A stretch of 58,346 nt of DNA, taken from contig CALGDE010000111.1 in the NCBI GenBank assembly GCA_937883785.1, positions 1 through 58,346 of the forward strand. The letters are read 5' to 3'. This stretch comes from an uncultured cyanobacterium. Lineage in GTDB: Bacteria; Cyanobacteriota; Cyanobacteriia; CACIAM-69d. This document shows, one piece after another, positions 1 through 58,346 of this stretch (position 1 is its first letter; every line of letters begins with the position of its first letter). The notes beneath the pieces were generated by a model that did no database searches, had not been told where the DNA came from, and worked only from the letters and a program-made list of their open reading frames with translations. Position numbers and translations under genes: made by a program.

Positions 1-56
1 CTCTTACTCAAGCGGCTGGCGTCATAAATTAGACTTTTCAGACGTCCTCTAAGGAG

Positions 57-230
57 GTGGGTGAAACGCCGCCTCGCAGTCAAAAAGACGTTTCATCGCG
101 TGCTAAAGACGGGCTTAATGGCATTCAAGGCAGCGCGGACAAGTCGAAAATGAATACGCCGGAAAACTCAAAAGAGGCTAATACGGTGATTGATGACCTT
201 AAAAATGCTCTGAGTAATTCGGATAATTAA
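57..230 (+). CDS. Tail of an unidentified gene or a small hydrophilic ORF
   Basis: A reading frame is open from position 33 (after a TAG at 30-32) to a TAA at 228-230. The only in-frame starts are GTG 57 and a late ATG. The product is short and very polar, rich in Ser, Lys, Asp and Asn, and includes VIDDLKNALSNSDN at its end. I recognise no family. The strong plus-strand terminator 120 bases downstream suggests that a plus-strand transcript does end here. The frame is closed at its upstream side within the window, so it may be the remnant of a larger gene broken by the TAG, or simply non-coding. Confidence is low. Confidence 0.22.
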   Translation: MGETPPRSQKDVSSRAKDGLNGIQGSADKSKMNTPENSKEANTVIDDLKNALSNSDN

Positions 231-348
231 GACTTATAAAATATTTTACTTGAGCTGCCTCTTTGAAGGTTTAAAACGTCCTCAATAAGGCCTTGAGCGA
301 GCTTAAATGTTTTTTGGACGTAGTCAATACAAAAGTCGATTTTTTTGA

Positions 349-387
349 CGAAGGCGAAGAATTTTACTTTCTTCGCCTTCGTTTTTT
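349..387 (+). terminator. Rho-independent terminator
   Basis: An 11-bp perfect stem (CGAAGGCGAAG at 349-359 and CTTCGCCTTCG at 371-381) with an 11-base loop is followed directly by six T. The T tract lies only on the plus-strand side, so it ends plus-strand transcription coming from the left edge and insulates dnaK from it. Confidence 0.85.
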
Positions 388-628
388 AGTTGCCATCGAT
401 TTTCGACTGAGTTTTGTACGCGTTTTGGTGATGCTGTGATCCTCAGCCATGCTCCGTTGTTCGAACTGTAGCTTTCACCGTGCAGTTTCCAGAATGCAGC
501 TTTTCTCGGTGGTAGGGGGTAATCTATAAATCGAGGTTCCAATTGGGTTGGCAACTGAGGTAATCGCCCGCGCCGCCCCTTAAGCATCCACCATACTTAC
601 CGTTCACCCTCGCCGTACGGACAACACC

Positions 629-2800
629 ATGGGAAAGGTTATCGGCATCGACTTAGGCACCACCAATAGCTGTGTGGCCGTACTGGAAGGGGGACAGCCC
701 ATTGTGATCCCCAACACCGAAGGCGGTCGCACCACCCCAAGCATTGTGGCCTTTGCCAAAGGCGATGACCTGTTGGTGGGACAGCTTGCTAAGCGCCAGG
801 CGGTAACCAACGCAGAAAACACCATCTACAGCGTTAAGCGCTTTATCGGGCGACGGTGGGAGGAAACGGAACAGGAGCGCAGTACAGTGCCCTACAACTG
901 CGTTTCTGGGCGAGATAACACCGTTGATGTGCAAATTCGCGACAAAGTTTATACCCCCCAGCAAATCTCTGCCCGAGTTCTCAAGAAGCTGAAGCAAGAC
1001 GCAGAAAATTATTTAGGTGAGCCGGTGGATAAGGCGGTGATTACCGTGCCGGCCTACTTTACCGATGCCCAGCGCCAGGCCACCAAGGACGCTGGGCAAA
1101 TTGCTGGGCTTGAAGTGTTGCGAATCATTAATGAGCCCACCGCTGCTTCCCTGTCCTATGGAATGGATAAGCAGGATGTGGAACAGCGAATCCTGGTGTT
1201 TGACCTGGGTGGAGGCACCTTTGATGTGTCAATTTTGCAGCTTGGGGACGGGGTGTTTGAAGTTAATGCCACCGCCGGCAATAACCACTTGGGCGGCGAC
1301 GATTTTGACCAATGTGTGCTGCGGTGGATCTTAGAGGAATTTAAGAAGCAAGAGGGGATTGATTTATCGTCGGATAAGATGGCGACCCAGCGGCTACGAG
1401 AGGCGGCGGAACGGGCAAAAATTGAGCTGTCCAGCACTCAAACCACTGCTATCAACCTGCCATTTATCACCGCTGACGAAACCGGTCCCAAAAACCTGGA
1501 AATAGAGCTGTCTCGCCCCCAGTTTGAAACCTTGGTATCGGAGCTGGTGCAGGCCTCCATGGAGCCCGTAAAGCAAGCCTTGAAAGATAGCGGGCTACAA
1601 CCAGACAACATTGACCGAATTATTTTAGTGGGGGGATCCACGCGCATCCCAGCGGTGCAGCATGCCGTAAGCGATTTCTTCGGGGGCAAGATTCCTGATC
1701 GCTCCGTTAATCCTGATGAAGCGGTTGCCCTAGGGGCGGCGATTCAAGCAGGGGTCCTTGGGGGCGAGGTGCAGGATTTATTACTGCTGGATGTGACGCC
1801 GTTGTCCTTGGGTATTGAAACGTTGGGTGGGGTCTTTACCCGGGTTATTGAGCGCAATACCACCATTCCCAGCAGTAAATCCCAGGTGTTTTCCACGGCG
1901 GTGGATGGGCAGCGGTCTGTGGAAATTCAGGTCCTCCAAGGGGAGCGGGCGATGGCTGAGGACAATAAGAGCCTGGGGCAGTTTTTGCTAGACGGAATCC
2001 CACCGGCTCCTCGGGGACTGCCACAAATTGAGGTGACCTTTGAAATTGATGCGGACGGCATTTTAAATGTGTCGGCGTTAGATAAAGGCACCGGTAAGGC
2101 CCAGAGCATCAGCATTAGCAACACGGGGGGGCTGAGCAGCGAAGAGGTGGATATGATGCGCCGGGAGGCGGATTTCTTTGCGGAGGAAGACCAGCGACGT
2201 CAGGCGATCGCCGTATTGCGCAATGAGGCGGAGAATTTAATCGTGAGCTACGAAGGGGCACTGGAAGACAATGCGGCCCTGCTAGACGACATTGCTCGCC
2301 AGAACCTGTTGACATTGGTCAACCGGGTGCGGGCTGCGTCAGCAAATGATGAGGTGGAGGAAAGCGAATTCCAAGAAGCGGTGGACGAACTGCGCCAAGG
2401 ACTGCTGGATATTGGACGCTCTGTGTACGGCGAAACGGACGACAGGAAAAAAGCAGATTCTCCCAAACCGGCTCCGGCCCCTACGCCAGCACCTGCTGCC
2501 ACTGGAGAAGACGGCTACGATAATCGCGATAATCATTCTACGGAAGAAATTTTAGAGGGACTAGAGGGCTTGATTGATAGTCCTGCCGATGCGACTAGGG
2601 TCGCAGATCCAGCAATGATGAGCGCCACGGCCCAAGGAGTCTCCCCCGGTGACAATTCCAGTTCTGACGAGCTAGGGGACGATTTGGACCTGGGAGGCGA
2701 CGACTTGGACCTGGGAGGCGACGACTTTGACCTGGATCTAGGGGACGATATGGACTACGACAGCGCCACCGTCACCGCCGATTATGAGGCGATCGAGTAA
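629..2800 (+). CDS. dnaK: Chaperone DnaK, long cyanobacterial (DnaK3-like) paralogue
   Basis: Hsp70 chaperone that binds unfolded peptides under an ATPase cycle driven by DnaJ and GrpE. The 723-residue product has the N-terminal nucleotide-binding motif GIDLGTTNS at residue 6, the phosphate motif [10 protein letters not shown] near 192, [10 protein letters not shown] near 335 and a normal peptide-binding domain. It exceeds the usual 630-640 residues because of a Pro/Ala-rich linker and an acidic tail made of repeated (D)DLDLGGD units. Cyanobacteria carry several DnaK proteins; a long one with an extended tail located next to dnaJ fits the DnaK3 type, which is reported to be thylakoid-associated. 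That assignment is inferred from length and neighbourhood. ATG 629 is preceded by no obvious Shine-Dalgarno sequence. dnaJ follows after 338 bases, so it may have its own promoter. Confidence 0.95.
2678..2740 (+). repeat. Three tandem 21-bp units in the dnaK tail
   Basis: Units at 2678-2698, 2699-2719 and 2720-2740. The first two differ at one base and the third is diverged. They encode repeats of the type DDLDLGG in frame, extending the acidic C-terminus of DnaK. Confidence 0.85.
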
Positions 2801-3138
2801 GGGCATTAAGCGTCGCCAGGCTAGAAACTCAGAAGGGCTGCCGAGATTAGCTCCGCCAGTGATCGGTGAGGCGATTAAGCATTGCCGAGCTGGCGCAGTC
2901 GATGAAACCCACAAAACACGGTGGGGTTAGGTAGAAACATCCGCACGTTGTAAATAAGAAAACTTTAAGATTGGCGTTTATGATGGTTCAGAATAACCAT
3001 TGATTCTGGACTACAACCTGGGTATTTAACACGTAAACTTAATGCGTGTTTTGTCCATTAATCAGGCGCAATGGCAAAAAGGGTTGTTTGTTCGAGCCCC
3101 GTTTTATTGATAGTTCTACGGATTGAAGCAAGTACGCT
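2801..3138. other. Gene-free spacer between dnaK and dnaJ
   Basis: 338 bases without a convincing coding frame. I see only weak hairpins: AACCCAC/GTGGGGTT near 2909-2930, TGGTT/AACCA near 2983-3000, and an AACACG/CGTGTT stem followed by a short T run near 3028-3055 that could be a weak terminator. Promoter elements for dnaJ could not be fixed. Confidence 0.4.
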
Positions 3139-4269
3139 ATGTCAAGCGATTACTACGAGATTTTAGGCGTTGCGCGCACGGCAGATAAGGACGAACTCAA
3201 GCGTGCCTATCGTCGCCTTGCTCGTAAGTATCATCCGGACGTAAACAAGGAGCCGGGGGCTGAAGATCGCTTCAAGGACATCAATAAAGCCTATGAGGTG
3301 TTGTCAGAGCCGGAAATGCGGGCTCGCTATGATCGGTTTGGAGAAGCTGGCGTGTCTGGTGCAGCGGCTGGTGGAGCTGGCTTCCAAGACATGGGCGATA
3401 TGGGCGGATTTGCCGATATTTTTGAAAGCTTTTTTGGGGGCTTTGGTGGAGCTGCTGCGGGCGGCGGTGGACGACGGCGATCGGGACCGGTGCGTGGCGA
3501 TGATTTGCGCCTGGATCTAAAGCTGGACTTTTCTGATGCAGTTTTCGGGGGCGAAAAAGAAATTCGCATCAGCCATCTGGAAAACTGTGCCACCTGTAGC
3601 GGATCTGGCGCAAAGCCTGGGACTCGCCCCAAAACCTGTAGCACCTGTGGCGGTTCTGGACAGGTACGTCGTGCAACCCGCACCCCTTTTGGTAGCTTTG
3701 CCCAAGTGTCTGCATGCCCCACCTGTGATGGATCGGGTCAGGTTATTGAGGATAAGTGCGGTGACTGTAGCGGACGGGGAACTAAGCAGGAAACTAAGAC
3801 TTTAAAAATTGCCATTCCGGCAGGGGTAGATAATGGAACGCGGCTGCGGGTGTCCGGCGAAGGAGATGCAGGTAAGATCAATGGACCTTCGGGCGACTTG
3901 TACGTTTACTTGTTTGTAAACGAAGACAATCGCTTCAAGCGGGACGGCATTAACGTCAGCTCTGATGTAAAAGTGGGCTATCTCCAGGCGATCTTAGGCT
4001 GCGAGATGGAAGTGGATACCATTGACGGCAAAGAGTCAGTGGAAATTCCGGCAGGGACTCAGCCAGAAACAGTGTTAACTCTGGAAGGAAAAGGGGTGCC
4101 TCGATTGGGGAATCCGGTGAGCCGTGGAAATCATTTGTTGACGGTGAAGGTGGTCATTCCCACAAAAGTGCCGAAGGAAGAGCGGGATTTGTTGATTCAA
4201 TTGGCAAAGGTGCGTGGTGAAAAAACTGGTAAAGGAGGCGTTGGCTTTCTAGGTAATTTGTTTACTTAG
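3139..4269 (+). CDS. dnaJ: Chaperone DnaJ (Hsp40, type I)
   Basis: Co-chaperone that stimulates the DnaK ATPase and delivers substrates. The 376-residue protein has all four type I parts: a J domain with the invariant HPD at KYHPDVN (about residue 33), a Gly/Phe-rich linker ([16 protein letters not shown]), four CxxCxGxG zinc-finger repeats ([32 protein letters not shown]) and the C-terminal substrate-binding region. Length is normal for the family. It lies downstream of dnaK in the same direction and ahead of a TusA-like gene and rsgA, an arrangement I associate with several cyanobacteria. This supports pairing with the long DnaK. Confidence 0.96.
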
Positions 4270-4438
4270 AACGACACTCTTGAACCTAAGTTCTGAAAGA
4301 GGATCTTCAAGCCAAAGACACAAAGTGCCCTAGAAACACAACTGCAATATCAGGTTTTGTTGATATCTTAGAGTGAGTCTCTGAGGTGGCAAGCCTCAGG
4401 TCAAGAAGGTCAGGGCAACATTAGGGATTTGGAAATCT

Positions 4439-4723
4439 ATGAGTGCGATCGCTCCCCAAAACAGTCAATCGAATCGTTCAGAGGACTCCATTGACGTCAC
4501 CCTGGATTTGCGGGGAACGCCATGTCCCATTAATTTTGTGCGTACCAAGCTACAACTACAAAAAATGGCGGCGGGGCAACGGTTGGAGGTATTAATCGAT
4601 CCTGGAGAGCCCACGGAACAGGTGCCGGACAGCTTAGCGGTGGCGGGGTTTCCCGTGGAGGAATTAATCGACTGCGGCGAGCATTTTGTCCTACGGGTGT
4701 GCAAACCCGATAGCGAGTCCTGA
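4439..4723 (+). CDS. TusA/SirA-family sulfur-carrier-like protein
   Basis: A 94-residue protein of the TusA/SirA/YedF fold, small proteins that carry sulfane sulfur on a Cys for tRNA thiolation or molybdenum-cofactor work. The diagnostic N-terminal strand LDLRGTPCPINFVRTK is present around residues 24-40. The family motif is CPxP; here it reads CPIN, so the active-site Cys and first Pro are kept but the second Pro is lost, which may mark a cyanobacterial subfamily with a changed role. The stop overlaps the rsgA start by one base (TGATG at 4721-4725), so the two are probably translationally coupled. Confidence 0.8.
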   Translation: MSAIAPQNSQSNRSEDSIDVTLDLRGTPCPINFVRTKLQLQKMAAGQRLEVLIDPGEPTEQVPDSLAVAGFPVEELIDCGEHFVLRVCKPDSES

Positions 4724-5997
4724 TGGCGGCGAAGGATTTAAAACAGGGCAAAGGCGCGGCGAAGAGAAGCGCGGATATCAGTACAAATAGTTTCAGTACA
4801 AATAGTCAAGGCACGAAAATTGGCAGCCATATTGGCGGCAATAGTCGTGACGACTTAACGGGCATCGCTGAAACCAGTTTGACGGGCACGGTGGTGGCGG
4901 TGCAGGCCAATTATTATTGGGTGCGGCTGGACCAGGTGCCGATGGCGGAGTCTCCCCGGCGTCTGTTGTGTACTCGACGGGCGCGGCTCAAAAAGGTTGG
5001 GCAGCGGGTGGCTGTGGGCGATCGCGTTACCGTTGAAGAGCCGGATTGGCAGGGACAGCGGGGGGCGATCGCCCAGGTAAGCCCTCGACGGAGCTATTTG
5101 GATCGCCCGCCCATCGCCAATGTGGATCGAATTTTACTGGTGTTTTCCCTGGCGGAACCGGCGCTGGATTTTAACCAGCTAAGTCGATTTTTAATTAAGG
5201 CCGAATCAACGGGAATTGATATTTGTCTATGTTTAAATAAGCGAGACTTGGTGGGCGATTCCTTCCTGAACTCAGTGCTGGAAAGTTTGGATCGTTGGGG
5301 ATACCAGCCTATCGTCACCAGCGTGGTGAAGGATCCCCATCTGGCAGAATTGCGATCGCCCCTAGCCGGGGTCACCACCGTAGTGGCAGGACCGTCGGGG
5401 GTGGGAAAATCTAGCACCATTAACGCCCTAATTCCCACGGCGCAGCTACGGGTAAACGCCGTATCGGGAAAGCTCGCCCGGGGACGACACACCACACGCC
5501 ATGTGGAACTGTTTGAGCTGCCGGGGGGAGGGCTGCTAGCGGATACGCCAGGATTTAATCAGCCTGCCCTTAGCTGTACCCCCGAAGCGCTGGCGGGGTA
5601 TTTTCCCGAAATTCGCCGTCGTTTGGCACAGAAGCAGTGTCGCTACGGAAACTGCCGCCATCGCGATGAACCGGGGTGCGCCGTGGGGGACGATTGGGAG
5701 CGCTATGACCTGTATTTAGAACTGCTGGAAGAGGCGGAGCTTTTTGAGGAGCAGCAGCGGCAGCAGGTGGAGGAGGATCCGAAGTTCAAGCGCAAGGTGA
5801 CTCGGGATGGGCAGGAGGTGTACGAGCCTCGGTTAGCCAGCCAGCGCTATCGCAGGCAATCCCGGCGATCGCAGCACCAAACCCTAGAAGACTTGGTGTG
5901 GGATCAGGAACAGGCGGAATTGGAGCCCGATGAGCTCGACGGGGAGTTTGCTACGGATTTGGAAGAGCCCCCTTGGCATTCAGACGCAGATCGGTAG
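4723..5997 (+). CDS. rsgA: Ribosome biogenesis GTPase RsgA
   Basis: Circularly permuted GTPase that helps late maturation of the 30S subunit. The permuted motif order is visible: an OB-fold start (TGTVVAVQANYYWVRLD, from about residue 54), the G4 motif NKRD, then the G1 P-loop GPSGVGKSS, then G3 DTPGF. A Cys/His zinc cluster CRYGNCRHRDEPGC follows. At 424 residues it is longer than the usual 300-350. The first roughly 50 residues are low complexity and include the tandem STNSF/STNSQ, and the C-terminus is a charged extension, so the real start could be later. ATG 4723 is favoured by the one-base overlap with the TusA-like gene. Confidence 0.93.
   Translation: MAAKDLKQGKGAAKRSADISTNSFSTNSQGTKIGSHIGGNSRDDLTGIAETSLTGTVVAVQANYYWVRLDQVPMAESPRRLLCTRRARLKKVGQRVAVGDRVTVEEPDWQGQRGAIAQVSPRRSYLDRPPIANVDRILLVFSLAEPALDFNQLSRFLIKAESTGIDICLCLNKRDLVGDSFLNSVLESLDRWGYQPIVTSVVKDPHLAELRSPLAGVTTVVAGPSGVGKSSTINALIPTAQLRVNAVSGKLARGRHTTRHVELFELPGGGLLADTPGFNQPALSCTPEALAGYFPEIRRRLAQKQCRYGNCRHRDEPGCAVGDDWERYDLYLELLEEAELFEEQQRQQVEEDPKFKRKVTRDGQEVYEPRLASQRYRRQSRRSQHQTLEDLVWDQEQAELEPDELDGEFATDLEEPPWHSDADR
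4783..4813 (+). repeat. Two tandem 15-bp units in the rsgA 5' end
   Basis: The unit TTCAGTACAAATAGT-like sequence occurs twice in direct succession and encodes STNS twice in the low-complexity N-terminus of RsgA. It keeps the frame. Confidence 0.7.
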
Positions 5998-6044
5998 ATT
6001 ATGACCAAACGAAGTGAGCATAACCGTGACGGAACTGGGGCTAA

Positions 6045-6677
6045 ATGAGCTATCGACGGATTTTTGGGGTTATTGGAGTGTTAGCCCTGGGATTGGGGGG
6101 CTGCGATTGGTGGTCAACCCAGGGATCACCCGATTCCGTTGAGGCGATCGCCCCGTCACCGTCCCCCGCCGCCTCACCATCCCCATCCCCATCCCCGGGG
6201 CAGGGCTGGCATCGATATCAGTCCCCTCAAGGAGCCGCCAGCGTTCTATTTCCGGAAGAGCCCAAAGCGGACGTGAACCAAATTGAAACCCCCAACGGGA
6301 AAACCGAAATTTTCCTGGCTCGCCACGCGGATAACCAGCAAGGGCGCGTGTATTTATTTAGTCACAATGCCATTCCGGTTCCGAAGGACTCCTACCTGGA
6401 TATTGAGAAAGCTCTGAACGCCAGCCGCGACAGTTTAGCAAAGGGGATTTCGGCAACGGTGACCTCTGAAGTGAAGCTGCGCCTTAATGGTTTTCCTGGA
6501 CGGGAAATTCGCTTAACTCGTCCGGGGCAGTTTGCGGCTAAGGCTCGTATTTTCTATGCCAACGGCGTTTTGTATCAAGCTGTCGTTGGCGCAGAGGATG
6601 CCAAGTTGGACAATGAAGCAGTGATGACCTTTTTAAAGTCTATCCAGCTTAAAAAGTCCACGGGCAATCCTGGTTAG
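6045..6677 (+). CDS. Putative lipoprotein with a Pro/Ser linker
   Basis: A 210-residue protein with a signal peptide ending in a lipobox, LALGLGGC (Cys at about 20), so it is predicted to be exported and lipid-anchored. A spacer of repeated SPSP residues (about 37-52) separates the anchor from a globular domain that starts near WHRYQSPQGAASVLFPEEP. The opening of this domain, a short amphipathic segment ending in FP-x-P, resembles small PsbP-like or DUF1795-type domains, but I cannot assign it firmly. It lies 47 bases after rsgA in the same direction and may be cotranscribed. Function is unknown. Confidence 0.75.
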   Translation: MSYRRIFGVIGVLALGLGGCDWWSTQGSPDSVEAIAPSPSPAASPSPSPSPGQGWHRYQSPQGAASVLFPEEPKADVNQIETPNGKTEIFLARHADNQQGRVYLFSHNAIPVPKDSYLDIEKALNASRDSLAKGISATVTSEVKLRLNGFPGREIRLTRPGQFAAKARIFYANGVLYQAVVGAEDAKLDNEAVMTFLKSIQLKKSTGNPG

Positions 6678-6783
6678 GGCAAGCCTAGGTCGCCGATTAC
6701 ACCGGTAGCATCGGCGAAGGCGGGGGCAAAAACGTTAGGGCTGCTGTTTTGGCGACGCTAGAAAGAAGGTGCAAAATAAAGAG

Positions 6784-6860
6784 AAGTCCTGTTAAGTTTG
6801 TGGTCGATTGAAGTCGCGATCAATGTTGTGACTAATAGGGTCATAAAGGTCACAGGACTT
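6784..6860. repeat. Structured inverted-repeat block in the 6678-7025 spacer
   Basis: AAGTCCTGT at 6784-6792 and ACAGGACTT at 6852-6860 are perfect 9-bp inverted repeats. Between them lies a second stem, ATTGA...TCAAT. The outer arms resemble the ends of repeat family B (CGTAAGTCCTGT), so this may be a worn mobile element or a structured RNA. The rest of the 348-base spacer holds no convincing gene except the tandem repeats at 6953-7003. Confidence 0.5.
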
Positions 6861-6952
6861 TGCATCGAGACCTTGCATGGGGCTTTTGGGTGAGTCGCTG
6901 ATTGCGCCGATTTCTCTGTGTTGATTTTTTAACGCTAATTTCCTGGCATTGA

Positions 6953-7003
6953 TTCTTCCGCACCGTAAATTCTTTCGCGCCATAAATTTTTCCGCGCTAT
7001 ATT
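6953..7003. promoter_or_regulatory. Three tandem 17-bp direct repeats upstream of the HEAT/TPR gene
   Basis: Units at 6953-6969 (TTCTTCCGCACCGTAAA), 6970-6986 (TTCTTTCGCGCCATAAA) and 6987-7003 (TTTTTCCGCGCTATATT) follow each other without gap and end 22 bases before the ATG at 7026. The location, regular spacing and degeneracy suggest a multi-site binding region or leader element rather than coding DNA. No known factor is assigned. Confidence 0.6.
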
Positions 7004-7025
7004 TGCCATTCTCTTCGATACTTCT

Positions 7026-8600
7026 ATGGGACTGACTTGGTGGTTGACGATTTTTATTTTGGGAAGCGGCGCAGCAGGATCACTACCGGCGGCGGGACAG
7101 CCCCATAAGTCAGTGGCAGAGCTGGTGGCAGATCAGTCCATGGCTCAGTCTGAAGTGCTGGCTCAGAAAATGGTCTTTGAGACTCCTTTGCTTCTAGCCC
7201 AATCCGATGGGGGCTCTAGCGAAGACCAGGAAGAGGACTCCGGTGGCGGGGGCGGTATGCGGCGGTGGCTGTTGCTGGGGGGCGGCGGCATTGTAGGCGG
7301 CGGAATTTTGGCCGGAGGCGCGTGGATGTTTCTGCGGCGTCGCGGTGATGAAGATTACGATGACGAGCTAGATGATGGTGGGGATGACCTAGAAGGGGAT
7401 GAGGTGGTTGTGGGGGCGATCGCCGATGAGGACGATGGACCTACACCGATGACAGTGGATGTGGTGGGTAGTGCGGGGTCCGGCGATGGGGACAGCGGCA
7501 CAGCGACGAGAGAGAAGGATGCCAACCCCGTTAGCGAAGGGAAAGATAGGGCGGGCGCCGTGGCTCGGGTGAAGGATGGATCGTTGCCCACACGGGTGTT
7601 GCCCCCTACCAAAGCGGACCGGCTACTGGCAGAGCTACGAGATCCCAGTGCCTCGGTGCGGCGGCGAGCCATTTGGAATTTGGGTGAGCGGGGGGATTCT
7701 CGGGCGATCGCTCCACTAATGGAGCTATTGGTTACCGCCGATTCCCAGCAGCGCAGCATTATTTTGGCCGTGCTGTCGGAAATTGGCACCCGCACTTTGC
7801 GCCCTATGGAGCGGGCCATGGCCATTTCCCTCCAGGACAGCGACCCCGAGGTCCGTCTAAATGCCATTCGTGATTTAACCCAGGTGTATGACCGCTTTAC
7901 CCAGGTCAGTCGAATGTTGGCTTACGCCACTGAAGATGAAAATGAGACGGTGCAAAAGACGGCAAAGTGGGCACTGGGTAAGCTAAATAGCCTACGGATG
8001 ACTTCGGAAGAGGCGGCGGACAAGGTCGCCGACGGGGGTAGCGCTGGAATCAATATTGCCGGCGATGGGGACGGAGCACTGCTGCTAGAGCAGGCGCGCC
8101 GAGCCTGTGACGATAAAGATTATGACCAGGCGTCCACGCTGGTGGCGGAGGCGCTGGCCCAGGACCCCAGTCATCCCAAGGGACATTTGCTGGTGGCAGA
8201 AATTGCGGCGGTCCAAGACCATCCAGTGAGAGCAGTGGTGGCGGAACAACAGGCGCGGGATTGCGCTTGGGATCGGGGGGATAGTGCTACGGTGATCGCC
8301 ATTCAGGAGAACTGGCTAGCCCGGGAAATTGATCCTGACCGGGCAGCCCTGTGCCATGCTCAGGCCATTCAGGCACTACGGGCTAGTCAAACCGATGATG
8401 CCTTAGGTCTTTTGGATGAGGCGCTGGTGTGCAACCCTTACAATCCCGATGTTTACATGGCGCGGGCACGGGTACTGCGACAACAGGGCAAATTAGGAGA
8501 AGCGTGCGTCCATTGGCAAAAAGCCCAGGAAATTTATTTAGATTTAGGAGATGTAAAGGCTTTGCGTTGTGTGCAGCAGCTTTTGCAAAAGTTTGGCTAA
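7026..8600 (+). CDS. Membrane-anchored HEAT-repeat and TPR protein
   Basis: A 524-residue protein that I read as a scaffold. It starts with a signal-like hydrophobic segment (WWLTIFILGSGAAG), then a Gly-rich stretch and a transmembrane helix around residues 78-103 (LLLGGGGIVGGGILAGGAW) followed by RRR, which sets the C-terminal part on the cytoplasmic side. A very acidic linker leads to HEAT-like repeats at about 195-320 (DPSASVRRRAIWNLGERGD; DSDPEVRLNAIRDL; DENETVQKTAKWALGKL), then TPR-like helices from about 350 to the end (QDPSHPKGHLLVAEIAA; NPYNPDVYMARARVLRQQGK). These repeats bind other proteins; the partner is unknown. The three 17-bp repeats lie just upstream. Confidence 0.8.
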   Translation: MGLTWWLTIFILGSGAAGSLPAAGQPHKSVAELVADQSMAQSEVLAQKMVFETPLLLAQSDGGSSEDQEEDSGGGGGMRRWLLLGGGGIVGGGILAGGAWMFLRRRGDEDYDDELDDGGDDLEGDEVVVGAIADEDDGPTPMTVDVVGSAGSGDGDSGTATREKDANPVSEGKDRAGAVARVKDGSLPTRVLPPTKADRLLAELRDPSASVRRRAIWNLGERGDSRAIAPLMELLVTADSQQRSIILAVLSEIGTRTLRPMERAMAISLQDSDPEVRLNAIRDLTQVYDRFTQVSRMLAYATEDENETVQKTAKWALGKLNSLRMTSEEAADKVADGGSAGINIAGDGDGALLLEQARRACDDKDYDQASTLVAEALAQDPSHPKGHLLVAEIAAVQDHPVRAVVAEQQARDCAWDRGDSATVIAIQENWLAREIDPDRAALCHAQAIQALRASQTDDALGLLDEALVCNPYNPDVYMARARVLRQQGKLGEACVHWQKAQEIYLDLGDVKALRCVQQLLQKFG

Positions 8601-8774
8601 CATGGTCGCTTGTTCCCAATCCGGGATCCGCTTGCACCATGGGCTTTTCCAACGCGTTATAAGCAGCGCCGCTCAGGACTCAGACATCATTTCTTATGCA
8701 CCTGAATGGGACTGCGAATCCTATGGAAGTTTGGCGAATAGAAGTGCTGACTCAAATGGGAGTTTTGATCAAAG

Positions 8775-9533
8775 TTGACTGAAACGGTGTTGGAAATACG
8801 GGGAGCGGGGCAGCGGTTTAATGAAGCGGGCTGGGCATTGCGGGATATCTCCCTAGGGGTCGCCCCAGGGGAACGGGTAGCGCTTATTGGACCATCCGGG
8901 GCGGGAAAAAGTACGTTGCTGTCGTGGCTAAATGGATCGCGATTCCCCACCGTCGGCGAAATTGTAGTGCTGGGGCAGTCTCTGCATCGTCTAAACACAT
9001 CCCGACGGCGCAAGGTGCAGCGGCAAATTGGCACCATTTATCAGCAGTTTCATTTGATCAACAACCTTAGCGTTCTCCATAACGTCAATGCTGGGCGATT
9101 GGGCTATTGGCCCCTTTGGAAGTCGATTTTGTCCCTGTTGGTGCCGGTCAATGTGCCCCACTGTCGCCAACTATTGGACCAGGTGGGCATTGGAGAGCAA
9201 ATTTATAAGCCCCTCACCCAGCTATCAGGGGGACAGCAGCAGCGGGTGGCGATCGCCCGAGTCTTGATGCAGAACCCGCAAATTGTTTTGGCGGACGAAC
9301 CGGTGTCTAGCTTGGACCCTGAGCGATCGCGAGCCATTGTGGATTTACTGACTCAGCTTTGTAGCGATCGCGGAAAAACCCTGGTGGCGAGCCTGCACAC
9401 GGTGGATTTAGCGCAAAAATATTTTGATCGAGCGATCGCCCTTAAAAACGGCAGGCTTTTGTTCGACAAACCCATGGCGGCAGTGACGAGTCAGGATTTA
9501 AGCCAGTTGTACGAAAGCCAGGATCAGGACTAA
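8775..9533 (+). CDS. Phosphonate-type ABC transporter ATP-binding protein (PhnC-like), orphan
   Basis: An ABC ATPase of the PhnC/metal-oxyanion class with Walker A GPSGAGKST, Q-loop YQQFHLI, signature LSGGQQQRVAIARVL, Walker B IVLADEP and the switch His in ASLHTVDLA. The region between the Q-loop and the signature, including a YWPLW segment, is typical of PhnC. PhnC would energise phosphonate or phosphite uptake together with PhnD and PhnE, but no binding protein or permease gene lies in this window. The start is TTG 8775, the first possible start after an in-frame stop; GTG 8787 is an alternative. The specific substrate is an inference from family resemblance. Confidence 0.82.
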   Translation: MTETVLEIRGAGQRFNEAGWALRDISLGVAPGERVALIGPSGAGKSTLLSWLNGSRFPTVGEIVVLGQSLHRLNTSRRRKVQRQIGTIYQQFHLINNLSVLHNVNAGRLGYWPLWKSILSLLVPVNVPHCRQLLDQVGIGEQIYKPLTQLSGGQQQRVAIARVLMQNPQIVLADEPVSSLDPERSRAIVDLLTQLCSDRGKTLVASLHTVDLAQKYFDRAIALKNGRLLFDKPMAAVTSQDLSQLYESQDQD

Positions 9534-9547
9534 ATCGCGCACCGCAG

Positions 9548-10501
9548 CTAAGTAAGTTGCTCCAACAGCTCTCCCATTAGGCGATCGCTCAACTGTCGAA
9601 TCAAATCCACTTGGGCTAACTTGCCTAGCCAGTCTTTGGGAATGCCCGACTCCCCATAAAATGCCCCGGCAATTTGCCCACACACCGCCGCTGTTGTGTC
9701 CGCATCGTCCCCCAGGTTAGCCGCCATTAAAATCGCCTCTCGAAAACTGTCCGTTTGGTCAAAGCACCACAGGGCCGCCTCCAAGCTTTTCACCACGTAG
9801 CCCGACCCGGAAATCTCATCGCGGGTCTTTGTGCGATATTTCCCCTGGGCAATATCCCGAATCAATTCGCACCCCAAGTCCATATCCCCATCCGCCAACA
9901 AAATTTCTTCCTTGGACTGGTCATACAGGGCTCTGACGATCGCCCGGGCATACCATTCGCACGCCTCCAAACACTCTGCGGCGCCGTGGGTGGTGCGAGA
10001 GCTACTGATGGCCCACTGCCCCAGCTCCTCCAGCATCACCTCAAAATCGGGCAGAGGATCGGCGATCGCCCAGCTGGAGAAGAAGAACATAGGAATGGGA
10101 GCCAGACGCATAATGGACCCATTTCCTGCCTTGCGGGGATTATCTGACCCGGCCATGGGCTCCCCCGTTTCCTGAAACCTTGCCAAAGCTTCCGACGTGG
10201 CATTGCCAATGTCAAAACATTCACCGGTGCTGCTGAGATAACCCTCTTGCCACCAGCGACAGTAGCGTTCCATTTGGTTGCGCCCATCGAAACCGTCAAT
10301 ATCCACCAGGCTCGTTGCCAAACATAGGGCCATTGACGTATCGTCAGTCCACTGCCCCGGCTTTAGCCTGAAAGGGCCGCCCCCCACCATATCCGTCAAC
10401 GGAGTAAAAGTCCCTCGCGGCGAAAATTCCACCGTTGTACCCACCGCATCTCCAGCAGCTAATCCCAGTAAGCATCCCCGAAATCGATTTTGCTTATCCA
10501 T
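9548..10501 (-). CDS. ADP-ribosylglycohydrolase family protein (DraG-like)
   Basis: A 317-residue hydrolase of the DraG/ARH family, which removes ADP-ribose from proteins or related small molecules using two Mg or Mn ions. It starts with the typical FRGCLLGLAAGDAVG, followed by the first metal motif QWTDDTSM (about residue 50) and the second, NLGDDADTTAAVCGQIAGA, near residue 262. All key Asp residues are present, so activity is expected. It runs convergent to the PhnC-like gene with 14 bases between stops. No partner ADP-ribosyltransferase is visible nearby, so the substrate is unknown. Confidence 0.88.
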   Translation of the reverse strand: MDKQNRFRGCLLGLAAGDAVGTTVEFSPRGTFTPLTDMVGGGPFRLKPGQWTDDTSMALCLATSLVDIDGFDGRNQMERYCRWWQEGYLSSTGECFDIGNATSEALARFQETGEPMAGSDNPRKAGNGSIMRLAPIPMFFFSSWAIADPLPDFEVMLEELGQWAISSSRTTHGAAECLEACEWYARAIVRALYDQSKEEILLADGDMDLGCELIRDIAQGKYRTKTRDEISGSGYVVKSLEAALWCFDQTDSFREAILMAANLGDDADTTAAVCGQIAGAFYGESGIPKDWLGKLAQVDLIRQLSDRLMGELLEQLT

Positions 10502-10531
10502 GACTTCCTCCGATTTGGTGAATTTTACAGA

Positions 10532-10661
10532 GGGGCTTGGCTGTTATCTATCAAATCCCACAGCCAGTTGCCGTAAGGATGAGCCCCCAAGCCTCCTATT
10601 AAAAGGCCCTGTGCTCCCCGCCTAACCAAGCCTTTAAAGCGCAGTTGATGCTGCGTCCTAC
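10532..10661 (-). repeat. Family A repeat, degenerate copy
   Basis: Read on the minus strand it begins TAGGACGCAGCATCAACTGCG, contains CGGGGAGCACAGGGCC in place of the usual TGGGGAGTACACGCCC, and ends GATAACAGCC-AAGCCCCT. All three landmarks of family A appear in the right order and spacing, but diverged. Confidence 0.5.
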
Positions 10662-10741
10662 CCAAGCCGGATACACCAGTGGAGTATCCGTTTTAAGAAA
10701 CTGGTCCACTGGGCGAGCTGTTGCTCCTGAATCACGGCAAA

Positions 10742-10874
10742 CTAGGGGCTATCATCATTTGAACTTCAAAGCCTTTAGTGGCAGGGATTTCAGCCCCTAG
10801 ACCGTCTTGGACTGAAAGGGCTCGTACTTCCCACTGTGTAAGGCTTCTGATGCTTAATTGATGACACGTCCTAG
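10742..10874 (-). repeat. Family A repeat, complete copy
   Basis: 133 bases flanked by CTAG at 10742-10745 and 10871-10874. The minus-strand arms are CTAGGACGTGTCATCAAT and CTAGGGGCTATCATCATT. It has no coding capacity. The remainder of 10502-11026 holds the degenerate copy above, a hairpin with CCAGTGGA/TCCACTGG arms (10676-10683 and 10705-10712) and, presumably, the murI promoter. Confidence 0.85.
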
Positions 10875-11026
10875 GCGGAATATTAGGAAAATCGACGCCA
10901 CTATTATCAATGCCGTTACGAATTTTCTTGGTTTAAGCAATTTTTTGAGGTACAACACCGGTTGTATTCCTCTGTTTATCCCCTCCCACCTCCCTTTTAA
11001 CAAACGCGGCGATCGCGTCAATTTAT

Positions 11027-11908
11027 ATGACCTATTCCCAAGCTTCTCGACCTGCCCAGCCTGTGCCCGATCATGGAGATAATCACCAGCCCATTGGCGT
11101 TTTTGACAGTGGTGCAGGGGGGCTGACGGTGCTGAAGGAGTTGGAGCGACAGTTGCCCAACGAGCCGCTGCTGTATTTGGGGGATACGGCGCGAGTGCCC
11201 TATGGAACGCGATCGCCGGAGGAAATTGTGGAATTTGCCCGACAGATTATTCGCTGGATGGTGGGGCGCAACGTAAAGATGGTGGTGATGGCCTGTAATA
11301 CGTCGTCCGCACTGGCATTGGACACCATGCGCCAGGAGTTTGACTTGCCCATTTTGGGATTGATTCAACCGGCGGCAGCACTAGCCAGTAGCCGAGGACA
11401 ACGCATTGGGGTAATTGCCACCCCTACCACCGCCAAAAGCCATGCCTATCGTGATGCGATTCGAGAGCGATCGCCACACACCGCCGTATGGGAAGTGGGC
11501 TGTCCCGAATTTGTGCCCATTGTGGAAGAGGGACGAATTCATCATCCAGAAACCTTGGGCACCGTGCGCACTTACATACAGCCGCTGTTGGATCAAGGAA
11601 TCGATAGCTTGGTATATGGCTGCACCCACTATCCCCATTTAGCTCCGGTTTTAGATCAGGTTTTGCCTAGGGCGATCGTCCGTATTGATCCCGCCGTTTC
11701 CATTGTGCGTGACGCCAAAATGGTGCTGGATAATCTGGAGCTACACCACACGGGTCCCCTCCAAAGTCACCGATTTTGTGTGACTGGCGATAAAGCCCAA
11801 TTCAGCTTGTTGGCGAATCAATGGCTCAACGAACCGCCAGCGGTGGAGCAGGTTTCCCTGAGCGCCACCAGCCCAACTCCTATCTATCCAATTCCCCTAG
11901 CCATATAA
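11027..11908 (+). CDS. murI: Glutamate racemase
   Basis: Converts L- to D-glutamate for peptidoglycan. The 293-residue protein has the family hallmarks: PIGVFDSGAGGLTVLKEL near residue 23, GDTARVPYGTRSPEEI, the first catalytic Cys in ACNTSSALAL and the second in YGCTHYPHL. Length is normal apart from about 20 extra polar residues at the start, so translation could begin slightly later than ATG 11027. It stands alone between two repeat-rich spacers. Confidence 0.95.
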   Translation: MTYSQASRPAQPVPDHGDNHQPIGVFDSGAGGLTVLKELERQLPNEPLLYLGDTARVPYGTRSPEEIVEFARQIIRWMVGRNVKMVVMACNTSSALALDTMRQEFDLPILGLIQPAAALASSRGQRIGVIATPTTAKSHAYRDAIRERSPHTAVWEVGCPEFVPIVEEGRIHHPETLGTVRTYIQPLLDQGIDSLVYGCTHYPHLAPVLDQVLPRAIVRIDPAVSIVRDAKMVLDNLELHHTGPLQSHRFCVTGDKAQFSLLANQWLNEPPAVEQVSLSATSPTPIYPIPLAI

Positions 11909-12070
11909 ACCTGGTGGCGTGAACTATGGGCAGGCGTTCTGTGTTGATCAATATGGTTGTGGAGCGGTAGGTCCTAGAGGCTGTCATCATTTCAGGTTCA
12001 AAGCCTGTGTCTATAGAGGTTTCAGCCCCTAGCACTTTTCGCTTTATGGTCAATTCTTGAATTAACAGAA

Positions 12071-12127
12071 CAGTCAGCGATCGCTGAGGGTCATCGTTCG
12101 CGAAGCGTTGGCAAAGCCAATGGTGCG
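12071..12127 (-). repeat. Family D short repeat (HIP1-containing)
   Basis: Read on the minus strand: CGCACCATTGGCTTTGCC, then AACGCTTCGCGAACGATG, then ACCCTCAGCGATCGCTGA. It matches 14673-14727 along its length and, in its second half, 40633-40660. It contains a TTGGC/GCCAA hairpin and the HIP1 octamer. Confidence 0.65.
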
Positions 12128-12173
12128 GACTCAGCTTCGCCTGCGCAGCTCAAAACTGTCCTACTTTTCATTG

Positions 12174-12265
12174 AACAGGATTTACGAAAAGCCCCCTTAC
12201 TAAAGAGGGAAGCCGAGGCAACATTTGTTGTTGACTTCAGCGGCATGTCTTACGTAAGTCCTGTT
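12174..12265 (-). repeat. Family B inverted-repeat element, copy 1
   Basis: 92 bases with 13-bp arms AACAGGATTTACG (12174-12186) and CGTAAGTCCTGTT (12253-12265), one mismatch. The interior matches 55028-55118 on the opposite strand, including the shared stretches GACATGC-GCTG and TCGGCTTCCC. It has no ORF, so it is MITE-like. Confidence 0.7.
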
Positions 12266-12376
12266 GAGCTGATTATAAAAGGGCGTGTGATTCCAACTAC
12301 GTCAGGTTTCTGGTGCTCAATGATGGCACGTCCCAAAGTCGGTTATGGGGTAATGCAGGCTTCGATCTGGGTTGAG

Positions 12377-14425
12377 CTAGTTAATCTGTAGCGATGCTTC
12401 GTCAAAGGTCACGGACACTTTTGGCCAAGTAAACGTAAACGTCGTCCCCTGCCCCAACTCTGACTCCACCGAAATTGTGCCGCCCTCAAGCTCCAGAATT
12501 TTCTTGACGATCGCCAACCCCACCCCCGTGCTTTCCACCTTGTCCCGGGGGTTTAAGGTTTGGAAAATCGTGAAAATCTTTTCGTAGTGGCGAGGATCAA
12601 TGCCGGGACCGTTGTCCTGCAAAGAAAACGCATAATCCTCGTCTCGCTCTTCCACTGAAATTATTAACTTGCCATCGTCGCGATCGCAGTACTTAATAGC
12701 ATTCCCAACTAAATTGGCAAACACCTGCTGCAACGATAGCGATCGCGCCTGTAGCACCGGCATTTGACCCACAATTTCCACAGTAAATCCTGGCGGCGGC
12801 AACAGCGAATCAACCACCCCCTGCAATAGATCGGCAACTACCACCGTGTCCGGCTCAATTTGCTTACGCCCTACTCGGGAATATTCCAGCAACCCATCGA
12901 GCAAATTTCCCATGCGCCCGATGCGCTTGCGAATTAGCTGCAAATGCTCGCGGCTATCCTCCGGCAACAACCCCTGCAAATCTTCCTCTAGCCATTCGGA
13001 TAAGCTAGAAATTGCCCGTAGCGGCGCCTTTAAATCATGGGACACCACATAAGCAAACTGCTGTAGCTCCTCATTGCGACGGTCCAAAGTCCGTGCAGTT
13101 CTCGCCAAACGGGTATTTAAAACCTTTAATCTTTCCGATTGCTGTTGAGCGGCAGACTCCATCGCCTTGCGCTCGCTGATATCTTGAATAGTCACCACGA
13201 AACAATCCAGTTCTCCATCGTCTTTCCTAAGGGCAGACACTGAGACATTGCTCCACACAAAATGACCTTGGGCGTGCAAATAGCGCTTTTCGAGAACACA
13301 AGTGTCAATAGCCCCACTTAATAACTGAGAATAAATGACCTTGTCTTGATCCGCGTCCCCCGGATGGGTGATTTCCCGAAAGTTTTGTTGCTGAAGTTCT
13401 GAGGGACTATACCCTAAGATTTCACACAGCCGATTATTAATTTCCAGCCAATACCCTTCCGGAGACATCCGGGCAATGCCCAAGGGCGCCCGTTCAAAAA
13501 TGGCGCGAAAAATGCCTTCGCTACGGCGCAGCTGCTGGGATAGGTGGACACGATCACTCACGTCCTCAAATATCGCCGCCACACAATTTTGGGGCAGGGA
13601 CACTAAACACACATCGTAGGATCGGGGCACAGGGTTGTCAGGATACACATAGGTGACCTGATAAAAATAATTGGACAGTTCCTGGCGCGCCACCCGCCCC
13701 AAACGCCTTAGCTCATCGGCAGGAATGTCGGGAAAACACTTCAAGATTGTCTTCCCCACCACGCTGGCTTCCCCCAGCCCCACGTTATTTCGCGCCGCTT
13801 TATTGGAGCTAACCAACAGTAATGATCCCGCATTGTCCCGGTCCTGAAGCTGCCAAAGATTAATGGCCATCGGCAAATCTTTCACCAGATTGCTGTACAG
13901 CGCCAACTCTTCCTTTAGCCGCTGCTCCACCTTCTGGGCGATCGCCATCTGCTGCTTTTGGGCGCTAATATCCCGAGCCACCCCATAAAATGTCGCTGTC
14001 TCGCCTGCACCAGCCCTCACAAAATTCCACTCCAGCCAGCAAAGCGACCCATCCCGTCGCTGCCATCGCCCCTGCACCGTTTTTGCTCCGTCCTGCCCTC
14101 TGTTCCAACAGCGTTCAAAGGCCGTTTGGTTGGCAATCAAATCCTCTGAATGTACCAGGGACAGCAGCGATCGCCCCACCAATTCGTCCTGGCGATATCC
14201 CAACGTTGCCACCATTGCCCCGTTAACCCGGATTAATCGTCCACCACCGTCGCCAATGGCAAATAAATCGGAGGATTGATCAAAAAATTGCTCTAAAGGG
14301 TGTTCCGAAGACTCTAAATTGCCCGGTTCTCTAACACCGTTATTGTTGCCAATGCCGCCACCAAGTTCCTCAGGAACCTGGTGGAGATTAGGGGCAAAAT
14401 CGCCGTTTGAAAGGTCAGACGACAT
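12377..14425 (-). CDS. PAS-domain sensor histidine kinase
   Basis: A 682-residue cytoplasmic sensor kinase with no transmembrane segment. It has three PAS units at roughly 45-170, 175-295 and 305-425, the first and third followed by PAC motifs (GVARDISAQKQ, TIQDISERK). A short coiled coil follows, then the kinase: phospho-acceptor His in VVSHDLKAPLRAI, N box NLVGNAIKYC, G1 box DNGPGIDP and G2 box GVGLAIVKKI. The H-box type resembles phytochrome-like kinases, but no GAF/PHY region is present. It would phosphorylate a response regulator; none is encoded next to it, so it is an orphan. The signal is unknown. Confidence 0.92.
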   Translation of the reverse strand: MSSDLSNGDFAPNLHQVPEELGGGIGNNNGVREPGNLESSEHPLEQFFDQSSDLFAIGDGGGRLIRVNGAMVATLGYRQDELVGRSLLSLVHSEDLIANQTAFERCWNRGQDGAKTVQGRWQRRDGSLCWLEWNFVRAGAGETATFYGVARDISAQKQQMAIAQKVEQRLKEELALYSNLVKDLPMAINLWQLQDRDNAGSLLLVSSNKAARNNVGLGEASVVGKTILKCFPDIPADELRRLGRVARQELSNYFYQVTYVYPDNPVPRSYDVCLVSLPQNCVAAIFEDVSDRVHLSQQLRRSEGIFRAIFERAPLGIARMSPEGYWLEINNRLCEILGYSPSELQQQNFREITHPGDADQDKVIYSQLLSGAIDTCVLEKRYLHAQGHFVWSNVSVSALRKDDGELDCFVVTIQDISERKAMESAAQQQSERLKVLNTRLARTARTLDRRNEELQQFAYVVSHDLKAPLRAISSLSEWLEEDLQGLLPEDSREHLQLIRKRIGRMGNLLDGLLEYSRVGRKQIEPDTVVVADLLQGVVDSLLPPPGFTVEIVGQMPVLQARSLSLQQVFANLVGNAIKYCDRDDGKLIISVEERDEDYAFSLQDNGPGIDPRHYEKIFTIFQTLNPRDKVESTGVGLAIVKKILELEGGTISVESELGQGTTFTFTWPKVSVTFDEASLQIN

Positions 14426-14672
14426 AGTTTAAATGATGCAGCAGGTTAAAGCGATCGCAAACGCTTGAGGATTAAAACCTAAGCTATTTTTCCTTCTATT
14501 CAACTATTTTTAGCTTGATTTTTGGTCTCACTAACATTGAATCAACTTAAGCACATGTTTAAACGCATCTAAACGCATCTAGAGGTCCACATGGGAACAG
14601 TTTCAATGATTCTGTCGAGCCAGTTCATCATAAAAGGTAGGGCAATTTAAGCCACACCATCAAAGCGGAATT
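14426..14672. other. First part of the 754-base spacer between the kinase and cyclase genes
   Basis: No gene seen. It contains a small tandem repeat TAAACGCATC x2 near 14561-14581 and presumably the promoter of the histidine kinase. The rest of the spacer holds family D and family C repeats and then, from 14920 to 15179, the presumed cyclase promoter region, in which I could not fix any element. Confidence 0.4.
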
Positions 14673-14727
14673 CGTACCATTGGCACCGCCAATGCTTCGC
14701 GAGCAATAATCTTCAGCGATCGCCGAC
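14673..14727 (+). repeat. Family D short repeat, second copy
   Basis: CGTACCATTGGCACCGCCAA then TGCTTCGCGAGCAATAATC then TTCAGCGATCGCCGACC. It aligns with the minus-strand reading of 12071-12127 with scattered differences; the hairpin TTGGC/GCCAA is kept. Confidence 0.65.
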
Positions 14728-14737
14728 CATGCTACTA

Positions 14738-14919
14738 GACCTCTTGCACGAATAAGAACTGTTGGCAGCCCTTATCCCCCAGCCCCCCTGCGACTACGTC
14801 CAGGACATGCTTCTCCCGAGGAGAAGGGGAGCAAGAATAAGTAAAAAACGGACTTGTCTGAAGTCCCTCTTCCCAGGGAGAGAGATTTAGGGTTAGGACG
14901 AGGATTGATGCAAAAGGTC
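14738..14919 (+). repeat. Family C inverted-repeat element
   Basis: About 180 bases with imperfect terminal arms GACCTCTTGCACGAAT and, from the other end, GACCTTTTGCATCAAT (13 of 16 identical). The interior has C-rich and G-rich blocks (CTTATCCCCCAGCCCCCC and AGGAGAAGGGGAGC) that resemble a common cyanobacterial dispersed repeat. It has no coding capacity, so it is MITE-like. Confidence 0.5.
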
Positions 14920-15179
14920 CACTAATTCCAGGGTCAACCATAAAGCCCATTCCTTGGGAGATATTCAAATCGCTGGACGCACCAGGAGTGTACTTAAGAC
15001 TTACTGATTTTACGAAGCGGGAAATTGAACAAAATTTTCACTGGATACGGATTCTAAGGTGCCCCTCTAGAAAAGATTAGGTATTACCGCCCCGGCTCCG
15101 TATACGGACGTTCTTTGCGTACCTACTAAGATAAATGGGGTGCATTTAATCGAGTAATTTTGATAATAGCGCTGCGTTA

Positions 15180-16442
15180 ATGAACTCCCCCCAGTCGGAA
15201 ACCCAGTCTGCCCCTTCTGAAACCCAACAAGGGTCGCCGATCCTGGCCTGTCCCATGCCCATGCCCAGCCAAGAGGCAGAGCGACAGGCCGAATTGGAGC
15301 AATATTTACAGCTTGGGGCGTTACCTAAAGAAGCCTTTGAGGACATTACGGCGATTTTGGCGCAGGTGTGTGAAACGCCCATTGCCTTCGTCAGCCTAAT
15401 TTCTAACGATACGCAAATTTTGGCATCGGAGCGAGGGCTGGGAATTAACAAAACCCCTCGTGCCGTCAGCTTTTGTACCTACGCCATCTTGACCCCTGAG
15501 GATGTGATGGTGATTCCCGACGCCCAGGATGATCCGCGGTTTATCAATAATCCCTTGGTGTCCGGACCGCCCCATTTACGCTTTTATGCGGGCGCTCCCC
15601 TGGTGAGCCCTCGCGGTTATGCCCTGGGATCCCTATGTGCAATGGATTACAAGCCGCGTCAGCTACGACTAGAGCAACTGAAGGCTTTGACTGGGCTAAG
15701 TCGTCAAGTGGTAGCCCAAATGGAGCTACAGCTTAATGTGCGAAAGCTAGAGTTGGAAGTGGAACGGCGAGAGCGCACCGAAAAGATTTTGCTGGAGGAG
15801 AAGCGCAAGTCGGAAAAGCTGGTGCTGAATATTTTGCCGCGGACGATCGCCGAGCAATTGAAATATTCTCCAGGGGCGATCGCGGAGCGCTTTGACGATG
15901 TCAGCATTTTGTTTGCGGATTTGGTGGACTTTACTCGGCTGGCGGGAGAGATGCGCCCGGTGGAGTTGGTGGGGCTGCTCAATGAAATTGTGTCGGAGTT
16001 TGATGGGTTGGTGGAGCGTCACGGCTTAGAGAAAATCAAAACCATCGGCGATGCCTATATGGCGGTGGGGGGACTGCCGAATCCTTCAGAGGATCATCCT
16101 TCGGCGATCGCAAACCTGGCGATCGATATGCAAGACGCCATTACAAAATTCGGCAAGAACCGCAATTTACACTTAGGATTGCGCATTGGTATTAACACTG
16201 GTCCCGTGATTGCGGGCACCATAGGTCGAATGAAATACGCTTACGACCTATGGGGAGATGCGGTCAATGTGGCGAGTCGTATGGAATCTGCCGGCGACAC
16301 TGGAAAAATCCACGTTAACGAAAACACCTATTTGCGCATTAAAGACAGCTACGACTTTATTGCCCGGGGCGAAATTCCCATCAAAGGCAAGGGGCTGCTG
16401 AGTACCTATTGGCTAGACTGCCCCGCCTGCCAGGATAGTTAA
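15180..16442 (+). CDS. GAF-domain class III adenylate cyclase
   Basis: Soluble cyclase of 420 residues that should make cAMP from ATP. A GAF sensory domain covers about 45-185 (FVSLISNDTQILASERGLG), a coiled coil about 183-215, and the catalytic domain about 235-410. Metal-binding Asp247 (ILFADLVDFT) and Asp291 (KTIGDAYMA) are present. The adenine-selecting pair Lys287 and Asp356 (YDLWGDAVNVASRMES), and the transition-state residues Asn363 and Arg367, are present too, so it is predicted to be an active adenylate rather than guanylate cyclase. It converges on a cyclic-nucleotide-binding patatin gene with 52 bases between them, suggesting a functional link. Confidence 0.93.
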   Translation: MNSPQSETQSAPSETQQGSPILACPMPMPSQEAERQAELEQYLQLGALPKEAFEDITAILAQVCETPIAFVSLISNDTQILASERGLGINKTPRAVSFCTYAILTPEDVMVIPDAQDDPRFINNPLVSGPPHLRFYAGAPLVSPRGYALGSLCAMDYKPRQLRLEQLKALTGLSRQVVAQMELQLNVRKLELEVERRERTEKILLEEKRKSEKLVLNILPRTIAEQLKYSPGAIAERFDDVSILFADLVDFTRLAGEMRPVELVGLLNEIVSEFDGLVERHGLEKIKTIGDAYMAVGGLPNPSEDHPSAIANLAIDMQDAITKFGKNRNLHLGLRIGINTGPVIAGTIGRMKYAYDLWGDAVNVASRMESAGDTGKIHVNENTYLRIKDSYDFIARGEIPIKGKGLLSTYWLDCPACQDS

Positions 16443-16494
16443 GGGAGCATCTTCAAGGGGATATCCTCAAGGGGGCATCTTCAACAGGACGCTT

Positions 16495-18801
16495 TCAATG
16501 AATAGGTCGCAGGAGAAATTTAGCGGCGGGTGATTCCTCCACCGCCATCTCCTGCAAGGTGTATTCGTAAGCAATCTGCACTATGTCGTCAATTTTTGTG
16601 AAATCAAAAATCCTAAACTCATCCAGCGGCGGTGAAAAGGTCACCGTTGCCATGGCAAAGGATGTTTTAAGGTTGCCCGCGCTGCTAACGGCAGTGGACA
16701 TGCCAAGGGCATACAAAAGGCTAGGAACCTCAATGGGCTTAACCCCGGGACAAATCCAGCTCCAAAGGATTTTGAACGACGACGGCAGCTCTTCATACTC
16801 CATCTCCACTTTAGGAAAGAACTGAGGCGAAACGCTGGACAATAAAACCGGTCCCGAATTCACCTCCCCCATGGTGATGCTCGGATCGTTATCCACACAG
16901 GCACCGTCAATCAAAAGGTTGCCATTGTCCAAAAAGGGAGCAAAAAGTCCTGGTACGGCGCTGGTGGCACGCACTGCTTTCCAAAGAGTACCGGTGCGAT
17001 GCACCACCTTTTCACCGCCACAAATATTTGTGGACACGCAGAAAAAGTTGAGCCACAGATCCTCAATTTGAATATCGCTAAATAAACGCTTCAGCATTCC
17101 ATCCAGTCCTCCTCTTTGGAGCAGAGAAATTACCGGAATTGTGTAGGACTTAAAGGGGTTATGGGCAGCGATCGCCTCCTTATTTGCCTGCACCATGGTA
17201 GGAATATCCAAGCCCATGGCGTATTGGGCTGCCACCAAGCCACCGATGCTGGTGCCGCCAATAAAATCTACGGGAATGTCTTTTTCTTCGAGCGCCTTGA
17301 GAACGCCAATATGGGCTGCTCCGCGACTGCTGCCACCGCCTAGGGCTAACCCGATCGCCCGGTCCGTCAAAAATCGCCCCACCCGCTCCACGTCTTTAGG
17401 ATTGCACCAGCGCACATGGTGATGAATATCAGGGTTTCTATGGGCTAGCCAACGACAGGTATTGCGGGGAAGCTGGGTTGTATCGTCATGCAGCAGCACC
17501 AAGGTGGACTTTAGACCGGTCAACGGGCTGCGCTTCGACTCCACTTGTTTTTCCACCGCCGATAGCCTCGGATCATCTTGGCTGTTAGCCACCAAAACCA
17601 CATGATCCACTTGTCCTAAACAAAACTGAGTCCAGGACGTTTTTGGCGGGTGGGCGTCAGAGTCCATCTCAAGGTCCGCTTCGAAGTCCGCCTCGAAAAA
17701 AATCAAATCGTAGTCCGCCTGCTGGCTTTCAAGCCAAAGCTGGAACCGCAGTTCCTGCGGACTACCAGGAGCAAAACCCATGGTAGGCAAAAATCCAAAC
17801 ACCTTAGATAAATACTTACGACTAAGATGCAAAATCCGCCCGTGAGCGCCCAGGGCCTTGGCAAGCTGTCGCGAAAATTCCCTTAGGGGAACGTGGGCAC
17901 TATGGGGAACTACGGCAATATGTCGCTTAATCGGTTCAGCGTAATGGTTCTGCCCGTGATGCGTTTCTTGATTTTGCTCCCGTTGCCGAAACCGCCCAAT
18001 TAAATTGCGCGTGACCTTCAGCAGCAGCGCTGGATATTTCTCGATGATGTCCTTAAACTGCTGTCGACCGTAGTGAATCAACGTGCTGCTGCGGGCGGCA
18101 TAAACACTGGCGCTGCGGGGTTCATCAGCCAGGATCGACATTTCGCCAATCAGCTCTCCGCTGGTGACGGACTCGGTGCGATAGGTACTCCCGGAGGCAT
18201 CCTGAATAGCCACATTGAGGCGACCGTTCAGCACAAAGTACAGTCCATCCCCTTCGTCTCCTTGGGCAAAGAGGCGATCGCCCCGGTCAAGCTGTAACCA
18301 TTGGGCGTGCTGCTGAAATTCATTAACACACTGGGGCGCCAGCACGTCGAAAATCCTGTGCAAGAGCATCGTAAAATTCAACTCTTTTATTTTTCGCAGC
18401 GCCATATCCAGAAAATATCTCTGCACTGCAGGACAGGTGTGGCAGAGCCGTTGAATATCTTCCTTAGAAAAGCTGGCGATGCGGCTTTCTGTCGTCGTGC
18501 GTACGGAAGCAATGCGATCGCCCCCCAACAACACCTGCAATTCCCCCACCCACTCGCCGGGCTGAACGTTCCCCACCACCAATGGCATTGCAGCCCCCAC
18601 CTCCCGATCAATTTGCAACTGTCCTTCCCACAGCAAATAGAGCGTATCTTCCCTTTCCCCCTCCTTAATCAAAACGTGATCCGACGACAATGTGGATATC
18701 TGGGAAATCTCCACCAATCGTTCTAAGTCTTTCTCTTCAGCCGCTTGAGCAAAACTGCTTTGCCATAAAAATTTCAGCAGGGAAACTTGCTCTTCGTTCA
18801 C
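16495..18801 (-). CDS. Cyclic-nucleotide-binding patatin-like phospholipase (NTE type)
   Basis: A 768-residue protein with two cyclic-nucleotide-binding domains (about 15-130 and 150-270). The second has a complete phosphate-binding cassette, IGEMSILADEPRSASVYA, with Glu220 and Arg229; the first is more diverged (GELQVLLGGDRIAS). A middle region at about 290-470 is followed by a patatin domain: oxyanion loop GLALGGGSSRGAAH (about 484-497), nucleophile Ser518 in GTSIG, and Asp632 in DGA, so the Ser-Asp dyad is intact. The layout matches neuropathy-target-esterase/RssA-like lipases that hydrolyse phospholipids or lysophospholipids. The neighbouring adenylate cyclase suggests cAMP control, which is inferred and not shown. 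No transmembrane helix is evident. Confidence 0.92.
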   Translation of the reverse strand: MNEEQVSLLKFLWQSSFAQAAEEKDLERLVEISQISTLSSDHVLIKEGEREDTLYLLWEGQLQIDREVGAAMPLVVGNVQPGEWVGELQVLLGGDRIASVRTTTESRIASFSKEDIQRLCHTCPAVQRYFLDMALRKIKELNFTMLLHRIFDVLAPQCVNEFQQHAQWLQLDRGDRLFAQGDEGDGLYFVLNGRLNVAIQDASGSTYRTESVTSGELIGEMSILADEPRSASVYAARSSTLIHYGRQQFKDIIEKYPALLLKVTRNLIGRFRQREQNQETHHGQNHYAEPIKRHIAVVPHSAHVPLREFSRQLAKALGAHGRILHLSRKYLSKVFGFLPTMGFAPGSPQELRFQLWLESQQADYDLIFFEADFEADLEMDSDAHPPKTSWTQFCLGQVDHVVLVANSQDDPRLSAVEKQVESKRSPLTGLKSTLVLLHDDTTQLPRNTCRWLAHRNPDIHHHVRWCNPKDVERVGRFLTDRAIGLALGGGSSRGAAHIGVLKALEEKDIPVDFIGGTSIGGLVAAQYAMGLDIPTMVQANKEAIAAHNPFKSYTIPVISLLQRGGLDGMLKRLFSDIQIEDLWLNFFCVSTNICGGEKVVHRTGTLWKAVRATSAVPGLFAPFLDNGNLLIDGACVDNDPSITMGEVNSGPVLLSSVSPQFFPKVEMEYEELPSSFKILWSWICPGVKPIEVPSLLYALGMSTAVSSAGNLKTSFAMATVTFSPPLDEFRIFDFTKIDDIVQIAYEYTLQEMAVEESPAAKFLLRPIH

Positions 18802-18954
18802 AGGATCGCCTCAGCAAGGATTTACGGGGTGAGATGGGGATATGCTCCACCCATCAAAATCAGACAGGAAAAGTGGCATAGAGAACTTTCCAAAAGAACA
18901 CAACAAACTGCAACAGAGTTTGTCTAGTCCTCTTAATATGGAAATACGCGGCTG

Positions 18955-20631
18955 GTGACATCAAAACCGGTTGCCCAGCGTTTGAATTTCAAAATCCAAA
19001 TTCCAAAATTTTCTGCCGTGACCGCCGACTCCGCCGCTGATTCTGCCTCTGATTTTGTTGCTGAGGAATCGCTTCAGCCCAGTGACAATCACAGCGAGAA
19101 TAGTCAGGGCGAGTGGGATGAATTGGATGAGCTATGGGATCTGTCCACAGTGCCCCTGCGCGATGTGCCCGCCCAAGATGAAGATTGGAAAGGCAAACAA
19201 GTCCAGAAGTCGGCGAAGCAACAGGCTGAAGCAGACGGTTTGCTCGCGAATCCGATTATCGCCGAGTTGGCAGAGCTGCAAACGGAAGTGGCTTACAAGC
19301 GGACAGAGTACACGTTGCGGGACTGGTTAGATAACTTGGATTTGACCCCTCGGGAGCGACGCGGGCTGGAGCAGGACATTGCTGGCGTGGGGGTGGTACT
19401 GAAAAAGCTGGAGCGGGCAACGGTGCAAATTGCCACCTTTGGTATGGTGGGGCGCGGCAAATCGTCGGTGCTGAATGCTTTGTTGGGTAAACCGGTGTTT
19501 ACCACGGGGGCACTCCACGGGGTGACCCAAACCTGTGACTCGGTGGTATGGGAATTGGAGGAGGCGATCGCCGCAGGATCGGCGGGGGGCATTGAGCGGG
19601 TGGAGCTGGTGGATACGCCGGGGCTGGATGAGGTGAACGGAGCAGACCGGGAGGCGATCGCCCAGAAAATTAGCCACCAAGCGGATTTGCTGCTGTTTGT
19701 GATTTCCGGGGATATGACCCAGCTTGAGTGTGAGGCGTTGTCCCGACTGCGCCAGGCAGGGAAGCCCATGGTGCTGGTGTTTAACAAAGTGGACCGGTTT
19801 CCCCATGCGGATCGCCAGGCGGTGTATGAAACTTTGCGGGATAAGCGGGTGCGATCGCTTATTTCCCCCGATGAAATTGTCATGACCTCGGCGGCTCCGT
19901 TGGTGGCGCAACAAACCCATCGGGAGGATGGCACCGTGGGCGTCATCTGGCAGCCGGGGGAGGCGAACGTAGGGGAACTACGGGAGAAAATTTTTGAGAT
20001 TTTGCGCCGGGAGGGGAAGGCGCTGGTAGCCCTAAACTCCCTGCTGTATACCAACGCCACCCAGGAGCAAGTGCTGGAACGAAAATTAACGCGACGGGAC
20101 GCAGCGGCGAATCGAATTATTTGGCGAGCCACGTTGGCAAAGGGGTTGGCAGTGGCGCTGAATCCAGTAACCATTTTTGACCTGGTGGGCAGCGCCGCCG
20201 TGGATGCCACCGCAATTTTGACCCTGTCGCGCCTGTACAACATTCCCATGGGCAATAAGGGAGCCTTTGACCTGCTGCAAAAAATCGCGATCGCCCTAGG
20301 CACCATCAGCGCAGGGGAAGTGGCGGCAAATCTGGGGCTTAGCTCCCTCAAAGGAATCCTGGGCATTTCCACGGTGGCTACCGGAGGCGCGACGCTACTG
20401 CCGTACTTGTCCGTGGCGGTGACTCAAGGGGCGATCGCTGGGGTGTCCTCCTATGCGATCGGACAGGTGGCGAAGGAATACTTTGCCAACGAAGGATCCT
20501 GGGGGGAAAACGGTCCCCGTGCCCTGGTGCAAACGATCTTGGCAAATTTGGACGAAGCCGCCCTCACCAAACGCATCGAAGGGGAATTACGCCAAAGGCT
20601 ATTAGGACACCGTCGTGCCAATTCAGGCTAA
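18955..20631 (+). CDS. Dynamin/Era-like GTPase with C-terminal DUF697
   Basis: A 558-residue GTP-binding protein with G1 GMVGRGKSS, G3 DTPGLDE and G4 NKVD in order (about residues 160-280). An acidic, poorly ordered N-terminus of about 90 residues precedes it. The C-terminal 170 residues are hydrophobic and match the DUF697 type (LYNIPMGNKGAFDLLQKIA; GISTVATGGATLLPYLSVAV), which usually inserts into or touches membrane. The start is GTG 18955; the nearest ATG, at 18938, is out of frame. It is divergent from the patatin gene, with 153 bases between. Proteins of this kind are common in cyanobacteria, but their role is not settled. Confidence 0.85.
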   Translation: MTSKPVAQRLNFKIQIPKFSAVTADSAADSASDFVAEESLQPSDNHSENSQGEWDELDELWDLSTVPLRDVPAQDEDWKGKQVQKSAKQQAEADGLLANPIIAELAELQTEVAYKRTEYTLRDWLDNLDLTPRERRGLEQDIAGVGVVLKKLERATVQIATFGMVGRGKSSVLNALLGKPVFTTGALHGVTQTCDSVVWELEEAIAAGSAGGIERVELVDTPGLDEVNGADREAIAQKISHQADLLLFVISGDMTQLECEALSRLRQAGKPMVLVFNKVDRFPHADRQAVYETLRDKRVRSLISPDEIVMTSAAPLVAQQTHREDGTVGVIWQPGEANVGELREKIFEILRREGKALVALNSLLYTNATQEQVLERKLTRRDAAANRIIWRATLAKGLAVALNPVTIFDLVGSAAVDATAILTLSRLYNIPMGNKGAFDLLQKIAIALGTISAGEVAANLGLSSLKGILGISTVATGGATLLPYLSVAVTQGAIAGVSSYAIGQVAKEYFANEGSWGENGPRALVQTILANLDEAALTKRIEGELRQRLLGHRRANSG

Positions 20632-20760
20632 CTTTACACGGCTTGTTCATGGAGGGACAGTCAAGGTTAACTAGGCAAAATCAATACTTAATTGGGTATT
20701 TAAAATTAGCGCCCTAGTCTGGATTCAAAGCCAAAATCTTGTGAGTACGCAACAGTTACT

Positions 20761-20907
20761 TAAGGCGTGTCGTCAATTAGGTCAGCCTTACACAGTGGGG
20801 AGTCCACGCCCTTTCAAAACAAGGCACATTAAGGGCTAAAACCCTTGTTTTTACTGGTCTTGAGACTTAAACACTGGCTCTGGGACTTAAATGATGACAG
20901 CCCCTAG
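20761..20907 (+). repeat. Family A repeat, complete copy
   Basis: It starts TAAGGCGTGTCGTCAATTAGG and ends AAATGATGACAGCCCCTAG, with the internal TGGGGAGTCCACGCCCTTT. At 147 bases it is slightly longer than the norm. It occupies most of the spacer between the GTPase gene and the secreted-protein gene. Confidence 0.82.
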
Positions 20908-20978
20908 CTCCAGTGGAAAGTACCGAAGGGTCTTTGCTTTAGGCAGACTTAGCTGAATTGGATTTGGTTGGAAACGTT

Positions 20979-21587
20979 ATGGTTTATTTTGCACGTTTGG
21001 CGATCGCCACCGTTCTCAGCGTGAGCGGTCTTACCTGGGCAGGGCAGCAACCTGTTTTCGCCAACCCAGAATTAGAGATCAATGAAATAGCCGTTAGGGC
21101 AGCGCAGCAGTTAGGTTTTCCGCCGGTGTCTCCCGACTCAGGCATTGTGGGTCCTTTCACAGACTTCCAAGGACTGGCCTATATGGATCAGAGGGGACGA
21201 ATTAGCTACTTCAATCCCCAGCAACTCAGTGTTTTCTTCGCCACCATTAACGACCGTGGCAATCCCCAGCTTAATTACGCCCTAACCCCCACTGGCACTT
21301 ACCGGTTTCAGGGTGGGCAAGCCATACAGGTTAACCCATCGGCGATCGAATCTGCGGTTTCTTCCTGGCCCTATTCAGGGGCAATGGTTGAGGTGTTAAT
21401 AGCAGGGCTGCAACAGTACCAGGATCAAGTCTCTGCCGGTGGTGTTGCCCCAGGAAATCTACCTGCCGACCAACAATCCTACGTGAACTCCGTCCTGCAC
21501 AATACCAATATGAGCATCCTTCAGAATATTGGTGGCGATGGCTGCACGGAACGCTATGAAGGCGTTTATTACCTGGGCTGCTGGTAG
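20979..21587 (+). CDS. Secreted protein of unknown function
   Basis: A protein of about 202 residues. ATG 20979 is preferred to the in-frame TTG 20958 because it starts a clean signal peptide (MVYFARLAIATVLSV then a cut near VFA-NPE). The mature part has no recognised domain. It reads as a compact soluble protein with aromatic turns (YMDQRGRISYFNPQQL; YRFQGGQAIQV) and two Cys near the C-terminus (GDGCTERYEG and a terminal GCW) that could form a disulfide in the periplasm. It is convergent with the MauE-like gene, 46 bases between stops. Confidence 0.7.
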   Translation: MVYFARLAIATVLSVSGLTWAGQQPVFANPELEINEIAVRAAQQLGFPPVSPDSGIVGPFTDFQGLAYMDQRGRISYFNPQQLSVFFATINDRGNPQLNYALTPTGTYRFQGGQAIQVNPSAIESAVSSWPYSGAMVEVLIAGLQQYQDQVSAGGVAPGNLPADQQSYVNSVLHNTNMSILQNIGGDGCTERYEGVYYLGCW

Positions 21588-21633
21588 CTAGCAGATGCTT
21601 TTTCTGGCGGCATATGCCAAGAAGTTTTGACCG

Positions 21634-22230
21634 TCAACGCTGGGCTGACATGGGGGCGATCACCAAGTTCAAATTGCTTTGTACAGCATTGCTTTGTACA
21701 GCCTGGTACGAATCATCGACGGGCATCACCGCCATCCCAATCAATACTGCACCCATCACTGCCATCATGGCGTTTTCCACAAAACTTACCGCGCCCAAAG
21801 GGGCTTTAGAATTGCCGCCAATGCAGGCACAGGTCAAGTTTTGCTTCTCGAAATAAACTGCTTTGATAACAGACGCCCCGCCGCTTAAGCCCATTCCCAA
21901 AGCCCCGATGCCTGTTGCCAGGGGAGCGATGCCAGACAGGAATCCCAGGGCGATCGCCAACTCCAAAAACGGATAAATCTTGCCGTAGGGCTTCAACTTC
22001 TGGGTCACCCAGTCGTACTTAGCAAAACTTTTGGCAAACCCATCAATATCCATCAACTTCAGAGACGCCAACATTCCCAGAGAAATGCCCATAAATCCGG
22101 TCATCCCCAAAGACGTGGCCAAGGTCATCAGCCCCGCCGTGGAAAACAGCGCAATCACCGGTCTGTAGGACGATTGGGATTTTGCGACGGGAGCAGGCTT
22201 TGAATTAGAACAACAGGCAGCCATGGACAC
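21634..22230 (-). CDS. MauE/DoxX-like four-helix membrane protein under MerR control
   Basis: A 198-residue integral membrane protein with about four hydrophobic helices (ALFSTAGLMTLATSLGMTG; FLELAIALGFLSGIAPL; GIGALGMGLSGGASVI; AVMGAVLIGMAV). The order resembles MauE/DoxX redox-associated membrane proteins. Two Cys at the N-terminus (AACCSN) and a Cys-x-Cys in TCACIGGN could handle thiols or a soft metal. It is transcribed divergently from a MerR-family regulator, with a MerR-type operator in its promoter, so it is probably induced by the ligand that regulator senses. The last residues (AVQSN repeated) come from a 15-bp tandem duplication. The exact function is unknown. Confidence 0.72.
   Translation of the reverse strand: MSMAACCSNSKPAPVAKSQSSYRPVIALFSTAGLMTLATSLGMTGFMGISLGMLASLKLMDIDGFAKSFAKYDWVTQKLKPYGKIYPFLELAIALGFLSGIAPLATGIGALGMGLSGGASVIKAVYFEKQNLTCACIGGNSKAPLGAVSFVENAMMAVMGAVLIGMAVMPVDDSYQAVQSNAVQSNLNLVIAPMSAQR
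21673..21702. repeat. Perfect 15-bp tandem duplication
   Basis: ATTGCTTTGTACAGC occurs at 21673-21687 and 21688-21702. It lies in the 3' end of the MauE-like gene and encodes AVQSN twice without shifting the frame. Both copies are identical, so the duplication is recent. Confidence 0.9.
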
Positions 22231-22258
22231 AACACCTCGCGAAATGTGGTGGCACCAC

Positions 22259-22288
22259 CCTAAAGCCTACAGTTCACTAGAGGGTCAA
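22259..22288 (-). promoter_or_regulatory. MerR-type promoter/operator of the membrane-protein gene
   Basis: On the minus strand, -35 TTGACC (22288-22283) and -10 TTTAGG (22264-22259) are 18 bases apart, longer than the optimal 17. The spacer holds the dyad CTCTAGT-GA-ACTGTAG. An over-long spacer filled by a palindrome is the hallmark of promoters that MerR-family activators untwist. Confidence 0.75.
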
Positions 22289-22293
22289 GAGGC

Positions 22294-22323
22294 TTGAGTC
22301 TATAGCCGGCTAGAGGGTTTAGG
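22294..22323 (+). promoter_or_regulatory. Second MerR-type promoter, driving the regulator itself
   Basis: -35 TTGAGT (22294-22299) and -10 TTTAGG (22318-22323) again have an 18-base spacer, here with the near-perfect dyad CTATAGCC/GGCTAGAG. It has the same geometry as the divergent operator, so autoregulation is likely. The -10 box ends only nine bases before ATG 22333. Confidence 0.65.
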
Positions 22324-22332
22324 GTTGGGGAG

Positions 22333-22848
22333 ATGCAAGACCACAAGACTATGACGCAGGAATCGGGGAAAGGAATTGGGCTGAAAATTGGGGCGATCGC
22401 CAAACAAACGGGGGTCAGCGTGGGAGCCCTGCGCTACTACGAAACTCTTGGGCTAATTTATTCGGAGCGCGGTGACAATGGCTATCGATACTACGCGCCA
22501 GAAATGGTTCACCAGGTGCAATTTATTAAGCAAGCCCAAACCCTCGGTTTTTCCCTTGAAGATATTGGCGAAATTTTGACGGTGCACCAGCGGGGGGATA
22601 TACCTTGCGGCTTTGTTCAGAAGCTTTTGCAGGAGAAAATTCAGCAGCTTGAGGCGCAGATTCAGGAGATGACAAGCTTTAAAGCCACGCTGGAAAACTA
22701 TCGCGACCACTGGGCAACAACCGATTTCCAGCCCAAACCTGGTGAAATTTGCCCCCTTATCGAAACCCTCAATCAACCGGAACTTACGAGGGTGGATGCC
22801 AACCACTCAAAACCCATCGCCGACGGGCAGCGCGAATGGGGTTGTTGA
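22333..22848 (+). CDS. MerR-family metal/redox-responsive regulator
   Basis: A 171-residue activator with the MerR winged helix at about 20-90 (LKIGAIAKQTGVSVGALRYY; RGDNGYRYYAPEMV; TLGFSLEDIGEIL), then the long dimerisation helix (LLQEKIQQLEAQIQEMTSF) and a C-terminal loop. Single Cys residues in DIPCGFV and GEICPLI sit where metal-sensing members place ligands. Residues before about 18 are extra to the family; ATG 22351 is an alternative start and would leave a more normal leader. Two operators lie between it and the divergent membrane gene. Its 3' end overlaps the convergent HNH gene by 65 bases. Confidence 0.9.
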   Translation: MQDHKTMTQESGKGIGLKIGAIAKQTGVSVGALRYYETLGLIYSERGDNGYRYYAPEMVHQVQFIKQAQTLGFSLEDIGEILTVHQRGDIPCGFVQKLLQEKIQQLEAQIQEMTSFKATLENYRDHWATTDFQPKPGEICPLIETLNQPELTRVDANHSKPIADGQREWGC

Positions 22849-23203
22849 TCCGCAGCGCTTCAACAGTTGCGCGACCAACGGCTGTTTTTCCCTCCACATC
22901 AATACCCTCTGCGCTCCAGGCAAAATGCTGATCCCAAGGTTCTTTAATGGGATTGAACAGTGGACAGTCTTGACCTGAAAGGGGATCCACGCCACCGATT
23001 CGTTTGCCCTTCGCTTCATTGCAGGTGCGGCAAGCCAAGCAAATATTATCGAGGGTTGTTTGGCCACCCTTTGCAACGGGTAAAACATGGTCAATGGATA
23101 GGGGGATGCCGCTGTTGGCTTCGCTGGTTTGACAGTAGGCACAGCGATCGCCATCCCGTTCAGCAACCTGACTACGCAGTTTGGCAGAGATATATTCGGA
23201 CAT
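22784..23203 (-). CDS. HNH endonuclease
   Basis: A 139-residue nuclease of the HNH superfamily. Zinc Cys pairs CAYCQ and CRTCN frame the catalytic core SIDHVLPVAKGG and TLDNICLAC, with the histidine doublet position in IDHV and Asn in DNI. I place the start at ATG 23203, because the upstream gene's stop overlaps it as TGATG (one base), which implies translational coupling; a longer reading from 23227 adds only eight residues. A C-terminal extension of about 60 residues (PLSGQDCPLFNPIKEPWDQH) is typical of cyanobacterial copies. The role could be a toxin, mobile-element or repair nuclease. Confidence 0.88.
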   Translation of the reverse strand: MSEYISAKLRSQVAERDGDRCAYCQTSEANSGIPLSIDHVLPVAKGGQTTLDNICLACRTCNEAKGKRIGGVDPLSGQDCPLFNPIKEPWDQHFAWSAEGIDVEGKTAVGRATVEALRINNPIRAARRRWVLSGWHPPS

Positions 23204-23586
23204 CAGGCTGTCAGGGGACCACGCCACCGCAATAGGGCCGCCGCATGGGCTTTACGCAGCATCAGTAAATCGGCTTCAAAACGCAAACTATCAAGTTCTG
23301 TTTGTTCGGCGTCGGAGCGATCGCCAAGACTCAGCAGGGTTTCGTAGCGGGCGAATTCCTGCGGGCTTTGTTTCGTTGCCGCGATCGCGAACAGTTCCCC
23401 ATCCTCAAGCCCATCAAGTTCGGCAAGGCGTGTCTGAAATTCTGCGGGAACGTCATCAAATCCTGGAGGCGCACCAATTTGCAGCGATCGCAGCACGATT
23501 TGCTCAATGGGTTGCTGTACGGCGCGGGCAGTTTGGTAGAGGCGATCATACAGACTGTCTGGAATTTGGAGCGCCAGGGTTTGCAT
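23203..23586 (-). CDS. Ribbon-helix-helix-like protein coupled to the HNH gene
   Basis: A 127-residue protein starting MQTLALQIPDSLYDRL, a pattern of short strand plus helix typical of RHH/CopG DNA-binding or antitoxin proteins (LALQIPDSLYDRLYQTAR then QPIEQIVLRSL). The rest is helical and Leu-rich (ELDSLRFEADLLMLRKAHA). ATG 23586 is preferred over 23613 because it starts exactly at the predicted strand. The stop overlaps the HNH start by one base, so the pair is probably a two-gene unit. Family placement is by pattern only. A remnant of a paralogue lies just upstream at 23652-23720. Confidence 0.7.
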   Translation of the reverse strand: MQTLALQIPDSLYDRLYQTARAVQQPIEQIVLRSLQIGAPPGFDDVPAEFQTRLAELDGLEDGELFAIAATKQSPQEFARYETLLSLGDRSDAEQTELDSLRFEADLLMLRKAHAAALLRWRGPLTA

Positions 23587-23651
23587 GGTGCAATGGGGTG
23601 CTGTTCGCTGCAATCAAAAACTGTGCGTCTATCCTATCGTTTTGGGATATT

Positions 23652-23720
23652 GATTGGGCGATCGCCACACCAAAGCCACGTTCCATACCGTGCGAATTCT
23701 TGCGGGCTGTGTTTCAGTGG
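23652..23720 (-). pseudogene. Remnant of a second RHH-like gene
   Basis: On the minus strand a frame reads PLKHSPQEFARYGTWLWCGD, matching residues of the neighbouring RHH-like protein (ATKQSPQEFARYETLLSLGD). No start or stop is preserved, and the matching DNA covers fewer than 70 bases. It overlaps sequence upstream of the nuclease-like gene. Confidence 0.6.
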
Positions 23721-23743
23721 AAGTAGGGAAATCCGGTGCTGCT

Positions 23744-24388
23744 ATGCAAACTAAAACGGCAAGAACGGTTGCGCTAAGCGAGTTAGAAGATCGCTTTAAC
23801 CTGAAATTTTCTGACGATCCTTCGCTCTTCCCCGAGTGGCAAACGGACCTGCCGGAGTTGAGCCAGGAGGAGAAAGATCGCTGCGATCGCATCAAAACCA
23901 GTTATACGTACCTGCTGCGCTACCCACCCCTGTTGGAAAACACAGTCAAAATGGTAGTGCTTTCACCGTTACTTGACTTAGCCGGTTTCTTTCTGCCGCC
24001 ATTTCGCATTCAGTCAGAGGCATCGACAGAAATCATCAGTGAAGATGGTGACCTGAAAGTTACGGGATTTTTGGATGTTTTAGTGCTGTGCGACTCTGTT
24101 TGGGTGTTGGCGATCGAGTCCAAGCAAGCAGCATTTTCGCTAGAAGTGGGACAGGCTCAATTGTTGTCGTATCTGCTATCAAATCCCAAAGTCGGAGAGC
24201 AGCCAAGCTACGGCTTACTGACAAATGGCTCAAATTTTATTTTCGTGAAAGCGATACCAGATCAAAAGGGACTTCTGTACACCTTGTCAGATGAGTTCAG
24301 CATTCGCAGACAGGGAAATGAAATCTCTCGGGTGCTGCAAATCCTGAAGCGGCTAGCAAATGTTCTGAGTACCTCTAGCTCAAATTAA
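23744..24388 (+). CDS. PD-(D/E)XK nuclease-like protein (type I R-subunit N-terminal type)
   Basis: A protein of about 215 residues with the core GFLDVLVLCDSVWVLAIESK: an Asp, then Glu-x-Lys after about a dozen residues, on two hydrophobic strands, as in PD-(D/E)XK nucleases. It is followed by VGQAQLLSYLL, the QxxxY-like helix found in type I restriction R-subunit N-terminal domains, and YGLLTNGSNFIFVK. No helicase part or M/S subunit is nearby, so it is a stand-alone protein. ATG 23744 is chosen; the longer frame from 23654 begins in the pseudogene remnant. It may act in DNA defence or belong to a mobile cassette. Confidence 0.75.
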   Translation: MQTKTARTVALSELEDRFNLKFSDDPSLFPEWQTDLPELSQEEKDRCDRIKTSYTYLLRYPPLLENTVKMVVLSPLLDLAGFFLPPFRIQSEASTEIISEDGDLKVTGFLDVLVLCDSVWVLAIESKQAAFSLEVGQAQLLSYLLSNPKVGEQPSYGLLTNGSNFIFVKAIPDQKGLLYTLSDEFSIRRQGNEISRVLQILKRLANVLSTSSSN

Positions 24389-24440
24389 CCATAGCCAATT
24401 TAAGTCTCGGGAGAATAAAGTGCATCCTCCCGAGTTTTAA

Positions 24441-24815
24441 CTACTTACCATCCTCCAACAAGCTTTCAAGCATTGGAGTCAGAATTTTAACAACTGGGTT
24501 ATTGGTAAGTTCGATCAGTGCGGCAGCTCCACCTGCTTTTAACGCTTTAGCAATTTTCTTCTTGGTACCAGGTTGCCGCTCAATCTTGTCCATGGCCTTC
24601 GCAGCAACAGTCACCTTTTCAGCTGCTGTTGTCGTAGGGTAAGTCTGGGATAACTGATCTAGAAGTTGCTGGATTTCAAGCGCAGCTTCTGCAAGATTCT
24701 TCTGTTCCTCTGTGGTGACGTTATTTACGCTGTTGACAACGATATCTCCAGCCACGCTACCTGAGGAGATAACTCCACCTATAACCTGATCAACTCGAAT
24801 TGATTCATTTGCCAT
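24441..24815 (-). CDS. Small protein with N-terminal shared motif, second gene of a two-gene cassette
   Basis: A 124-residue protein without a known family. Its first 31 residues contain SIRVDQVIGGVISSGSVAGD followed by IVVNSV, which closely repeats the C-terminus of the upstream-encoded membrane protein (SINIEEAYGSTVVSGQVGRD then VVNTI). The rest is helical: a Glu/Leu-rich coiled segment at about 35-60, a basic stretch (ERQPGTKKKIAKALKAGG) and a C-terminal helix (VVKILTPMLESLLED). It lies 37 bases after the membrane-protein gene and is probably cotranscribed. The shared motif suggests that the two proteins assemble through it. Confidence 0.7.
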   Translation of the reverse strand: MANESIRVDQVIGGVISSGSVAGDIVVNSVNNVTTEEQKNLAEAALEIQQLLDQLSQTYPTTTAAEKVTVAAKAMDKIERQPGTKKKIAKALKAGGAAALIELTNNPVVKILTPMLESLLEDGK

Positions 24816-24852
24816 TGAGCTTCACCTGAAGTCTGAATAATCGGGAACTTAT

Positions 24853-25437
24853 TTATATGGTGTTAACAACGTCGCGTCCGACCTGGCCAGAAACAACAGT
24901 TGATCCGTAGGCTTCTTCGATATTGATAGACCTATCCTCCATATTGAGAGTTTCAAAATTAAACGAAACTGCCTTCGGAGTATCAGTGTTCATGATGTCG
25001 TACAGCGTTAAGATAATCTTCAGAACAAAATCCTTATCGCTGCTGGCTAGGATGACCTCTTCCCCAGAGTTCATGCCAAGCCTCAAACCATACCTTTCAA
25101 TAGTGCGACTTTTGTCTAGATTACTGTGCTGCCAGAACAGATAGCCCACATAAGCAAGTATGAAAATACCAATGCCGTAGGCAAAGAGGAGGATGACTCC
25201 CAAGGCCACAAGGAACCAATACCAGGATGGAACAGTTTGATTGACAGCAAATGTTCGTGTGAGATCTGCTAGTTCAGCAACACATATATTGCGTATTTGA
25301 TAAACTTTGTTCTCGAAAACGACAGTGTTGTGAACTATTTTTAGTACTGACGTTTTAATTGCCTGACCTTCAGATTCACCACCCACCTGAGGCAACAGCG
25401 CGTTTAATTGTGCTTGTAGAGACTGCCCAGAACTCAT
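24853..25437 (-). CDS. Two-helix membrane protein (DUF6232-like) with C-terminal shared motif
   Basis: A 194-residue protein. Residues about 48-75 (KIVHNTVVFENKVYQIRNI) followed by a two-helix hairpin (WYWFLVALGVILLFAYGIGI; FILAYVGYLFW) resemble the DUF6232 layout, in which a small membrane protein has a short beta domain before and after the helices. After the membrane part come YGLRLGMNSGEEVILASSDK and a mixed domain. The extreme C-terminus is the motif SINIEEAYGSTVVSGQVGRD plus VVNTI, also found at the N-terminus of the next protein. It may signal at the membrane with its partner. The family call is from memory of the pattern. Confidence 0.7.
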   Translation of the reverse strand: MSSGQSLQAQLNALLPQVGGESEGQAIKTSVLKIVHNTVVFENKVYQIRNICVAELADLTRTFAVNQTVPSWYWFLVALGVILLFAYGIGIFILAYVGYLFWQHSNLDKSRTIERYGLRLGMNSGEEVILASSDKDFVLKIILTLYDIMNTDTPKAVSFNFETLNMEDRSINIEEAYGSTVVSGQVGRDVVNTI

Positions 25438-25709
25438 AGACTTCCTTCGTGCAAAGCGATTGTTTAGCTAAAATTCTTTGACTTGAGGCAAGCTTAGCTC
25501 ACTTGAAAGCGTGTGACGTATCAATGCAACAAGGTGTCATTGTCTTCGTACATATCATGGAGGAAAGATTTTCAGTATTGTGATTCTGCGGATTCTGTAT
25601 AGAGTTGCAGCGACAGGGTTTGCCGTGATTGCAATGGGGCAAGGGGACGGCTTAGGGGTAAGATTAACCACTGACCCACCTACGGCAAGGCAAGTAGCAG
25701 ACCAATCTC

Positions 25710-26693
25710 ATGGCAGACACGATCCTATTCAATGCGCTGCGGGAAGCGACCGACGAAGAAATGGCTCGGGACGAAAATGTCCTGGTTATGGGTGAAGATG
25801 TGGGTCACTACGGTGGTTCCTACAAGGTAACCAAGGGTTTATACGACAAATATGGCGAGCTGCGCGTGCTCGATACCCCGATCGCCGAGAACAGCTTTAC
25901 GGGGATGGCAGTGGGTGCCGCGATGACTGGGCTGCGTCCCATCATTGAGGGTATGAATATGGGTTTCCTGCTGTTGGCGTTTAACCAGATTGCCAACAAC
26001 GCCGGGATGCTGCGCTACACCTCCGGCGGCAATTTCAAGATTCCCATGGTGATTCGCGGTCCCGGTGGTGTGGGTCGGCAGTTGGGCGCAGAGCACTCCC
26101 AGCGTTTGGAGGCGTATTTCCAGGCGGTGCCCGGTTTGAAGATTGTGGCTTGCTCCACTCCCTACAACGCCAAGGGGTTGTTGAAGGCGGCGATTCGCGA
26201 TGAGAACCCGGTGCTGTTTTTTGAGCACGTATTGCTTTACAACCTGCGGGAAGATTTGCCGGATGATGAGTACTTGCTGCCGTTAGATAAAGCGGAAATG
26301 GTGCGCGAAGGCAGCGATGTTACTATCTTGAGCTATTCCCGAATGCGCCACCATGCCATGCAGGCGGCGAAGACTTTAGAGCAGGAAGGGTACGATCCCG
26401 AGGTGATTGACCTGATTTCCTTGAAGCCTATTGATATGGAGGCGATCGCCAAATCAGTGCGCAAAACCCACCGGGTTATCATCGTCGAAGAGTGCATGAA
26501 AACCGGCGGCATCGGTGCTGAGGTGATGGCGTTAATCAACGAGCAACTGTTCGATGAGTTGGATGCGCCCCCGATTCGGTTGGCTTCCCAGGATATTCCT
26601 ACGCCTTACAACGGCAAGTTGGAAGATTTGACCATTGTGCAGCCGCCCACCATTGTGGAAACCGCGAAAAAGCTGATTGCCAACGAGCTGTAA
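25710..26693 (+). CDS. pdhB: Pyruvate dehydrogenase E1 component, beta subunit
   Basis: The 327-residue beta chain of the heterotetrameric pyruvate dehydrogenase E1, which makes acetyl-CoA with E1-alpha, E2 and E3. Clear landmarks are [40 protein letters not shown], the active-site loop [12 protein letters not shown], and the C-terminal transketolase domain [17 protein letters not shown]. Length is standard. secD and secF follow in the same direction, with 69 bases to secD. A 272-base region with no gene lies upstream and presumably holds the promoter. Confidence 0.97.
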
Positions 26694-26762
26694 TGGCGTC
26701 GTTTGCTCTCCCCACATGATTCAAACTCTATTGATTTAATCCTTTAAGAAACCGATTTTCCT

Positions 26763-28172
26763 ATGCAGCGACAACGGTTTATGCTCGGGTTCATCTTGTC
26801 CCTGGCGGTTCTTTCCATCACCGTTTTGGCCAATTTGCCCCTTAACTTGGGACTAGATTTGCGAGGGGGATCCCAACTAACCCTCCAGGTCAGCACCACT
26901 GAGGAGGTGCCCCAGCTAACCCCCGACGATTTAAATGCCGTTCGTCGAGTGATTGAAAATCGCATTAATGGCTTGGGCGTGTCGGAGGCGGTGGTGCAAA
27001 CCGTTGGCGGCACCCAGCTTTCGGTGCAGTTGCCTGGGGTAGACGATCCTGAGCAGGCAGAGCGGGTGTTGGGCAACACAGCGCGGTTGGAATTTCGTGC
27101 CCAAAGCCCCGGCACCGATCAGCAGTTCCAGGCGGAATTTGTGGTCTACGAAGATTTAAGGCGGCAGCAGGCAACGGCGATCGCCCAGGAAAATTCAGAG
27201 GCTTTGGACGAAGCGAATGCGTCTCTAGAGGAAAGTCGCAAGGCGTTGCTGGGTCTGTTTTCTGAACCTGCTTTAACGGGAAAGCAAGTGCGCGATGCCT
27301 ATGCCCAGCCGGATGCCGGTGATCAGTGGGTGGTGGTCATCAACTTCGACGGAGAAGGGGCTGATTCTTTTGCCGAGTTAACGAAAGGGCTTGCGGGTAC
27401 GGGGCGCGGTTTGGGGATTTTCCTCGATGATGCGCTGCTCACTGCCCCGCGAGTGGATGTGGAATATGCCCAGTTGGGAATTACCGGCGGCAGCACCCAA
27501 ATTAGCGGCGGCTTCGACTTGGATTCGTCACAGGATTTAGCAATTCAGCTTAAAGGTGGTGCGCTGCCGTTACCGGTGGAGCTGGTGGAAACCCGCACTG
27601 TGGGTGCAACCTTGGGGCAAGATAGCGTCCAAGCCAGTATTTACGCAGGCGTCGGCGGCTTGATTTTGGTGCTGGTGTTTATGGTGGTGTATTACCGGCT
27701 GCCGGGGGTGATCGCCAACGTAGCTTTGGTGATTTATTCCATCCTGACCTTCGCCGTATTCGCCCTAATTCCCGTCACCCTAACCCTGCCGGGAATCGCC
27801 GGGTTTATCCTCAGTATCGGGATGGCGGTGGACGCCAACGTGCTGATTTTTGAGCGCACCCGGGAAGAACTGCGCAGCGGTAAGTCGTTATACCGGTCTG
27901 TAGAATCTGGCTTTTTCCGTGCGTTCTCCAGTATTTTGGATGGCAACATTACCACGCTCATTGCCTGCGCCGTGCTGTTCTGGTTGGGCACCGGTTTGGT
28001 TAAAGGCTTTGCGCTGACTTTGGCGATCGGCGTGTTGACCAGTATGTTTACTGCCGTCACCTGTAGCCGTACCCTGCTTCTTGTGGCGTTGACCATTCCC
28101 AACTTGCGTAAGCCAGAGCTGTATTGCCCCGGTTTGCCCCCCATGGAAAAGCGGCGATCGCGCCCCGCCTAA
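26763..28172 (+). CDS. secD: Protein translocase subunit SecD
   Basis: RND-type accessory subunit that uses the proton gradient to help Sec-dependent export. The 469-residue protein has an N-terminal helix (MLGFILSLAVLSITVL), the D1 motif LGLDLRGGSQL, the periplasmic P1 domain and five C-terminal helices with LPGIAGFILSIGMAVDANVL and IFERTREELR, the conserved D5/D6 signature. KGGALPLPVELVE precedes the membrane part. Cyanobacterial SecD should act in both plasma and thylakoid membranes. secF follows after 57 bases. Confidence 0.97.
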   Translation: MQRQRFMLGFILSLAVLSITVLANLPLNLGLDLRGGSQLTLQVSTTEEVPQLTPDDLNAVRRVIENRINGLGVSEAVVQTVGGTQLSVQLPGVDDPEQAERVLGNTARLEFRAQSPGTDQQFQAEFVVYEDLRRQQATAIAQENSEALDEANASLEESRKALLGLFSEPALTGKQVRDAYAQPDAGDQWVVVINFDGEGADSFAELTKGLAGTGRGLGIFLDDALLTAPRVDVEYAQLGITGGSTQISGGFDLDSSQDLAIQLKGGALPLPVELVETRTVGATLGQDSVQASIYAGVGGLILVLVFMVVYYRLPGVIANVALVIYSILTFAVFALIPVTLTLPGIAGFILSIGMAVDANVLIFERTREELRSGKSLYRSVESGFFRAFSSILDGNITTLIACAVLFWLGTGLVKGFALTLAIGVLTSMFTAVTCSRTLLLVALTIPNLRKPELYCPGLPPMEKRRSRPA

Positions 28173-28229
28173 AACACGTTTCCCTTAAATTTTTTACTCA
28201 AACTTCCAACAGCAAACCCATAACGCCCC

Positions 28230-29243
28230 ATGTTCAAATTGCAGGTTACGAAACGCAGCAAGCTGTGGTGGTCCATTTCCGCTGGGCTACTAATCGCCGG
28301 TTTCGTGGCTATGGGCATCTGTTTTAGCCAATTTGGTGCGCCCCTGCGGCTAGGGCTAGATTTCTTGGGGGGAACGCGGCTACAGCTTGAGCTGGGCTGC
28401 GGTACCGGCAATAGTCAGCCGGAGGTGTGCAGCCAGCCTATTGATATCAATGTGGTGCGCGGCGTGCTGGGCGATCGCGATCTGGATGGTTCATCGGTGC
28501 AGCTATTGGATCGTGATTCCCAAGCGCAAGATCGCCATATCATCGCCATTCGCAGCCAAGATTTATCCGCAGAAGAACGCAGCCAATTGGTCAGCGCCCT
28601 AGAGGAACAAGTGGGTAAATTTGACCCCGCTGCCACCCAGATCGACACCGTGGGTCCGGTGTTGGGACAGCAGATTTTAACCTCGGGCATTTTGGCGATC
28701 GCCCTAGCCCTAGCCGGAATCATCGCCTACCTAAGCTTGCGCTTCCAATTTGATTACGCCATTTTTGCCATCATCGCCCTGTTCCACGATGTGCTGATAA
28801 CGGCGGGCGCATTTGCGTGGCTCGGCTGGCTGGGCGGCATCGAAGTGGACACCCTATTTGTAGTGGCGCTGCTCACCATTATTGGTTTCTCCGTCAACGA
28901 CACCGTGGTAATTTACGACCGCATCCGCGAAACCTTCAAAGTCAGAGAAGTGGCATCAGTGGAAGAAGCCGTTGACCTGGCAGTGGACGAAACCCTAACC
29001 CGCTCCATCAACACCACCATCAGTACCCTGCTTGCCGTGGTAGCCATCTTCCTATTCGGCGGCTCCACCCTACGCTTCTTTTCGTTGGCGCTAATCATTG
29101 GTTTTCTCGCCGGTTCCTACTCCAGTATTTTTGTGGCAAGTACCTTGTTGGCATGGTGGCGTAAACGGTCCGGCTTCGTCCCCCAAGTTGAAACGGCCCA
29201 AGGGAATCAAGAGGGTGAACTGGAACAGGGCGTAGAATCCTAA
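28230..29243 (+). CDS. secF: Protein translocase subunit SecF
   Basis: Partner of SecD, 337 residues with six predicted helices. N-terminal helix KLWWSISAGLLIAGFVAMGI is followed by LRLGLDFLGGTRLQLELG, the conserved region after TM1, and the core signature IGFSVNDTVVIYDRIRE. The P1 loop contains two Cys residues (GCGTGNSQPEVC) that could pair in the lumen or periplasm. It ends with a four-base convergent overlap onto the membrane-protein gene at 29240-29959. Confidence 0.97.
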   Translation: MFKLQVTKRSKLWWSISAGLLIAGFVAMGICFSQFGAPLRLGLDFLGGTRLQLELGCGTGNSQPEVCSQPIDINVVRGVLGDRDLDGSSVQLLDRDSQAQDRHIIAIRSQDLSAEERSQLVSALEEQVGKFDPAATQIDTVGPVLGQQILTSGILAIALALAGIIAYLSLRFQFDYAIFAIIALFHDVLITAGAFAWLGWLGGIEVDTLFVVALLTIIGFSVNDTVVIYDRIRETFKVREVASVEEAVDLAVDETLTRSINTTISTLLAVVAIFLFGGSTLRFFSLALIIGFLAGSYSSIFVASTLLAWWRKRSGFVPQVETAQGNQEGELEQGVES

Positions 29244-29959
29244 ATTTTGGCGGGGGGTGCTGGTGACAACATCGAATTAACAGAGGTGTTGCGGCGAATA
29301 ACCGACACTCCCAACCGGAAAAAGTACGCCTGCCAGCTCAAGATGCCCACCAGCTTGGCACTATCCTCAAACAAGGTCAAACCTCGAACATCGGGCTGTA
29401 CCACATCCAAAACCACCGAAAGAGCAAAGAACAACAGTCCCATTCCCAGGAGAGCGTATTCAGATTTAAAAATAATTGAGCTAAATCTAATTAGCCACCA
29501 CAGCACTAACCCTGCATAGCTGCCATAAATCAACGTTTCGGGAATGCCTTGGTATTCACTCAACACCTCGTGAATCAAGAAAGCATCATCAAGCCCCAAA
29601 AGTAACAATACAAAACCAGACGTAAGAAAGAAGTTTCGGACCTTGGCATTGCTTATCCTAGGGACAATGATGCAGGTCATAAATAAGCAAATCGCAGTCA
29701 TTCCAGCCCAAAACAAAATGCCCACTTGGGACAAAAATCCCGTGAGCAGCGGTCCATCCAGCACCGCCACTGGATCGCGGGTAAAGTTAGCCGTTGGCAT
29801 TCCAGTTTGGAGATGCAACAGCAATACAATTCCTACACAGATTGCTGAGGCGACTAACACTTTAAAAGCGGTTGCTCTAACCGAATAAATTTGAGCAACT
29901 GCGTTGACGGCAAAATATTTTAGACGGCGAAAATCAAATTTACGTGGTATGAGGTTCAT
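29240..29959 (-). CDS. Multi-pass membrane protein of unknown function
   Basis: A 239-residue protein with about six hydrophobic helices after a basic N-terminus (RKFDFRRLKYF). Striking conserved-looking acidic residues occur in or near the membrane: LLLGLDDAFLIHEVLSEYQG and LTLFEDSAKLVGILSWQAYF. The pattern of buried Asp, His and Glu suggests a metal-binding membrane enzyme or channel, but I recognise no family. It overlaps the 3' end of secF by four bases on the opposite strand. Confidence 0.7.
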   Translation of the reverse strand: MNLIPRKFDFRRLKYFAVNAVAQIYSVRATAFKVLVASAICVGIVLLLHLQTGMPTANFTRDPVAVLDGPLLTGFLSQVGILFWAGMTAICLFMTCIIVPRISNAKVRNFFLTSGFVLLLLGLDDAFLIHEVLSEYQGIPETLIYGSYAGLVLWWLIRFSSIIFKSEYALLGMGLLFFALSVVLDVVQPDVRGLTLFEDSAKLVGILSWQAYFFRLGVSVIRRNTSVNSMLSPAPPAKI

Positions 29960-30062
29960 TATTTAACTCATGTTAAACGCTTGAATTTCGCCTTTGTTTT
30001 TACAAGGAATTATCTACAAAATAAAAGCCAATTTAGAACAGGTTTACAGCAAAAATATGCCG

Positions 30063-30263
30063 TTATCTGGAGCGATTTAAACCACTTAAAATGCCCACGC
30101 CGAGCACCACCAAAGCGATCGCCCCGTACACATAACCAGGAATAGCTGATAGCACGCCTAAACCATTTAGGATGATTAAAGCAGCCGCCACCACAAGAGC
30201 CACACCCACAATGTAGAGCGCAATTGAAGGTCCAGTTTTAGAACTATTACGATAGCGAGTCAT
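30063..30263 (-). CDS. Small two-helix membrane protein
   Basis: 66 residues: a polar N-terminus, helix 1 IALYIVGVALVVAAALIIL, helix 2 YVYGAIALVVLGVGILSG, and a short basic tail. Small proteins of this design are common in cyanobacteria and often stress-related, but no function can be given. AGGAGAAGT lies just upstream of ATG 30263 on the minus strand as a good ribosome-binding site. Confidence 0.65.
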   Translation of the reverse strand: MTRYRNSSKTGPSIALYIVGVALVVAAALIILNGLGVLSAIPGYVYGAIALVVLGVGILSGLNRSR

Positions 30264-30437
30264 ATACTTCTCCTATAATTCGAGCGTTCGACTTCCATCG
30301 AAGAATGGCATATTCGCTGGGAGGTTTTCCCCACCCCCAAGACAGTTTTCAACTACTTCGTTTGAAGTAGAGTCGCTAAATCTTTGTGCATACTGACTTG
30401 GTAAATGCTGGCTTGATGCACACCGGTTCTGATCACC

Positions 30438-30463
30438 AATGAAACTTTGAACGTTTCATTTTT
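30438..30463 (+). terminator. Possible terminator hairpin at the 3' end of the TPR gene
   Basis: AATGAAAC (30438-30445) and GTTTCATT (30453-30460) form an 8-bp stem with a 7-base loop. The T run follows only on the plus strand, while the gene that ends here is on the minus strand, so assignment to it is doubtful. Confidence 0.3.
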
Positions 30464-31550
30464 CCTCTTCACTTAACAACCAAGCGAATAAATCGTGGGA
30501 TCGCACTCCGTTAAATTCCGGGTCCGTTTTCGCCAATTCTCGATAGGTTGCCGGGTCAATTTGGATAGCGCGATGGAGATGCTCGATCGCCAACTCCACT
30601 TTATTTTGAGCCGCAAAACAACAGGCTTTTCCGTACCATGGTCCCGGTGTATTTTCCGCCAGGCTAATGGCTCGGTCGAAGGAGGCGATCGCCTCGTCGT
30701 AATGATTCAACTTGGTTAAAGCGGTGCCGCGATTGTTCCAGGCGGCGGGGAAGTTGGGCTTCAATTTGAGGGCGCGGTTGAAGGATTCCACGGCGGCTCC
30801 GTAGCGTTGGATTTTGCCCAGCACCGTGCCCCGGTTGTACCAAAGTCCGTCGTAATCGGGCTTGATGCGCAATGCCTGGTCGAAAGCGGCGATCGCCCCT
30901 CGATAGCGTCCCAGACGGTCCAGGCAATAGCCCCGATTCACCCACGCTGCATAAAATTTTGGGTCCGCTTCCAAGGCGCGATCGTAGGCGGCGATCGCCT
31001 CCTCATAGCGCCCCAGTTCATCCAGCGCGTTTCCTCGGGCGTACCATAGCTGGGGATCGCCGTCGTTGGACTGTCCCTGCATCGCCTGCACCGTCACCGC
31101 ATCTTTCAGCCGGTCCAGCTCCTGACGCACTTCGCCATACAGCCCCTGGCTAATAGTTTGTTGCTGTTGGCGAAATTGTTGAGTAGCTTCAGTGCGGTAT
31201 TTTGCCACGTCGGCGCTGAGGCGATGCCGCAATTCCCGCTCCAATGAGTCCACCACCGCGTCTGTCGTTTGCTGCACCCAGCGATCGCGCCCCAGTTTCA
31301 TCACCACCACCATGGCAATGGGCAAGGTAATAACCAGCGCCGCCACCGCGTATAGCAGCTTAGTGAGTAAATCGGCGGTGGTTTTTAGGGTTTCTAATTG
31401 AGCTAGGGTCTCTGAGTTGTCCTGCTCAGTAACTTGGGGTGAAGTCTGGGCTACGGGTGAAATTTCTGAGGCTCCCCCCCAGCCCCCCTTAATAAGGGGG
31501 GAGTATACGATGCAAATTACTGTGGCGATTGCTAATAAGGCTGGGGGCAT
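30456..31550 (-). CDS. Membrane-anchored TPR protein
   Basis: A protein of about 364 residues. ATG 31550 is favoured because it overlaps the hfq stop as TAATG, and it begins directly with the export helix MPPALLAIATVICIVYS. A second helix lies around 60-85 (LLYAVAALVITLPIAMVVV), then a coiled coil, then at least five TPR units of the type WYARGNALDELGRYEEAIAA, WVNRGYCLDRLGRYRGAIAA and so on, with DP/KP turns at 34-residue spacing. Such arrays bind partner proteins. It is coupled to hfq, which may place it under the same promoter. The peptide SPLIKGGWGG early in the protein comes from an inserted dispersed repeat. Confidence 0.85.
   Translation of the reverse strand: MPPALLAIATVICIVYSPLIKGGWGGASEISPVAQTSPQVTEQDNSETLAQLETLKTTADLLTKLLYAVAALVITLPIAMVVVMKLGRDRWVQQTTDAVVDSLERELRHRLSADVAKYRTEATQQFRQQQQTISQGLYGEVRQELDRLKDAVTVQAMQGQSNDGDPQLWYARGNALDELGRYEEAIAAYDRALEADPKFYAAWVNRGYCLDRLGRYRGAIAAFDQALRIKPDYDGLWYNRGTVLGKIQRYGAAVESFNRALKLKPNFPAAWNNRGTALTKLNHYDEAIASFDRAISLAENTPGPWYGKACCFAAQNKVELAIEHLHRAIQIDPATYRELAKTDPEFNGVRSHDLFAWLLSEEEK
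31472..31501. repeat. C/G-rich palindromic dispersed repeat inside the TPR gene
   Basis: CCCCCCTT (31483-31490) and AAGGGGGG (31494-31501) are perfect arms around AAT, preceded by a second C-rich block. On the coding strand this reads in frame as SPLIKGGWGG. Related C/G-rich blocks occur at 14763-14800 and 46713-46734. Confidence 0.7.
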
Positions 31551-31762
31551 TAGGATTTGGGCTTTAGGAAGGCGATCGCGTGCCGCCATACAATAGTAGG
31601 CTGATCATACTGGTCAATAATGCAAATGCAATCTTGGTCTTGCCAGCTTACTTTGCCCAAAATTAAGTCATCAGTGAGAAGTTTAATTTCAACTTCTTTT
31701 TTTTCGCGAATGGCGCTTTGAACCTGACGGGAGCTCGGCAAACCAGTTTGGAATTCAGCCAT
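31550..31762 (-). CDS. hfq: Hfq, cyanobacterial type
   Basis: A 70-residue Sm-fold protein. The Sm1 part is SAIREKKEVEIKLLTDDLIL and the Sm2-like part is PTIVWRHAIAFLKP, close to the KHAI core of other bacterial Hfq. Cyanobacterial Hfq proteins are short and divergent; in Synechocystis, Hfq is needed for pilus-based motility through the pilus ATPase rather than for classical sRNA pairing, and that may apply here. It is divergent from dapF with only 38 bases between start codons, a neighbourhood I associate with cyanobacterial hfq. Its stop overlaps the start of the TPR gene. Confidence 0.93.
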   Translation of the reverse strand: MAEFQTGLPSSRQVQSAIREKKEVEIKLLTDDLILGKVSWQDQDCICIIDQYDQPTIVWRHAIAFLKPKS

Positions 31763-31800
31763 AGTTTTGAAGAGTTAGACGAAAGATTAGGAAGGTGGTT

Positions 31801-32724
31801 ATGGGAGACGCGAACGGTAATGGTATCCAGTTTGCCAAATATCACGGTCTCGGCAACGATTTTATTTTGGTGGACAATCGCCATCAGTCGGAGCTGATAC
31901 TAAGCACAGAAACCGCAGCCCAATGGTGTGATCGCCATTTTGGCATTGGAGCCGATGGGGTGATTTTTGTGTTGCCTCCCACCGATGATCCTAGAACCAG
32001 CGACACGGACTACACCATGCGGATTATTAATTCCGATGGGTCCGAGCCGGAAATGTGCGGCAATGGCATTCGCTGCTACGCCAAGTTTGTGGCTGCCTTA
32101 GAAAATTTGCCCGAAAATGCCGAAAAGCTTTACCGAATCCACACCCTCGCCGGATTAATTCAGCCGAAAATTCGCCCCGATGGTCAAGTAACGGTGGACA
32201 TGGGCGAGCCGATTTTGTCCGCAGAAAAAGTGCCCACCACCCTGGCAGCGGCGGGGGAAAAGGCCATTGATATGCCTTTGACCGTAGACGGCGTGACCCG
32301 CAATTTTACGGCGGTGAGCATGGGCAACCCCCACGCCATTACTTTTGTGGACGATGTAGACAGCATTGCCTTGGAAACGGTGGGGCCGCCCTTGGAAACC
32401 AACGCCGTCTTCCCCCAAAAAACCAATGTGGAATTTATCCAGGTGCTGGGGCGCGATCGCCTCAAAATGAGAGTGTGGGAACGGGGCGCTGGCATTACCC
32501 TCGCCTGTGGCACCGGAGCCTGTGCGTCCCTGGTGGCCGGGGTGTTGAATGATCGGTGCGATCGCCATGCCACGGTGGAGCTACCGGGGGGACCACTAGA
32601 TATTGAATGGTCCAGCACCGACAACCATCTATATATGACTGGTCCCGCCGCCCTGGTTTTTACCGGCACTCACAGCGAAGACCGGCAAAAGTCTCCTAGC
32701 ACCAGTGTTTCGGATCACTTTTGA
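31801..32724 (+). CDS. dapF: Diaminopimelate epimerase
   Basis: Interconverts LL- and meso-diaminopimelate for lysine and peptidoglycan. The two catalytic Cys sites are visible: [20 protein letters not shown] near residue 80 and [18 protein letters not shown] near residue 235. The start [12 protein letters not shown] is typical. ATG 31801 is preferred over GTG 31795 because an AGGAAGG ribosome-binding site overlaps the latter. The C-terminus is slightly extended (after [11 protein letters not shown]). The promoter must share 38 bases with that of hfq. Confidence 0.96.
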
Positions 32725-33075
32725 GTAGCATTTCTGACGTTAATGTTTTATTAACACAGGCAAAAATATGCAAGCAGCGTTTCACAGGAGCAAAGCAGGT
32801 TTACACGCCTTCTTTTTCTCCTTGAGCTGTTTACATAAGCCTCCAAAACGACTCTCAATGGTTCTAATCCTTCTGAAGGATGTCGCCAGCTGCTTTCCAG
32901 CTAGTCACCAGCCAAATGCAAAAGTTTTGCGCTGTAGTGTTACAGTCCCGAGTTGTTTTTTAAGGCGGGTGCAGTATCTCTTAGCTCATCAAAGCTTTGG
33001 CCGTAACTATTGGCGTGTCCCCAGAACAATCGAGCTACAACTGTAAAGTCGCCTCGTCCTTAAACAATAAAATCT
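32725..33075. other. Gene-free spacer between dapF and the nuclease-like gene
   Basis: 351 bases. A palindrome GTTAAT-ATTAAC with a five-base loop near 32738-32755 could be a weak end signal for dapF. One 92-codon frame exists but has no protein-like composition or ribosome-binding site. I see no repeat from families A to D. Confidence 0.4.
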
Positions 33076-34233
33076 ATGAGCAGTGGAATTTATCTCGTTC
33101 GCGATGATGGTCGCCTAGTTGAGATGGTGGAGCAATCTTATGGATCTGAAGCCCTATTAGAGGAGCTATTGGAGCTATATCCCAACTTGCTTAACGGGGA
33201 ACGGGTGGATCGAGAAGCCCTAGATGAGTGGCTAGTAATTATTCGCCAAGATGGCGGCGGCTTTGAGGACAGTCGCACGGATTTATGGGCCAGCAACCGT
33301 ATTTTTCTTGATCGCGACGCGGTGCCCACTTTGGTGGAAATTGACTGCAGCGTTGATCCCCAAATTCGCCAAGGAACCGTAGGACATTTGTTGACTGCGG
33401 CGGCTAGCGTGTCTTTGAACTGGCCGGTGGAAAGTATCCTGACCCAGTTTGAGGCTAATTGTCGGGAAGTGGACCGGGACCCGGAGCAGGTGTTTGAGGC
33501 GTTCCTGGGACATGACCAGGATGAGGAGCGGTTTTGGCAGCAGGTGAAAACTAACCTTCAGGCGGGGCGTATTCGCCTAGTGTTGGTGTCGGACCAGGTG
33601 TCTGACGAGCTAAGCCGCATGATTGAGTTTTTAAATGAGCAAATGGATCCGGCGGAGCTGGTGGCCATTGAAATTAAGCAGTACGCCGGTCAAGGGGAAG
33701 ATGACGGATTGAAGACCCTGGTGCCTCGGGCCATTGGACGCACGGCGGAGGCGAACAAAAAGAAATCGGCAACAAATCTGGAGCGCCGCCGCTGGGACGA
33801 AAAGAGCTTTTTCCAGGAAATGGAGCTGCGGCAAACGGAAAACGAGGTGGAGGTGGCTCGGGCCTTGTATGACTGGTGTTGCGATCGCCGTAGCCTGGAG
33901 GTGCACTGGCGTACGGGGGACACCTACGGTGGCTTTGTGGCGGTCTACGAAGGTAACCGCGGCGTCAGTCACGAGCTATTTAAGATTGGCATCGATGGCG
34001 GCTTTGAGATCATGTCCCAGCACTACGCCAATTGGGATCCCTTTGATAGTCGCGACGAGTGGGATTTGCTGCGATCGCAATTTAGCGAAGTGGGCTTAGC
34101 GCTGCCGGAAAATCGTGAAGTTGGGCGATCGCCCAACTTCAGCCTATCTACCCTGAAAGACCCCACCGCCTTTAACAAGGTGCTGGAGGTGTTCGACTGG
34201 GTAATTGGTCGAGTCCAAGAGTACTACCGTTAA
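33076..34233 (+). CDS. PD-(D/E)XK nuclease-like protein with C-terminal accessory domain
   Basis: A 385-residue protein. The N-terminal part (about 80-220) has strands ending in Asp or Glu-x-Lys: VPTLVEIDCSVDPQIRQGTV and, after RIRLVLVSDQVSDELSRMIE, the strand LVAIEIKQYAG. This is the order seen in NucS/DUF91-like and archaeal endonucleases. A Lys/Arg-rich linker leads to a C-terminal domain of about 140 residues (ARALYDWCCDRRSLEVHWRT; GGFEIMSQHYANW), similar to domains fused to restriction-like proteins. I cannot name it more closely. It may cleave or sense DNA. It stands alone, with no methylase or transposase next to it. Confidence 0.7.
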   Translation: MSSGIYLVRDDGRLVEMVEQSYGSEALLEELLELYPNLLNGERVDREALDEWLVIIRQDGGGFEDSRTDLWASNRIFLDRDAVPTLVEIDCSVDPQIRQGTVGHLLTAAASVSLNWPVESILTQFEANCREVDRDPEQVFEAFLGHDQDEERFWQQVKTNLQAGRIRLVLVSDQVSDELSRMIEFLNEQMDPAELVAIEIKQYAGQGEDDGLKTLVPRAIGRTAEANKKKSATNLERRRWDEKSFFQEMELRQTENEVEVARALYDWCCDRRSLEVHWRTGDTYGGFVAVYEGNRGVSHELFKIGIDGGFEIMSQHYANWDPFDSRDEWDLLRSQFSEVGLALPENREVGRSPNFSLSTLKDPTAFNKVLEVFDWVIGRVQEYYR

Positions 34234-34379
34234 ATCCGCGTCTGCTCTTGATCTTGACTATTCGATCCTGACTATTCAATTTTGATTATTGGTTATCAGG
34301 CTGCCTCTACCGTCCCACTTGTACTTCCCCACAGAAGCAACAAGGAACCCACACTCACTCCCAATTCAGCGGTGCCGTT

Positions 34380-35261
34380 ATGTTCAACCCCACTGCTCAG
34401 TCTGTTGCCATGAAAAACTCCCCCGTAGTCACCACCCAAAAACGCAAAAGTACCTTTAGCCTGCCGTCCCTAAATGCCCAAACCATTGACTGGACCAACG
34501 CTCCATTAGAGCTGGCTAGCGTTCGTAACTGTCCCCATTTTGTGAACACGTTGCAGACCTATTTTCCGGGAGCACTGCCCCTACCGGTTTACATGGAAAG
34601 AACCGTCCAGGCGCTGGAAGAATACGGGTTTGAAGACGAAAACACCATGGGGATGATCGCCATTTGCCGCGATGAAATTACCGACCCCCTGTACGAGGCG
34701 GTGGTGAAATACTGGGGCAAAACCTTTAACTGCTGTAGCTTGGGGGGCTTTGTGCTCATGGGCAAAACCGGGCTAGCGGCGGCTAAAGGACACACCCCGC
34801 TACTGAGTGGTCTCCGGCGCTTTACGTTCTACGCCATGCCCCACATTGCCATTTCCCGCTATGGAAAAGTGGGGGAAGTGAGTCGGGAGGGCATCGCCGA
34901 TGCGTCCCATGCCTGCGGTGCTTTAGAGGCAATCGTGGCGGAACTGGAAATGGGGAAATTGATGATTGAGATGGATATGCAGGATATTGAGCAAACCATC
35001 ATTCGCCAAAAAATCCTGTCCCAACTGAAATATGGCGATCGCCCGGACCTGGTGGGCATCACCCAACTAGCGAGTCAAATTATTTCCGCGGACGTGGGTA
35101 AGCTTTTAAGCAGCCTTGACACAAACGTATTCCACTATTCAGTGATGACCGGCATCCAAATCCATGGACCTTTGGAATCCCAATGGATTTACCCCCAAGA
35201 CTTCTACATTGCTGGTAAAGCCTTTGGTGATGGTCATATCGGCATCAACGCCTTTACCTAA
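34380..35261 (+). CDS. LCIB-family carbonic anhydrase homologue
   Basis: A 293-residue protein matching the Limiting-CO2-inducible B family, zinc enzymes or scaffolds of algal CO2-concentrating mechanisms that also occur in bacteria. Clear landmarks: TYFPGALPLPVYMERTVQAL at about 60-80, ALEEYGFEDENT, the active-site AICRDEIT with Cys96-Arg97-Asp98, SLGGFVLMGKTGLAAAKGHT, PHIAIS with His155, and SHACGAL with Cys179; YSVMTGIQIHGP lies near the end. Cys96, His155 and Cys179 occupy the zinc-ligand positions, so activity is plausible. The first 45 residues are extra; ATG 34410 is an alternative start. This would interconvert CO2 and bicarbonate; no other carbon-concentrating gene is adjacent. The family is recalled, not searched. 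Confidence 0.8.
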   Translation: MFNPTAQSVAMKNSPVVTTQKRKSTFSLPSLNAQTIDWTNAPLELASVRNCPHFVNTLQTYFPGALPLPVYMERTVQALEEYGFEDENTMGMIAICRDEITDPLYEAVVKYWGKTFNCCSLGGFVLMGKTGLAAAKGHTPLLSGLRRFTFYAMPHIAISRYGKVGEVSREGIADASHACGALEAIVAELEMGKLMIEMDMQDIEQTIIRQKILSQLKYGDRPDLVGITQLASQIISADVGKLLSSLDTNVFHYSVMTGIQIHGPLESQWIYPQDFYIAGKAFGDGHIGINAFT

Positions 35262-35496
35262 ACAAACTCTTTCCATCGGTGCCTAGGGGAAACGAACATT
35301 CACCATATCTCTATCACCCACTAATCTTGTAACGCATGAGATTGTCACTGAGGCTCCTTATTCCCAATCCTAAGCCCCCAACTTGGCGAAGGGTTTAAAG
35401 AACTTGGTGGGTGATCCGGATAACGCCTAGCCACGTTAGAAATCACCACCGAAAAACAGTGTTCTCCGATACAATTTAAGAGCAGTCAACAGAGTA

Positions 35497-35568
35497 AGCC
35501 GATGAGCGGAATTGAACCGCTGACCATTCGATTACGAATCGAATGCTCTACCCCTGAGCTACATCGGC
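35497..35568 (-). tRNA. tRNA-Thr (anticodon CGT)
   Basis: A complete 72-nt cloverleaf on the minus strand: acceptor GCCGATG/CATCGGC, D arm GCTC...GAGC, anticodon stem TTCGA/TCGAA with loop TTCGTAA (anticodon CGT, reading ACG), T arm AGCGG-TTCAATT-CCGCT. The discriminator is T, and CCA is not encoded. Confidence 0.97.
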
Positions 35569-35841
35569 AGCCTTAAATCACCCGGCACTAGTCGCAACAA
35601 CAACGACCGCCGCGGATTAATTGCACTCAGAATTCTATCAGTATTTATCTTTTTTAGGGGCAGCAGCTGCAAAAGTTGGAAATATTACCGGCGATGCAGA
35701 ATTTCTGCCATAGGCTATACAAATTGACCGGAACGCTCCACAGAAAAGTTCTTTTGATGCGACATTGCTCAATGTTGCCATAAATAAAAACTTTCTGTAA
35801 TATTACAAAATATTGTTAAAGAAATATTGCAAGGTGCTCTT

Positions 35842-36069
35842 GTGACCACAACTTGCCTCACTTCAATTTTTCTCTTGATCGCGTCCGTGGTTGCTTATCG
35901 CTTTATGGCGCGAGTGTCCCCCGGCGACGAAGTGCCGAAAATCTTACTGGGCACCGTTGGTGCTGGCTGCTGGGTGTGTTTTTTCTTTTCTATTCCCGTG
36001 GTGGCGCAAATTAGTTTGGGCGCAATTTTGCTGGGGGGCGCACGGGTGCTGTTTCCCCAAGAACTTTGA
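35842..36069 (+). CDS. Small two-helix membrane protein
   Basis: 75 residues from GTG 35842, chosen because AAGGTG lies seven bases upstream; an in-frame TTG at 35827 has no such site. Helix 1 is LTSIFLLIASVVAYRFM. A Pro/Gly-rich turn (RVSPGDEVPK) leads to a long hydrophobic region (ILLGTVGAGCWVCFFFSIPV then ISLGAILLGGARVLF). Function is unknown. It converges on larB with ten bases between stops. Confidence 0.62.
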   Translation: MTTTCLTSIFLLIASVVAYRFMARVSPGDEVPKILLGTVGAGCWVCFFFSIPVVAQISLGAILLGGARVLFPQEL

Positions 36070-36079
36070 CAGAGGTTAG

Positions 36080-36925
36080 CTATTGACGGCGGCTGATGCC
36101 GTAGGCGGCTCGGAGGATTTGCCCCGATAGCATGGCAGCCCCGAAGCCGTTGTCAATATTGACTACGCCGATACCGGTGGCGCAAGAATTAAGCATGGAC
36201 AGCAGGGCAGCGAGACCGTTGAAGTGGGCGCCATAGCCAATGCTGGTGGGAACGGCGATTACGGGGCAATTGACGAGACCGGCAACGACGCTGGGAAGGG
36301 CTCCTTCCATGCCGGCCACTACGATAATTACGTCAAATTGGGTAAGCTGCTCCCGGTGGGCTAGTAAACGATGGATGCCGGCAACACCCACGTCCCATAG
36401 ACGCTTCACTTTAAAACCCATTAGTTCGGCGGTAACGGCAGCTTCGTCGGCAACGGGCAAGTCGGCAGTACCGGCGGAGACGATGCCAATTTCACCGGGG
36501 TGAATGGGTTGATATAGGGTTTCGGATGATCGCAATGCTCCGATGCGGGCGCGGTCAAAATATTGCAGATTGGGCACCAAACTTTGCAGTGATCGATAGG
36601 CGTCGTCGTCGAGGCGGGTGACCATGATGGTGCTGGCGTGGTTCCCCATGGCAGTCATAATTTGGGCTATTTGTTCGGGGGTTTTGCCCGGTCCCCAAAT
36701 CACTTCGGGAAAGCCGGTGCGCATAGCCCGCTGATGGTCCACTTTGGCAAAGTCGTCGATCGCCTCAAATTGCAGGGTTTTCAGTTGGGCGTAGGCGGCA
36801 TCGGGGGAAACTTGCCCTTGGGCGACTTCCGCTAGCAGTTGGCGTAGCTGATCGGGATGAGACTGCTCGGGGTGAGACTGATCGGGGCGGGGCTGATCGG
36901 GGCGGGGCTGATCCGGGGGGGTCAT
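36080..36925 (-). CDS. larB: Nickel-pincer cofactor biosynthesis protein LarB
   Basis: A 281-residue PurE-like carboxylase that starts synthesis of the nickel-pincer nucleotide of lactate racemase by carboxylating and hydrolysing nicotinic acid adenine dinucleotide. Landmarks: DHQRAMRTGFPEVIWGPGKT, VSAGTADLPVADEAA, VAGMEGALPSVVAGLV and VPTSIGYGAHFNG near the end. The N-terminus is a repeated DQPRP/DQSHP segment from a 15-bp repeat and is probably dispensable. No larC, larE or larA lies in this window. Its start overlaps the hydrolase stop (ATGA), so it is the last gene of a tight cluster. Confidence 0.92.
   Translation of the reverse strand: MTPPDQPRPDQPRPDQSHPEQSHPDQLRQLLAEVAQGQVSPDAAYAQLKTLQFEAIDDFAKVDHQRAMRTGFPEVIWGPGKTPEQIAQIMTAMGNHASTIMVTRLDDDAYRSLQSLVPNLQYFDRARIGALRSSETLYQPIHPGEIGIVSAGTADLPVADEAAVTAELMGFKVKRLWDVGVAGIHRLLAHREQLTQFDVIIVVAGMEGALPSVVAGLVNCPVIAVPTSIGYGAHFNGLAALLSMLNSCATGIGVVNIDNGFGAAMLSGQILRAAYGISRRQ
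36853..36917 (-). repeat. Tandem 15-bp units at the start of larB
   Basis: Units resembling CTGATCGGGGCGGGG repeat about four times on the plus strand and encode DQPRP or DQSHP/DQSHPE in LarB. The frame is kept in every unit. Confidence 0.8.
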
Positions 36926-37884
36926 AGTGTGGCAGTGGTTGGGGCGTCGGTGTCTCGAGGGGACAAAATAAATTGGGTTAGGTGCCGGGCGATTTCGGCG
37001 CTGGCTTCCGGCGGATTATTGACGGGATCAATAAGGGGGATGCTGTTGGGATTGCTGTTGATATAGGTGGCGCTAAGGCTGTCAGGGAGCGCATCCAGGG
37101 GCTGGTGTTTTGCTTGGGCGATCGCCCTGGAAAAGTGCTGATAGTTATGCCCGCTGATGGGGTCGGGGTTAGCGCTGCGCATTAGGAGCACGGGCTGTTT
37201 TACTCCCTCCAGCTTGCCGCTGAGCCATTCCCCCTGGCGCTCTGCTTTGGGGCGTTTAATGAGCAGTCGGTCCCATAGTTTAAATTGATCCCCGTGGGAG
37301 CGCAGATATTGCACCTGGTGCCAGCGGGCGGTGGCGCGGCGGGAGAAGCGTTTGGCCAGTCCTAGCCACTGACGGCGCAGGGATCGCCGACCCCAACGAT
37401 ACTGGCGACGGCGCTGACGTTGCAGGGGCTTGGGTAGTATGGCTCCGTCGGGATCCAGCAGGACTAAACCGGTGACTCGGTGGGGGTGGGCGATCGCCAA
37501 ATCACATCCCACCCACGCCCCTACGGAAGTACCCACTAGCCACACTTGCTGTAAATCCAAAGCGTTCAAATAAGCCAGCAGGGCATCCCGTTGGATGGTG
37601 ATGGAGCTACCCACGGCGGATAGAGACTCGCCACAGCCCAACAGATCTGGCACAAAACAATGGAGATCGTCATGGTGGCGTTCCATCACCGAATCCAGCA
37701 CATAATCCCACTGGCTGCTATCACCGGGCATTCCGTGGAGAAAAACCACCGGAGCACCTCGCCCATCCTCCTTCCAAAACCATTGTCCTTGGGGCAGCCG
37801 CAGCCGACCGTTGCGTCGGTTTGCCCTGGGATCTTTAACGGAGGGCTGTGCTCCCACTGAAGTAATCTTGAAGCTGTCGGGCAT
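36922..37884 (-). CDS. Alpha/beta-hydrolase
   Basis: A protein of about 320 residues with the hydrolase fold: oxyanion HG motif VVFLHGMPGDSSQWDYVL, nucleophile elbow GTSVGAWVG (Ser in GxSxG), Asp in LLDPDGAILP and a His in HNYQHFSRAI near the end. A strongly basic cap (QRQRRRQYRWGRRSLRRQW) is unusual. I start at ATG 37884; a longer frame to 37995 lies wholly inside the nudix gene. It overlaps nudix by 50 bases and larB by four, so it sits in a compact cluster. Substrate unknown. Confidence 0.85.
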   Translation of the reverse strand: MPDSFKITSVGAQPSVKDPRANRRNGRLRLPQGQWFWKEDGRGAPVVFLHGMPGDSSQWDYVLDSVMERHHDDLHCFVPDLLGCGESLSAVGSSITIQRDALLAYLNALDLQQVWLVGTSVGAWVGCDLAIAHPHRVTGLVLLDPDGAILPKPLQRQRRRQYRWGRRSLRRQWLGLAKRFSRRATARWHQVQYLRSHGDQFKLWDRLLIKRPKAERQGEWLSGKLEGVKQPVLLMRSANPDPISGHNYQHFSRAIAQAKHQPLDALPDSLSATYINSNPNSIPLIDPVNNPPEASAEIARHLTQFILSPRDTDAPTTATL

Positions 37885-38335
37885 GGTCGTGGGACAGAGA
37901 GGATGTATTGATAAGCTGCTGCACTTGATCGGCGGGGAAGGCGCGGATGCCGGAAATTTCCAAGGCATCGCCCACCGCAAATTGTCCCTGAACATGGACC
38001 GCTACGGCAATACATACGGAGTGCATCCGGGGATCGCGCCCCACGGACGAGTAAACCCCCACCAGCCGATCCACGCTAGTTACAGTTAGCCCCGTTTCTT
38101 CCTGGACCTCTCGCACCACGGCGCTTTCCACCGTTTCTCCCCAGTCCACCAGTCCGCCGGGAATGGACCATAGGCCGTCGTCTTTGCGCCGCACCAAAAT
38201 TATTGAATTATCGTCCAGCCGGGCGATCGCCGTTGCCCCCACCAGAGGATGGCGGAACACCAATCCCAAAAAGGTTTTGCCGTAGCGCCAGATTTGGGGC
38301 AAAGCTTTCGTCCAAATCGCCCGCAGAAAATTCAT
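37835..38335 (-). CDS. NUDIX hydrolase
   Basis: A 166-residue pyrophosphohydrolase. The Nudix box GX5EX7REUXEEXGU is complete: GGLVDWGETVESAVVREVQE followed by ETGL. The core starts at PLVGATAIARLDDNSIILVR and has the typical GLWSIPGG. An N-terminal basic helix (MNFLRAIWTKALPQIW) is extra and may bind membrane or a partner. It starts eight bases after the bcp stop and overlaps the hydrolase gene. It probably cleans up an oxidised or unwanted nucleotide; the substrate is unknown. Confidence 0.92.
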   Translation of the reverse strand: MNFLRAIWTKALPQIWRYGKTFLGLVFRHPLVGATAIARLDDNSIILVRRKDDGLWSIPGGLVDWGETVESAVVREVQEETGLTVTSVDRLVGVYSSVGRDPRMHSVCIAVAVHVQGQFAVGDALEISGIRAFPADQVQQLINTSSLSHDHARQLQDYFSGSTALR

Positions 38336-38343
38336 CGGATCCT

Positions 38344-38823
38344 CTAACCAACGGGCGGCAGTTCCGCCAGATCCTCAAGCACCTGGGCGGGATGGGGCTC
38401 AGCTTTCACCTTGCGGTAGATTTTTTCTAAGGTGCCGTCGGGAGCAATGACGAAGGTATGGCGGAAGGTGCCCATAAATTCGCGCCCCATAAATTTCTTG
38501 AGTCCATAGCTGCCGTAGGCTTCCGCCACCTTATTTTCCGTGTCGCACAGCAGCGGAAAATTTAGGTCGAACTTGTTTGTGAATTTGCCGTGGGATTTGG
38601 CGTCGTCGCCGCTGATGCCCAGGATTACGGTGTTTTTTTCCGCAAATTCTGACTGGCGATCGCGAAACCCGCAGGCTTCTTTGGTACAGCCGGGGGTATT
38701 GTCGCGGGGATAGAAGTACAAAATCACCCGCTTGCCCTGAAAATCAGCCAGCTTAACCGTGTTGCCCTCGCCGTCGAGCAACTCAAAATCTGGGGCGCGA
38801 TCGCCAACCTGTAGTTCCGCCAT
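38344..38823 (-). CDS. bcp: Peroxiredoxin Bcp/PrxQ
   Basis: Thioredoxin-dependent peroxidase of 159 residues. The peroxidatic and resolving Cys sit five residues apart in TPGCTKEACGFRD, the mark of the atypical 2-Cys PrxQ type. The rest matches: GDRAPDFELLDGEGNTVKL, ILYFYPRDNTPG, GISGDDAKSHGKF, and FMGTFRHTFVIAPDG. It heads the cluster bcp-nudix-hydrolase-larB and is separated from frr by a terminator. Confidence 0.96.
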   Translation of the reverse strand: MAELQVGDRAPDFELLDGEGNTVKLADFQGKRVILYFYPRDNTPGCTKEACGFRDRQSEFAEKNTVILGISGDDAKSHGKFTNKFDLNFPLLCDTENKVAEAYGSYGLKKFMGREFMGTFRHTFVIAPDGTLEKIYRKVKAEPHPAQVLEDLAELPPVG

Positions 38824-38879
38824 TAAAAAACTCTTAAAAAGATTCCCACAACAAAATCAGAAAAATGCGCCAGAGATGC

Positions 38880-38922
38880 AAAACGCACCGCCTCAAAAGC
38901 AACAATGGCTGAGCGGTGCGTT
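38880..38922 (-). terminator. Rho-independent terminator of pyrH-frr
   Basis: Perfect 10-bp arms AACGCACCGC (38882-38891) and GCGGTGCGTT (38913-38922) with a 21-base loop, then TTTT on the minus strand. It begins 20 bases past the frr stop. Confidence 0.8.
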
Positions 38923-38941
38923 TACGCCACCAACGAACTAT

Positions 38942-39502
38942 CTATACCGACATAATTTCCTTTTCTTTATCCTTCAAAAGGCTGTCAATTTTGCCCGAGA
39001 ACTTGTCGGTGACCTTTTGAACGCTGTCCTGGAGGTCCCGCGACTCATCTTCGGAAATATCGCTTGCCTTCTCCTGCTTACGCACGCCGTCGATCGCATC
39101 ACGACGGATATTCCGCAAGGCCACCTTGCCCTCTTCCGCATATTTTGCCGCCACCTTCGCCAACTCTTTACGGCGCTCCTCGGTGAGTGGGGGAATATTC
39201 AGCCGAATCAGCTTACCGTCATTATTGGGATTCAAACCCAGGGACGAATCCATGGAAATTGCTCGCTCAATATTGGTCAAAGCACTGGCATCATATGGCT
39301 GAATCACAATGGTGCTTGAATCGGGCACCGTGATTCCGGCAATTTGCTTGAGAGGGGTCGCCGTGCCGTAATAGTCCACCTCAACCCGGTCCAACAGCGC
39401 CGTATTGGCTCGCCCGGTGCGCAAAGTGTTAAATGCCCGTAGAGTCGAATCTACGGACTTATTCATTTTTTCTTCCAGCTCAGATAGCAGCTCAGACGAC
39501 AT
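38942..39502 (-). CDS. frr: Ribosome-recycling factor
   Basis: 186 residues from ATG 39502, preceded at the right distance by GGAGG. It splits the post-termination ribosome together with EF-G. Landmarks: [48 protein letters not shown] and RNIRRDAID. The start lies inside the end of pyrH (11-base overlap), so the pair is coupled, as in many bacteria. Confidence 0.97.
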
Positions 39503-40217
39503 CACAGTTTCCTCCCACAAGTGTTCCAACTGATTCACCCATCACCGCCCGATTAATATTGCCTTCCGTGGTTAAGTTAAAAACCACGATGGGAATATCG
39601 TTTTCCTTACACAGGGCGATCGCCGTACTATCCATCACCCGCAGGTCATTGGCGAGCACGTGGGTGTAATTCAGGCTCGTATAGCGTTTAGCGTCCGCAT
39701 TGGTCGCCGGATCACAATCATAAATCCCATCGACCTTGGTGGCCTTGAATATTACTTCCGCGTCAATTTCTGCCGCCCGCAACGCCGCCGTCGTATCCGT
39801 TGTAAAAAAGGGATTACCGGAGCCCGCGCCGAAAATCACCACCCGCCCCCGCTCCAGGTGGCGAATGGCGCGACGGCGAATGTAGGGTTCTGCCACTTCC
39901 TGCATGGCGATCGCCGTTTGCACCCGCGTCGGCACCCCCATACGCTCCAAAGCATCTTGCAACGTCATCGCATTCATCACCGTGGCAATCATACCGATAT
40001 AGTCGCCGGTAGCCCGATCCATCCCCCCCGCCGCCGCCTTGACGCCACGGAAAATATTGCCGCCGCCCACCACGATCGCCAACTGAGTGCCCTGCTCCGC
40101 CACCAAAGCAATCTCCTCAGCAATACCCTTGACAATAGCGGGATCAATACCGTAGGACAGTTGTCCCATCAGCGCCTCCCCGCTTAGCTTCAACAAAACT
40201 CTTTGATACTTTGCCAC
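39492..40217 (-). CDS. pyrH: UMP kinase
   Basis: Phosphorylates UMP to UDP for pyrimidine nucleotides. The 241-residue protein of the amino-acid-kinase fold has [12 protein letters not shown] at the start, [14 protein letters not shown], the Arg-rich [39 protein letters not shown] and [10 protein letters not shown]. Length is normal. It is followed by frr with an 11-base overlap. Bacterial UMP kinases are usually feedback-inhibited by UTP. Confidence 0.97.
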
Positions 40218-40355
40218 TGCCCCTTAGCCCAATAGATAGTAAACGCCTAGTAAACGTAATGTCATACGGGGTGGTGCTCGCCCAATAGTGCCCGCTTGTC
40301 GGCGTAAGGATGTTTAGCCGACATCTGACCGACTATACTCTGCCGACCGTATCTT

Positions 40356-40495
40356 GGGGAGCGTCATCATTACCGCTAAGCACCCCTACAAGCCTTGCGC
40401 AACGGGGAGAGTCACGTCCCGCCCGAAATAGGCTAGGGCGGCACATCCCAACGGCTCAAACCTGCTAATACGAATTTATGATGACCACACCAAGG
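40356..40495 (+). repeat. Family A repeat, degenerate copy
   Basis: GGAGCGTCATCATTACCGCT, AAGCACCCCTACAAGCCTTG, ACGGGGAGAGTCACGTCCC and ATGATGACCACACC occur in the family A order and spacing, with many substitutions. Confidence 0.5.
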
Positions 40496-40568
40496 AATTT
40501 CACCGTTATTGTGTCTCACTATTCGGCGGTCAAGGGCTTTTTTAAAGCTTTTGTTAGTGGACTTTCTC

Positions 40569-40678
40569 GGGGCTGTCATCATTTATGGCCAACTCTTACT
40601 CTTGTATGACCAAGTCTTGAATGAGTAAAACCGTCAGCGATCGCTGAGGATCATCGCTTGCATTGATGACACGCCCTA
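40569..40678 (-). repeat. Family A repeat, short variant
   Basis: Ends GGGGCTGTCATCATTT and ATTGATGACACGCCCTAA are good, but the interior is shortened and contains GTCAGCGATCGCTGAGGATC, shared with family D. An extra GATGACACGCCC end follows at 40680-40691. Both copies fill most of the 547-base gap upstream of pyrH. The rest (40218-40355) holds short GCCGAC-type direct repeats and the presumed pyrH promoter. Confidence 0.65.
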
Positions 40679-40764
40679 AGATGACACGCCCGAATTTGTC
40701 GCGGTCTACCGATTTGTTCCCGTCTACCGATGTCCATAGAGTCGCCCCTTGTCAACATTGCTTT

Positions 40765-41787
40765 TTACGAATCGCTGTTAGACGCCACGGGTTTGCCCTC
40801 AGGTTTCAACGGTGGCAAATAGGTGCTGACATCGGGGAGCGATCGCCGTTTTCCATAAAGCCACCAAAGCCCTAACGTCCCTAAGCTGACGCCCAGAATA
40901 CTGATTAGCTGGGCTACCCGAACCTCTCCAAACATCAAGCTATCGGTGCGCAACCCTTCGATCCAAAGCCGCCCAAAGCTATAGCCAATGGCATAAACGC
41001 AAAATAACGCCCCCGGTCGCACCCGCGGCCACAGCCCGCGCAAACTGCGGAAGAAAATCCACATCAGCGCGGCAAATATCATCAGGTTCCACAGGGACTC
41101 GTAGAGAAAGGTGGGGTGGAAATATTCCGTTTGAAAATACCCGAAAGGACGGCGATCGCGAGGAATAAATAACTTCCAAGGCAAATCCGTGGGACCACCA
41201 AACGCCTCCGAATTAAAGAAATTTCCCCAACGTCCGATAGCCTGCCCCAGAATCAAAGACGGTGCCACCAAATCCGCCATTTTCCAGAAGGAAAATTTAT
41301 TAAGCTTGGCAAAGAGTAATGCCCCGATGGTGCCGCCAATAATTGCCCCATGGATTGCAATACCGCCCTCCCAAATGGCAATCATCCGGCTAATGTCGCC
41401 ACCGTAGTTGTCCCAGGTGAATAGGACATAGTACAGCCGAGCACAGGGAATCGCCCCAACCACCAGCCAAATCGCCACATCCCCCATCACTTCGGGATTG
41501 ACCCCCTGCCGGCGCGCCAAGTATTGGGACAGAAACACCGCCAGCAGCAGCGCCGAGGCGATTAGAAACCCGTACCAGCGCACCGTCACAGGACCGGCTT
41601 CAAAGAAAATGGGACCGGGGGAGGTGAATTCGCCCAAAAGGTCGACAGCGAGAGGCGATCGCCCCAGTGCCCCCTGATCTCCCAGAAACACCCCCAAAAA
41701 GTTCAGGAGTCCTGGAATCCCTGAAGAAGTTAATCCTGGAAAAATCCCCCCAGGGGACACGGACTGAATCAGCGAAACCAAATCCAT
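40765..41787 (-). CDS. lgt: Prolipoprotein diacylglyceryl transferase
   Basis: First enzyme of lipoprotein maturation: it moves a diacylglyceryl group to the lipobox Cys. The multi-pass protein carries the signature [20 protein letters not shown], plus [18 protein letters not shown] and [13 protein letters not shown] with conserved Tyr, His and Glu residues. I start at ATG 41787 ([10 protein letters not shown]), which gives about 340 residues; an upstream ATG at 41868 adds 27 atypical residues. Its substrates here include the lipoproteins encoded at 6045-6677 and 53134-53976. Confidence 0.95.
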
Positions 41788-41890
41788 TGCTTTTTCCAAA
41801 ACGCTTACAACAGCCTGAACAGAGTTACAGTTACGGACTAGCTGACCGTACATCAACGTTAAAGACATACATCAACGACATATATCTACA

Positions 41891-42021
41891 CTAGGGCGTG
41901 TGCTCAGTTAGGTGCCAGACGCTTTACGCAGTGGGGAGTACACGCCCTCTCAAATAAACAGACTAGGGATCGCGTGACCCTCGTGATTGTTGAGTTTGAA
42001 ATTTACTGAGCACAGCCCCCA
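41891..42021 (+). repeat. Family A repeat with matched arm variants
   Basis: CTAG-GGCGTGTGCTCAGTTAGG at the left and, from the right end, GGGGCTGTGCTCAGTAAAT. Both arms have TGCTCAGT where the family has TCATCAAT, so they changed together. The internal TGGGGAGTACACGCCC is kept. The rest of the gap to 42373 has no recognised feature. Confidence 0.82.
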
Positions 42022-42373
42022 GCATCTGCCCTAGACCCTAGCACCTGCCCTAAAAGTTAGTGTAAAGGACGGTTGTCGGGGGAGGTTGGGGCGAGGATCG
42101 TCCACCAGCGAGCCCTATTTTTTCCTCTGCCACTGCTTTAGCTGCACCGCAGTTTAATCACCGGAGCTGTTTCTTCCACTACGATTTGCGATCGCATCTT
42201 TGACTATGGTTCTTGAAGTATGGCTCTTGTCTATAGATTGCCTTATTTAAGTTGCTGTCTTTAAATTTTCTCTAATCTTTGGGGATTATTTTGCCGTCGC
42301 GATCGACATTGCCCGATGCTCATAACTCTGGTGTCTTAATGGACCCATTCCATACCCGCCATACCTAAGCCCG

Positions 42374-42796
42374 ATGTTTGTTGATCCTTTACCCCCTATG
42401 CTCGCCAGAGCCCTAACCGCAAATTTATTTCCCGTGTCACTGCTGCCCCAGTTTTCTCCATTGCTACCCATCGTCCTAAACGCATCATCATCTGAGTCCC
42501 ATCAGGATTCCGATCAAAAGTCAGCCCCATCGTCTTCCAAACCAACGTTAATGGACAGTCCCCTTTATAGTTTGGTGGGAGACTTGGCTCGCAATCCCCT
42601 GTGTCTGGGACTGATGTCGGTGTCGGCCCTGGCGGCGATCTCTGGGGGTCGGCAAATAGCGAAGGGCTTAGAGCAGCTGGGATCCTGGGGAGAAGAGCTG
42701 TTTCGGGGCGATCGCCTCCCCCTGCTACATAATTCTGATGCTGATTCTGCCACCGACTCCACAGAAGACGATCCCATAAAAGAAGATCCTTCTTAA
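42374..42796 (+). CDS. Hypothetical protein with a hydrophobic core segment
   Basis: 140 residues. A hydrophobic N-terminus (LPQFSPLLPIVLNA), a Ser/Asp-rich linker and the central segment SPLYSLVGDLARNPLCLGLM followed by SVSALAAISGGRQIAKGLEQ, then an acidic tail. The middle looks like one membrane or amphipathic helix. I recognise no family, and the start is uncertain. The stop is followed within about 10 bases by a family A repeat. It is a likely but unproven gene. Confidence 0.5.
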   Translation: MFVDPLPPMLARALTANLFPVSLLPQFSPLLPIVLNASSSESHQDSDQKSAPSSSKPTLMDSPLYSLVGDLARNPLCLGLMSVSALAAISGGRQIAKGLEQLGSWGEELFRGDRLPLLHNSDADSATDSTEDDPIKEDPS

Positions 42797-42803
42797 GTTC
42801 TCA

Positions 42804-42935
42804 ACTAAGGCGCGTTGTTAATGGAGCACCAGAAGCCTGACGTAGTGGGGAGTGTACGCCCTTTAAAGCGAACAGCGTTGAGGGGTGAACCCCTTACAGC
42901 TAAAGACTTTCACCCTTAAATAACGACAGCCCCTA
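42804..42935 (+). repeat. Family A repeat with matched arm variants
   Basis: Left arm CTAAGGCGCGTTGTTAATGG and, from the right end, CTAGGGGCTGTCGTTATTTA. Relative to the family, both arms carry G for A and T for C at the same two arm positions. It starts eight bases past the preceding stop codon. Confidence 0.82.
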
Positions 42936-43108
42936 GTAGTGGATTTTAAATCAGGAAGAGTCCTTCGTTGGCTCCTAGTTCCAGAGATCATCACCACCCG
43001 CTGACAACGCCCCGTAAAAGCCCCATAAAATCAATCTGGAATAATCAATCAGTGAAATAATTGATACTTGAAAGTGATTTAGAACGCCAACGAGGATCAC
43101 AAGAGCTA

Positions 43109-43238
43109 AAGCATGTCATCCACTAAGCTCCAGAAACCTGATCCAGAGGGGAATACACGTCCTTTAAAAACAAAAAGTGTCAGGAGCTGGAAGGCTCATG
43201 AATCTTGACTTAAAGATTTAATTGGTGACAGCTCCCAG
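43109..43238 (+). repeat. Family A repeat, diverged copy
   Basis: AAGCATGTCATCCACTAAG at the left, AGGGGAATACACGTCCTTT inside and ATTGGTGACAGCTCCCAG at the right. Together with the preceding copy it fills nearly half of the 607-base gap before ppc. The remaining 165 bases should hold the ppc promoter, which I could not fix. Confidence 0.72.
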
Positions 43239-43403
43239 TAATGAGTCCCCAACAAATCAGATAGTTTTGGTACAACCTCGACAGTGAAACTTTGAAAATC
43301 AAGACTTTCGGGATGTACGCTGGAATCGCCGGGTCATCGCGCTGGACACTGACCCAAGATTCATTTGTAAAAATTGAGTTAACAGTAAGGCTGCCAAGGG
43401 TTT

Positions 43404-46400
43404 ATGAGTTCGACTACCCAATTGCTGGACCGCAATATCAGCACCTCCTCTTCCGCATCAGATTTATTTTTGCACCATCGCCTTAGGGTGGTGGAGGACC
43501 TATGGCGCAGCGTGTTGAAGCAGGAGTGTGGTCAGGAGCTGGTGGATTTGCTGGATAAGATGCGCGACCTGTGCACTCCAGAGGGACAAGCGTCGGACTT
43601 TCCCACAGCGGAAGTGCTGCCCCTGGTGGAAAAGCTAGATTTAAATGAGGCGATCCAAACCACCCGAGCGTTTGCCCTGTATTTTCAGCTCATCAATATT
43701 GTTGAGCAGCATTACGAACAGCGAGTGCAAAAGGAAAAAAGCGCAGCGCCTTCTCCTCCGCCTGCCATGGGCGTAATCCAAGAGGCGATCGCCCCCCCCA
43801 GCGTTAACAGCAATGGAGCCAATGGTGGCACTGCCAGTGAGAAAACAGGCTCGGCCGATGATGGGGCGGGAGCCATTGAAGCGACCTTGCTGGAAAAAAC
43901 CGTTCCCTCATCTTCGGAAGGGCTCGTGGGCACCTTTAGCTGGCTATTCCCTTACCTTAAGCGTGTTAACGTTCCCCCTCGGCAAATCCAACGGCTGATT
44001 GACCAGCTTGATGTGCAGTTGGTATTCACCGCCCACCCTACGGAAATTGTGCGCCACACCATTCGTGGCAAACAGCGGCGCATTGTGCGCATCCTCCAGG
44101 AGCTGGATCGCACGGAAGAGGGCGGCGGTGCACCTTGGCAGGTGGAAGCCCTACGGCAGCGGCTAACGGAGGAAATTCGTTTATGGTGGCGTACCGATGA
44201 GCTGCATCAATTCAAGCCCAAGGTGCTCGATGAAGTGGATTATGCGTTGCACTACTTTGAAGAAGTGCTGTTTGATGCTATTCCCGAGCTGTACCGTCGC
44301 TTTCAGGATTCTCTGAAGGCCAGCTTTCCATCCCTAAAGCCCCCTAGCTATGATTTTTGCCGCTTTGGCTCCTGGGTGGGCTCGGACCGGGACGGTAATC
44401 CGTCAGTAACTCCCGATGTGACCTGGAAGACGGCAGGTTACCAGCGCAATTTGGTGCTGGAGAAATATCTGGGCTCAATTAAAAATCTAACGGGGTTGCT
44501 CAGCCTATCGTTGCACTGGAGCGATGTGCTACCGGACTTGCTAGAGTCCCTGGAGCAAGACCATGCTCTAATGCCGGAAGTGTACGAGCGCTGGTCCATT
44601 CGCTATCGCCAAGAGCCCTACCGCTTGAAGCTGGCTTATATCGAACAGCGGTTGAAAAATACCCTGGCGCGATCGCAGCGCATTTACAACGGCGACGAGC
44701 TTCACAAAGATATGCTCGACAACGCGTCGTCTAATATTTACGGATCTGGCGACGAATTTTTAGCTGAGCTAACCCTAATTAGCAAGAGCCTGAAAAAAAC
44801 GGGCTTGTCCTGTCGCGATTTAGATGACCTGATTTGTCAGGTGGAGGTATTTGGCTTCAACTTGGTGCACCTGGATATTCGCCAGGAAAGCTCCCGCCAT
44901 GTGGCAACCATCCACGAAATCACTGATTACTTGCAGGTGCTAGATAAGCCCTATCCAGACATGGATGAGAAGGAGCGGGCGGACTGGCTATGCCAGGAGC
45001 TGCGCACCCGCCGTCCCCTGGTGCCGGTGGATTTGCCCTTTAAAGATCCCTCTAATGGGGAAATTGTGGAAACGTTCCATATGGTGCGTCGTCTACAGCA
45101 GGAATTTGGGCAGGAAATTTGCCAAACCTACATCATCAGCATGAGCCACCATGCTAGTGATTTGTTGGAGGTGCTGTTGCTGGCAAAAGAATGTGGGCTA
45201 TATGACCCGGTGACCGGAGTAAGCCGGCTGCGGGTGGTGCCCCTGTTTGAGACGGTGGAAGATCTAAAGCGGGCTCCAGCGGTAATGGATGAGCTGTTTT
45301 CCCTGCCTCTATATCGAGCGGTGCTGGCAGGGGGCAAGGATCCGGCGGCGGAAGACGACTCCAAAGAAGGGTCTCGCAAAGCGGAACTCGACTTGCAGGA
45401 GGTAATGCTTGGCTATTCCGACAGCAATAAGGACTCGGGATTTTTAAGCAGCAACTGGGAAATCCATAAAGCCCAAAAAGCCCTCCAGGGTATTGCTGAT
45501 AAATATGATGTAGCTCTGCGTATTTTCCATGGGCGCGGTGGCTCCGTAGGACGGGGCGGTGGTCCCGCTTACGAGGCAATTTTGGCCCAGCCTGGTCGCA
45601 GTATTCAAGGACGGATCAAAATTACTGAGCAGGGGGAGGTGCTGGCGTCGAAGTATTCTTTGCAAGAGCTGGCGATTTTTAACTTAGAAAAGGTGGCGAC
45701 GGCGACCCTCCAGTCCAGTTTGTTGGGTAGCGGTTTTGATGATATTGAACCGTGGAACACCATTATGGAAAGTCTGGCGTCGCGATCGCGCTCCCACTAC
45801 CGCAGCTTGATTTACGAACAGCCGGACTTCTTAGATTTCTTTATGGAGGTTACGCCCCTGGAAGAAATCAGCCAGCTGCAAATTTCGTCACGCCCGGCTC
45901 GCCGTCGTTCTGGCAAAAAAGATTTAAGCAGCCTGCGGGCAATTCCTTGGGTATTTAGCTGGACTCAAAGTCGGTTCCTATTACCTGCCTGGTATGGAGT
46001 CGGCACTGCCCTGAAGGACTTTATTGATGAAGATCCCGAGGAGCATATGAAGCTGTTGCAGTATTTCTACTTCAAGTGGCCATTTTTCAAAATGGCGATT
46101 TCCAAAGTGGAAATGACCCTGGCAAAGGTGGATTTGAATATTGCAAATCACTATATGACCCAGCTAACGAAGCCGGAGAACCGCGATCGCTTCCAGGTAA
46201 TTTTCGATGAAATTACTGAAGAGTTTCGCCTAACCCGCGACTTGGTATTGCAGGTAACCAACCATCAAGCGTTACTAGACGGCGATTTGCCCCTACAACG
46301 CTCCGTGTATCTACGTAACGGCACCATCGTGCCCCTGGGCTTTGTGCAGGCATCGCTGCTGAAGCGACTTCGGGATCACAAGAACCGTAACGCGGGTGGC

Positions 46401-46493
46401 ATGGTGCGCTCTGGCTATAGCCGCAGCGAGTTGCTGCGTGGAGCAATGCTAACCATCAATGGCATTGCCGCTGGCATGCGCAACACTGGCTAA
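43404..46493 (+). CDS. ppc: Phosphoenolpyruvate carboxylase
   Basis: Adds bicarbonate to PEP to give oxaloacetate, the main anaplerotic step in cyanobacteria. The 1029-residue protein has the first signature [20 protein letters not shown] (about 214), the second, [13 protein letters not shown], the Gly-rich loop [14 protein letters not shown] and the C-terminal GMRNTG (the common ending is QNTG). A low-complexity insert at about residues 108-170 (PSPPPAMG...[10 protein letters not shown]) is likely a surface loop. There is no N-terminal Ser motif for plant-type phosphorylation. Length is usual for cyanobacteria. A family A repeat starts 47 bases after the stop. Confidence 0.97.
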
Positions 46494-46539
46494 ATTGCCC
46501 TTAGTTCTTTCCCTTTCATCAAAATTTCTAGATGCTTCA

Positions 46540-46673
46540 CTAGGGGCTGTCATCATTTGAGTTGCAAAGCCTTTAGCTGTGAGGGTTTCAGTGCCTCAGC
46601 ACTTTTTGCTTTAAAGGGGCGTGTATTCCCCACCACGTAAGGCTTCTGGTGCTCAATTGATGACACGCCCTAG
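46540..46673 (-). repeat. Family A repeat, complete reference copy
   Basis: 134 bases flanked by CTAG on both sides. Minus-strand arms are GGGCGTGTCATCAATTGAG and (other end) GGGGCTGTCATCATTTGAG, with 16 or more matching positions. The internal hairpin landmarks GGGGCGTGTATTCCCC and GGTTTCAGTGCCTC are clear. Confidence 0.88.
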
Positions 46674-46712
46674 AATTCCTGGCTGCAGACTTGAATTTTG
46701 GAAGATTCCCCG

Positions 46713-46734
46713 TCCCCCGGTTAAGGGGGGGGGG
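46713..46734. repeat. C5/G10 inverted tract 3' of dps
   Basis: CCCCCGGTTAA is followed by ten G, giving a C-rich/G-rich hairpin and a homopolymer of 10. It ends nine bases before the dps stop on the opposite strand. It is similar in kind to the block at 31472-31501. Confidence 0.6.
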
Positions 46735-46743
46735 ACTGGGCGA

Positions 46744-47253
46744 TTATTCTAGGAGGCTCCGTAACATCCAGGCGGCTTTCTCGTGGGTTTGCATACGCTG
46801 GGTCAACAGGTCGGCAGACGGTTCATCGTCAACGGACTCGACCGTGGGAAAGATACTGCGGGCGGTGCGCACCACGGCTTCGTTCCCTTCCACCAGCAGT
46901 CGAATCATTTCCTGGGCACTGGGAACTCCCTCCGTTTCTTCAATGGAGGTTAATTCCGCATATTCCCGATAGGTGCCCGGCGCAGGATAACCCAACACTC
47001 GAATGCGCTCGGCGATCATATCTACCGCCAGCCATAGTTCGTTGTATTGCATCTCAAACATTTGATGCAGGGTTTGGAACATAGGACCGGTAACGTTCCA
47101 GTGGAAGTTGTGGGTCTTGAGGTAAACAGTGTAAGTGTCCGCTAGTAAGCGCGATAAACCTTGGGCGATCGCCTCACGATCTTTGGGAGCGATGCCAATA
47201 TTAATTGCTGGAGAATCCATGGCAGATACCGATTTAACTGAGGTAAAGGACAT
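46744..47253 (-). CDS. dps: Dps-family ferritin-like protein
   Basis: A roughly 169-residue mini-ferritin from ATG 47253; a longer frame to 47325 starts in a basic stretch that does not fit the family, and ATG 47220 is a shorter option. It stores iron and detoxifies peroxide as a 12-mer and may bind DNA. Landmarks: [20 protein letters not shown] with the ferroxidase His, [17 protein letters not shown] with Asp and Glu, and the C-terminal [14 protein letters not shown]. It is divergent from the glutaredoxin gene, suggesting shared oxidative-stress control. Confidence 0.93.
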
Positions 47254-47551
47254 AAAAATGAAACGTCTAACAAAACGTTTACGGGTAATGGAAACACTGA
47301 CGGTGAAAGCCCAGAGCGCTTTCAAAAGTGCAACGGGGCGTGGTCAGTGACGTTTCTTCTCTATCCTTTTTAGCGAAATTAAGACAAGGTTCTGGCGGCG
47401 GAAATTGCCACCGATTCGTTCGGCTCTTACCAGGGGCGGAATCTTCCAAAGACGCTAAGGTAGCTCAGATATCTTTAACGGGATATGTTTCTTGATACCG
47501 TTATCGGCACGTACCACTTCTCAGCTAATTTTACTTCCCCAAGGATTTCCT

Positions 47552-47821
47552 ATGACCGGCGTTGAAATTTACATTTGGACCACCTGCCCGTTTTGTATCC
47601 GCGCAAAGAAGCTTCTAGATAGCAAAGGGGTGGACTATACCGAGTACGTTTTGGATGGGGATGAAGAGGGTCGAGCAGCGATGGCTGAACGGTCCAATGG
47701 ACGGCGATCGCTGCCCCAGATTTTTATCGGCGATCAGCATGTGGGCGGCTGTGATGATATCCATGCCCTAGATGCAGAAGGAAAATTAGATCCCATGTTG
47801 GCGGCGATCGCCCAAGGTTAA
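47552..47821 (+). CDS. grxC: Glutaredoxin (dithiol, Grx3 type)
   Basis: An 89-residue glutaredoxin with active site WTTCPFCIRAKKLL, the cis-Pro loop RSLPQIFIGDQHVGG and GGCDDIHALDAEGKL. It reduces disulfides and glutathionylated proteins with glutathione. ATG 47552 has AAGGA upstream; an earlier in-frame start at 47492 adds an unlike segment. The 298-base gap to dps has a short ATATC/GATAT hairpin near 47470-47488 and presumably holds both promoters. Confidence 0.95.
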   Translation: MTGVEIYIWTTCPFCIRAKKLLDSKGVDYTEYVLDGDEEGRAAMAERSNGRRSLPQIFIGDQHVGGCDDIHALDAEGKLDPMLAAIAQG

Positions 47822-47970
47822 CCCCCTCAAAACTTCTGCCAATGTTCAGCTAAGAAGAAATCCACTAAAAAAACATGTAGCCGAACTAACAGTCACCATG
47901 ACAGCCGCTGTTGCAGCCATCATGGTGGCGATGGAAAAAACAAACATGCCAAATCTTCAAGCGCGATCCT

Positions 47971-48101
47971 TGGGGCGTGTCATCGATTAAGTGCTTAAAG
48001 CCTCGTGCAGTGGGGAACACACGCCCTTTAAAACCCAAAAACGATAAAAGCTAAAACCCTTACAGCTCTTGACTAAGAAATTGAATGGATGACAGCCCCT
48101 A
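47971..48101 (+). repeat. Family A repeat, complete copy
   Basis: GGGGCGTGTCATCGATTAAG at the left, CAGTGGGGAACACACGCCC inside and GGATGACAGCCCCTAG at the right. It ends 18 bases from the stop codon of the STAS gene on the other strand. Confidence 0.85.
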
Positions 48102-48118
48102 GAACGCAGTTCTGGTGG

Positions 48119-48442
48119 CTACGATGCCGCAGCGGCCTTTTCAAATGCTTCTTGAGATTCAAAGATTTCGAAAACCCGATCCATACTGGTAAGTTCCAGC
48201 AGCATTTTCACCTGTTCATTAACGGAACAGACAAACAGCTTACCTCCGGCGGCGCGAACGGATTTCAGAGACAAAACCAGCGCTCCCAAACCGGAACTGT
48301 CCATAAAGGTCACATTTTTAAAATCGATCAGAACAGTTTCCGAACCGCCTTCCACTGCGTCTCCGACCTGTTTACGGAATTCCCCTGCCTGAGTGCCATC
48401 TAAAATTCCTTCGGGGCAAATGACTTTTACCGTGGCTGCCAT
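48119..48442 (-). CDS. STAS-domain anti-sigma-factor antagonist
   Basis: A 107-residue single STAS domain of the SpoIIAA/RsbV type. The phosphorylatable Ser lies in the loop FMDSSGLGALV (about residue 49), after the strand ETVLIDFKNV; GGKLFVCSVNEQVKMLL follows. In known systems an RsbW-like kinase phosphorylates this Ser and a PP2C phosphatase reverses it, controlling a sigma factor or another partner. Neither is nearby. In cyanobacteria such proteins also act in motility and carbon or light signalling, so the target is open. Confidence 0.9.
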   Translation of the reverse strand: MAATVKVICPEGILDGTQAGEFRKQVGDAVEGGSETVLIDFKNVTFMDSSGLGALVLSLKSVRAAGGKLFVCSVNEQVKMLLELTSMDRVFEIFESQEAFEKAAAAS

Positions 48443-49354
48443 AGTTAAATTTGTTCGTGGAATATAGTTCGGTTTACGGGATCAGAAAGACGCGACTTCA
48501 AGTTTACAAAAGCTTACAGAGTCAGGATTTCACTGGGTCCAACGCTTTGAGTTACAGCTTTAATTACAACATTACTGCTAGAGTTCCCAAGGAAACGCTG
48601 ATGATAACGGTGTTAAAGCTATTGGGCAGAAGCAACATCTTTATTCGCGTTCTTAGTTCCAAAAATTAGTTCCAAAAATAGGATCTAATTAGAAGTAGGC
48701 TCCAAATAGAGTGAAACTCGAAAGGGAATTTCCCAATGGCAACAGTTTAACAAGTGCCCCCAGGCATCTCGCTTCTGGGAGCCGTGTAATTCTGGCGTCG
48801 AGGAACTTAGACAAGTGGCGCAATTGGAATCGCTTAAACGGGCTAGACGACAGCGCATAGGAAGAAAAATTTAATCTAATTCTGATCGCGTAATTTTTGA
48901 TGAAGTTTGAGTGATCGCCCAAAAGACAAGCTGCATCAATAGCTGTTCTCGCTTACTGGGAATTGCCATCAATCGCATTTCAAAATTAGTGGCAATAACG
49001 GCTTCAGCGTTCGGTGTCTTGTGGGCTACAAATCCCTATTCCTCCCTGAACAAGGCTGACAGAGCCCAATTGATGATGGACCTTAGTCGCGATCGCCCCA
49101 CGAAAGCTTCGGTGACATCAAAAAATATTAAGCAGAGAAAACACAACCACCTTAATTCTTGTTAAGAAGAATTCCTAACTCCCACCCATGACCGTATCAG
49201 CATTTACGGCGGTCCTATCAAAATTGATTTAATTAACCTTGCTAGATGGGCAAATCTTCCGGACCAAAATGTTAGAATGTAGTACGCTGATTGATTTTTG
49301 TTAAGAAACCAGTCAGCCCCCTTTGCTAGAGCAGCGTGACTTATTCAGAAATCA
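48443..49354. other. Large spacer between the STAS gene and sir
   Basis: 912 bases without a strong gene. I see a 13-bp tandem repeat TTAGTTCCAAAAA x2 near 48653-48679 and AT-rich DNA, including an AT-rich stretch just before sir that may hold its promoter. One weak ORF at 48911-49165 is listed separately. No family A to D repeat is present, which is unusual for a gap of this size in this window. Confidence 0.4.
48911..49165 (+). CDS. Possible small protein, weak candidate
   Basis: An 84-codon frame from GTG 48911 with one hydrophobic segment (LLGIAINRISKLVAITASAF then GVLWATNP) followed by a polar, basic tail ending in Cys. The segment-plus-TNP pattern recalls small membrane proteins of the DUF4359 type, but the likeness is slight. 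There is no clear ribosome-binding site. It could be chance. Confidence 0.2.
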   Translation: MIAQKTSCINSCSRLLGIAINRISKLVAITASAFGVLWATNPYSSLNKADRAQLMMDLSRDRPTKASVTSKNIKQRKHNHLNSC

Positions 49355-51334
49355 ATGGTTCAATCTCCTAGCCTGGCCGTGGCCGAGCAAAAAGTGTCCC
49401 GGCTGGAACACATCAAAGAAGATAGTCAGTTTCTTTTAGAGCCGGTAGCTTCGGAGCTTCTAGAGGACACGGACCATTTTTCCCAGCAGGCAATTCAAAT
49501 CCTGAAGTTCCACGGGTCCTACCAACAGTCCAATCGCGACGACATTAAAAATAAGAAGGGTAAGAGCTATCAGATGATGCTCCGTACCCGAAATCCAGGG
49601 GGCTATATTCCGCCTCAGCTTTATCTAGCCTTAGACGATATGGCTGATGAATATGGCGTCAGTAATTTGCGAGCGACGACGCGGCAAGGGTTCCAACTAC
49701 ATGGAATCCTGAAGAAAAATCTGAAGGCAGCCATTCAGCGCATTGTGGCAAACCTGGGATCTACCCTGGGAGCTTGCGGCGATTTGAATCGCAACGTGAT
49801 GGCTCCTCCGGCTCCCTACAAAAATCGTCCGGAATACGAATACGCCCTGACCTATGCAAACAACATAGCGGACCTATTGACGCCGCAAACGGGGGCTTAT
49901 TACGAGATTTGGTTAGACGGGGAAAAGGCGGTCAGCCTTGAGGAAGATCCAGCGGTGGTGGCAGCGCGGGAAGGCAGTACTCCTACTTTGGAAGCACGGG
50001 CAGGGGTTGAGCCTATCTATGGCACCCACTACATGCCTCGTAAATTCAAGTGCGCGGTAACGGTGCCTGGGGATAATTCGGTAGATTTGTTTTCCCAGGA
50101 TGTGGGGCTGGTGGTGATTGTCGATAGTGACGGCAATCTAGAAGGGTTTAATGTGTATGCTGGCGGCGGTTTGGGGCGAACCCACAACAAAGAGGAAACC
50201 TTTGCCCGGGTAGCGGACCCCATTGGCTTTGTGGGTAAGGATGACGTGTATGAGCTGGTGAAGGCGGTGGTGGCCACCCAGCGAGACTATGGCGATCGCG
50301 TCGAGCGTCGCCACGCCCGCATGAAGTACCTGATTCACGACTGGGGCGTCGACAAGTTCCGCGACACCGTTGAGGGTTATTTTGGCAAAGTCTTGGATCC
50401 CATCCGGGAGACGCCGCCGTTTGAGTATCGAGATTTTCTCGGTTGGCATGAACAGGGAGATGGCCGGTATTTCTTAGGCATCTCTGTGGAAAACGGTCGC
50501 GTTAAGGATGAAGGCGATTTTAAATTGCGCTCTGCCCTGCGGGAAATTGTAGAAACCTTTTACATTCCGATGCTGGTGACGCCCCAGCAAAATGTGCTGA
50601 TTTATGACATTGAGGCGGGCGATCGCGAAAAGATCAACAAAATCCTCAAGGACAGCGGCGTAATGGCGGTGGAGGAAATTGATCCGCTGGTGCGCCGATC
50701 TATGGCTTGCCCAGCTTTGCCCACCTGTGGCTTAGCCATTACCGAATCGGAGCGAGCGTTGCCCAGTATTTTGGATCGGGTGCGCAGTTTGATGACCAAG
50801 GTGGGGCTGGAAGATGAGCATTTTGTGGTGCGAATGACCGGCTGCCCTAATGGCTGTGCGCGCCCCTATTTGGCGGAGCTAGCCCTGGTGGGCAGTGGTT
50901 CCAACGCCTACCAGGTGTGGCTGGGGGGCGCTCCTAATCACACCCGCTTAGCACGTCCCATTGTGCAAAAGCTGAAGGACCCAGACTTAGAGTCGTTCCT
51001 GGAGCCGATTTTCGTCTATTTCAAGCGATCGCGCCAGGGCACAGAAAGCTTTGGAGATTTCTGTGATCGCGTGGGATTTGACACCCTGATGCATTTTATT
51101 CAGGCGTACAAACCATCCCTAGAAGAGCAGCAGGACAAGAATCCACAAGATTCGGAAAAATCGTTAGAAGCACCTGTAGCTCAACAATCGACTCCCGGCA
51201 AAAAACGTCATCGGGTTGGAGTACAGGACAATAACTACGCCTCTTTGAAGCAATTGGCTGCAGATCGCAACCAGCCAGTGACGGCACTGGTTAACGAGGT
51301 GCTAGCTGCCTACTTAGAAACCCAAAAGCGTTAA
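49355..51334 (+). CDS. sir: Ferredoxin-sulfite reductase
   Basis: Reduces sulfite to sulfide with six electrons from ferredoxin, using siroheme and a 4Fe-4S cluster. The 659-residue protein has the two-repeat nitrite/sulfite reductase fold: GYIPPQLYLALDDMADEYGV and LRATTRQGFQLHGILK (siroheme Arg sites), GACGDLNRNVMAPPAPY, and the cluster ligands in MACPALPTCGLA and GCPNGCARPYLAE. The last 60 residues are extra to the plant enzyme core; the final 40 (HRVGVQDNNYASLKQLAADR then NQPVTALVNEVLAAYL) look like a ribbon-helix-helix unit after a basic linker. The enzyme core is secure. Confidence 0.95.
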   Translation: MVQSPSLAVAEQKVSRLEHIKEDSQFLLEPVASELLEDTDHFSQQAIQILKFHGSYQQSNRDDIKNKKGKSYQMMLRTRNPGGYIPPQLYLALDDMADEYGVSNLRATTRQGFQLHGILKKNLKAAIQRIVANLGSTLGACGDLNRNVMAPPAPYKNRPEYEYALTYANNIADLLTPQTGAYYEIWLDGEKAVSLEEDPAVVAAREGSTPTLEARAGVEPIYGTHYMPRKFKCAVTVPGDNSVDLFSQDVGLVVIVDSDGNLEGFNVYAGGGLGRTHNKEETFARVADPIGFVGKDDVYELVKAVVATQRDYGDRVERRHARMKYLIHDWGVDKFRDTVEGYFGKVLDPIRETPPFEYRDFLGWHEQGDGRYFLGISVENGRVKDEGDFKLRSALREIVETFYIPMLVTPQQNVLIYDIEAGDREKINKILKDSGVMAVEEIDPLVRRSMACPALPTCGLAITESERALPSILDRVRSLMTKVGLEDEHFVVRMTGCPNGCARPYLAELALVGSGSNAYQVWLGGAPNHTRLARPIVQKLKDPDLESFLEPIFVYFKRSRQGTESFGDFCDRVGFDTLMHFIQAYKPSLEEQQDKNPQDSEKSLEAPVAQQSTPGKKRHRVGVQDNNYASLKQLAADRNQPVTALVNEVLAAYLETQKR

Positions 51335-51354
51335 CGACGACAGTTTAAGGTGAG

Positions 51355-51411
51355 TTAGGGCGTGCATTTCCCACGGTGCAAGGCTGCCAAAGCTCGGTGT
51401 AACCGCCCTAA
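51355..51411 (-). repeat. Family A left half only
   Basis: 57 bases bounded by perfect arms TTAGGGCG (51355-51362) and CGCCCTAA (51404-51411). It matches only the GGGCGTGT...ACACGCCC half of family A (compare 46617-46673), with GGTGTAACC in place of GATGACAC. The remainder of 51335-51649 holds no recognised feature other than the presumed cysS promoter. Confidence 0.65.
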
Positions 51412-51649
51412 TTCACAGTTAAGTTAAGGCAAGTAACAAGCTCGTAAACAGCTCCTAGAAGGGGTAGCTTCTGAATCCCGGCTAGTGTAGTCTATCGAGA
51501 ACGTTGATTTAGCGTTTTTACCTTTTTTGAATAATTGTTTATTTGACAGCAGCCCTGCGGCAGCAAATTCTACAACGACTTGCTGCTGGCCAACGGCTAT
51601 CATTAAAGGCTCAACCTACCCTTTCCTAATGTTGCTTTCGTGATCACCC

Positions 51650-53104
51650 ATGACCCTTAAGCTTTACAACACCCTAAGTCGAAAAAAAGAGGAGTTTAAC
51701 CCTCTCTCTCCATACCAGGTGAAAATGTATTGCTGCGGGGTGACGGTTTATGACTACTGCCATTTGGGGCACGCCCGATCCTATGTTGCCTGGGATACTT
51801 TGCGGCGATATTTTCAGTGGTGCGGCTATGAGGTGAAGTACGTGCAAAACTTCACCGACATTGATGACAAGATTCTAAATCGCGCCCGTCAAGAAGACTC
51901 CACCATGGAGGCGGTGTCAGAAAAGTATATTGCCGCTTACTTTGAAGATATGGACCGGCTCAATATCCAGCGAGCTGACAGTTATCCCCGAGCAACCCAC
52001 ACCCTGGACAGCATCAAAAAGCTTATCCAGAAGTTGGAAACCAAAGACATGGCCTATGCTGCGGACGGAGATGTGTATTTCTCTGTCCGTAAGTTTGACG
52101 AATATGGAAAATTATCGGGACGTAATTTAGATGATCTGCAGGCAGGGGCAAGCGGACGAGGCGGTGAGGGTGATCCCCTAAAGCGGGATCCCGTTGATTT
52201 TGCCCTGTGGAAAAGCGCAAAGCCCGGGGAGCCGGCCTGGGAGTCCCCGTGGGGTTTGGGGCGTCCCGGCTGGCATATTGAATGCTCGGCGATGGTTCGC
52301 GACACTTTGGGAGACACCATCGATATTCATATGGGGGGCGGTGACCTGACATTTCCTCACCATGAGAATGAAATCGCCCAGTCAGAGGCGGCTTCGGGGT
52401 GCACTTTGGCCAACTATTGGATGCACAATGGCATGGTGAATGTGGGGGGTGAAAAAATGTCCAAGTCTCTGGGCAATTTCACTACCATTCGTCAGCTTTT
52501 GGACAGTGACGGTGCTCCTGAACCCATGGCGGTGCGCCTGTTTATTTTGCAGGCCCAGTATCGCAAACCGATGGATTTCACCGCTGACGCGATCGCATCA
52601 GCGGTGCAGGGCTGGGGCACCTTGGTGGACGGGCTTAGTTTTGGATGGCGTTTTCCCGATTTGGGTCTAGGTAGCGCCACGAAGGGTCCCCTGGATGGCG
52701 ATGCGCTGGAGCGCTTCAGGCACGCCATGGACGATGATTTGAATACGCCCGAAGCGATCGCCGTTCTTTTTGAACTAGCTAAGCCCCTACGTAAGGTGGC
52801 AAACCAGATCGTTCACGCGGACAAATTTGATGAGAAACCGGAGAAGCTGGGGATCCAATGGCGTACCCTGGTGCAGTTGGCCGTGGTGTTGGGGTTACAA
52901 ATTGATCCCAAAGCGATCACCCATGACAACACCCAAGAGAGCGCAATTAATGATGGGGATATTGAAGCGCTTATTGTGGCGCGTAAGACAGCCCGCAGTG
53001 AGCGCAACTTTGCCGAGGCAGATCGTATTCGCGACGAGCTCAAAGGACAAGGCATTGCCTTAATTGATCGCCCCGGCGGTGATACGGGCTGGGTCCGCGA
53101 ATAG
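51650..53104 (+). CDS. cysS: Cysteinyl-tRNA synthetase
   Basis: Class I synthetase of 484 residues that charges tRNA-Cys. HIGH-type motif HLGHARSYVAWD (about 40), the zinc Cys in YCCGVTVYDYC and GWHIECSAM, the histidine pair FPHHENEIAQSEA, and KMSKS in GGEKMSKSLGNF (about 268). The C-terminal anticodon region ends ARSERNFAEADRIRDELKGQ. Length is standard. Its placement after sir is sensible for sulfur metabolism but may be chance. Confidence 0.97.
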   Translation: MTLKLYNTLSRKKEEFNPLSPYQVKMYCCGVTVYDYCHLGHARSYVAWDTLRRYFQWCGYEVKYVQNFTDIDDKILNRARQEDSTMEAVSEKYIAAYFEDMDRLNIQRADSYPRATHTLDSIKKLIQKLETKDMAYAADGDVYFSVRKFDEYGKLSGRNLDDLQAGASGRGGEGDPLKRDPVDFALWKSAKPGEPAWESPWGLGRPGWHIECSAMVRDTLGDTIDIHMGGGDLTFPHHENEIAQSEAASGCTLANYWMHNGMVNVGGEKMSKSLGNFTTIRQLLDSDGAPEPMAVRLFILQAQYRKPMDFTADAIASAVQGWGTLVDGLSFGWRFPDLGLGSATKGPLDGDALERFRHAMDDDLNTPEAIAVLFELAKPLRKVANQIVHADKFDEKPEKLGIQWRTLVQLAVVLGLQIDPKAITHDNTQESAINDGDIEALIVARKTARSERNFAEADRIRDELKGQGIALIDRPGGDTGWVRE

Positions 53105-53133
53105 GACACACAAAGATCGCAAGCGCTGGGAAA

Positions 53134-53976
53134 CTACCGTAGTGCCCGGCGCACTTGCGCTGGTGTTTGCCCGGGTTTGACGCGGGGGTCGTATAAAATT
53201 CGCACCAAATCCCGGTCAATGTCCGAATAGTCTTGGGTGCGCGTCCATCCTTGATAGAAGGTGCTGTCTTGGTAAGCCCAAGAGTCGTTCATTAGCCCCA
53301 AAGACTGGGTTAACTCCTCGCGAATAAGGTGGTTTCGTTCTTCCTGGCTAATGCGATCGCTAGAAATCAAAATACGCGTTCGCACTAACTCCATATTGCC
53401 GTTCCACCAGGTGTAAAAGAAGCCCAAATTACCTGGCACATAGCTAGGCTCATACTCCGCAAACTTCCCGTGGGGCACCACCAAAATCCACACATTGGGG
53501 TTAGTTTCCGTCAGTTCGAGGCGAATCCCATCACGGGTCACAAGCTCGTTAAGCTCGTCGACAATGCGGTTTAACGCTTGGCGATCTTGCCTTGTGGGCT
53601 GCCCCTGCACAGAAATACGAAGATTTTTGGTCCATTTACGCACCCGACGAACAGGAGAACTTTGGGAGAATTCGCTGCCAAAAGCAATGGTTTCAAAGTA
53701 ATCCAGCGATCGCCGCCCATAGGGCTGGGGATCAATATTGAATTGGGAAGGATTGAATTGAGAAGGCGTCGCCGGATCCGGTGCATTTATCAGCGGCGTC
53801 GCTGAAGGTTGGGAGCTGGGGCGATCTCCCCCTCCCGTTAAATGATCCCCCATACAGCCGCCACAAAGTCCCAGCAGGCACAGGGGCAAGGAAACACTCA
53901 CCAACCGCAATCGCCCGATTAAACTTCGAGGCGATCGCCCCCAGCCCCGGCTTTTCCTGACCATATTCATAACCAC
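53134..53976 (-). CDS. DUF2927-family lipoprotein
   Basis: A 280-residue protein with a basic start, a hydrophobic signal and lipobox LLGLCGGC (Cys at about 41). A Pro/Ser-rich linker follows. The mature domain matches DUF2927: YFETIAFGSEFSQSSPVRRV, RKWTKNLRISVQGQ, LNRIVDELNEL, and the HIREELTQSLGLMNDSWAY-like helix (here HLIREELTQSLGLMNDS), which resembles a metallopeptidase-like zone without a clear HExxH. It is expected in the periplasm on a lipid anchor. Function is unknown. It converges on cysS with 29 bases between. Confidence 0.85.
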   Translation of the reverse strand: MVMNMVRKSRGWGRSPRSLIGRLRLVSVSLPLCLLGLCGGCMGDHLTGGGDRPSSQPSATPLINAPDPATPSQFNPSQFNIDPQPYGRRSLDYFETIAFGSEFSQSSPVRRVRKWTKNLRISVQGQPTRQDRQALNRIVDELNELVTRDGIRLELTETNPNVWILVVPHGKFAEYEPSYVPGNLGFFYTWWNGNMELVRTRILISSDRISQEERNHLIREELTQSLGLMNDSWAYQDSTFYQGWTRTQDYSDIDRDLVRILYDPRVKPGQTPAQVRRALR

Positions 53977-54055
53977 GCCGAAAAAATCTGGCAGTGCACC
54001 ACTAAAAAATAATTTCGAACAGAGCTTCGAAATTCTGCCGCCCCCATTGAAAAGG

Positions 54056-54094
54056 AATATGGCAGGGGGGACTCTACCCTTGCCCTGCCATATT
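54056..54094 (-). terminator. Long hairpin downstream of the thioredoxin-fold gene
   Basis: Perfect 12-bp arms AATATGGCAGGG (54056-54067) and CCCTGCCATATT (54083-54094) with a 15-base loop. On the minus strand it is followed by CCTTTTC, a weak T run. It lies about 80 bases past the stop at 54175 and probably ends that transcript. Confidence 0.6.
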
Positions 54095-54174
54095 GCCTTG
54101 ATGGGAAAGCAAGTTTTTTTGAAGATCTCCCTCGTCCTCCCACTCCTAACGAAAGAGGGCTGTCTTACCTTGCC

Positions 54175-54777
54175 CTAAGCTCCGAAATAGCTGGGCTCGT
54201 TCCCTGGCTTCCATTTGATATTGCAGCCGATACTGGGAACCTGATCACTGGGCATCGGCAACTTTGCCAACACCGTATCCATGGCGGATCGCAGATCTTT
54301 TCCCGTCACCGGCTTATCGTTACCGGGACGACTGTCATCAAGCTGGCCACGATAGGCCAGCTCAAACCCACTATCGCTAGCGGCGAATAGGAAGAAATCC
54401 GGCGTGCAGGCAGCCGTATAAGCCTGGGCAACCATTTGAGACTCGTCATAGCAAAACGGAAAGGCAAAGCCCAAAGTGGTTGCCATGGTTTTCAACCCCT
54501 CCGGTCCATCGTCAGGATACTTTTCCGCGTCATTGGCACTAATGGCGACGATTCCTAAGCTATCGCCATAATCCCGACCCAGCGCCGCCAATTCATCTTG
54601 CACATGCTTTACATAGGGACAATGCTGACAAATAAACATCATCAGCAACCCAGGCTGCCCGGCAAATTTTTCTAAGGTAATAGACTCACCAGACACCACA
54701 TCGGGCAAGTCAAAATCCGGGGCAGCAGTGCCCAAGTCCAGCATCGTTGATGGGGTTAAAACCATAGGAAGGTTCAA
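54175..54777 (-). CDS. Thioredoxin-fold (AhpC/TSA-like) protein
   Basis: A 200-residue redox protein. GTAAPDFDLPDVVSGESITL opens a peroxiredoxin/ResA-type fold. The likely active site is FICQHCPYVKHVQDEL, with CxxC-type spacing (CQHC), followed by VAISANDAEKYPDDGP, the cis-Pro region AACTPDFFLFAASD and a C-terminal GCNIKWKPGNEP. This is a thioredoxin-like subfamily common in cyanobacteria. ATG 54744 (MLDLGTAAPDF) is an equally good start. Substrate unknown; a role in thiol exchange is inferred. Confidence 0.87.
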   Translation of the reverse strand: MNLPMVLTPSTMLDLGTAAPDFDLPDVVSGESITLEKFAGQPGLLMMFICQHCPYVKHVQDELAALGRDYGDSLGIVAISANDAEKYPDDGPEGLKTMATTLGFAFPFCYDESQMVAQAYTAACTPDFFLFAASDSGFELAYRGQLDDSRPGNDKPVTGKDLRSAMDTVLAKLPMPSDQVPSIGCNIKWKPGNEPSYFGA

Positions 54778-54867
54778 AGGTTAACTAGCATTCCCATGGT
54801 AATGGCAGCTTTAAGGATCGCTCTCCGGATTACAACGCTTTTTTAGAATTCGTTTGCAGTATTCGCG

Positions 54868-55019
54868 CTAGGGCGTGTCATCAATCGCTAGGGCGTGTCA
54901 TCAATTAAGCACCAGAAGCCTTAAACAGTAGGGAGTCTACGTCTTTTCAAACAAAGCACATTAGGGGCTAAAACCCTTACAGTCAAAGACTTTGAGACTT
55001 AATTGATGACAGCTCCTAG
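54868..55019 (+). repeat. Family A repeat with duplicated left end
   Basis: The 20-base left end beginning CTAGGGCGTGTCATCAAT appears twice (54868-54887 and 54888-54907), then a complete element with TTGATGACAGCTCCTAG at 55003-55019. Flanking CTAG is present on both sides. The arms match for about 15 bases (GTCATCAATTAAG on both sides). Confidence 0.87.
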
Positions 55020-55027
55020 AAGTTTGT

Positions 55028-55118
55028 CAAGACTTACGCAGGACATGCTGCTGGAGGATAAAAACAAACGTTGCATCGGCTTCCCCCTTTACCGAGGGAA
55101 GTTTTGCGTAAGTCCTGT
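55028..55118 (+). repeat. Family B inverted-repeat element, copy 2
   Basis: 91 bases with arms AGACTTACGCA (from 55030) and TGCGTAAGTCCTGT (55105-55118). The interior carries GGACATGCTGCTGG and TCGGCTTCCCCCTTTA, matching the minus-strand reading of 12174-12265. It starts nine bases after a family A copy ends. Confidence 0.7.
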
Positions 55119-55283
55119 CTGTTTCAAGTTTGTTTCAAAAATTCGCCCAAAAGTTCGCCTTTGCTCAGACCCTTGGCGAGAGCTTTTACCCAAAGCGTTT
55201 TCTCGATATCGTTTATCCCCGCAACAGTCCCCACCTTGCGTCTACCTTGGTTTAGCACTTGCGCCTATACTGGGGGCACCCAC

Positions 55284-55391
55284 GTTAGGGTGTATCGTTA
55301 ATTAAGCCCGAAAGCTTTACACCGTAAGGATTAGTATCCCCTCAAGGAAAAGAATGCTGGGGACGAAATCCTTATAAGGGTCGACTGTCTT
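55284..55391 (+). repeat. Family A repeat, truncated and diverged copy
   Basis: It begins TTAGGGTGTATCGTTAATTAA and continues GCCCGAAAGCTTTACACCG, GTATCCCCTC and GACGAAATCCTTATAAGG, but the right end is lost where the next copy begins. Confidence 0.6.
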
Positions 55392-55565
55392 GGGGCGTGC
55401 CATCAATTAATCTCCAGAAGCTGCACGCAGTGGGGAATATTTACCCTTTAAAATAGAGACCACTAGGGGCTAGAACCTTTGCGAATGTGGGTTTTGAGAC
55501 TGAATTGATTACAGTATTGATCATAGTTTCTGATTGATGACAGACCTTATTGATGACAGACCCTA
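55391..55565 (+). repeat. Family A repeat with duplicated right end
   Basis: GGGGCGTGCCATCAATTAAT at the left, CAGTGGGGAATATTTACCC inside. The right end then appears in series: ATTGATTACAGTATTGATC, TGATTGATGACAGACCTT and ATTGATGACAGACCCTAG. It directly abuts the truncated copy before it. The remainder of the 1,024-base gap (55566-55801) holds only a small CCCTCA/TGAGGG hairpin near 55590. Confidence 0.72.
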
Positions 55566-55801
55566 GTGCTGCCAACGACTATGAGCTTGCCCTCACCCGT
55601 GAGGGGTTGCGATAGGTTGCATCGGCTATCGTAGTAATTGCTTAAGGGGGTGGTTATTTGCCAGGGCTGGCTGCCTTTCGGCAACTGGGTAATCAAATGG
55701 GTAATCAAAAGCAGGGCATAAAATACCGTCGCAGCGATATCACCGAAGCAGCAATATCACCGAAACGGCACAGAACTAAGGGCAAGTATTAAAGACAAGC
55801 T

Positions 55802-56356
55802 ATGCGATACCTCGCTCAGGTGAATCAAATAGATGGTGTCGAGCAATCTATGCTTCGGCTGCTGGCCCTGCAAGTTACAGACACCACTTGGCAGGTGACA
55901 GAGGCGAAGGAGAAAGTCGTCGCTGCGCCGGAATCAAAAGGATTTTCCCATCGTCAGCTTGTGTTAGTAGATATGGATAGTGACGATGCCATTAAAGGTA
56001 TTGCCGATGCCACCGATTGGGTTTTGGAGTTAGTGGGAAATTACTTGGCGTCGGGTATTACGCCCACCTTTTTGAAAGAAGAGGCTAGTCGGGCGGAACA
56101 GTGGCGGCAGGTGCTGACTTTGCAAACGCAAGATTTGTCTCGGCGATCGCTGGAAGTGGAAGCTCGGCAAGAGCAGCTAAAGAATTTAGACCAAAGGCTA
56201 CAGCATGGACAGCAACGATTGCGGGAACAGTGGAAATCCCTAATTACCCACGCCGAAACCATGGGACTCGATACTGCTGAGCTGGTGGCCACGATGGAAG
56301 CGGAGCTGGCTGGGGACAAGGACAAAGATGGAGATGGCGAGAAAAGCTCTGATTAA
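55802..56356 (+). CDS. Conserved-looking coiled-coil protein of unknown function
   Basis: A 184-residue soluble protein. The first 90 residues form a mixed domain (MRYLAQVNQIDGVEQSMLRL; HRQLVLVDMDSDDAIKGIAD), the middle is a heptad-rich coiled coil (about 100-150, LEVEARQEQLKNLDQRLQHG) and the end is acidic. I know of no function. It resembles cyanobacterial hypothetical proteins. The upstream kilobase is full of repeats. The ABC1 kinase gene follows after 240 bases in the same direction. Confidence 0.65.
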   Translation: MRYLAQVNQIDGVEQSMLRLLALQVTDTTWQVTEAKEKVVAAPESKGFSHRQLVLVDMDSDDAIKGIADATDWVLELVGNYLASGITPTFLKEEASRAEQWRQVLTLQTQDLSRRSLEVEARQEQLKNLDQRLQHGQQRLREQWKSLITHAETMGLDTAELVATMEAELAGDKDKDGDGEKSSD

Positions 56357-56596
56357 AGAGTCGTATTATAAGGGTCGCTCGATGGGGGTTAATAACTGAT
56401 GCCTACTAATGCCTGCGGGATACTCATTGGCTGGATGATGCCCATTTGTCCGCCTGAATCGCTGTGTGGTCGCCTCCAAAGAAAACTCAATAGACGGCTT
56501 AAACGCCCAGAGTCTACAGGGAGTTAGATAGACATTGGCGAATAAAGGCGCACAATAGGATGGGACGGGTTATGACGAGGGAATTAGGGGGGCAAT

Positions 56597-58252
56597 ATGT
56601 TTGAACTGGCTCGGAGCTCGTCTTCCCGCGAAGGTGAAATTTTGGAGGTGCTACTCAGCAATGGCTGGGAGTATATGCGCCAATTACTGAGCAGTGGCGA
56701 TGACGATAGTCGGGAGGAACCGGAACTGCCGCCACCTGCAGTTTTACGCAATGTGCTCACGGATTTAGGTCCGGTTTACGTCAAGCTGGGGCAGTTGCTG
56801 AGCACTCGACCGGACTTGCTGCCGTCGGATTACATCGATGCCCTCAGTACGTTGCAGTCGTCGGTACCGGCCTTGCCTGCCAGGGAAATTGAGACGTTTA
56901 TTCGCCAGGAGTTGCCGATCGCCCCAGAATCCGCATTTTCTGAGATTAACTACGAGGCGATCGCCGCCGGCTCCATTGCCCAAACCCACCGGGCCACCCT
57001 GGCCAACGGTAAAGCGGTAGCCGTCAAAGTGCAGCGTCCTGGCATTGGACCGACGGTACATCAGGATATTGCCCTGATTCGCCGAATTGCCCAGCTGGTG
57101 GCTCGCACCCAGTTTGGTAAGCGCTTTGACGTGGTGGCTTTGGCTGATGAGTTTGGGCGATCGCTGCGGGCCGAGCTGGACTTTACCCAGGAAGCATCCT
57201 ATACGGACCAGCTGCGTAAAAATGTTGACGCCTGTCCCTGGACCGATTCCCAGCGCATTACGGTGCCCGAAATTTACTGGAAGCTCACCACCCAGAAAAT
57301 CTTGGTGATGGATTGGCTGGAGGGGCAGCCGATTTTAACGGTGGGCAGCCTGGTGGACGGTGGCGATGGACGTAAAGAAGCGGAAGCGATCACAACCCAA
57401 CTGGTGCGAGCGTTTATGCACCAGTACTTAATTGACGGTTTTTTCCATGCCGATCCCCATCCGGGCAATATCTTTTATCTGCGTGACGGTCGGGTGGCCA
57501 TTTTAGATTGCGGCATGGTGGGGATGATGGACAATCGTACCCGTGGCGTACTGACGGAGCTGATCCTGGCAATTTTAGAAACGGACCCCAAGCGCTGTTC
57601 ACAAATTGCCCTAGAGTTGGCAGACCCCGTGGGACCGGTGGACCTGGCGCAGTTAGAAACGGACTACGGGCGGCTGCTACGGCAGTATTACAGCCTCACG
57701 TTGTCGGAGCTGGATACGAGTGAAGTGATTCAACAGGTACTGCAAACGGGGGTGCGCAATAATTTGCGCTGGCCCGGGAATATTGGATTATTCGCCAAGT
57801 CCCTGGCAAATTTGGAGGGATCGGCACGGCAGCTTAACCCTGATTTAGACTTCGAAAAGGAATTGCAGCCGCTGTTTGGGGACCTGTTGCAAAATCAGAT
57901 TTTAGGAGAAAGCCCGCTGCAGGCAATTTTGCAAACGGCGCTGGAGTTCAAAAATCTATCCCTTACGTCCCCTCGCCAGTTTGGCTTTTTGCTCGACCGA
58001 CTAACCTCTGAAAATCTCAGCTTTAACGTCACCATTGGCGGCATTGATTCATTGCGGCGCAGCATTGAGCGGGCCGCTAACCGACGCACCTTTGGCACCG
58101 TCCTTAGCGCCATGATTATTGGCACGGCCATTTTGGCGTCTACCCAGCCTCGGGCTCAGGTGCAAATTCTTAGCGATGTGCTGTTTGTGGCGGCGGCGGT
58201 GCTGGCCTTGTGGCTACTGGTCAGTATTTTGCGATCAGGCACCTTGCGATAG
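56597..58252 (+). CDS. ABC1/UbiB-family atypical kinase
   Basis: A 551-residue ABC1/ADCK/UbiB protein, linked to quinone synthesis or prenyl-lipid homeostasis in cyanobacteria and plastids. The inhibitory KxGQ motif is VYVKLGQLLSTRPDLLPSDY. The Ala-rich loop AAGSIAQTH replaces the Gly loop; VAVKVQRPG holds the catalytic Lys; FFHADPHPGNIFYLRDGR is the catalytic loop; the metal-binding DFG reads DCG in VAILDCGMVG. Two C-terminal transmembrane segments (VLSAMIIGTAILAS; VLFVAAAVLALWLLVSIL) anchor it. All core residues are present. The particular lipid partner is unknown. Confidence 0.95.
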   Translation: MFELARSSSSREGEILEVLLSNGWEYMRQLLSSGDDDSREEPELPPPAVLRNVLTDLGPVYVKLGQLLSTRPDLLPSDYIDALSTLQSSVPALPAREIETFIRQELPIAPESAFSEINYEAIAAGSIAQTHRATLANGKAVAVKVQRPGIGPTVHQDIALIRRIAQLVARTQFGKRFDVVALADEFGRSLRAELDFTQEASYTDQLRKNVDACPWTDSQRITVPEIYWKLTTQKILVMDWLEGQPILTVGSLVDGGDGRKEAEAITTQLVRAFMHQYLIDGFFHADPHPGNIFYLRDGRVAILDCGMVGMMDNRTRGVLTELILAILETDPKRCSQIALELADPVGPVDLAQLETDYGRLLRQYYSLTLSELDTSEVIQQVLQTGVRNNLRWPGNIGLFAKSLANLEGSARQLNPDLDFEKELQPLFGDLLQNQILGESPLQAILQTALEFKNLSLTSPRQFGFLLDRLTSENLSFNVTIGGIDSLRRSIERAANRRTFGTVLSAMIIGTAILASTQPRAQVQILSDVLFVAAAVLALWLLVSILRSGTLR

Positions 58253-58346
58253 GGACTATCACAACAATTTTGAATTTTGGTAGAGGGCATTACCTGACGG
58301 GGTGACAGAGTAGGTGAAAGCCTTTTTAGCCATGACTTACAGCATC

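Follow-up and report, generated by a model that had tools for sequence, protein, structure and literature searches.

Two adjacent genes in the window, the 58,346-nucleotide stretch of cyanobacterial DNA analyzed here, encode a membrane protein of family DUF6232 and a small helical partner, which carry versions of the same motif at the C-terminus of the first protein and the N-terminus of the second. Based on sequence comparison, structural models and analogy with known systems, the two proteins probably form a cognate pair that assembles through this short shared motif in an amyloid-type manner. Both genes and both motif copies were found by ORF and sequence analysis where a preliminary description of this DNA had placed them, and the similarity that it reported is real. 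The features of the pair are:

24853..25437, minus strand: DUF6232 membrane protein (P0001), 194 aa, from the ORF, Pfam PF19744 (E = 1.3e-7) and the structure model
25117..25224, minus strand: transmembrane helix hairpin of the DUF6232 protein, residues 72-107, with predicted helices at 72-87 and 90-107 and the hydrophobic sequence WYWFLVALGVILLFAYGIGIFILAYVGYLFW
24856..24936, minus strand: C-terminal motif copy DRSINIEEAYGSTVVSGQVGRDVVNTI, residues 168-194 of the DUF6232 protein, from the sequence and its co-variation with the partner motif
24441..24815, minus strand: partner protein (P0002), 124 aa, consisting of the N-terminal motif and the four-helix domain A, from the ORF, homologues and model
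24726..24806, minus strand: N-terminal motif copy ESIRVDQVIGGVISSGSVAGDIVVNSV, partner residues 4-30, from the sequence and profile matches in related loci
24450..24716, minus strand: domain A, partner residues 35-122, with helices at 35-58, 64-80, 82-104 and 107-122 in the model

The partner gene lies 37 nt downstream of the DUF6232 gene on the same strand, and the shared motif spans ≈27 residues, over which DRSINIEEAYGSTVVSGQVGRDVVNTI aligns with ESIRVDQVIGGVISSGSVAGDIVVNSV. The 194-aa protein passed the Pfam gathering cut-off for PF19744 (32.5 bits vs. 27.4). No paper on DUF6232 was found, nor any function for the family. The partner had no accepted Pfam family and no match to an NTPase family; Pfam matches to DUF2011 and DUF3280 were below the cut-off and were read as chance. 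Searches with PDB sequence profiles gave only chance-level matches for both window proteins, and neither matched anything in PADLOC. A tblastn search of the partner against plasmids gave no match; nevertheless, a profile comparison clearly relates the partner from Trichormus (see below) to it.

Within the window itself, the DUF6232 tail and the partner head show a modest similarity. The BLOSUM62 local score was 51, compared to a mean of 23 (sd 5) for shuffled sequences, corresponding to p of about 0.001. G, S, N, V and I are abundant in the motif, and composition could account for some of the similarity, even though it is preserved in the shuffles. An unrelated ORF in another part of the window reached a score of 46 against the tail when scanned over its full length, and the window match is therefore not convincing by itself; its significance comes from comparison across loci. 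As an empirical null, we scored C-termini against the N-termini of the co-directional genes that follow them, using the same loci, which gave 156 unrelated adjacent pairs after six DUF6232 pairs had been taken out from the top of the list. The window score exceeded all of these, the highest of which was 37. Together with the permutation analysis described below, this null rules out a chance similarity of tail and head.

DUF6232 profile searches covered 386 cyanobacterial genomes, 15 of which had a match, and 62 genomes of one family, 25 of which had a match. Homologues of the partner were present in 51 of the 386 genomes. Altogether, 42 loci encoded a tailed DUF6232 protein, with about 25-40 residues beyond the domain, and Trichormus variabilis ATCC 29413, a laboratory strain that can be cultured, has one pair on its plasmid B. 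The partner was defined in the same way at every locus, as the longest co-directional ORF starting no more than 400 nt past the DUF6232 stop codon, and 38 tailed pairs were analyzed by this rule. Four loci were set aside: G414b (a false match), G443 (wrong frame), and G433 and G423c (broken tail). At one further locus, G414a, a probable frameshift interrupts the partner frame, and the score was at chance.

Nearly all of the intact tailed DUF6232 genes in these 42 cyanobacterial loci were followed by a small co-directional gene whose product begins with its own version of the motif. Examples, given as tail / head, are the Trichormus pair (DNSIKVGKNIGSPLNTGHIGGDVVNQV / MEDRSIKIGKNIGSPSNTGYIGGDVINEV) and the pairs in G007 (RSVNIGGHFKGNMNLGDGN / RSVNIGGNSEGVINLGDGS), G043 (ATIGVGYAEQLQSGQIGGKIDN / ASIGVGYSEKVEAEQIGGTINN) and G423 (GDIINQSGSFENGV / GDITNQSGNFQTGV). 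When all ORFs of a locus were compared with the tail, the partner ranked first in every locus scanned, and in most cases it was well ahead of the others. Furthermore, a profile of tailed DUF6232 proteins that was built without the partners matched partner N-termini at the tail positions (L118, L120, L136, L137 and L157). Six tail-less DUF6232 proteins (117-143 aa) stop at the end of the domain and have no motif-bearing neighbor. In the loci found by profile, the motif thus recurs at the termini of adjacent gene pairs across cyanobacterial families. Homologues lacking the motif or the neighbor, which would speak against the pairing, are not the rule for tailed DUF6232, which nearly always has both, but they do exist for the helical domain of the partner, since domain A occurs also without DUF6232. 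At two loci, L134 (G423 contig 195) and L126 (G433 contig 138), the DUF6232 tail is lost or out of frame while the downstream motif-bearing gene remains; these are possible decaying pairs or sequencing errors.

The two motif copies co-vary within pairs. For a non-redundant set of 19 of the 38 tailed pairs, the sum of the matched scores was 1260, whereas permuted sums averaged 672 (sd 55) and peaked at 981, and none of 200,000 permutations reached the matched sum. In genomes with two or three pairs, the median score was 77 for a tail with its own partner and 28 for cross combinations, and high cross scores were seen only between two near-identical paralogues. The match was weak in some pairs (G419, 33; G406a, 38; G348, 41; G121, 44). 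The genome from which the window derives contains a second tailed DUF6232 and domain A pair on contig C166 (L156:5719-6633, about 34.7-35.6 kb), detected by profile with E = 8.6e-19 for the DUF6232-like protein and E = 7.9e-8 for the partner. The Pfam DUF6232 profile did not detect this DUF6232 protein at E 1e-3, whereas a profile of the tailed members did. Its motifs (EITIQESQITGNIIAGDAKDIYNL / NNNIHISGGSVQGNVISGAANNVSNV) differ from those of the window pair: the two pairs have own scores of 51 and 43, and cross scores of 20 and 25.

Copies that merely drifted from a common origin would not stay pair-matched; as judged from the sequences, such a match within pairs combined with a difference between pairs is the signature of selection for mutual recognition or of ongoing gene conversion. 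The layout that had been likened to bacterial amyloid signaling sequences (BASS), in which a membrane protein has one motif copy at its C-terminus and an adjacently encoded partner has the other at its N-terminus, recurs with motifs that co-vary inside pairs, as specific motif-to-motif recognition predicts. On this sequence evidence, the motifs very probably recognize each other within each pair.

The bodies of the partner proteins vary, and the motif match is kept while the C-terminal domains change. Most partners have domain A, a large group has a different helical domain (domain B) that ends in LLPLITKVFGF or similar, and one has a transmembrane region. CHAT, NACHT-HEAT, LRR-Roc-COR and pentapeptide-repeat proteins also terminate in domain A, which there immediately follows a motif-like stretch. 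Two domain A loci without DUF6232 have a motif-sharing neighbor, in Nostoc foliaceum (L042, z 18) and Xenococcus (L046, z 11). At the Nostoc foliaceum locus (L042:2330-7030), a protein with pentapeptide repeats, motif and domain A is encoded together with a NACHT protein, which has a related motif close to its N-terminus, and with a 150-aa protein that opens with a nearly identical motif; this locus is a candidate for a BASS-like set that uses domain A. Domain B had a weak match in PADLOC to the phage-defense candidate PDC-M14B (E = 6.6e-5); no paper on PDC-M14 was found. Many cyanobacterial membrane proteins of ≈700 residues (L168-L195) end in domain B after a stretch rich in G, S and N, and in the seven that were checked there was no motif-sharing neighbor within 1.5 kb.

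In 27 of the 42 tailed loci (L113-L150), a divergently transcribed gene with an HTH-type N-terminal domain is located 107-453 nt upstream of the DUF6232 gene. This gene occurs in three forms: with an NB-ARC ATPase (Pfam matches in L034 and L053), with pentapeptide repeats and a further domain that appears nuclease-like by eye, or as a short form with a second HTH-like region. An NLR adjoins roughly a dozen of the loci. The possibility that the motif also resides on the neighboring NLR or HTH gene was discarded, as the ORF outside the pair that best matched the tail was another one in every locus scanned. The window has no divergent HTH gene; by inspection of its sequence, the upstream neighbor is a gene for an E1-beta-type dehydrogenase. 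By this comparison of sequences, the window pair is a reduced version of the cassette, since the divergent gene is absent there. The earlier statement that the partner is not an NLR holds for the window partner, but does not extend to the surroundings of the pairs in general: most homologous pairs have a divergent HTH or HTH-NB-ARC gene beside them, and because HTH-NB-ARC genes adjoin some of them, the cassette is not always NLR-free.

Other genes near the two pairs of this genome are:

23654-24388, plus strand: nuclease-like gene with a sub-threshold match to HSDR_N (E = 0.052)
L156:5065-5709, minus strand: member of the same HSDR_N/PDDEXK-like family, beside the C166 pair
22784-23227, minus strand: small HNH endonuclease, with the HNH regions of IscB and Cas9d as best NCBIfam matches

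The preliminary description had pointed to a nuclease-like gene and an RHH-HNH pair next to the window genes. The designation "nuclease-like" rests on the sub-threshold HSDR_N match. The HNH gene was confirmed (E = 1.6e-11), but its supposed RHH partner had no Pfam match; the HNH gene overlaps a 136-aa ORF without a Pfam match. Both pairs in this genome abut a member of the HSDR_N/PDDEXK-like family, of which there are seven copies in 4.8 Mb, and these neighbors could represent a lineage-specific add-on or an ancient duplication. The nuclease-like gene was rejected as a standing component of the system, as no copy was found beside any other fetched DUF6232 locus, and a link to this gene and the HNH pair is not supported as a general rule.

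AlphaFold2 models were made for both window proteins (ma383004b8300 for DUF6232 and m7284687ecc87 for the partner). The partner model consists of a four-helix domain comprising residues 35-122, with pLDDT mostly between 80 and 90. Partner residues 1-33 and DUF6232 residues 170-194 had pLDDT <50, and both motifs are accordingly predicted to be disordered in the monomer. The structural matches to domain A (TetR-like proteins and designed bundles, Z up to 6.4) were read as common helical arrangements, and none was convincing. The DUF6232 model (mean pLDDT 70) has a β-barrel and a C-terminal helix, with a transmembrane hairpin inserted, so that the "two-helix membrane protein" of the preliminary description retains its hairpin, as predicted, and becomes a Pfam DUF6232 protein with the hairpin inserted in a barrel. 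The matches to the barrel listed by VIA-align were PH, PTB, GRAM or related domains with Z of 8.3-6.6, in a range where values of 7-8 are common by chance between unrelated models, and the Foldseek E-values for the PH-like matches were all >0.1. The models are thus suggestive, but not firm, evidence of a PH/PTB-like barrel with an inserted transmembrane hairpin as the core of DUF6232. If the barrel is one folded unit, the ends of the hairpin and the tail would lie on one side of the membrane, presumably in the cytosol.

We propose a mechanism in which the DUF6232 protein, with its C-terminal motif, would be a membrane effector and the partner, with its N-terminal motif, a signal-bringing adaptor. 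This assignment follows the positions of the motifs in HET-s and BASS systems, in which the C-terminal motif sits on the executor. Upon a trigger, the helical domain of the partner would oligomerize, and the oligomerized partner would nucleate a cross-β (amyloid-like) fold in its own N-terminal motif. That fold would then be templated onto the tails of the membrane-bound DUF6232 proteins, leading these to cluster and the membrane to be changed or the cell to be shut down. Where it is present, the divergent HTH or HTH-NB-ARC gene might act as a local regulator or sensor. The amyloid proposal is based on the placement of the motifs at chain ends, their disorder, their punctuation by glycines, the membrane association of one protein and the private sequences of each pair, all of which follow the BASS/HET-s pattern. 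By analogy, cross-β assembly of the motifs appears fairly probable, and the direction of the signal from partner to DUF6232 is a more tentative suggestion, somewhat short of an even chance. Motifs identified by alignment of neighboring genes, such as AEB69175.1_5_29, have been shown to form amyloid-like aggregates (PMC8086366).

The co-variation and the orthogonality of pairs within a genome need only specific pairing, which might also come from an ordinary folded interface, for example β-strand pairing or a small β-solenoid heterodimer, by which the helical protein is anchored at the membrane without amyloid or templating. The models give the motifs no structure, and an interface that forms by coupled folding would be equally compatible with them. 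However, the two partners carry the same sequence and not complementary ones, as like-with-like stacking would lead one to expect, and the chain-end position, the length of ≈25 residues, the short hydrophobic stretches separated by glycines and the disorder all fit signaling amyloids, making a folded interface of this kind fairly unlikely. That the shared motif is a functionless leftover from duplication of the gene junction, or from low-complexity drift, might be considered in view of its short length, its few residue types and the only moderate significance of the match in the window alone. Drift after an old duplication, however, would leave a tail no closer to its own partner than to others, whereas the matched pairs exceed all 200,000 permutations; moreover, the core domain exists without tail and partner, so that both are kept or lost together. 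We consider such a leftover hardly credible.

A toxin-antitoxin arrangement, in which DUF6232 would be toxic, the downstream helical protein would neutralize it and the motif would serve as the binding site, appears improbable. It is true that toxin-antitoxin systems commonly consist of two small genes in the same direction, include a membrane protein, occur on plasmids (here plasmid B of Trichormus variabilis) and coexist as orthogonal cognate pairs within a genome. Nonetheless, such partners bind through unlike surfaces and not through copies of one sequence, and here the body of the partner is swapped for other domains with retention of the motif. The existence of tail-less DUF6232 without such a partner means that the core is not evidently toxic, and most loci have a third, divergent gene. 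We know of no defense or toxicity phenotype for any member of the DUF6232/partner pairs.

If the amyloid-type assembly is correct, its significance may reach beyond the window. A 2021 review pointed out that mining had been biased towards NLR and executor architectures, and asked whether signaling amyloids occur outside NLR pathways (PMC7889193). The DUF6232 pairs would escape mining based on NLRs and effectors, as their motifs are carried by neither NLRs nor Bell proteins, although some of these pairs may be found in the supplement to the original BASS paper. It is a real possibility, nearly an even one, that they constitute a widespread cyanobacterial signaling-amyloid system with the motif on no NLR, consisting of a PH-like DUF6232 protein and a helical adaptor with privately co-evolving, insulated motifs and optional control by a divergent HTH/NB-ARC gene. 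A system of this kind, with a motif but no NLR to carry it, would answer the question raised in PMC7889193 on signaling amyloids outside NLR-dependent pathways, and the DUF6232 family provides a concrete candidate, although a motif-free NLR adjoins about a dozen of its loci. The dozens of natural cognate pairs, with several per genome and very different motifs, offer a set for the study of amyloid-motif specificity and the avoidance of cross-seeding. The pairs also provide a first functional lead for DUF6232, and mark domain A as a portable module behind such motifs in CHAT, NACHT and LRR-Roc-COR proteins.

Among known entities, PF19744 includes the window protein, which passes the cut-off, as well as tail-less members with neither motif nor partner. 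The effector-associated domains (EADs) of bacterial conflict systems (PMC7159879, PMC8195603) are likewise small, non-enzymatic modules common to proteins encoded close together; they are more similar within a locus than between genomes, occur in the same multicellular cyanobacteria and have been proposed to act by homotypic recruitment. However, EADs are folded domains of some size, whereas the motif described here is ≈27 residues long and predicted to be disordered. The fungal HET-S/NWD2, HELLF and HELLP amyloid signalosomes share with the present pair the adjacent genes, the matched terminal motifs and a membrane-targeting partner with a C-terminal motif; in contrast to them, there is no HeLo-type domain and no motif-bearing NLR here, and the pair is known from sequence and models. 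BASS (PMC7889193, PMC8086366) resemble the pair in that a membrane-acting protein ends with a short motif which its adjacently encoded partner carries at the N-terminus, in the many sequence-unlike motif families with pair-matched motifs, and in their occurrence in filamentous cyanobacteria. In BASS, the C-terminal motif is on a Bell protein or a known effector (CHAT, TIR), while here it is on DUF6232; the Bell domain is a helical bundle, whereas DUF6232 is predicted to be a PH/PTB-type β-barrel with a transmembrane hairpin. The N-terminal motif in BASS is on an NLR with a NACHT or NB-ARC NTPase, compared to a protein of ≈124 residues without an NTPase here, and the NLR neighboring some of the DUF6232 pairs is divergently encoded and lacks the motif. 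Because the pair lacks two defining features of BASS, the Bell domain and the motif-bearing NLR, we do not file it there, although it would work in the same way.
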